Virus record (IMG/VR): IMGVR_UViG_3300010211_000049 | Location: 1 to 25,405 of that record | Reading direction: 5' to 3' (one strand) | Source of the DNA: a virus | DNA: 25,405 nt | Shown: one piece after another, positions 1 to 25,405 of the stretch | Layout: each line of letters starts with the position of its first letter | How positions within the stretch are numbered: the stretch's first letter is position 1 | Made by a program: the position numbers and the translations under genes | Notes under the pieces: model-generated | What the model was told of the DNA's origin: nothing | Database searches by the model: none | Seen by the model: only the letters and a program-made list of their open reading frames with translations

Positions 1-162
1 CTGGCGCTGGCGCTGTCGCTATCGCTGGCGCTATCGCTATCGCTGGCGCTGTCGCTGTCGCTGGCGCTGTCGCTGTCGCTGGCGCTGTCGCTGTCGCTGG
101 CGCTGGCGCTGTCGCTGGCGCTGGCGCTATCGCTGTCGCTGTCGCTGGCGCTGTCGCTTTCG
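1..162. repeat. Hexanucleotide tandem repeat, about 27 units
   Basis: The first 162 bases are an uninterrupted run of six-base units of the form CT(G/A/T)(G/T)CG: CTGGCG, CTGTCG and CTATCG, with one CTTTCG near the end. The array runs off the left edge, so its true length is unknown. All units keep length six, so copy-number change would not shift a reading frame. In the frame of the downstream membrane protein it reads as Gly/Val/Ile-Ala dipeptides; on the minus strand one frame reads Ser-Asp/Ser-Ala dipeptides. Confidence 0.95.
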
Positions 163-164
163 CT

Positions 165-995
165 GTGGAATACGCGAAACATCGGAGGATGGAAGGCCCT
201 TTTCAAACCCTGCTCTGGGTTATGCTCGTCTCGGCCGTAATGGTCTGCCTACGCTATTTGCCCAACTTGGGCAACGACACTTCTACAGAAGAAACCTTCC
301 TCCTCTTCCTAACCCTCATTCCCCTCCTCAACGCCCCTCTGGACTGGCTTTCCCTCGGCATTAGCCGTGGCTTGCTCGGCGCCATCGCTAGTCGCCGACA
401 CACAGGTCTAACGGCGTTCTTCTGGGCGTTGTTGGACTTCCTCCTCGCCTTGTTCTTCTTGGTGCTGGTCTCGCTGGTAACGGTCGCCGGCATTGCGCTC
501 GCCAACCGCATGGCGATGGAGGGCGGCGGCATCGAGATGGTCAATCTAAGCACTCTCTTAGACGGCATTGCGGGCAAGCCGGCAGATTCCGGCTACTACT
601 GGGTCTATTTAATGGTGTTGACGACGCTGATTCCGACACTGATCCATCTGTTGATTGCTAGCGTCGCCTTAATTCTCCACCTTGGACACTATGCGCCCAT
701 CTCCAGGTGGCGAAATACCCTCGCCGCGAAACTGAGTACGCAAGATCGGGATTCCCGCGTCAAGGCTTCAATTTACCTTACCGCAGTCATCACCATCGGC
801 GCCGCGCTGCCCATCATTATGATGCACGCGGGTTGGCGGGGAGCCTCAGAATTGCACAAGCAGAACGCAATCGGCTGGCTCACCACTCAGCTCAAAGGCG
901 TGGCGGGGTGGGTGAATCCCGGGGCAGTGACCCCGGTCGAGCAAACGCCGACGGTTCCTGAGACACCCCAAAACATGAAGTCGATCATGATCTGA
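165..995 (+). CDS. Multi-pass membrane protein of unknown function (5' end uncertain)
   Basis: I do not recognise the family. The 276-residue product has about five hydrophobic segments, near residues 14-32, 44-63, 80-110, 144-170 and 200-222, and a soluble Pro/Thr-rich C-terminus. The GTG at 165 is the first possible start, but no ribosome binding site precedes it. The frame stays open through the whole hexamer repeat to the left edge, so the protein may be longer, with an Ala-rich dipeptide-repeat N-terminus. An ATG at 189 directly follows CGGAGG, which is too close to act as its binding site. The gene converges on the phage genes and ends at a strong hairpin. It is probably host or accessory sequence rather than phage structure; that is inference from its position. 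Confidence 0.6.
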   Translation: MEYAKHRRMEGPFQTLLWVMLVSAVMVCLRYLPNLGNDTSTEETFLLFLTLIPLLNAPLDWLSLGISRGLLGAIASRRHTGLTAFFWALLDFLLALFFLVLVSLVTVAGIALANRMAMEGGGIEMVNLSTLLDGIAGKPADSGYYWVYLMVLTTLIPTLIHLLIASVALILHLGHYAPISRWRNTLAAKLSTQDRDSRVKASIYLTAVITIGAALPIIMMHAGWRGASELHKQNAIGWLTTQLKGVAGWVNPGAVTPVEQTPTVPETPQNMKSIMI

Positions 996-1001
996 GCGAG
1001 A

Positions 1002-1036
1002 CAAGGGAATGATCCGATTTCCGAATCATTCCCTTG
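1002..1036. terminator. 12-bp perfect hairpin between convergent genes
   Basis: CAAGGGAATGAT (1002-1013) pairs perfectly with ATCATTCCCTTG (1025-1036) across an 11-base loop. No T-run follows on either strand. It lies in the 157-base gap between the membrane protein (+) and the minor head gene (-), which fits a bidirectional terminator or mRNA-end structure. The rest of the gap shows nothing else. Confidence 0.55.
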
Positions 1037-1152
1037 GTTGGGCCGATCGAGAATCGATGCCGAGCACTGATCGAAGTTCTATCGACCGCTCCCCTCACCT
1101 CCTCTGCCGAAACCGCACCCTCCTCCCCACCGGCAGCGGCTCCGCCCCCTAC

Positions 1153-2241
1153 TCACTCGCTATCCGACCGATCAGCCTCTTCCCGCACGGCATCCCCCAA
1201 CATCCCCACCCGATACCCCTCGGCCCGCCGGGCGTTGACGAGCGCGAGCGGATCGGCGCCGGTGAGCATGGCGTCGCGTAGGCTCCTGGAGCCGGCCACA
1301 CGGGCCGCCGTGCGCGCGTCGAGGGTGCCCAGGTAGTCGGCCGCCGCCCTTGGGTTCTCGCGCGCCTGGGCGGCACTGAGGCCGATCACGGGGGTGCAGA
1401 CGCAGCGGCAGAACGGGTGGTAGGTCGGCAGCGGAGCCAGCGCCTTGGGATAGCGCCCCGGGCCCAGACCGTAGCGGTCGGCGCGGGCGAACAGATCGCA
1501 GATGTCGGGCGCGTGTCCTGGGCTGAGGCGGATCTGTACCACCTCGATCTGTGGGTCGTCCATCAGCTCGCGGGCGAGCTGGCGGTTCTGCGCCCGGGCC
1601 AGCTCGGTCTGGGCGATGCGGTTGGCGAAGTAGCGGTAGCGCTCCTGGACCGCGATCTCGAGGGCCTTGTCGACGGCGTCCTGGCCCTGCTCCTCGAGGA
1701 CCGCCTCGAGCGCCTGCAGATAGGCCGCGCGCAGCGGCGCGGTCTTGAGCCGCCCGGCCTGGATGCGCGCCATCAGGGCGTCCATGTCGCGGTTGAGGGC
1801 CGCGCTATCCATGTACTTCGGCAGCCGGGGCATCGGCTTGAGGACCTCGTCCTGGCGAAACCCGTAGCCTTCGAAGAGCTCCAGGGCCAGCGCGCGAGCA
1901 TCGCCGCCGTAGCGCTCGAAGTCGGCAACGATCCGCGTCACCAGGGCCGCCGTCTGGCGCGACTGGTGGTAGAGCCGGCTCGACAGCGAGACGGGGCCGA
2001 CGACGAAGCCGCGCATCTCGCGCGCCGTGATGCGCTGCCCGGTGACCTCGCTCAGTGCCTCGGCCAGGGTCTCGACATAGGCCGCGTCGAAGGCCTCGCG
2101 CAGGATATCGACGACTTCCTGGCTCTCGACCCGGTGCCTGCCGCGCACGAAGTTGCGGATGCGCTCCTTCAGGTCCTGGGCGAGCGAACGGATGCGCAGC
2201 CCTACGGCCTGCAGCAGAGCGTCAAAGAGTCCCTCAAGCAT
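1153..2241 (-). CDS. Phage minor head protein, Mu gpF-like
   Basis: This 362-residue protein resembles the Mu gpF/SPP1 gp7 minor head morphogenesis family, which sits at the portal vertex inside the procapsid and helps assembly and DNA delivery. The signature is the C-terminal block with the Cys-rich motif HPFCRC at residues 275-280, preceded by a CDLFARAD stretch near 248-255 and a long helical region (about 190-230). The start ATG overlaps the end of the upstream HTH gene by 8 bases, so the two are probably translationally coupled. It is the last phage gene on the left. A portal gene normally lies directly upstream of a gpF homologue; here it is absent and only a small HTH gene separates terminase from gpF. 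Confidence 0.85.
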   Translation of the reverse strand: MLEGLFDALLQAVGLRIRSLAQDLKERIRNFVRGRHRVESQEVVDILREAFDAAYVETLAEALSEVTGQRITAREMRGFVVGPVSLSSRLYHQSRQTAALVTRIVADFERYGGDARALALELFEGYGFRQDEVLKPMPRLPKYMDSAALNRDMDALMARIQAGRLKTAPLRAAYLQALEAVLEEQGQDAVDKALEIAVQERYRYFANRIAQTELARAQNRQLARELMDDPQIEVVQIRLSPGHAPDICDLFARADRYGLGPGRYPKALAPLPTYHPFCRCVCTPVIGLSAAQARENPRAAADYLGTLDARTAARVAGSRSLRDAMLTGADPLALVNARRAEGYRVGMLGDAVREEADRSDSE

Positions 2242-2494
2242 CCCGCGATACCCAGCGCTCGGCTGTGCGCCGGCTCACGCCCCAGCGCTCGACGAGGATG
2301 TGGACCTTCTCCGTGTGCGAGCGCCCCTCGAGTTGGCGCAGGGTCGAGATCCGATCGCGGGCCCGCAGGGCGAGATCGCTGATCTGGATGCGTTCGCCGC
2401 AGTGACGGGCCAGCACCTCGCGCACGCGGCGCTTGGTGCGCGGACAGCCCTCGATGGCGTCGATCTCGTCGAGCAGGGTCGCGAATACGGTCAT
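2234..2494 (-). CDS. Small helix-turn-helix phage protein
   Basis: The 86-residue product has a C-terminal helix-turn-helix pattern (residues about 63-82, with VERWGVSRRTAERWV) preceded by a helical region. It could bind DNA in the way of Mor/C-type late activators or small terminase-associated proteins, but I cannot name a family. Its start overlaps the terL stop by 4 bases and its end overlaps the gpF-like gene by 8 bases, so it is firmly part of the late operon. It occupies the place where a portal gene would be expected. Confidence 0.7.
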   Translation of the reverse strand: MTVFATLLDEIDAIEGCPRTKRRVREVLARHCGERIQISDLALRARDRISTLRQLEGRSHTEKVHILVERWGVSRRTAERWVSRDA

Positions 2495-3858
2495 AGCGAA
2501 GGCACCTTTACGGCTGGATGGCGGATGGATGGGCGCGCAAGCTCGGCAAAGGCATCGGAGGCAGCGTCCACCTGGTCGTCATACCTGCCGTCCGGAAATG
2601 CCTCGAGCTCAGACAGAAACCCCTCGAGCCAAACGCCTTGGACTACATCGACATTTCCGGCCTGCCATTGCGCCGCAAACGGATCTGCTCTGGTGATTTT
2701 GTCGCCAGTAGGGCGACGAGCCTTCACCGAAAATCCGGACATACTGGAAATGATCGACTGGACCTGGTCCTTCCCGGCTTGCCCGGGATCCTGAGGGATC
2801 GTAATCCTGACACTACGGCCGTCCTGATCGGCATGAGATCGGATCGCGGCCCTTACCTCATGAGAGCGCCGCTGCAGGCGGGAAACGTGCGCGACGACAT
2901 AGCGGCCGTTCTTGCGCTTTCCCATCTTGACCCCGGCTGTCGCGTCCGGGCTCGGGTTGTCCTCGGTGGGCGCTGTCCCTGCGAGGTCCCAGCTTCGCAC
3001 CCAGGCGATGACGTCGCCTGGCTCGACGTCGAGCACAGAGACGCTGTAGCGTGGAAAATAGAGCCCTGCAGCTGGCTTGATCCGCCAGTTGCCCTCCAGA
3101 AGCCGAGCTCTCTCGACGCGCCCCAATGCTTTGAGATTGGCCAGATACCCAGGATCTTTCTCGATCAGGGCCTGGTTGTCGTAGATACTGGCCGGAATGA
3201 ACGTCAAGCTCTTGGCGTCCGCCTCCGCTACACCATGTTGCTCGGCCAGCTCCGCAGGACTGTCTCCCCAATGCACCTTGTCATCGACCCGCACGAAGTA
3301 GCGCACGACACCGCTCCGTTCTTTGATTGGCAGTCCCGTCTCCTGGTCGATCCACCAACTGATGAGTTCGGCTACCCAAGAGTCAGCATCGGGATTGGTC
3401 GTCGCACGCACATAGGGCCGCACACCGCAAGTCGAGCGATTGCGGCTAAGCATGTAGAAAAATTGATAGCGGGTGAAATGCGTCAGCTCGTCGAACATCA
3501 GCAGCGCGATCTGCCCACCCTGCCAGCTCAGCACGTCGCCCTCGCGGTTGAGGTGTGAGAAAGTGACTCTCGCCCCCGACAAGAACCGATACCCGAGCTT
3601 CGGTGCCCTGAATGGAGCGGCGCCGATCAGCGGGTAGAGCTTCATGGACTCATCCCACAGGCCGCCCTCGTTCGTGATCTGGGTCGCCTCGCGACGGAAG
3701 ATGACGCCCCCGAACCCGCCGATGCCGGAATGCCTCAACGGCTCGAGCAGAAGCGCAAACGTCTTCCCGCCCCCAGCTCCACCACCGTAAATGGCGATGT
3801 CTGCAGAGGACGAGAGGAACGCCTCCTGGGGTCCTGGCTGCGGTCTGATCTCAATCAC
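2491..3858 (-). CDS. terL: Terminase large subunit (packaging ATPase and nuclease)
   Basis: This is the motor that cuts concatemeric phage DNA and pumps it into the procapsid. The 455-residue protein has a Walker A motif GGGAGGGKT (25-33), a Walker B motif LLMFDE (119-124, Asp123/Glu124), and a coupling motif with TTNP (153-156). The C-terminal RNase H-like nuclease shows WDLAGT (Asp291), DPGQAGKD (Asp357) and DGRYDDQVDA (Asp427-Asp431), so all acidic residues expected for cleavage are present. Length is within the usual range. It overlaps terS and the next gene by 4 bases each, showing a tight operon. Nothing suggests decay of this gene, in contrast to the missing portal and capsid genes. 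Confidence 0.95.
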   Translation of the reverse strand: MIEIRPQPGPQEAFLSSSADIAIYGGGAGGGKTFALLLEPLRHSGIGGFGGVIFRREATQITNEGGLWDESMKLYPLIGAAPFRAPKLGYRFLSGARVTFSHLNREGDVLSWQGGQIALLMFDELTHFTRYQFFYMLSRNRSTCGVRPYVRATTNPDADSWVAELISWWIDQETGLPIKERSGVVRYFVRVDDKVHWGDSPAELAEQHGVAEADAKSLTFIPASIYDNQALIEKDPGYLANLKALGRVERARLLEGNWRIKPAAGLYFPRYSVSVLDVEPGDVIAWVRSWDLAGTAPTEDNPSPDATAGVKMGKRKNGRYVVAHVSRLQRRSHEVRAAIRSHADQDGRSVRITIPQDPGQAGKDQVQSIISSMSGFSVKARRPTGDKITRADPFAAQWQAGNVDVVQGVWLEGFLSELEAFPDGRYDDQVDAASDAFAELARPSIRHPAVKVPSL

Positions 3859-4355
3859 CGCTCGCTCCTCGGCAGGTAAACGACGACACGATCGTCGTCA
3901 CCGTCCTTGCGCCCGGAGTTGGCGTCGTAGATCCCTAAATGCCGGCACAACTTCTCAAGTGCCGAGTTCTTGTCTGCCAACTTGATCTTGACGCCGAAGC
4001 GGGTCTCGCTGACCTCGACGATCGCGCGGCGCTTTGCTTTGTCGAGCGCCGAACTTTCGCGCAGCGTCACGCCATTCGGCCCCCAGTCAACGAACTCGGC
4101 CAGATCCGCGAATCCGAGGATCGCCAGCTCCTGGATCACGCGGTCGGCGTTGATCCCGAGACGCGCGCTGCGCTCCTTCTGGGCGGCCTGTATCGCGGCC
4201 CGAACTCTAGGATTTTCTAGTAGCTGATAGCCGATGCGACCAGCCATTTTCTTGGAGTAGCCGGCCCTGACTGCCGCCTGGGTCGCGTTGTAGTCGACGG
4301 GGTACTCCTCGACGAACCGCGCTTGCTTGGGGACCAGGCGTCTCTCGCTGCTCAC
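3855..4355 (-). CDS. terS: Terminase small subunit (terminase_2 family)
   Basis: The 166-residue protein begins with the typical small-terminase HTH region (LVPKQARFVEEYPVDYNATQ at residues 7-26, followed by AAVRAGYS), which recognises the packaging site and delivers DNA to TerL. The middle (about 75-140) is helical and would form the oligomerisation domain. The C-terminal tail is acidic then basic, as expected for TerL contact. It is the first gene of the terS-terL-HTH-gpF unit and overlaps terL by 4 bases. No strong promoter is evident directly upstream. Confidence 0.92.
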   Translation of the reverse strand: MSSERRLVPKQARFVEEYPVDYNATQAAVRAGYSKKMAGRIGYQLLENPRVRAAIQAAQKERSARLGINADRVIQELAILGFADLAEFVDWGPNGVTLRESSALDKAKRRAIVEVSETRFGVKIKLADKNSALEKLCRHLGIYDANSGRKDGDDDRVVVYLPRSER

Positions 4356-5045
4356 GACCCGCTTCTCTTCACCAAAAGCGCCGAGATCAGTGTCGTGGAT
4401 TTCATGCCGCGCCTTCGTGGGTGCCTATCGATGCTGGATAGGCTATCGGCGCAGGCTGAGAGGTGATAGTTGGAATTTACCAAATTGGGGAATTCCAATA
4501 GAGGAAGGCGATTAGGACACCCGGGTTGTCGATCTTGAGTGCACGACAGGATGAGCATCGAACACGTTTCTATGGCCCTGAACCGTATCCGGGTTTATGA
4601 TCAAGGCGTGTTCGCTGGGTTTGAGAGAGCGAGCCCGGGGCTTGATTGGCGGCCTGGCTTCCGACTGGCACATCGGATCGCGTGCTCTATGTAATCGCCA
4701 ATAGTCGGTGTGAGGCTCTCCCTGGTAGATGTGCAGCGTTATGGGCATCTCGTTACACAAATCTCCGCCAACCTAGCCCTAAATCGCTGATTTATATAGA
4801 CAGACGTTTTTAGTGCAGTCACGCGACATCAAGCACTTACAGACTTGTGTGTAATGGGATGCGTTATGGGAGAGTATCAGAGAAAGTCGGGGATGAGGCA
4901 ACGCAATGGGAATATTTAACAGAATCCATCTAGCCCTGTAATTCGTGATTCAGTCTATTCAATTGTTAAGAGATAATTATGGGAGGCGCAGTCCATAAGA
5001 ACGTTTTCATTTTACTGCGCACATACTGCATCGTCAGCTGAACCA
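4356..5045. other. Intergenic region with a drop in GC content
   Basis: About 700 bases between divergent genes terS (-) and the Hint protein (+). The part up to about 4760 is GC-rich and holds only unconvincing short frames, for example a 48-codon + frame from 4551 and an 82-codon - frame at 4512-4760; neither has recognisable features. From about 4770 the base composition becomes clearly AT-rich and stays so through the Hint gene to about 5830. The promoters of terS and of the Hint gene must lie here, but I see no convincing -35/-10 pair. No tRNA was seen. Confidence 0.6.
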
Positions 5046-5058
5046 AGGAGATTTAAGA

Positions 5059-5733
5059 ATGAAAAAAGACCCAAATAGAGAATTGGCCAAACAACGTCTC
5101 AACATGGGAAAAGAGCCAGGAGGCTCTTATGCAGATCTAAATAATAAATATGAGAGACAACAGCATGCAAACCAAGTTCAAAAGAATAGTCGAGGTGGAG
5201 GTGGACGCCCCTCATGCTTTACTGGTAATACCATGGTCCTAACGCCAAATGGCTGGAAAAGGATTGATGAATTTAGAAGAAATGACATCGTGCTTTCTTA
5301 TTCTTTGGGCAAAAAGTCGCTCATGGAGCGAGAAGTCTTAAGAGTTAAGAGGCACAAGAGCCTTTCTCGGGTGTGGGAGATGAGATTTTCTCTGAGTAAA
5401 GAGGTTGTTCAAACAACAAGCACCCACTCATTCTTAACTCAAAGAGGGTGGGTCAAGACCAAGAATCTGGTTTTAGGTGACAATACCCTATATATCGATG
5501 ATGCTGGAAATCTCGTGAATCAGAATGTCGTGTCAGTAACTGCAACTGAGGAATATAGCGAGACCTTTAATCTGGTTACAACCAGAGACAATAACTTTAT
5601 CGTACAGGGAGCTATCGCCCACAATTTCACGCATTTGCGTTTGCTACGTTCCTTGATCACCAATATTGGTAACGAATTAGCGAGCGAGCTTTCTTTTGTG
5701 AGTGATCAGAAAACCGAACAAGCTATTCCCTGA
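5059..5733 (+). CDS. Stand-alone Hint / bacterial intein-like (BIL) domain protein
   Basis: The 224-residue protein has a 52-residue hydrophilic N-flank with a Gly-rich stretch (45-49), a Hint domain of about 137 residues, and a 35-residue C-flank. Hint hallmarks are present: Cys53 starts the domain (CFTGNTMVLTPNGWKRI), block B TxxH is Thr120 to His123 followed by FLT, and the domain ends with His188-Asn189 after the block-F-like stretch FNLVTTRDNNFIVQ. The residue after Asn189 is Phe, not Cys, Ser or Thr, which fits BIL type A-like autoprocessing or cleavage rather than classical intein splicing. There is no homing endonuclease insert. AAGGAG about 8 bases before the ATG supports the start. 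Codon use is AT-rich and the gene opposes its neighbours, so it is probably acquired cargo. Its target or role is unknown. Confidence 0.85.
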   Translation: MKKDPNRELAKQRLNMGKEPGGSYADLNNKYERQQHANQVQKNSRGGGGRPSCFTGNTMVLTPNGWKRIDEFRRNDIVLSYSLGKKSLMEREVLRVKRHKSLSRVWEMRFSLSKEVVQTTSTHSFLTQRGWVKTKNLVLGDNTLYIDDAGNLVNQNVVSVTATEEYSETFNLVTTRDNNFIVQGAIAHNFTHLRLLRSLITNIGNELASELSFVSDQKTEQAIP

Positions 5734-6080
5734 AGCATAGTATTGAGCAAATAATTGGTTTAGCGCTGACCCGATATCGCGAAATAAGCTGATTGTAGAA
5801 TTAAAGCTTTTAGCAGTGCGGTATTGGGCCAGCTAGTCACTTGCTGGCCTGTTATAGTTGGATGATCTGGATTGAGAAGATTGTGGCGCTACCCCAGGGT
5901 TCTGGCTGGCCTTGCAGGCCGACTTGCGATACAGAGGAAGTCTTACGTGCGCGCGGAGCCGAGTTGGCACGGATCCAACCGCTAGCCGCCTGATGACGCG
6001 CCGCATGCACCAACCACCCGCCCAGGGGAACTGCTGCGGGAACTGTGGCTCGCGCGGGCTGACCCGCAGCGCTGATCCGC
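5734..6080. other. Intergenic region with hairpin at 5827-5849
   Basis: GGCCAGC (5827-5833) pairs with GCTGGCC (5843-5849) over a 9-base loop, with no T-run after it; it may end the Hint gene transcript. To the right, 5850-6080 is GC-rich and open in several frames. One minus frame (6084 to 5833, 83 codons) begins with an ATGA overlap to the HTH gene stop, which is the usual coupling in this operon. Its product has no recognisable feature, so I leave it as only a possible gene. Confidence 0.45.
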
Positions 6081-6266
6081 TCATGCCGCCCTCAACACCC
6101 TGATCTCCTCGATCCGAGCCAGATAGGCCCGCACCCACCTCGGCACCCCGACCCGCGATCCGCCCCACTCGATCACGGACCAGTAGCTCACCCCGACCTC
6201 CCTGGCAAAGGAGGTCGGGGTGTAGCCATGTCTCTTGAGCAGGGCACGAAACTCGGCACGGGTCAT
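6081..6266 (-). CDS. Small XRE/Cro-type DNA-binding protein
   Basis: The 61-residue product has the pattern of small phage HTH proteins: TRAEFRALLKRHGYTPTSFA, then REVGVSYWSVIEW as the turn and recognition helix, then a VPRWVRAYL helix. I chose the ATG at 6266 because GGGGGAG lies about 4 bases upstream; an in-frame ATG at 6278 has a weaker site and would add four residues. It is on the leftward transcript downstream of rha. It is likely a transcription regulator, with target unknown. Confidence 0.75.
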   Translation of the reverse strand: MTRAEFRALLKRHGYTPTSFAREVGVSYWSVIEWGGSRVGVPRWVRAYLARIEEIRVLRAA

Positions 6267-6311
6267 TCGCTCCCCCATCGGATTCCCAGCCAGAATCCCT
6301 GAGTTCAGGTC

Positions 6312-6449
6312 TCAGGCGACCATCGATTCGTGGCGGGGTTGGCTGAGATCAGAGTTATGCCTGACAGCGACACGCTCAATGTCGAACCACAGCACCATGA
6401 TGTCGGCTGCGCGGGTCGCGATGTGCAAAGCGGTGTCCAGAATATTCAT
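6312..6449 (-). CDS. Possible small protein, 45 residues
   Basis: An ATG-to-TGA frame of 45 codons lies in the gap between rha and the HTH gene. It begins MNILDTALHIATRAADIMVL and is amphipathic at the N-terminus. GAGAGG lies about 9 bases upstream. It follows the rha stop by about 60 bases and ends 45 bases before the next start, so the spacing fits the operon. I do not recognise a family. Between it and rha there is an 18-codon frame starting in a TGATG overlap with the rha stop, too short to call. Confidence 0.4.
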   Translation of the reverse strand: MNILDTALHIATRAADIMVLWFDIERVAVRHNSDLSQPRHESMVA

Positions 6450-6490
6450 GGATTTATGCCTCTCGGGTCAGAAAAGGCTGGCCGCTGGTA

Positions 6491-6514
6491 CAGCGGCACA
6501 GCTCGTCCATCAGC
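6491..6514. repeat. 24-bp direct repeat, copy 1 (after rha)
   Basis: These 24 bases spanning the rha stop are identical to 7626-7649, which lies inside the methyltransferase gene and encodes its PLMDELCR stretch. The flanks do not match. It looks like a recombination scar or a leftover of a methyltransferase copy. Confidence 0.85.
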
Positions 6515-7097
6515 TCTCTTTCATCCTTTCGCCGACGGCTTCGAGGACGGCCGGCAGAAGCTCTCGGGGAAAGTCAGGGGTGCGGATGACGCTCGGCCAT
6601 TCCTTGGCAGGAAGGACGAAGGCGCGCGGATCGATCTCGCTGAAGACCAGCTGCCCCGTCACGGGGTTGGTGTGGACCAGGAATCGCCCGAAGCGCAGTT
6701 TGTCGGCGATGATCGCCTCGGCGGATGGAAGGGATGGCTGGCAAAGCCTGGATTCCATCTCGTTGAAGCGACGGATATAGGCTTCCTTGAGGGAGGCTGC
6801 CTTGGCTCCGCGATAGCCCATCACGAGGAAGACAAAGCCGTCCTTGGTGAGCTCGAAGTAGCGTTCTCGGCGGGTTGCGTTGTTGGGACAAGGGATGTTC
6901 TGGAACGTCTCCCCAAAATTGGGGGCACGAAAACCCGGCGAGCAATCCAGATGGTCGATGTCGCGCAGCACGTGATCATGCCGCTTACGAAAGAGCTTCG
7001 CGACGACGAGACTTGAGGCGATGATTCGGTCGCCGACGATCTCGACGGCGTCGGACGGAAGAAGGGCAGGCGCGCGGACAGAACTGTCTTGCGACAT
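6510..7097 (-). CDS. rha: Rha family phage regulatory protein
   Basis: The 195-residue protein matches the phage Rha (pRha) domain, known from phages where it interferes with infection of some hosts and is taken to be regulatory. The conserved region covers residues about 25-116: SSLVVAKLFRKRHDHVLRDI, then a FGETF segment, then YFELTKDGFVFLVMGYRG and a KEAYIRRFNEME helix. The C-terminal 75 residues are variable. The start at 7097 has GGAG about 9 bases upstream. The frame stays open far upstream with further ATGs (for example 7355), which I read as the Ash-like leader region rather than as part of Rha. It is downstream of the methyltransferase in the leftward operon. Confidence 0.85.
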   Translation of the reverse strand: MSQDSSVRAPALLPSDAVEIVGDRIIASSLVVAKLFRKRHDHVLRDIDHLDCSPGFRAPNFGETFQNIPCPNNATRRERYFELTKDGFVFLVMGYRGAKAASLKEAYIRRFNEMESRLCQPSLPSAEAIIADKLRFGRFLVHTNPVTGQLVFSEIDPRAFVLPAKEWPSVIRTPDFPRELLPAVLEAVGERMKES

Positions 7098-7355
7098 AGC
7101 GGTGGTCTCCAGACTGACTTGAGAACCGCCACCGGCCGCTGCGAAACGGAATGGGTGGCGGATGCCACAGGGTTCGCAGTACCGGGTCTGGAGAACCGGC
7201 GCGTCCGAAGACGCCCCCATGACACCCGCCATAGAACAAGCGGGCGCAAAAAAAGCGCCTTCACGAGCGCTTGATGCGCTCCAGAACTTCGGGCTGCGAC
7301 CCCCGGTCACGGATTTTGCCGTGACGGAATCAGCATAGGCCGTCATTCGCGCCAT
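7098..7355 (-). pseudogene. Ash/Icd-like region, reading split between two frames
   Basis: The gap before rha reads like the short Ash (host cell division inhibitor Icd-like) family on the minus strand, but in two frames. One frame, shared with rha and open from an ATG at 7355, gives REGAFFAPACSMAGVMGAS followed by SDAPV. The family continuation (GxANPVxxxTH pattern) appears in another frame as PGTANPVASATHSVSQ. This resembles a frameshifted gene, though GC-rich shadow reading could mimic it. A GAGCGC-ttgat-GCGCTC hairpin sits at 7265-7281. My recollection of the Ash motif is from memory and not checked by search. Confidence 0.3.
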
Positions 7356-7423
7356 GGTCAAGCCGCGTGCCGACCGTCGCGAGACAGTCGCCCTCGCTCG
7401 CAGTCGTCGATCTCGAACATTCT

Positions 7424-8209
7424 TCACACCTCCTCGATGCTGGTTGCCGAATCGGTCTCCTTGCGTCCTACCCCCTCCTGCGCCTCCATCAGGCGCCGGC
7501 GGGCGGTCTCGAAGTGGACCGGGTCGATCTCGATGCCGATGAAGCGCCGGCCGCTGCGCACTGCGGCCACGCCGGTGGTGCCCGAACCCATGAAGGGATC
7601 GAGGACCAAGCTGCCCGGCGGCACCCAGCGGCACAGCTCGTCCATCAGCGGGGTCGGCTTGCCGGCCAGGTGGTGCTTGTCGCTCGGGCGCACCGGATGG
7701 CGGTAGACGCCCGGGAACGGCCCCTGTTCGGCCGGACGGCAGGGACCGCGCGTGCCCCAGACGATGTACTCGGCCTGGTGGCGGGCATAGCCCTTGTGCG
7801 GCGCACGCGCCCCGAGGCCCTTGTCCCAGGGGCAGGTGCCGCGCCAGATCAGCCCCGACCACTGCAGCGCGTCAGTCAGCGCCGGCTGGTTGCGCCAGTC
7901 GATGAAGGCCAGCAGATAGCCGCCCTCGCGCAGCGGCAGACGGGTCATCCACTCCGCGCACCAAGAGGTGAACGAGCGCTGGTCCTTGGCGTCGTGGGCG
8001 AAGGTGCCGCGTTTGAGCCCCTGCCCGCCGTGCTCGTACTTGCGCTCGGGCGCCCGGGCCCGATCGCCGGCGTGCAGGCCGCCGCTGCAATAGGGCGGAT
8101 CGGTGATCACCGCATCCACCTCAGGCAGCACCCGCAGGATCTCCAGGCAGTTGCCCAGGTACAGCGTGGCATCGCCGATCACCACCGCATCACTCCAAAC
8201 GTCGTTCAT
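7424..8209 (-). CDS. DNA methyltransferase, N6/N4 type, beta order
   Basis: The 261-residue protein belongs to the N6_N4 methyltransferase family, which transfers a methyl group from S-adenosylmethionine to an exocyclic amino group in DNA. The catalytic motif TDPPY (36-40) comes before the cofactor motif DPFMGSGTT (204-212), which is the beta-class order; Asp in DPPY favours adenine as target. HHLAGKPTPLMDEL (179-192) is typical of phage members. The ATG at 8209 is chosen because AGGAG lies about 8 bases upstream; an in-frame GTG at 8218 overlaps the previous stop but its purine stretch is too close. The gene is coupled to the PD-(D/E)XK-like nuclease upstream. Host-mimicking protection of phage DNA is a likely role. 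Confidence 0.9.
   Translation of the reverse strand: MNDVWSDAVVIGDATLYLGNCLEILRVLPEVDAVITDPPYCSGGLHAGDRARAPERKYEHGGQGLKRGTFAHDAKDQRSFTSWCAEWMTRLPLREGGYLLAFIDWRNQPALTDALQWSGLIWRGTCPWDKGLGARAPHKGYARHQAEYIVWGTRGPCRPAEQGPFPGVYRHPVRPSDKHHLAGKPTPLMDELCRWVPPGSLVLDPFMGSGTTGVAAVRSGRRFIGIEIDPVHFETARRRLMEAQEGVGRKETDSATSIEEV
7626..7649. repeat. 24-bp direct repeat, copy 2 (inside methyltransferase)
   Basis: Identical to 6491-6514. This copy is the functional coding sequence for residues around MDELCR of the methyltransferase, so the other copy is probably the derived one. Confidence 0.85.
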
Positions 8210-8214
8210 CTCAA

Positions 8215-8565
8215 TCACTCCTGGGCGACATCGCGTCGCTCTTCAAACCCATCCAGCGCACGCTCGGCGAACCGTAAGGCCCGCCCGTCCCTGACCATGT
8301 CGCCGGTCACTCTCAGCACGCGCCATCCCTGTAGCGCGATCTCGTTGTATTTCTCGCAGTCACCCTCGAAACCCTTAGGGCGCGAATGACGACCCTGCAC
8401 CCAGGTCCCGCCCTCGATCTCCAGCGCGATCCGCTGGGCGGGCCAGGCGAAGTCGATCCGCCAGCGCCGCGAGGCCACGGCGCGGAACTCGCGCTCGGGC
8501 GCCGGCAGCCGGGCCGTGCGGATCTGCAAGGCCAGCATTTCCTCAAGGGCTGAAGTCCGCCTCAT
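8215..8565 (-). CDS. PD-(D/E)XK-like endonuclease (DUF559/Vsr-like)
   Basis: The 116-residue protein has the compact fold signature of DUF559/Vsr-like nucleases: EREFRAVASRRWRIDFAWP (24-42, Asp38), IALEIEGG (46-53, Glu49/Glu51), CEKYNEIALQGWRVLRVTG (70-88). In many phages such a gene lies beside replication genes and may resolve branched DNA or nick it; the exact substrate is not known to me. The ATG at 8565 forms an ATGA overlap with the stop of the P-like gene and has GGAGG 7 bases upstream, so I prefer it to the in-frame ATG at 8583. It ends in the leader of the methyltransferase, so nuclease and methylase are co-translated; a restriction-modification-like pairing is possible but unproven. 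Confidence 0.75.
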   Translation of the reverse strand: MRRTSALEEMLALQIRTARLPAPEREFRAVASRRWRIDFAWPAQRIALEIEGGTWVQGRHSRPKGFEGDCEKYNEIALQGWRVLRVTGDMVRDGRALRFAERALDGFEERRDVAQE

Positions 8566-9173
8566 GCCGAGGCCTCCGGCCATTCCGGCTCGACGTAGCG
8601 CAGCCCCAGGTGCTGCATCGAACGCCGATAGCCGTCCTCCATCTCCGGCGTCCAGCGTCCCCGACGGATGTTCTCCTGGCTGCGGGCGACGGCCATCGGC
8701 TGGGCGGTCTCCTTGCGCATCGCCCTCGCCTTCTTGGCGCCCTCGGCCAATTGCTCGGCCCGCGTCACCGAGGGCAATGCCAGCCGGTCGGACTCAGCCT
8801 CCGAGAGCCGAGCGGCGAAGGCGCGCTGCTCGGCGGTCATCCCCGCCTGGCAGGCGGAGCGGAACTCCGAGATGCTCGGCGGCCAGTCGCTGTTGTCCCT
8901 GACCCAGGCGATGCCGCAGCGGATGTCGTCGCCGGACAATCCCGCGAGCCCTTCGGCCCATTCGGTCTCGAACATCGCCAGGCCGTTCTCCAAGGCGCTC
9001 ACCGTGGCGATGCGGTCGGGCCAAGCCTGCGGCCAGATCGTCGCGAAGCGGGCGAAGAGCTGCTTAATCCATCTTGGATCCAGCCGCTTCGAGTCCAGCG
9101 CCGATGAGCTCGGCGTTGATCCGCGTCCGTCGCTCGGTGGGCGATTCGTAGTGCTGACGTGCTGCATTGCCAT
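8562..9173 (-). CDS. Lambda P-like replication protein (helicase loader)
   Basis: The 203-residue product resembles lambda P-type proteins, which bring the host DnaB helicase to the phage origin. The family pattern is seen at residues 31-84: DPRWIKQLFARFATIWPQAW, then a variable helix, then GDDIRCGIAWVRDNSDWPPSISEFRSAC, here broken as GDDIRCGIAWV and SDWPPSISEF. The C-terminal half is basic and helical. I set the start at 9173 because GAGGGGGG lies about 6 bases before this ATG. That start lies 110 bases inside the O-like gene, a large overlap, so the start is uncertain; another ATG is at 9197. Gene order O-P matches lambdoid phages. Confidence 0.75.
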   Translation of the reverse strand: MAMQHVSTTNRPPSDGRGSTPSSSALDSKRLDPRWIKQLFARFATIWPQAWPDRIATVSALENGLAMFETEWAEGLAGLSGDDIRCGIAWVRDNSDWPPSISEFRSACQAGMTAEQRAFAARLSEAESDRLALPSVTRAEQLAEGAKKARAMRKETAQPMAVARSQENIRRGRWTPEMEDGYRRSMQHLGLRYVEPEWPEASA

Positions 9174-10206
9174 GGCTGGCCCCCCTCGAAAACTCATTGC
9201 GCACAAAATTCCGCCAGGTTGCTGCCCAGTCGACCTTTCGGCCCTTCGCCCCCGGCACCGCGACCCAGTAGTCGCGGAATTTCTCCCAGCAGAAATCCGC
9301 ATCCAGCTCTGGACGGGTCTTCGTTGCGAACGCTCGCCAATCCGGCGGCAATTCCTGGATGGAGAGGCGCATGCCGCGTGAGCCCGCGCGCATTCCACCA
9401 TCCCTATCCAACAACTCAGAGTTATCAGGAACAGTGTCCTGTTCCTGTTCCTGTTCCTGGTTTGGGTAACCCTTAGTCGAACCCTTTACGGAACCCTTCC
9501 CCGAAGCCTTCCCGGAACCGTTCGGCAAACCCTTTGCCGGTCCCGCCCGGGAACCGTTACCCGAACCCTTCGAGCAACCCTGCCCGGCACCATCGTCCAA
9601 ACCCTCGTGCTCTCCTTCCCAGATCTTGGCTTGCTCGGACACTGTCCCGGCACCCTGCGGCACTGCAGGGTGATGTGACGCCCCCATCTCACTGGCCGTC
9701 GAATGCGCCGGACTCCGCAGTGAAGCGTCCACCCCCGGACACGCGGCATCAGCACCGCCGGACTGACCGACCACGGCGACCGCGAAGAGCGGGGAGGACA
9801 GGAGGATGTGAACGTACTTGCCGCCATAGCGCTGGATCGACGCCTGTAGCGCAGGGATGAAGGACGCCTTGGGCGGAACCTTGTCGACCAGCTTCAGTGC
9901 GGCTTTAGCCTGATTGGGATTTTCGACGGGGTTGTACTTCAGGTATTTCGGCAACAGCACCCATCCGGTGGCCCTGCAGCGATGCAGGAATCCTATCGTC
10001 TCCAGCTCCGCGAACGCCGCCTCGGCGGTGTCGTGCGGCAGCCTCAGATCGTCCATGACGTAGCCGGTGGAAACCCGATAGCAGCCCAGCATGTTCGAGT
10101 GCTGGCTGGTCAGCAGATAGACCGCCAACAAGCGCCCTTCGAGGCTGAGTTCTGAGATCTCCGGCTGTTCCCAAAACTTGGTGTGAATGCGGCCGTAGTC
10201 CCTCAT
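9064..10206 (-). CDS. O-like phage replication initiator with low-complexity middle
   Basis: The 380-residue protein starts MRDYGRIHTKFWEQPEISEL, a common N-terminus of phage replication/replisome organiser proteins with a winged-helix DNA-binding region over about residues 1-110. Residues about 200-265 are a Lys/Gly/Ser/Asn-rich tract with near-regular four-residue periods, then a Glu-Gln repeat, encoded by short DNA repeats. The C-terminal domain (LPPDWRAFATKTRPELDADF, then WAATWRNFVRNEF) resembles the helicase-loader-contact region of such proteins. The ATG at 10206 overlaps the D12 methylase stop (ATGA). In lambda the replication origin lies within O; the DNA repeats here may play that part. 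Confidence 0.8.
   Translation of the reverse strand: MRDYGRIHTKFWEQPEISELSLEGRLLAVYLLTSQHSNMLGCYRVSTGYVMDDLRLPHDTAEAAFAELETIGFLHRCRATGWVLLPKYLKYNPVENPNQAKAALKLVDKVPPKASFIPALQASIQRYGGKYVHILLSSPLFAVAVVGQSGGADAACPGVDASLRSPAHSTASEMGASHHPAVPQGAGTVSEQAKIWEGEHEGLDDGAGQGCSKGSGNGSRAGPAKGLPNGSGKASGKGSVKGSTKGYPNQEQEQEQDTVPDNSELLDRDGGMRAGSRGMRLSIQELPPDWRAFATKTRPELDADFCWEKFRDYWVAVPGAKGRKVDWAATWRNFVRNEFSRGASHGNAARQHYESPTERRTRINAELIGAGLEAAGSKMD
9467..9586. repeat. Ten 12-bp iteron-like repeats inside the O-like gene (candidate origin)
   Basis: On the + strand ten consecutive 12-base units can be laid out without gaps, approximating GAACCCTTNNCS (for example 9479-9490, 9491-9502, 9551-9562, 9563-9574); 9539-9550 is the most divergent. 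A (CTGTTC)-type repeat follows at about 9438-9460. Position in the middle of an initiator gene matches the iterons of the lambda origin. The periodicity is also a multiple of three, so a protein repeat explanation remains open. Confidence 0.55.
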
Positions 10207-11054
10207 GCCGCCCTCGTCCCGTGGACCGCGAACAGCGGCAAATCCGCCGGTCTCGCGTTGGGCGAGATCCAGAGGACCTCGCACGCCGACGTGCCGCGTC
10301 CGGTCCAGACAGAGCGCTCGACGCGCTGCCAGTCCGGATAAAGCTCGCGATCGTATAGGTCACTCGGATAGCCGCTGATGACGACCGCACCAACCGTGCA
10401 GCGCAGCCGTTCGGCAAGCGCCCGGTGCTCGTCGTCTGTCATTTCGTAGTGGTAGGCGCGCTTCTTTCCGCGCGTCGAGTGAAGGTACGGAGGGTCGACG
10501 TAGAAGAGTGCATCCAGACGGTCGTAGCGCTCGATCACCTCCAGCGCCTCGGCGTTCTCGATGTAGACGCCGCAGAGCCGCTCGCACCAGGATTGGACAT
10601 GATCGGGCAGCCCCGCCCAATCCTGGGCGCTGGTCGACTGCGTCCCGCGATCGCCTCGACGCCATCCGGTGCGGCGGGGGCCGCCAAGTCCTGTGGCGCC
10701 GGTTCCGCTGTGCCCCTGCCCCGCGAGCACGAGCAGCCGCCGCGTATCCTCGATCGGATCGTCTGCGGTCTCGCTGGCCGCCTCGAACTCGGCCTTGGCG
10801 TAGGGCGTCAGCCTCAGCAGACGCGCCAATTCCCGGGCCCCCTCCCGGTCACGGATGACCCGCAGGGCGGACACGAGACGGCCGTTGCGATCGTTGATCA
10901 CCTCCATGGTGGAGCGTGGCTTGCGCATCAGTACGCTGGCCGCACCGCAGAACGGCTCGACATAGGTGCGATGCGCCGGCAAGTGCGAACAGATCCAGGG
11001 AGCCAGCATCCATTTCCCGCCGTGATAGCGCATGATCGGTCGCCTCGGATTCAC
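10203..11054 (-). CDS. D12 class N6-adenine DNA methyltransferase (Dam-like)
   Basis: The 283-residue protein has the alpha-class order of Dam-type enzymes: MRYHGGKWMLAPW near the N-terminus (8-20), the cofactor motif YVEPFCGAAS (31-40), and the catalytic motif FYVDPPY (184-190). It methylates adenine in DNA; the site cannot be read from sequence. A low-complexity Gly/Arg/Thr-rich insert lies at about 112-143. I chose the GTG at 11054: it forms a GTGA overlap with the upstream stop and has GGAGGG six bases before it. An ATG at 11033 would remove seven residues. It is the second methyltransferase of the element and precedes the replication gene by an ATGA overlap. Confidence 0.88.
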   Translation of the reverse strand: MNPRRPIMRYHGGKWMLAPWICSHLPAHRTYVEPFCGAASVLMRKPRSTMEVINDRNGRLVSALRVIRDREGARELARLLRLTPYAKAEFEAASETADDPIEDTRRLLVLAGQGHSGTGATGLGGPRRTGWRRGDRGTQSTSAQDWAGLPDHVQSWCERLCGVYIENAEALEVIERYDRLDALFYVDPPYLHSTRGKKRAYHYEMTDDEHRALAERLRCTVGAVVISGYPSDLYDRELYPDWQRVERSVWTGRGTSACEVLWISPNARPADLPLFAVHGTRAA

Positions 11055-11245
11055 GCCGCCCTCCGCTCCATCCGTGCACGTCGCATCGCCTCGTGCAGTT
11101 GCGTCGCCGACCCGTCGCCATGCTTCGCACGCCAGCGGCCGAGAAAAGCGGTCGGATCCCGCTGGCGAATGGCATGACGCGCCAAGCATTCGAGCTTGAA
11201 TTGCTCGGTGCCGGTCGGGGCGTGGTGGTCCGGACGGTGGTTCAT
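11051..11245 (-). CDS. Small phage protein (DUF7696-like)
   Basis: The 64-residue protein has the stretch FKLECLARHAIRQ followed by a basic helical region ending RRARMERRAA. It resembles small phage proteins with an ExExRH-type motif (DUF7696), a comparison made from memory. Its start overlaps the upstream stop (ATGA) and its stop overlaps the methylase GTG start, so it is clearly in the operon. Function unknown. Confidence 0.6.
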   Translation of the reverse strand: MNHRPDHHAPTGTEQFKLECLARHAIRQRDPTAFLGRWRAKHGDGSATQLHEAMRRARMERRAA

Positions 11246-11526
11246 CGAAGCGTCGCCTCCAAGGCATCCAGCAGGCTGGTCTGGCGTTCGCGCATCTCGC
11301 GCCGATACGCCTCGACCCGTCGCTTGCCGGCCTCCCGCGCAGCGAGCGCCTGCGAGACCATCGCCGAAAGCTGCTCGCGCATCTCCGGCGGTGCATCGCG
11401 CACGACGAGCAATGGATTGGCCGGGACCGTTCGGCCGGATGGCGCCTTCCGGCGCCCGTGGAGCGCGAACAGCAGGTGCTCGCGCAGCGAATGCGGATGA
11501 GGATTGATCGTCTGTGGCTGCTTCAC
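11242..11526 (-). CDS. Hypothetical phage protein, 94 residues
   Basis: A basic protein with a predicted long helix in its C-terminal half (about 50-94, MREQLSAMVSQALAAREAGK onward), possibly a coiled coil. No family recognised. It lies 9 bases after the upstream gene and overlaps the next by 4 bases, which supports it as a real gene of the early leftward operon. Confidence 0.6.
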   Translation of the reverse strand: MKQPQTINPHPHSLREHLLFALHGRRKAPSGRTVPANPLLVVRDAPPEMREQLSAMVSQALAAREAGKRRVEAYRREMRERQTSLLDALEATLR

Positions 11527-11535
11527 GCCACCACC

Positions 11536-11772
11536 TCACGAGTCATCTCTCTGCGCCCGATGGAATCTCGTGACGGCAGCCGAAAGTTTGTTCGTCCCGG
11601 CGGCTTTCCTGGCCTTTTCCGCAATCTCCTCCGCTGCCAACTCCGACGCGGCAGCCTCCACGGATACACCACGAGCCTTCGCAATGTCTTCGAGCATCCG
11701 ATGCTCAGCCTCGGTCAGATCGACCAAGAGGCGACGCGCCGACGAGTTCCTATTCAGGTCCTCATTCGGCAT
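11536..11772 (-). CDS. Small ribbon-helix-helix-like protein
   Basis: The 78-residue product has a pattern like Arc/CopG-type ribbon-helix-helix DNA-binding proteins: ARRLLVDLTEAEHRMLEDIA as strand and first helix, then ARGVSVEAAASELAAEEI as second helix. It is similar in layout to the next upstream gene, so the two may be paralogues or act together. Four bases separate them. Role unknown; a regulator of the early operon is possible. Confidence 0.55.
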   Translation of the reverse strand: MPNEDLNRNSSARRLLVDLTEAEHRMLEDIAKARGVSVEAAASELAAEEIAEKARKAAGTNKLSAAVTRFHRAQRDDS

Positions 11773-11776
11773 CTCT

Positions 11777-11983
11777 TCACCCCTCTTGAGTCACTTCTAA
11801 GTTCGCCAGATCTGCGAGAAGCTCTTGATGCGCCAGACGAATCTGGCGCAACAGCATCTTGCGGGCGATCACGCTTTTCTGGGCGCCGGTGAGGTCCGCG
11901 AGCGCTTCCAGGTACGCGTTCTCTTCGCGCGTCAGATTCAACGGAACTCGACAACGCCTCAGTTTTTCAGGGTCGCGGTACAT
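11777..11983 (-). CDS. Small ribbon-helix-helix-like protein, first gene of the replication operon
   Basis: The 68-residue product shows RVPLNLTREENAYLEALADL then TGAQKSVIARKMLLRQI, again a strand-helix-helix arrangement, with a C-terminal helix. It is the first leftward gene after the terminator-like hairpin at 12043-12063 and starts the run of tightly packed genes that leads to the replication module. No named family recognised. Confidence 0.6.
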   Translation of the reverse strand: MYRDPEKLRRCRVPLNLTREENAYLEALADLTGAQKSVIARKMLLRQIRLAHQELLADLANLEVTQEG

Positions 11984-12042
11984 GACTAGTTACCCAGCAG
12001 TTGATCCAGCCAACAGAAGCGGCCGAATGACGAAAGAGAAAG

Positions 12043-12063
12043 CCCGCGCCAGGGCGGCGCGGG
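12043..12063 (-). terminator. GC-rich hairpin with pyrimidine tail on the minus strand
   Basis: CCCGCGCC (12043-12050) pairs with GGCGCGGG (12056-12063). Read leftward, the stem is followed by CTTTCTCTTTC, a fair terminator tail. It lies between cro and the replication operon, as lambda tR1 does. A second hairpin, CGTCTC-gaaca-GAGACG (12067-12083), adjoins it and abuts the GAGGAGG of the small + frame at 12097. Confidence 0.45.
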
Positions 12064-12096
12064 AAGCGTCTCGAACAGAGACGAGGAGGATTCGAA

Positions 12097-12252
12097 ATGG
12101 GATCGCCCGAGCACACCCGAGCCGGCATGCCAGCCAGACCCGGGGCGTACGGTTGGAGGGCCAGCGCCCTTCGCGTGGAGAGGTATGGGGATGCCACACC
12201 GGCCGGATCGGTGGACCTGAGGCATGCGAAAGGGGGAGATCTTCCATGCTAG
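12097..12252 (+). CDS. Possible small protein, 51 residues
   Basis: A 51-codon frame with an excellent binding site (GAGGAGG, 12083-12089, seven bases before the ATG). It begins MGSPEHTRAGMPARPGAYGW and contains ALRVERYGDATPAGSV; it reads like a protein but I cannot name it. It lies on the strand opposite to the early leftward operon and 43 bases before the next small + gene, so the two could form one unit. Confidence 0.45.
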   Translation: MGSPEHTRAGMPARPGAYGWRASALRVERYGDATPAGSVDLRHAKGGDLPC

Positions 12253-12295
12253 GCTTGCGGTTGCTGTACACACTTACCTTCACAGGAGAATCTCC

Positions 12296-12499
12296 ATGTT
12301 CGTTTCAAGCATTGAAGACGGCGGAGCCATCGTCGTCCTGGGAGACGGGTCGCGATGGGAGATCGGTTTAATGGATCGCATCAAGACCATGCTCTGGCTA
12401 CCAGCTCAGTCCGTCGTTGTTGAGCGCGGCATCGGAAACCAAACCACGCTCAAGAACACATCGAAAAACCAATCAGTCGTCGGAGTTCGTGTCGGCTGA
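12296..12499 (+). CDS. Small conserved-type hypothetical protein (DGSxWEI motif)
   Basis: The 67-residue product has the pattern IEDGGAIVVLGDGSRWEI followed by DRIKTMLWLPAQSVVVERG and a region rich in Asn/Thr. This is a layout I associate with small beta-rich hypothetical proteins of proteobacteria, sometimes exported; no signal peptide is seen here. ACAGGAGA lies seven bases before the ATG at 12296, which is preferred over an upstream in-frame ATG at 12224. It converges with cro. Confidence 0.65.
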   Translation: MFVSSIEDGGAIVVLGDGSRWEIGLMDRIKTMLWLPAQSVVVERGIGNQTTLKNTSKNQSVVGVRVG

Positions 12500-12532
12500 C
12501 GGTTAAGTGGCCACGGTGACCTGTACCTTGAG

Positions 12533-12547
12533 GATGGCGCGGCCATC
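12533..12547. terminator. Hairpin between convergent genes
   Basis: GATGGC (12533-12538) pairs with GCCATC (12542-12547) over a 3-base loop, in the 114-base gap between the small + gene and cro. No T-run follows, so termination is only suggested by position. Confidence 0.3.
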
Positions 12548-12613
12548 TTCTGGGTGGAGGGCTGTTGGAGTCCTGAGCAGATAAGGTAAGGCGGCACTGT
12601 TTGGCGATTTGCA

Positions 12614-12865
12614 TCAGGCGGCCTCTTTGGTGGGGGTATCGGGCCACAGGTCGGGCCTCAGATCGTTGAGCGTGACCGCGCCTGGCGCAAGTTTGTCGAC
12701 AGCAGTCACGACATCGCGACATCGCTCCGCTGGAACGCGTCCGAGCTCCCACTTACGGATGGCCTCGCCAGATACTCCTCTCCTACCTGAGGACGGATCA
12801 GCAATCGCTTTGCCTAGCGCGGGGCGAGACCCATAAATCTTGATCGCACGAGTGATGCCTTTCAT
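12614..12865 (-). CDS. Cro-like / YdaS-type repressor
   Basis: The 83-residue protein matches the Cro/YdaS type: an HTH of the form AIKIYGSRPALGKAI, then VSGEAIRKWELGRVPAERC (recognition helix and the highly typical VPAERC block, residues 31-49), then LNDLRPDLW near the C-terminus. It diverges from the CI-like gene across the three operators, and its promoter is overlapped by operator O1. I chose the ATG at 12865, eight bases downstream of the -10 box; a farther in-frame start would lie upstream of the promoter. The mRNA leader is therefore very short or absent. It is the lytic-side regulator of the switch. Confidence 0.85.
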   Translation of the reverse strand: MKGITRAIKIYGSRPALGKAIADPSSGRRGVSGEAIRKWELGRVPAERCRDVVTAVDKLAPGAVTLNDLRPDLWPDTPTKEAA

Positions 12866-12872
12866 GGCCGCA

Positions 12873-12901
12873 AGAATAGCAACTGAAAGTTGCGCTTTCA
12901 A
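12873..12901 (-). promoter_or_regulatory. Leftward early promoter (Pcro, PR-like)
   Basis: Read on the minus strand: TTGAAA (12901-12896), a 17-base spacer, TATTCT (12878-12873), both close to sigma-70 consensus. Operator O1 occupies the spacer and abuts the -10 box, the same arrangement as at the rightward promoter at 17.70 kb. Confidence 0.75.
12879..12893. promoter_or_regulatory. Operator O1
   Basis: GCAACTGAAAGTTGC, a perfect 6+3+6 palindrome lying inside the cro promoter. Its reverse complement is nearly identical to the operator at 17687-17701. Confidence 0.8.
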
Positions 12902-12910
12902 GCCTTCTCG

Positions 12911-12925
12911 GCAACTGATTGTTGC
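12911..12925. promoter_or_regulatory. Operator O2
   Basis: GCAACTGATTGTTGC, one mismatch from a perfect palindrome, centred 32 bases from O1. It overlaps the expected -35 position of the repressor promoter, so a bound repressor could activate its own gene. Confidence 0.75.
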
Positions 12926-12938
12926 GCGTTCAATATCG

Positions 12939-12944
12939 GATACT
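12939..12944 (+). promoter_or_regulatory. Possible -10 box of the repressor promoter (PRM-like)
   Basis: GATACT lies 10 bases before the repressor ATG. The corresponding -35 position (about 12916-12921) is poor and covered by O2. Transcription would begin at or just before the ATG, giving a leaderless message as for lambda cI from PRM. Confidence 0.35.
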
Positions 12945-12946
12945 CA

Positions 12947-12961
12947 GCAACCTATGGTTGC
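12947..12961. promoter_or_regulatory. Operator O3 over the repressor start codon
   Basis: GCAACCTATGGTTGC, a perfect palindrome, centred 36 bases from O2. The repressor ATG (12954-12956) is its centre, so binding here should block repressor transcription at high concentration. Confidence 0.75.
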
Positions 12962-13487
12962 CGAAAATAACAATGCTGATTTTGTCGCTAGGCTGAACGA
13001 AACCCTTGATGACATGCCAGAAGTCCCGCGTGGTCGCGGAAGGCGCGCAGCGCTTGCAAGGCTGACTGGATTGAGCGGCGAAAGTGCACGGAAATGGCTG
13101 TCAGGGGAAACGCTGCCTTCAATGGAGAACGTGCGGCAGTTTTCCGAGCGCGCCAGAGTGCAGGTTGAATGGTTGTTGACGGGGCGTGGTCAGAAACACC
13201 CCTACACCCCTCCCCCCGCCCACGCCGTTGAGTTCAGCGCCGCGAGCGGCCCATCTCGGCAATCTCTTTCCTCCGACATCGACGACCTGGCCCTCCTGGC
13301 CTCACCGCGCACGCAGGACGTTTTGCGTCAAATAGCCCAGGCCGCCCGCGAAGGCTACCTCACCGAACCAGACATCGAGCTGCTGCATCAAATCGCCGAG
13401 CGGCTTGCTCAGCACACCACCAGCGGACCAGGGATTTACGACAAGCTCAGGGAAGAAGCGCGCGATGCCCATCGAGATACTGACTGA
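12954..13487 (+). CDS. CI-like XRE repressor without peptidase domain
   Basis: The 177-residue protein has an XRE helix-turn-helix at about residues 28-75 (RRAALARLTGLSGESARKWL, then SMENVRQFSERARVQVEWLL). The rest is helical with a Pro-rich linker at 82-88. I see no LexA-type S24 peptidase with Ser/Lys pair, so induction by RecA-stimulated self-cleavage is not expected, unlike lambda CI. It probably binds the five GCAAC-N5-GTTGC sites. No binding site for ribosomes precedes the ATG; the message may be leaderless. Its last 23 bases overlap the HipA-like kinase gene, so it could equally be viewed as a HipB-like partner. Confidence 0.8.
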   Translation: MVAENNNADFVARLNETLDDMPEVPRGRGRRAALARLTGLSGESARKWLSGETLPSMENVRQFSERARVQVEWLLTGRGQKHPYTPPPAHAVEFSAASGPSRQSLSSDIDDLALLASPRTQDVLRQIAQAAREGYLTEPDIELLHQIAERLAQHTTSGPGIYDKLREEARDAHRDTD

Positions 13488-14232
13488 GCACGCCTATCGA
13501 GGGTATCTAGAGCCTGTTAACGACCATGGCCTCGCGCCCATCCACATCGCAAGGGTCTGCTTCTCGGACGGGGTGACACGTCGCGCCTATGTGAAGCTGT
13601 ACAGTGGAAACACCCGCGAGTTCGTCAACGAAATCACGGGGCATCTACTCGCCGCTGCAACGGGATTACGCGTTCCAGAACACGCCGCGATTGTCATGGT
13701 TCCAATCAATGCGATCCCAGACCCTCCTCCTTGGGCGCGACGCCAGCGTGCAGATACCTTGCCCTGCTGGTGTACGGCTGACATGGCATCGCCGAGCATC
13801 AAGATGCACTTCCATCTCCATCCTGGCGTGACGCCCGCACAACTTCAGCCCGTTATCGATGAGCTGCGAAAATCGAGCGAAACCCCCGCGATCCTTGCCC
13901 TCGACGACTGGATCGCCAACGTCGATCGCAACCTCGGGAATCTCCTGCGGCTAGGCAAAAACACGTATGTGCTCATTGATCACGGACGGATTTTCGGCGG
14001 ACCTATGTGGTCCGCCGGAACGCTTCCTGCCGCTGGTCAGCAGCACCACAACACGATCCGCAAACTTCTCGGGGCGACAGTGACCGCGCAAGATTATAGA
14101 AGCACGCTATCGCTCGTTGCCCGAGACAACCACGAAGCCGCCCTCTTCACTGTGTGCGAAGAACTGCTAGGCTGGTGGTGTGACCTGCTTGGGGTCCAAG
14201 ATATCGAAGCTGCGGCTGCCTTCTTGAGATGA
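13465..14232 (+). CDS. HipA-like kinase (HipA_2 type)
   Basis: The 255-residue protein shows a HipA/PI3-4-kinase-like fold: AYVKLYSG with ATP-binding Lys44, then EFVNEITGHLLAAATGLRVP (Glu56) in the N-lobe, then LDDWIANVDRNLGNLL with catalytic Asp154 and Asn159, and YVLIDHGRIF with metal-binding Asp172 (DFG-like). It lacks the HipA N-terminal domain and is shorter than E. coli HipA (about 440 residues). HipA enzymes phosphorylate translation factors such as glutamyl-tRNA synthetase; the target here is unknown. The ATG at 13465 is inside the repressor gene, implying translational coupling and expression in the lysogen. The next gene is a DUF3037-like partner, as often seen for this kinase type. 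Confidence 0.8.
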   Translation: MPIEILTEHAYRGYLEPVNDHGLAPIHIARVCFSDGVTRRAYVKLYSGNTREFVNEITGHLLAAATGLRVPEHAAIVMVPINAIPDPPPWARRQRADTLPCWCTADMASPSIKMHFHLHPGVTPAQLQPVIDELRKSSETPAILALDDWIANVDRNLGNLLRLGKNTYVLIDHGRIFGGPMWSAGTLPAAGQQHHNTIRKLLGATVTAQDYRSTLSLVARDNHEAALFTVCEELLGWWCDLLGVQDIEAAAAFLR

Positions 14233-14280
14233 CCGCGCTCGCGTTGATAACATCTGCGCCCGCTACCAGGTATTGCCGGT

Positions 14281-15159
14281 ATGAACATCCACGCCCGCCT
14301 GCGCAACAAGGCAACATCACCGCCCGTGGCTCAAGGTGTCAACGGGCAATGGTTCAACATTCGACTGACCCCGGATCTCGCCGCCGGCGAGCGCCTCAAC
14401 ATCGGAGTCGGGCTCATCGATGAGTTCGGTAGCATCCAGACCAAGATGCTGAACAACTTCGAGCGCCTGCGCTGTCTTTATGCTGACCGAATCGATACCT
14501 CCGATTTGGAGTTTCTGAGTAACGTCCTTGAGAACTACTGGCGCAACGACGGCCGACCAGCCACGTCACCTATCGCGAACATCACGTTCAGCGAACTCAA
14601 GTATGCCTCGGGTTCAGATGTTTCTGTCATTCTCGAAGACCTCTATCGAGAGACCGTCGCTCTAGAACCCAGCCCCGTTGCTGAAAAGCCGTCGTCCAGC
14701 CCTAGCGAAACGATCGATGACAAGAAAGCCCGCGAACTGGTCTTCAGTGCCATGTGCCAAAAAGCCCCTTTCGCGAGAGCGAAGATCCTGCCCGACAACC
14801 CGCAGTGGCAGATCGAGCCGGGAAAAACATTAGACATGCCCATTCGCGGATATAGACGGTTCGCGACGCTGATTTCCGCCTGGTACAAGAGCCGCGAGAC
14901 GCTCGAAATCCATCAGCTACGTGCCTATGCGAATCTCGACACCGCCGCGCGCACGCACCCCAACGATCGCGGGGCGCTATTCATCCTTCGCCCCCCTGTC
15001 GGCGCCCGTGGCTACGACGAATCGCAGCAACAACAGATCGACAATGTCATCGACATGGTTGGGTGGCGCCTAAAAAAAAACAGCAACCTGAACATTGAAG
15101 TCGGAGACAGTGCCGAGACGCTTTCAGAGCAGATACTCGCCTGGTCAGATATCGCCTGA
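14281..15159 (+). CDS. DUF3037-like partner of the HipA-like kinase
   Basis: The 292-residue protein begins with a stretch resembling DUF3037: FNIRLTPDLAAGERLNIGVG (25-44) followed by LIDEFGSIQTKMLNNFERL. DUF3037 genes are commonly next to HipA_2-type kinase genes, which supports the call; the rest of the protein (Ser/Pro linker at about 133-145 and a C-terminal domain of about 140 residues with DRGALFILRPPVG) is not recognised. It lies 48 bases after the kinase and on the same strand. Function is unknown; it may be the kinase substrate, regulator or antitoxin. Confidence 0.6.
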   Translation: MNIHARLRNKATSPPVAQGVNGQWFNIRLTPDLAAGERLNIGVGLIDEFGSIQTKMLNNFERLRCLYADRIDTSDLEFLSNVLENYWRNDGRPATSPIANITFSELKYASGSDVSVILEDLYRETVALEPSPVAEKPSSSPSETIDDKKARELVFSAMCQKAPFARAKILPDNPQWQIEPGKTLDMPIRGYRRFATLISAWYKSRETLEIHQLRAYANLDTAARTHPNDRGALFILRPPVGARGYDESQQQQIDNVIDMVGWRLKKNSNLNIEVGDSAETLSEQILAWSDIA

Positions 15160-15386
15160 AGCGCATGCGCACCTCAATTGGCCCCTGCCGCGTGATCGTC
15201 GAGGATGAGCAGTCCGCCACGGCGCTTTGAATCCAAACGCTTGGTGCTGTTTTTGCGCCGCATCCTCTGCGCCTTGGCCGCCACGACTGGCGTTTTGTCA
15301 GGATCAGCCTGGAAGGCCACAAAATCTGGACGCGCAGCTGGTGCGGCGCAATGCGCCAGGGAGAATGGGTTGGGCGAGGGTAAAGC
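15160..15386. other. Intergenic region, no gene recognised
   Basis: It begins with the self-complementary GCGCATGCGC just after the stop of the previous gene. Open frames on both strands (for example 15388 down to 15047) give no recognisable product and are Arg/Cys-rich, as expected for GC-rich noncoding DNA. It must hold the promoter for the lipoprotein pair unless that is read from the kinase operon. Confidence 0.4.
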
Positions 15387-15965
15387 ATGGAGATGAAATT
15401 AACGATAGCGGAGATTTTGATTACGGCGGCTCTCGCCGGATGTGCATCTCACTACGCGCAATATATCCCACCAAGTCCGGGCGATATCGCTCTGGCTGAT
15501 GCGCGCTCGCTATCCGACCCTGGAAAGCCCCCTGTAAAGGTGAACGACAACTGGATCGTTTGGTGCTTCCCGATGGCTGCGCATGGGGCTGAGATTTGTT
15601 ATGCGGAAGCGATCAACACAGAAACGGGGCTGTATGGACCATACGCCGGAGGAGGGCGCCTCAGAATAGGGTACTTAAGGAAGACCGGGGGCCGCGACTG
15701 GATCGGCCCGTCGATCACCATAAATAAACACGACTACCCAGGAAAATCGTTTGCGATCAGAGTTAACGATGGGGCGTCTCTTGAATCAGGGCGCGACGGA
15801 ATTCTGCGCGGTGAGCGGGCAAATACCGCATTGTTTGCTATCGATAACGGGGGTGTGGCGCATATTGGATATTGGTCTTGGCCCGAAGGTCCAGGGGAGA
15901 TGAAGGTTAAGCTCGACGGTGCACAGGAGGCGCTGATTGCTCTTCATAACATTCAGTCGATATGA
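15387..15965 (+). CDS. Putative lipoprotein
   Basis: The 192-residue product starts with a short signal sequence and a lipobox LAGC with Cys19 (AALAGCASHY), which predicts lipid attachment and localisation to the cell envelope; the signal carries an unusual Glu at position 9. The mature part is beta-rich with no recognised domain. GAGGG lies seven bases before the ATG. The downstream lipoprotein starts inside this gene, so the two are probably made together. It lies in the cargo region beside the repressor, which suggests lysogenic conversion. Confidence 0.6.
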   Translation: MEMKLTIAEILITAALAGCASHYAQYIPPSPGDIALADARSLSDPGKPPVKVNDNWIVWCFPMAAHGAEICYAEAINTETGLYGPYAGGGRLRIGYLRKTGGRDWIGPSITINKHDYPGKSFAIRVNDGASLESGRDGILRGERANTALFAIDNGGVAHIGYWSWPEGPGEMKVKLDGAQEALIALHNIQSI

Positions 15966-16512
15966 CAAAAAAGCAAATGCAAATATAGCCTTGGCTTCGG
16001 TCGGATTCGCGCTTCTGCTCGCCGGATGCGCAGCACAAAAGCACAGCGCCCCGGCGGCGCAGACCCCGCAGAATCAGCCGACGTGCATTTCCGAGGAGGG
16101 CGGGGTGTACAAATACCTTGATCGGAGCGGGGACGCCTACTACTCGAACTGCAAGTTGGACCCGGAGAAATACACTCTAGAGTGGTATCGCCCCAGAAGA
16201 AGTCCGCCTCCGCCTCCCGTGCCAATTTCGTTATCGAAGAGCCAAATCAACACCATCCGTAGCAGCATCAACTCCGGGCTTAAGGATCCGTATTCATCGA
16301 AATTCCATAAGATCCGTGGAGCAAAGATAGGCAATGCTATCTACGCATGCGGCATGGTCAATGCCAAGAACTCCTTCGGTGGCTATGTGGGTAAGCGGCC
16401 ATTCCTTGGAATCTTTGACGGGTCGCGGTTTGTTGTCGGCGGGGTTGCTTCGAGCGATCTCGAGGCCCTTCAGCTACTCCGCAGATGCAGCGAGTACGGA
16501 ATCAATTTGTAG
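15937..16512 (+). CDS. Putative lipoprotein with NSFGGY motif
   Basis: The 191-residue product has a signal peptide (hydrophobic IALASVGFALLLAGC, lipobox Cys31) and a Pro-rich linker (about 88-95). The C-terminal domain with SGLKDPYSSKF, then YACGMVNAKNSFGGYVGKRP resembles a widespread family of small bacterial lipoproteins with a VNxKNSFGGYxG motif; function unknown. The TTG at 15937 is chosen because AGGAGG lies six bases upstream, within the preceding gene. The overlap of 29 bases suggests coupled translation. Confidence 0.7.
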   Translation: MLFITFSRYDKKANANIALASVGFALLLAGCAAQKHSAPAAQTPQNQPTCISEEGGVYKYLDRSGDAYYSNCKLDPEKYTLEWYRPRRSPPPPPVPISLSKSQINTIRSSINSGLKDPYSSKFHKIRGAKIGNAIYACGMVNAKNSFGGYVGKRPFLGIFDGSRFVVGGVASSDLEALQLLRRCSEYGINL

Positions 16513-16670
16513 CAGCCCCATTATAGCCGCCCTCCCCGCCGGATGGGCTAGGCTAGCGCCAACCTGCTATCCTAATCGCTGTGGCTAGGGTCGCTCCCGA
16601 ACGGCGGTGTACCGCAGACCGCCGCCTGCCGCGCCAACTCTCTCGTCTGCGTCTGTTGCGGAGACTATAT

Positions 16671-17531
16671 TTGAGCGCTCAGATCAAACCGGTTCTCTAC
16701 GGCGATATGGAAGTCCGCTTCGGCGCAAACGGTTTCATCAACCTGACCGATATGTGGCTGGCTGCCGGCGAGCCATCAGGGAAGCACGACCCCCGTACGT
16801 GGAAGCGCTTCTCCGGATCAGAATTCATTGAATTTATAGCAAAAAAGCTAAATGTGTTACCTGAACACATTTACCAGACCAAACGCGGTCGCGGCGGTGG
16901 CACCTGGGCTCACTGGCAGATCGCGCTCGCTTATGCCAAGTACCTCTCGCCAGAGTTCCACGCCTGGGCCAATGAGGTCGTCAAAGAGCGCGTCGAAGAG
17001 GATGCATCACCAGAGCTCGGCATTAAGCGTGGTCGCGAGCGAGCCATCACCGCTTGGCGCAATCAAGGTAAGAGCGAATCTTTTATCAAGGCGCGACTGT
17101 CCGGCATCGATGCCCGCAACACCTTCACCGAGACCCTGAGCCAGCACGGCGTGGACGGCATGGGATACGCTGTCTGCACTAACAGCATCTACGAACCGAT
17201 CCTTGGCGGTAAGGCTGCCGAGGTCAAGAGTCGCCGCGGACTCCCGCCGAAGGCAAGCCTGCGCGACAACATGAGCATTGTCGAGCTGACCGGAACAATG
17301 TTCGCCGAAGCGCTGGCCTCCGACCGTATCGAGCGTGAAGATCGCCAGGGACTCAAGCCTTGTTCTCTGGCGTGCCAGTTATCCGGTCTTCAGGTTCAGG
17401 AGACAATCAGCCGGCATGAGCAAGCGATTCAAACCGTAAGACAGGCGTCACGCAAGCCTCCCTATCAAGTTGAAGAGACCCGCCTAGGCCGCCGGATTGA
17501 GGAGATTCGCGCCAAGCACAAATCATCTTGA
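16671..17531 (+). CDS. KilA-N domain protein (antirepressor-like)
   Basis: The 286-residue protein has a KilA-N domain at about 10-107: MEVRFGANGFINLTDMWLAA, then PRTWKRFSGSEFIEFI, then TWAHWQIALAYAKYLSPEF. KilA-N binds DNA and occurs in phage antirepressors and regulators. The C-terminal part with ARLSGIDARNTFTETLSQHG and MGYAVCTNSIYEPILGG is a domain often joined to KilA-N in phages. I chose the TTG at 16671 (GGAGA seven bases upstream), because it gives the typical short N-terminus; the first 30 residues of the longer frame are not convincing. A strong terminator follows, so the gene is its own or the last unit of the cargo region. Confidence 0.8.
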   Translation: MSAQIKPVLYGDMEVRFGANGFINLTDMWLAAGEPSGKHDPRTWKRFSGSEFIEFIAKKLNVLPEHIYQTKRGRGGGTWAHWQIALAYAKYLSPEFHAWANEVVKERVEEDASPELGIKRGRERAITAWRNQGKSESFIKARLSGIDARNTFTETLSQHGVDGMGYAVCTNSIYEPILGGKAAEVKSRRGLPPKASLRDNMSIVELTGTMFAEALASDRIEREDRQGLKPCSLACQLSGLQVQETISRHEQAIQTVRQASRKPPYQVEETRLGRRIEEIRAKHKSS

Positions 17532-17621
17532 GGGTCCTGTCCGCTTTTCTGGTTCTTGGAGTCTCGCTGGCCGACGTGTCTTGACCGTTTAGCCTGCCTC
17601 TGCCTCCGCCTTCGCCCACCC

Positions 17622-17643
17622 AACCCGCTTCGGCGGGTTTTTT
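17622..17643 (+). terminator. Rho-independent terminator
   Basis: AACCCGC (17622-17628), tetraloop TTCG, GCGGGTT (17633-17639), and a run of six T (17638-17643). It ends transcription from the KilA-N side and insulates the early promoter that follows. Confidence 0.9.
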
Positions 17644-17686
17644 GTTGCCTGCGGGAAAACTAGCAAGCGGCGCGCACTCAAAAAAA

Positions 17687-17701
17687 GCAACTTTCAGTTG
17701 T
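17687..17701. promoter_or_regulatory. Operator O4
   Basis: GCAACTTTCAGTTGT, the reverse complement of O1 except for the last base, ending on the first base of the -35 box of the rightward promoter. Confidence 0.75.
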
Positions 17702-17729
17702 TGACTTAGCAACTATCGGTTGCTATTTT
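17701..17729 (+). promoter_or_regulatory. Rightward early promoter (PL-like)
   Basis: TTGACT (17701-17706), 17-base spacer, TATTTT (17724-17729). The spacer contains operator O5 directly beside the -10 box. It should drive the operon beginning at 17769 and be shut off by the repressor in the lysogen. Confidence 0.8.
17709..17723. promoter_or_regulatory. Operator O5
   Basis: GCAACTATCGGTTGC, five of six arm positions symmetric, filling the promoter spacer. Centred 22 bases from O4. Confidence 0.75.
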
Positions 17730-17768
17730 TGAGTCACGTTACAACCAGCCGCCCACACGAGCCACCCA

Positions 17769-18011
17769 ATGCCTCAGCCGCTCACCCACGCAGCCCCCGC
17801 AACGACCACCAAACGGCCCTACCTCACGAGCGCCAGTTGGCGCACGGAGAACCTGTTCGACTCGCTCTACGAAGAGCTGACGATGAAGGACATCCGAGAG
17901 TTGGATGACGAAGATTTGCGCCGACTGCTCGACATGCTGAATCACTGGGAGCAGGTCTGCCGCTCCAAGATCGGATACAGGGCTATGAAAGATAGCCGGG
18001 AGGACGCGTGA
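17769..18011 (+). CDS. Hypothetical protein, first gene of rightward early operon
   Basis: An 80-residue acidic protein with a C-terminal helix rich in Asp/Glu and Leu (MKDIRELDDEDLRRLLDMLN). No family recognised. The ATG is about 33 bases after the expected transcription start but has a poor binding site; an internal ATG at 17883 is an alternative start. By position it corresponds to where lambda has N, but nothing in it shows an antiterminator (no Arg-rich N-terminus). Confidence 0.6.
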   Translation: MPQPLTHAAPATTTKRPYLTSASWRTENLFDSLYEELTMKDIRELDDEDLRRLLDMLNHWEQVCRSKIGYRAMKDSREDA

Positions 18012-18223
18012 CCACCTCCGCTACCCGCTACCGCCACGCCTGGCCAGGATCACCCGAGTTTGTCGAGGAAGGCCAGAGGATTGGGGATCTCAAGGACCGC
18101 GATCGACGCACGATCCACATCGCCACGGTCCAGACGCTGCGCAACCGCATGACCGACGCCGAGCGCCGCGAGCTGGACTACCTGATCGATGGAGTCATCA
18201 ACCGCCAGTACCCGGAGGAATGA
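18008..18223 (+). CDS. Hypothetical phage protein, 71 residues
   Basis: Starts at a GTG forming a GTGA overlap with the previous stop, with GGGAGG just upstream. Residues 28-60 are likely helical (DLKDRDRRTIHIATVQTLRN). No family recognised. It is the second gene in the overlapping early chain. Confidence 0.6.
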   Translation: MTTSATRYRHAWPGSPEFVEEGQRIGDLKDRDRRTIHIATVQTLRNRMTDAERRELDYLIDGVINRQYPEE

Positions 18224-18411
18224 GCATGCCAACCAGAACATCCCCCGACTTCGGCTACAGCCTCGACAAGAGATCGCCCGGCGTCGATCCGCACCTGTGC
18301 GACGTAATCGACCGCCCGCTCATGACCGAGCGGCGCTCTTTGAAACTCTTGGGGTTAGCCATCGCCATGGCAATCGGCGTCGTCCTCGGTCTGCTGCTGG
18401 GGGCGCTGTGA
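18220..18411 (+). CDS. Small single-pass membrane protein
   Basis: The 63-residue product has a hydrophilic N-terminal part and one C-terminal transmembrane helix (about 42-63, LLGLAIAMAIGVVLGLLLGA). The ATG overlaps the previous stop and GGAGG precedes it. Small membrane proteins in early phage operons often act on the host envelope or exclude other phages, but no specific role can be given here. Confidence 0.6.
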   Translation: MSMPTRTSPDFGYSLDKRSPGVDPHLCDVIDRPLMTERRSLKLLGLAIAMAIGVVLGLLLGAL

Positions 18412-18599
18412 TGAACGACGAAGACGAAAAGCGCTGCCGCAAATGCGGGGAATCCTTCCCGGCAACCCCTGAGTTCTTCTACCGCCAGGCGCGCGAAAAA
18501 GACGGTCTGCGCGCGATCTGCAAGGGCTGCTACTCGGAGCTGCCGAGTGTCCGGAGACGCACCGAACATCCGTCACCCACTGCCGGAGCACAACCATGA
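18411..18599 (+). CDS. Small Cys4 zinc-ribbon protein
   Basis: The 62-residue product contains CRKCGESFPATPEFFYR followed by ICKGCYSEL: two CxxC pairs at about 9-12 and 36-39 that should bind zinc. Such proteins are common in phage early regions and may bind nucleic acid or precede HNH-type domains. No catalytic His-Asn-His is present, so I do not call a nuclease. Start overlaps the previous stop (TGATG). Confidence 0.7.
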   Translation: MNDEDEKRCRKCGESFPATPEFFYRQAREKDGLRAICKGCYSELPSVRRRTEHPSPTAGAQP

Positions 18600-18964
18600 C
18601 CACGACCCGCGAGGATTTCACCGGGGCGCTCTGGGATGCGCTGCTGCTGTCGGATAACAGCTTTGAGTTTGTCGATGCGCTCGAAAACAGGTTGCAGCGA
18701 CTCGGGTGGAAGGATCCGGAGCTTCGTGAGATCGCCCAGCGTATCGGGCTCCTTCCCTTCAACGACGACGATCCTGATGACCCTGAATACGACGTGGAGT
18801 GCGAATGCAACTCCATGAGGCAGGTCGGCGCGGCTGGGGATCGGTCGCGACTCGACGACCTCGAGGAAAACCAACGGCTGATCAGGTCGTCTCTGATCGG
18901 CATCCAGGCGCAGCTCGACACGCTCCGCGCTGCACAACCCGCAACAGGAGACCAGTCATCATGA
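18596..18964 (+). CDS. Hypothetical acidic protein, 122 residues
   Basis: The product has a helical N-terminal domain, an acidic stretch (NDDDPDDPEYDVECEC, about 61-76) and a C-terminal helix with coiled-coil character (LDDLEENQRLIRSSLIGIQA). No family recognised. It overlaps both neighbours by 4 bases (ATGA), which supports it as real. Confidence 0.6.
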   Translation: MTTTREDFTGALWDALLLSDNSFEFVDALENRLQRLGWKDPELREIAQRIGLLPFNDDDPDDPEYDVECECNSMRQVGAAGDRSRLDDLEENQRLIRSSLIGIQAQLDTLRAAQPATGDQSS

Positions 18965-19185
18965 GCCATCACCCATCGACTGCCCGCCGCCACGTCGCGC
19001 GCAAGGTTGCCGACGCGGTCCAGCACGACGCCCTGGTCCTCGGCTTTCCGGCCCGCGCGGCCAAACAGACCGCCCGCCTGGCCGCCGAACTGGTGCGCTC
19101 GGGAACGCCCCGAGCGCAGGCGATCACGCGTGCCCGGCGCGCGCGCTCGACCGTTCCCGACTGGGACGGCCCGGAGGCAGCATGA
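18961..19185 (+). CDS. Hypothetical small basic protein
   Basis: A 74-residue Ala/Arg-rich helical protein beginning MSHHPSTARRHVARKVADAV. The high Arg and Ala content would fit nucleic-acid contact, but no family is recognised. The ATG makes an ATGA overlap with the previous gene; the longer in-frame start at 18799 lies inside it and is not needed. Confidence 0.55.
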   Translation: MSHHPSTARRHVARKVADAVQHDALVLGFPARAAKQTARLAAELVRSGTPRAQAITRARRARSTVPDWDGPEAA

Positions 19186-19424
19186 CCACACCACGCAACG
19201 ATCTGCTGCGCGCCATCTGGCGGGCCGCCGAGAACGCCCGGACCGTGCGCAGCGGCGATGTCCCGCGCGACTTCATGGCCCGGCTGAACATGGCGCTGGA
19301 GGAGCGGCTCGACGCCGACCGCAACGATCCTGAACTCGCCGCTGCCGTCGGGGCTCTGCAAACGCTCGTCGACATTGAGCGGAGCCGATCGCCGGCGACT
19401 CGGATCGATAGGGAGGCATCCTGA
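19182..19424 (+). CDS. Hypothetical protein, 80 residues
   Basis: Helical protein (MTTPRNDLLRAIWRAAENAR at the start), no family recognised. Both ends overlap neighbouring genes, which supports it as part of the early chain. Confidence 0.55.
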   Translation: MTTPRNDLLRAIWRAAENARTVRSGDVPRDFMARLNMALEERLDADRNDPELAAAVGALQTLVDIERSRSPATRIDREAS

Positions 19425-19669
19425 TGCAGTCACCTGAGAGAACCAAGCTGATCGGCGAGCGCCTGCGCCAGGTGCGCGACGAGCGGGGGATCACCCTCGC
19501 CGAGCTCTCCGAACGCACCGGGGGCGTGCTCTTGAAGGCGCGCATCAGTAACTACGAGCAAGGTCTCCGGCGCATGGGCCTCGAGGAGGCAGAGACGCTG
19601 GCCAAGGCGCTCAAAGTCAGTCCGGTGTGGCTGCTGGCGATCAACGATACGTCCCGGAGGTCGGCATGA
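19424..19669 (+). CDS. XRE-family transcription regulator
   Basis: The 81-residue product is almost entirely an HTH_XRE domain: IGERLRQVRDERGITLAELS, then ARISNYEQGLRRMGLEEAET, then LAKALKVSPVWLLA. It probably dimerises and regulates an early promoter; the operator is unknown. Start overlaps the previous stop (TGATG). Confidence 0.8.
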   Translation: MQSPERTKLIGERLRQVRDERGITLAELSERTGGVLLKARISNYEQGLRRMGLEEAETLAKALKVSPVWLLAINDTSRRSA

Positions 19670-19884
19670 GTGCCTGCAAACCCATCGATGGCGACGAGTT
19701 CGTCGCGATCGACGCTCAGGGTCTCATCGACAGCTATCGATCCGCGATCGAGGGTATCCACCGAATCATCGAGGCCAGCCACGACGCCGGCAAACGCCGG
19801 GGGCTGCGGCCGATCTTGAGAACAGCGCTCCACGCTCGTCGCGTGTTACGCAATCAACTCAGACAGATGAGGATCAAGGTATGA
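19666..19884 (+). CDS. Hypothetical protein, 72 residues
   Basis: A helical protein (LIDSYRSAIEGIHRIIEASH) with a basic C-terminus. No family recognised. ATGA overlaps on both sides fix its limits. Confidence 0.55.
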   Translation: MSACKPIDGDEFVAIDAQGLIDSYRSAIEGIHRIIEASHDAGKRRGLRPILRTALHARRVLRNQLRQMRIKV

Positions 19885-20945
19885 ACGACATGAATCAAGC
19901 CGCCCTGGCTGTGCGCCAAGACTTCGGCGGAACAAGTTCGACCCTCGCCACCCAAGAAACGGCGTCAGCCTACGTGGCCGCTCAGGCCAAAGCGGTCGTC
20001 GAGGCGCGCTATGTGATGGCGATGAGACGACCTAGGCAGTGGGACCAGGTGCGGCAGGATCTGCTGAAAGAGTGCAAGCGCCCGAGCTTCGCGAACAACA
20101 AGTCAGCCTACTACCGTAAGCCGATCGGAAAAGGCGTGGAGGGCCTTGGTATCCGCTTCGTCGAGGTGGCGCTACGCTGCATGACGAACGTCTTGGTCGA
20201 GACCACCATGATCTTCGAGGACGACACCAAGGAAATCCATCGAGTTTCTGTTACAGATCTGGAATCGAATCTCACGTACCCGCTCGATGTGCGCGTAACC
20301 AAGACCGTCGAACGCTCGAAGCCGGCCGACGATGGCACGTACATCAGCGCGCGGAAGAACAGCTACGGCAAAAATGTCTACACGGTCTTCGCCACCGAAG
20401 ACGACCTGCTGAACAAGCGCGCGGCGCAAATCTCCAAAGCCATCCGCACCCTCGGCTTGCGCATCATCCCTGGGGATCTGCAAGACGAGGCCGAGGCCAT
20501 CATCAAGCAAATCCGGCTGGACGAGGCCGCACGCGACCCCGACAGCGAGCGCAAGCGCATCGCCGACGCCTTCGCCGAGATTGGCGTCAAGGCAGCCGAC
20601 CTGAAGGAATACCTTGGGCACGCACTGGACACCTGCTCGCCTACCGAGCTAGTCGAATTGCGCGGCATCTACGGCGCTATCCGCGATGGCGAGGCGTCGT
20701 GGAAAAGCGTTATCGAGAACAAGACCGAGCAGCAGTCTGGCAAGGAAGGAAGTGCGGCAGCCGGCACGCTACCAACGTGCAGCGATGAGGCATTCAAGAA
20801 GAAGAAAGCCGGCTGGCGCAAGGCTATCGATGGTGGCAAGTCGGTAAACGACCTGATCGCCATGATTCAGACCAGGGAACAGCTCACCGACGACCAGAAG
20901 ATGGAAATCGCGTCATGGGCGACTAAAGGGAGCACCCAGCAATGA
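19881..20945 (+). CDS. Putative phage single-strand annealing-type recombination protein
   Basis: The 354-residue protein resembles phage proteins found beside YqaJ/RecE exonucleases. Its core (about 38-215) has AMRRPRQWDQVRQDLLKECK, YYRKPIGKGVEGLGIRFVEV, and a beta-rich segment with EIHRVSVTDLESNLTYPLDV, then a helical region ending in LGLRIIPGDLQDEAEAIIKQ. The G-xx-IR-x-xE pattern recalls annealing proteins of the RecT/Red-beta type, which pair single strands made by the exonuclease; I infer the role mainly from this pattern and from the 4-base overlap with the exonuclease gene. The C-terminal 100 residues are variable and Lys-rich. Confidence 0.6.
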   Translation: MNDMNQAALAVRQDFGGTSSTLATQETASAYVAAQAKAVVEARYVMAMRRPRQWDQVRQDLLKECKRPSFANNKSAYYRKPIGKGVEGLGIRFVEVALRCMTNVLVETTMIFEDDTKEIHRVSVTDLESNLTYPLDVRVTKTVERSKPADDGTYISARKNSYGKNVYTVFATEDDLLNKRAAQISKAIRTLGLRIIPGDLQDEAEAIIKQIRLDEAARDPDSERKRIADAFAEIGVKAADLKEYLGHALDTCSPTELVELRGIYGAIRDGEASWKSVIENKTEQQSGKEGSAAAGTLPTCSDEAFKKKKAGWRKAIDGGKSVNDLIAMIQTREQLTDDQKMEIASWATKGSTQQ

Positions 20946-22705
20946 GGATCCACGACCTTGTCCAGGGCAGCCCGGAATGGAACGCTTTTCGCCTATCTCA
21001 CCACGGCGCAAGCGAAGCAGCCGCCATGCTTGGCCTGTCGAAAAAAGCGACCCGTTCCGAGTTGCTGCGCATCAAACACACGGGCATTCCGAAGGAGTTC
21101 TCCGACTGGGTGCAGACCAACATCCTTGACTATGGCCATCAGGTCGAATCGCTGGCTCGGCCGCTTATTGAGCAGATCATCGGCGAAGACCTCTACCCGG
21201 TGACGTGCTCGAACGAGGATGAGGGGGGAAACCTGTCGGCATCGTGCGATGGGCTGACCATGCTCTATGACACCGCATTCGAGCACAAGCAATGGAACGC
21301 CGAACTCGCCGCATCCGTGGACTCTGGTGTGCTGCCCGAAGAGCACATGCCGCAGTGCCAGCAGATCATGCTTGTGACGGGTGCCTCGCGCGTGGTGTTC
21401 ACTGTCTCGGACGGCACGCCGGACAACCTTGTGTGGATGGAAGTCCGGCCAGACGAGGAATGGTTCGAGCGCATCCTTGCGGGATGGAGGCAATTCGATC
21501 AAGACCTGGCCGACTACATACTGCCCGAGGCCGAGTCGCTGACTGTCGCTGAGGCCGTGCAGGCGCTGCCGGCGGTCACGGTGCAGGTCAGCGGGCAACT
21601 CGATGTGCGCGAGAATTTCGCAGTGTTCGAGACGGCCCTGCGCAATTTCCTGGAGCACCGGCTTATCCGTGAGCCGCAAACCGATCAGGACTTCGCAGAC
21701 CTTGATCAGCAGATCAAGGCGCTGAAGAAGGCGGAGGAAGCACTGAACGCCGCCGAGGCCATGATGCTGGCGCAGATCCAGAGCGTTGACGACGCCAAGC
21801 GGCAAAAGGACATGCTCGCCAAGCTGGTCCGCGATAACCGCCTGATGGCCGAGAAGCTGCTGAGCGGCGAGAAGAGCCGCCGCCGAGAGGAGAGCGTAGA
21901 AGCGGCGCGGAAGGCGTTTGCGGCCCATATCGACGAGTTACAGCACGAGATCGGCGGACTGAGACTCGATGTGCCGCCGCCAGATTTCGCGGCTGCCATC
22001 AAGGGGCTAAAGACGCTGGCGAGTATCCGAGACAAGCTCGACACCGCCTTGGCAAACGGCAAGGTCGCGGCCGACAGACAGGCATCCGATCTACGCGCGA
22101 AACAGAGTTGGGTCGATTCCGAAGTCGCCGACTATCGCATCCTGTTACCAGACCTGCAACAGCTCGCCGCCAAGCCGCTCGACGACTTTAAGCTGGCGAT
22201 CCTGGCGCGCATTGATGCGCACAAGCAGGCAGAAGCCGAGCGACTGGAAGCCGAGCGAGAACGCATCCGCAAGGAGGAGACTGAGCGGATGGAGCGCGAA
22301 GCGAAGGAGAAGCAGGCGCGCGAAGCGGCCATTGCCGAGCAGCGGCGCAAGCAGGCAGAGGCAGAGGCAGAGGCCACAGCCGAAGACACAGGCCCCGACA
22401 ACATCGCGGACCATCCGCCAGTAGACACAGGCGCACTACCTCCCTATAGCGCCGATATAGCTTCGCTACCGACGCTGCGGCTAGGGCAGATCAACGACAG
22501 ACTGTCGCCCATCGCGTTGACTGCCGATGGCCTGTTGGCTCTCGGGTTCCCTCATGCAGCCACGAGCAAATCCGCGAAGCTCTACCGCGAGAGCGACTTC
22601 TCGCGCATCTGCTCCGCCCTGGTGCGACACATCCAGTCAGTGCAATCCGGACAGCCAGACGAGCGCACTCGGCAGCTAAACACGGCCAAGCGTCAGGGCC
22701 AATGA
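20942..22705 (+). CDS. YqaJ-type exonuclease with long coiled-coil extension
   Basis: The N-terminal 200 residues match YqaJ/lambda-exo-like recombinases that resect double-strand ends: QGSPEWNAFRLSHHGASEAA, then GHQVE (Glu69), then SASCDG (Asp103), then FEHKQW (Glu114-x-Lys116), all catalytic positions present. Most YqaJ proteins are about 200-330 residues; this one has 587. Residues about 230-480 are highly charged and helical, with a coiled-coil segment (KQAEAERLEAERERIRKEET), and a Pro-rich acidic stretch joins it to a C-terminal domain (about 515-575). It forms the exonuclease half of an exo/annealing pair with the preceding gene. Confidence 0.85.
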   Translation: MRIHDLVQGSPEWNAFRLSHHGASEAAAMLGLSKKATRSELLRIKHTGIPKEFSDWVQTNILDYGHQVESLARPLIEQIIGEDLYPVTCSNEDEGGNLSASCDGLTMLYDTAFEHKQWNAELAASVDSGVLPEEHMPQCQQIMLVTGASRVVFTVSDGTPDNLVWMEVRPDEEWFERILAGWRQFDQDLADYILPEAESLTVAEAVQALPAVTVQVSGQLDVRENFAVFETALRNFLEHRLIREPQTDQDFADLDQQIKALKKAEEALNAAEAMMLAQIQSVDDAKRQKDMLAKLVRDNRLMAEKLLSGEKSRRREESVEAARKAFAAHIDELQHEIGGLRLDVPPPDFAAAIKGLKTLASIRDKLDTALANGKVAADRQASDLRAKQSWVDSEVADYRILLPDLQQLAAKPLDDFKLAILARIDAHKQAEAERLEAERERIRKEETERMEREAKEKQAREAAIAEQRRKQAEAEAEATAEDTGPDNIADHPPVDTGALPPYSADIASLPTLRLGQINDRLSPIALTADGLLALGFPHAATSKSAKLYRESDFSRICSALVRHIQSVQSGQPDERTRQLNTAKRQGQ

Positions 22706-22857
22706 ATTCCGACGCCGCTCGCAGACCGGACTGGGAATCAAACCGGGTGAATGTCTGCGAGGTAACCGTCAGCCGTGGAATGGCGCGAGCCGGGGAAGGG
22801 CCGGCAATCAATGGCAGGAAAGCGGGATATAGCTGCCCGCAGCGGAAAGTCTCCTAG
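22702..22857 (+). CDS. Possible small protein, 51 residues
   Basis: A 51-codon frame starting in an ATGA overlap with the exonuclease stop, as at most junctions in this operon. It begins MNSDAARRPDWESNRVNVCE and includes a Cys pair (19 and 45). No family recognised. It fills most of an otherwise unexplained 293-base gap; the remaining 141 bases (22858-22998) show nothing recognisable. Confidence 0.4.
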   Translation: MNSDAARRPDWESNRVNVCEVTVSRGMARAGEGPAINGRKAGYSCPQRKVS

Positions 22858-22998
22858 GGAAGCTGGCGCAGACGATCAAGCCAGAGCGAAGTCGTCGACG
22901 TAAATGTCTGCACTTGTCGGCCTCCGTTCCGTCGCACCCGGTGCCGGGATCAGCTCCGGCCCTGCCGCCTCATTCGCTCTCGAAAAACAGGAACCGTC

Positions 22999-23913
22999 AT
23001 GTTCAAGAACGCTCACCTCTTTCGACTCGACGCGCCCTTCCTTATCAGCACGACCGAGCTCGACGAGCTGCTCCGGAGCTACCGGGCACGGCCCTGCGGC
23101 CCGGCCGAGATGAGCCATCTGGGCTGGTCGGATCCGCTCGACGAGGAGACGGACGCTTGGTTCGCCCGCGAGATCGCTGGCTGCACCATGATCTGCGCGA
23201 CCCTCCACCAGCGGGTGCTGCCGGCGGCGGCGATCCTGAACGCGCTCCACGAACGCGTGCGCGGCATCCAGGACCAGGAAGGACGCCAGGTCGGCCGCGC
23301 CGAACGTCGACGGCTGCGCGAACAGCTGATCGCCGAGATGCTGCCCAAAGCCTTCCAGCAAACGCGCCGGATTCGGGCCTACATCGATCGCCAATCGGAT
23401 TGGATGGTCGTCGACGCGGGCAGCGCCGGCCAGGCCGAGGGCGTGGTCACCCTGCTGCGCAAGACGCTCGGCTCGCTGCCAGCCCGACCGCCCTACCCCG
23501 GCGTGGATCCGGCGTCCGTGATGACGGGATGGATCGCTCAAGAGCCCCCGGCCGACGTCCACCTCGGGCGCGGCTGCGAGCTGCGCGATGACGACGAGGT
23601 GGTGCGCCTCGCCGGGCTGGACCTATCAAGCGAGGAAGTCCTGAGCCATATCGGCGCTGGCAAGAAGGCCTCGGTCCTCGATCTCTTCTGGGATGATCGG
23701 CTGAGCTTCACCCTGACCGAGGACCTGGCCGTCAAGCGTCTGAAGGTGAACGAAGCGATTCGGGGCGGCGCGGAGCTGGGAGACGACCCGGCCTCGCAAC
23801 TGGAAGCGGATTTCGCACTCCTGGCGCTGCAGATGCGCCTGCTGCTGAGACGGCTGGAGACGCTGTTCCAGCTCATCGATGTCGATGAGCAGACACAGAG
23901 GGCGGCGGCATGA
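22999..23913 (+). CDS. rdgC: Recombination-associated protein RdgC
   Basis: The 304-residue protein matches RdgC, a ring-shaped DNA-binding protein of beta- and gammaproteobacteria that restrains RecA. It starts MFKNAHLFRLDAPF, has RPCGPAEMSHLGWSDPL at 31-47 and a basic region IQDQEGRQVGRAERRRLREQ followed by LIAEMLPKAF typical of the family, and continues with ASVLDLFWDD and LTEDLAVKRLKV near the C-terminus. Length is full. A phage-borne copy next to exonuclease and annealing genes may tune recombination away from RecA. CAGGA lies before the ATG. A small gene follows with an ATGA overlap. Confidence 0.9.
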   Translation: MFKNAHLFRLDAPFLISTTELDELLRSYRARPCGPAEMSHLGWSDPLDEETDAWFAREIAGCTMICATLHQRVLPAAAILNALHERVRGIQDQEGRQVGRAERRRLREQLIAEMLPKAFQQTRRIRAYIDRQSDWMVVDAGSAGQAEGVVTLLRKTLGSLPARPPYPGVDPASVMTGWIAQEPPADVHLGRGCELRDDDEVVRLAGLDLSSEEVLSHIGAGKKASVLDLFWDDRLSFTLTEDLAVKRLKVNEAIRGGAELGDDPASQLEADFALLALQMRLLLRRLETLFQLIDVDEQTQRAAA

Positions 23914-24119
23914 CCCAACCGGACTGGGTAATCGAGGTCATGGGGCCAGCGCCGAAATGGGTCGCAACCGGCGGCGGCGACCCAGAACTGACGAGCGACA
24001 TCTCCCGAGCCGAACGCTATGCCACTGAGCGCGAAGCATTCGAGAACATGATGGCGTTTAAGCCGAAACTCAAAGGGGTGGTTCTCAGGTTGGAGGAGAT
24101 TCCGAGGGATGCGAGATGA
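23910..24119 (+). CDS. Hypothetical protein, 69 residues
   Basis: Starts with ATGA overlap on rdgC. Begins MTQPDWVIEVMGPAPKWVAT and looks like a small alpha/beta fold. No family recognised. Ends 27 bases before the excisionase-like gene. Confidence 0.6.
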   Translation: MTQPDWVIEVMGPAPKWVATGGGDPELTSDISRAERYATEREAFENMMAFKPKLKGVVLRLEEIPRDAR

Positions 24120-24146
24120 TTGGGTCAATCAGACTGAGACACCGAG

Positions 24147-24467
24147 ATGAAGACGCTCGATCTGCATGAGGCCGCAGCATTCCTGCGCATGCATCCGGAA
24201 ACGGTGCGGCAACGCGCAAAGTCCGGAGATATTCCAAGCGCAAAGCCCGGAAAGGCTTGGGTCTTCATCGATACCGATCTGGTCGAGTGGCTGCGCAAGC
24301 GTTACGCTGATCACGCGCGGGCGCCAGAGGAGAGATCTGCATGCTCTACAAACGCCCAGACAGCACTCTTTGGTGGGTGCGATTCACCACACCAAACGGC
24401 AAGCGAGTACGCCGCTCTACTGGAACGGAAGACAAAAAAGCGGCGGAAGAGTACGAAGCGAGGCTGA
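24147..24467 (+). CDS. Excisionase-like HTH protein
   Basis: The first 55 residues are a MerR/HTH_17-type winged helix: LDLHEAAAFLRMHPETVRQR, then AKSGDIPSAKPGKAWVFIDT and DLVEWLRKRY. Such proteins next to an integrase usually serve as excisionases that turn the integrase reaction toward excision. The remaining 50 residues are basic and Ser/Thr-rich and are encoded in a region that also codes for the integrase N-terminus (127-base overlap in another frame), so the tail is constrained by int. Confidence 0.75.
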   Translation: MKTLDLHEAAAFLRMHPETVRQRAKSGDIPSAKPGKAWVFIDTDLVEWLRKRYADHARAPEERSACSTNAQTALFGGCDSPHQTASEYAALLERKTKKRRKSTKRG

Positions 24468-25405
24468 AGCAGGAGACTTGGCGCACGGACCGCATAGGCG
24501 ACAAGCCCTCCAGGTCGTGGCAGGAAGCCGTCATCCGCTGGTCACGAGAAACCGAGGACAAGGCGAGCCACGAAGATGACCTATGCCATTTCCGGTGGCT
24601 CGACGGACATCTCGGAACACTGAAGCTCGACCAAATCGACATCGACACCATCGATCGAGTGATCGAGGCGAGAAAAACGGAAGGAAAGAGCAACGCCACG
24701 GTAAACCGAAGTCTCGCGCTCATCCGCGCGATCATGCGCCGAGCCGAACGTCGATGGCAGTGGATCGATAAGGCTCCGGCGATCGAGCTCCTGCCAGAGC
24801 CACGGCAGCGCATTCGCTGGCTCACGCACGACGAGGCCGAGAGACTGATCGCCGAGCTACCCGAACACCTGGCGGACATGGTGAGGTTCAGTCTCGCGAC
24901 GGGACTGCGGGAAGCGAACGTAACAGGTCTCGAGTGGAGCCAGGTCGACCTGATCCGCCGAGTCGCTTGGATCCACCCCGATCAGGCCAAAGCTCGACGC
25001 GCGATCGGGGTTCCGCTGAACATCGATGCCGTATTGGTTCTGCGCCGATGGGAAGGCCGCCACCCGACGAGGGTCTTCGTCTACCCCAAACCCAGAGCCG
25101 GAGAGCCAGCGGAATGGATGCCGATTAGCAAAGCCGGTGCTGCCGCATGGAAGAAGGCGCTGAAGCGTGCCGGCATCGAGAATTTCCGCTGGCACGATCT
25201 GAGACACACCTGGGCCTCCTGGCACGTCCAGTCAGGGACGCCGCTTCATGTGCTCCAGGAACTGGGAGGATGGCAATCCTTCGAGATGGTCCGTAAATAC
25301 GCCCATCTCGCGCCGGAACATCTAGCGGAACATGCGGCGCGTATCGAGACTGGTGTGCGACCGATTGACACGAATCTGGCACGGTCTGACGGACGGCAAA
25401 AATAA
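24341..25405 (+). CDS. int: Tyrosine site-specific integrase
   Basis: The 354-residue integrase catalyses attP x attB recombination. The N-terminal arm/core-binding part starts MLYKRPDSTLWWVRFTTPNG, a typical beginning. The catalytic domain shows Arg190 (TGLREANV), Lys217 (DQAKARR), His285 and Arg288 (WHDLRHTW), Trp311 in the second His/Trp position (GGWQSF) and nucleophile Tyr320 (RKYAHL). All six positions are filled, so it is probably active. GAGGAGAG lies six bases before the ATG. The stop is the last codon of the window; the attachment site is expected beyond it and is not visible. Confidence 0.93.
   Translation: MLYKRPDSTLWWVRFTTPNGKRVRRSTGTEDKKAAEEYEARLKQETWRTDRIGDKPSRSWQEAVIRWSRETEDKASHEDDLCHFRWLDGHLGTLKLDQIDIDTIDRVIEARKTEGKSNATVNRSLALIRAIMRRAERRWQWIDKAPAIELLPEPRQRIRWLTHDEAERLIAELPEHLADMVRFSLATGLREANVTGLEWSQVDLIRRVAWIHPDQAKARRAIGVPLNIDAVLVLRRWEGRHPTRVFVYPKPRAGEPAEWMPISKAGAAAWKKALKRAGIENFRWHDLRHTWASWHVQSGTPLHVLQELGGWQSFEMVRKYAHLAPEHLAEHAARIETGVRPIDTNLARSDGRQK

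Follow-up and report, generated by a model that had tools for sequence, protein, structure and literature searches.

Why would a temperate phage carry, next to its terminase genes and on the opposite strand, a lone AT-rich gene that encodes little more than a Hint domain, and what reaction would the product perform? The gene lies in the window, the whole 25,405-base stretch of an IMG/VR virus record that was analysed. Our reading, to which we give a probability of about 0.5, is that it is a cargo-type (moron-like) phage gene whose product, a compact Hint protein resembling A-type bacterial intein-like (BIL) domains, would process itself by N-terminal cleavage. The natural role of BIL domains is largely open; a near-pure Hint protein offers a convenient minimal case.

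The Hint Gene and Its Phage Surroundings

The features of the locus are as follows.

1153-2241, minus strand: MuF-like protein, left of the Hint gene
2491-3858, minus strand: TerL, left of the Hint gene
3855-4355, minus strand: TerS, left of the Hint gene
4700-5899, no strand: AT-rich island with the Hint gene as the sole gene inside (100-bp GC at most 0.49 throughout)
5045-5058, plus strand: Shine-Dalgarno sequence AAGGAGAT and spacer ahead of the ATG (direct reading)
5059-5733, plus strand: gene for the stand-alone Hint protein, 224 aa (open reading frame, family matches, shuffle test)
5059-5214, plus strand: N-terminal flank, residues 1-52, with the Gly-rich linker RGGGGRPS at its end (helix at 27-41 in a model of low confidence)
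5215-5625, plus strand: Hint domain, residues 53-189 (Cys53 in block A; T120 and H123 in block B; N171 in block F; H188 and N189 in block G)
5626-5730, plus strand: C-terminal tail, residues 190-224 (predicted helix 191-216, pLDDT about 61-79 by blocks)
5827-5849, plus strand: GGCCAGC/GCTGGCC hairpin 3' of the Hint gene (weak terminator candidate)

The gene has a strong Shine-Dalgarno sequence and a clean start (ACCAAGGAGATTTAAGA-ATG), and its uninterrupted frame of 224 codons is longer than any obtained when the region was shuffled 300 times by mononucleotide (mean 81, maximum 217). An earlier note on this DNA had described a single AT-rich gene opposite the late operon, and so it proved: the gene is on the plus strand and the terminase genes on the minus strand, with a GC content of 0.422 (42%) versus 0.61 (61%) for the window. 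GC3 is 0.42, against 0.64-0.90 in the nine other genes measured, and the lowest-GC 675-bp segments of the record fall at this gene (0.41), the lowest elsewhere having 0.53. The limits given to the island in that note, 4770-5830, were a fair call, since 100-bp GC does not exceed 0.49 from 4700 to 5899. The same note had taken the composition as a mark of recent acquisition; composition points to a foreign origin only, and the word "recent" has to be dropped.

No sigma-70 promoter for the gene was found on the plus strand, where site numbers are at chance level, and the hairpin at 5827-5849, which lacks a good T run, is not significant as an intrinsic terminator (z -1.07). A 12-nt near-repeat, GTKATAGTTGGA, stands on both sides of the island (4463 and 5851). 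An integron cassette was considered and rejected: no complementary RYYYAAC site was seen before 5851, and pairs of the GTKATAGTTGGA type are expected by chance.

To the right of the Hint gene lie a Rha regulator and a C4-type antisense RNA. The latter (78.8 bits), with adjoining isrK and c4-a1b1 target RNAs, occupies 7151-7338 on the minus strand just upstream of the Rha-type regulator, and the cluster looks like an antisense immunity switch of the P1/P22 type. An integrase, a YqaJ recombinase, RdgC and DNA methylases, all encoded in the record, fill out the picture of a temperate phage; the RdgC gene is full-length (22999-23910, plus strand, E 1e-85) and near the phage YqaJ recombinase. No gene of the record was recognised as a tail gene, and models of anti-phage defence gave no match. 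Elsewhere, a tandem CTGTCGCTGGCGCTGTCG repeat (about nine copies of 18 nt; 1-166, plus strand) that is open in all three forward frames forms the record end, and an unlisted small ORF of about 60 aa (MTRAEFRALLKRHGYTPTSFAREVGVSYWSVIEWG...; 6085-6280, minus strand), helix-turn-helix-like, contains a 13-nt perfect inverted repeat (6189-6222). Relatives of TerS and TerL, sought in viral contigs and in genome contigs, never have a free-standing Hint ORF beside the terminase, and so give no empty-site comparison at the terminase position.

A Complete Hint Domain between Two Short Flanks

In an AlphaFold2 model built on a 53-row alignment, residues 53-189 adopt a full Hint fold, with pLDDT mostly above 90. 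A fold search with this model superposes them on mini-inteins and on the BIL domain of C. thermocellum at 1.3-1.6 A, Cys53 being aligned to intein residue 1 and Asn189 to the last intein residue. Fold and alignment thereby give exactly the bounds previously proposed, and Cys, TxxH and HN are retained as stated there; the absence of an endonuclease insert and the very short flanks (52 and 35 residues, in a stand-alone ORF) are likewise borne out. PT-HINT (PF07591) is the sole Pfam family above its own cut-off, the Intein_splicing match has an E of 1.3e-8, and NCBIfam also gives intein/PT-HINT matches.

The residues of the N-terminal reaction are close to universal among the 53 aligned Hint domains (Cys in 46, Thr in 51, His in all 53). 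The block-F Asn171 is common to 50 of the 53, and a block-F His is present in 36, at a position where the window protein has Asn178. Direct reading gives Phe190 as the +1 residue. The N-flank has no match in Pfam, NCBIfam or PHROGs, and the tail has no family match in Pfam or NCBIfam.

One Clear Relative and Other Hint Proteins

Stand-alone Hint proteins are rare in our genome scans (1,997 genomes in total, mostly Pseudomonadota, from overlapping samples, with fewer than 2,000 distinct genomes), which contain one clear relative, L131. This protein, found through its Hint match (E 4e-20), has 215 aa, is about 30% identical to that of the window, and is composed of a zinc-ribbon-like start (Pfam DZR_2, weak at E 0.078), a Gly-rich linker, the Hint domain and a 34-residue tail. 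The first nine tail residues are similar in the two proteins (HN-FTHLRLLRS in the window, HS-FVRFRRLRS in L131; anchored p 0.00015-0.00045), and the terminal Asn is not shared. The earlier note had looked to homologues for conserved flanks: the start of the C-flank is conserved, the N-flank is not beyond its Gly-rich stretch. As judged on this one clear relative, there is also no sign that the gene is a fragment of a larger split gene. In the Hint tree the two join at 92/88, both on long branches, a grouping that is suggestive only. The L131 gene has a P450-like gene on one side and, on the other, one for a membrane protein with pentapeptide repeats (GC3 0.49 for L131, 0.85 and 0.55 for this pair). 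It comes about 1.6 kb after a serine recombinase, and genes for conjugation-type coupling proteins lie further upstream still.

By pairwise score, the next best after L131 is L178, a stand-alone Hint protein of 186 aa (L199:9668-10228, minus strand) whose gene has SodB and nitronate monooxygenase genes on its two sides and lies within a few kb of the Dot/Icm (type IVB secretion) genes DotI and DotH. We do not count it as a third secure member, because in the Hint tree its domain falls among proteins from the bacterial order to which it belongs (93/90); its stand-alone layout may be convergent.

Some of the next-nearest Hint domains come from tail-tip proteins of phages, where polyGly flanks them. 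Several tail-tip or tail-assembly-like proteins (L272:2303-3619, L279:2541-3851, L274, L294, L281, L221) hold a complete Hint domain between two Gly-rich stretches, for example GGGG-C...HN-GGGGK, a placement that suggests a recurrent insertion site. Eight fibre-type phage proteins (L276, L284, L285, L286, L288, L289, L292, L293) end in polyGly-Hint-HN and a few residues, an arrangement in which splicing would have little point but cleavage or transfer at the N-terminal side would be sensible.

The tail-tip proteins bring in a first alternative, namely that the window gene is a decaying leftover, its Hint domain stemming from some larger protein of a phage or bacterium and persisting as a solo gene without selected function. 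The window protein still has RGGGGRPS before Cys53, its N-flank is unconserved, and such proteins are rare in the scans. However, decay fits poorly with a clean start and Shine-Dalgarno sequence, an uninterrupted frame and intact catalytic residues, or with a relative of the same layout and similar tail start, and we consider it unlikely.

So minimal a Hint protein in a prophage had been called unusual. Free-standing ones are uncommon, but not unique: besides L131 and L178, BFVD already includes phage Hint proteins as small as 143-228 aa (e.g., A0A1S5RCV4 and A0A8S5VBL2). Peptide-pattern scans of viral contigs returned nothing better than weak matches to inteins with the window protein, and none with L131 or with the alignment of the two; a similar scan of genome contigs gave no homologue. 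A DNA pattern for the tail motif had three matches in viral contigs, none within a Hint gene. In phages and plasmids the matches were all partial and fell in inteins, PT-HINT and other large Hint proteins; E. coli genomes yielded no homologue.

The Probable Reaction

In the N-terminal cleavage that we favor, the protein would fold and then process itself. Cys53 would attack the Ser52-Cys53 peptide bond (an N-S acyl shift helped by Thr120 and His123) to form a thioester; water, a thiol or an amine would then attack the thioester, and the 52-residue N-terminal peptide would be released or transferred. The Hint domain would retain its C-terminal amphipathic helix, as in the Hedgehog C-terminal (Hog) arrangement. 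Cyclization of Asn189 and cleavage after it would be possible in the window copy, as a less conserved step.

N-terminal cleavage with the tail kept is the likeliest shared reaction because the thioester residues Cys, Thr and His are kept in the window protein, L131 and L178 and the C-terminal ones are not: the terminal residue is Asn in the window and Ser in the other two, and all three have Asn or Asp at the place of the block-F His. The full Hint fold, the near-universality of the N-terminal residues and the tail start shared with L131 argue in the same direction. Against this stand the single secure relative and the N-flank, whose lack of conservation would be odd if the N-peptide were the functional product. 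In addition, tail amphipathicity is significant in the window only (shuffle p 0.025, versus 0.21 in L131 and 0.13 in L178), and the L131 tail helix is predicted at low confidence. Finally, the window copy keeps His-Asn, and the reaction it chiefly performs may be ligation or cleavage at the C-terminal side.

That pair of residues is what a second alternative builds on. Cyclization of Asn189 would free the 35-residue amphipathic C-terminal peptide (FTHLRLLRSLITNIG...), the Hint domain acting as a release module of the pretoxin type; PT-HINT, the one Pfam family above its cut-off, is indeed a releasing module set just before toxin domains (PMC3482391). Yet L131 and L178 have Ser in place of the terminal Asn, the block-F His is gone in all three, no secretion module or immunity-like partner is seen in the island, and toxin domains are usually far longer than this tail, which together make peptide release quite doubtful.

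A third possibility is splicing of the A-type BIL kind, in which the freed Phe190 amine would attack the Cys53 thioester and join N-flank and tail into an 87-residue protein. Phe190 had been held to exclude classical splicing, which is right for the branched-ester pathway but does not extend to the A-type BIL reaction: A-type BILs have no +1 nucleophile and are nonetheless able to join their flanks (PMC4031507), and every residue of the proposed pathway is present, but cleavage dominates in the known ones (PMC4031507) and L131 lacks the terminal Asn, so that we give splicing little credence.

Returning to N-terminal cleavage, a bolder extension would place the window protein in a small prokaryotic family of Hog-like, free-standing proteins. 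Delivered as phage cargo, these would form a thioester on a short N-peptide, select an acceptor (a membrane component or a protein amine) through the conserved tail helix and transfer the peptide to it covalently. We regard this as a long shot. With intact catalytic residues and a tail start in common with a distant relative, the window protein would allow cleavage, ligation and transfer to be distinguished with two point mutants of a single protein of 25 kDa.

Comparison with Known Hint Systems

The Hedgehog C-terminal autoprocessing domain (1at0) shares the Hint fold (Z 19.5) and the order of N-part, Hint domain and C-terminal tail; identity is about 20%, the window protein has a terminal HN, and the likeness is one of layout alone, implying no acceptor or sterol. 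The mini-inteins NpuDnaB (4o1r, Z 21.8) and Mtu RecA (2in0) have the same fold (Z 21-22). The window protein differs from them in block F (Asp to Asn) and, as from class 1 inteins generally, in having Phe190 in place of a Cys, Ser or Thr at +1 of the C-extein and flanks that match no family in place of a conserved host protein interrupted in frame. From PT-HINT pretoxin modules, whose profile it matches with 28.2 bits, just over the curated cut-off of 27.7, it is set apart by a 35-residue tail where the toxin domain should directly follow, no secretion or repeat region before the Hint domain and no immunity-like partner in the island. The polyGly Hint domains of tail-tip proteins (L272, L279, L274, L281, L221) resemble it in the Gly-rich sequence just before Cys1, but they form part of larger structural proteins, and in them HN too is followed by a Gly-rich sequence.

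By sequence criteria the window protein is an A-type BIL domain: it combines the Hint fold with Cys1 in block A, TxxH in block B, a C-terminal His-Asn (H188-N189, which align with the end of the intein) and a non-nucleophile at +1, without an endonuclease, and the C. thermocellum BIL domain (PDB 2lwy) is closely similar in structure to its model (Z 20.9, 1.3 A over 133 residues). Unlike other A-type BIL domains it is free-standing, with flanks of 52 and 35 residues, and has Asn for the block-F His. For now, it extends the known BIL class and founds none, probably as a modest member with an unusually minimal layout.
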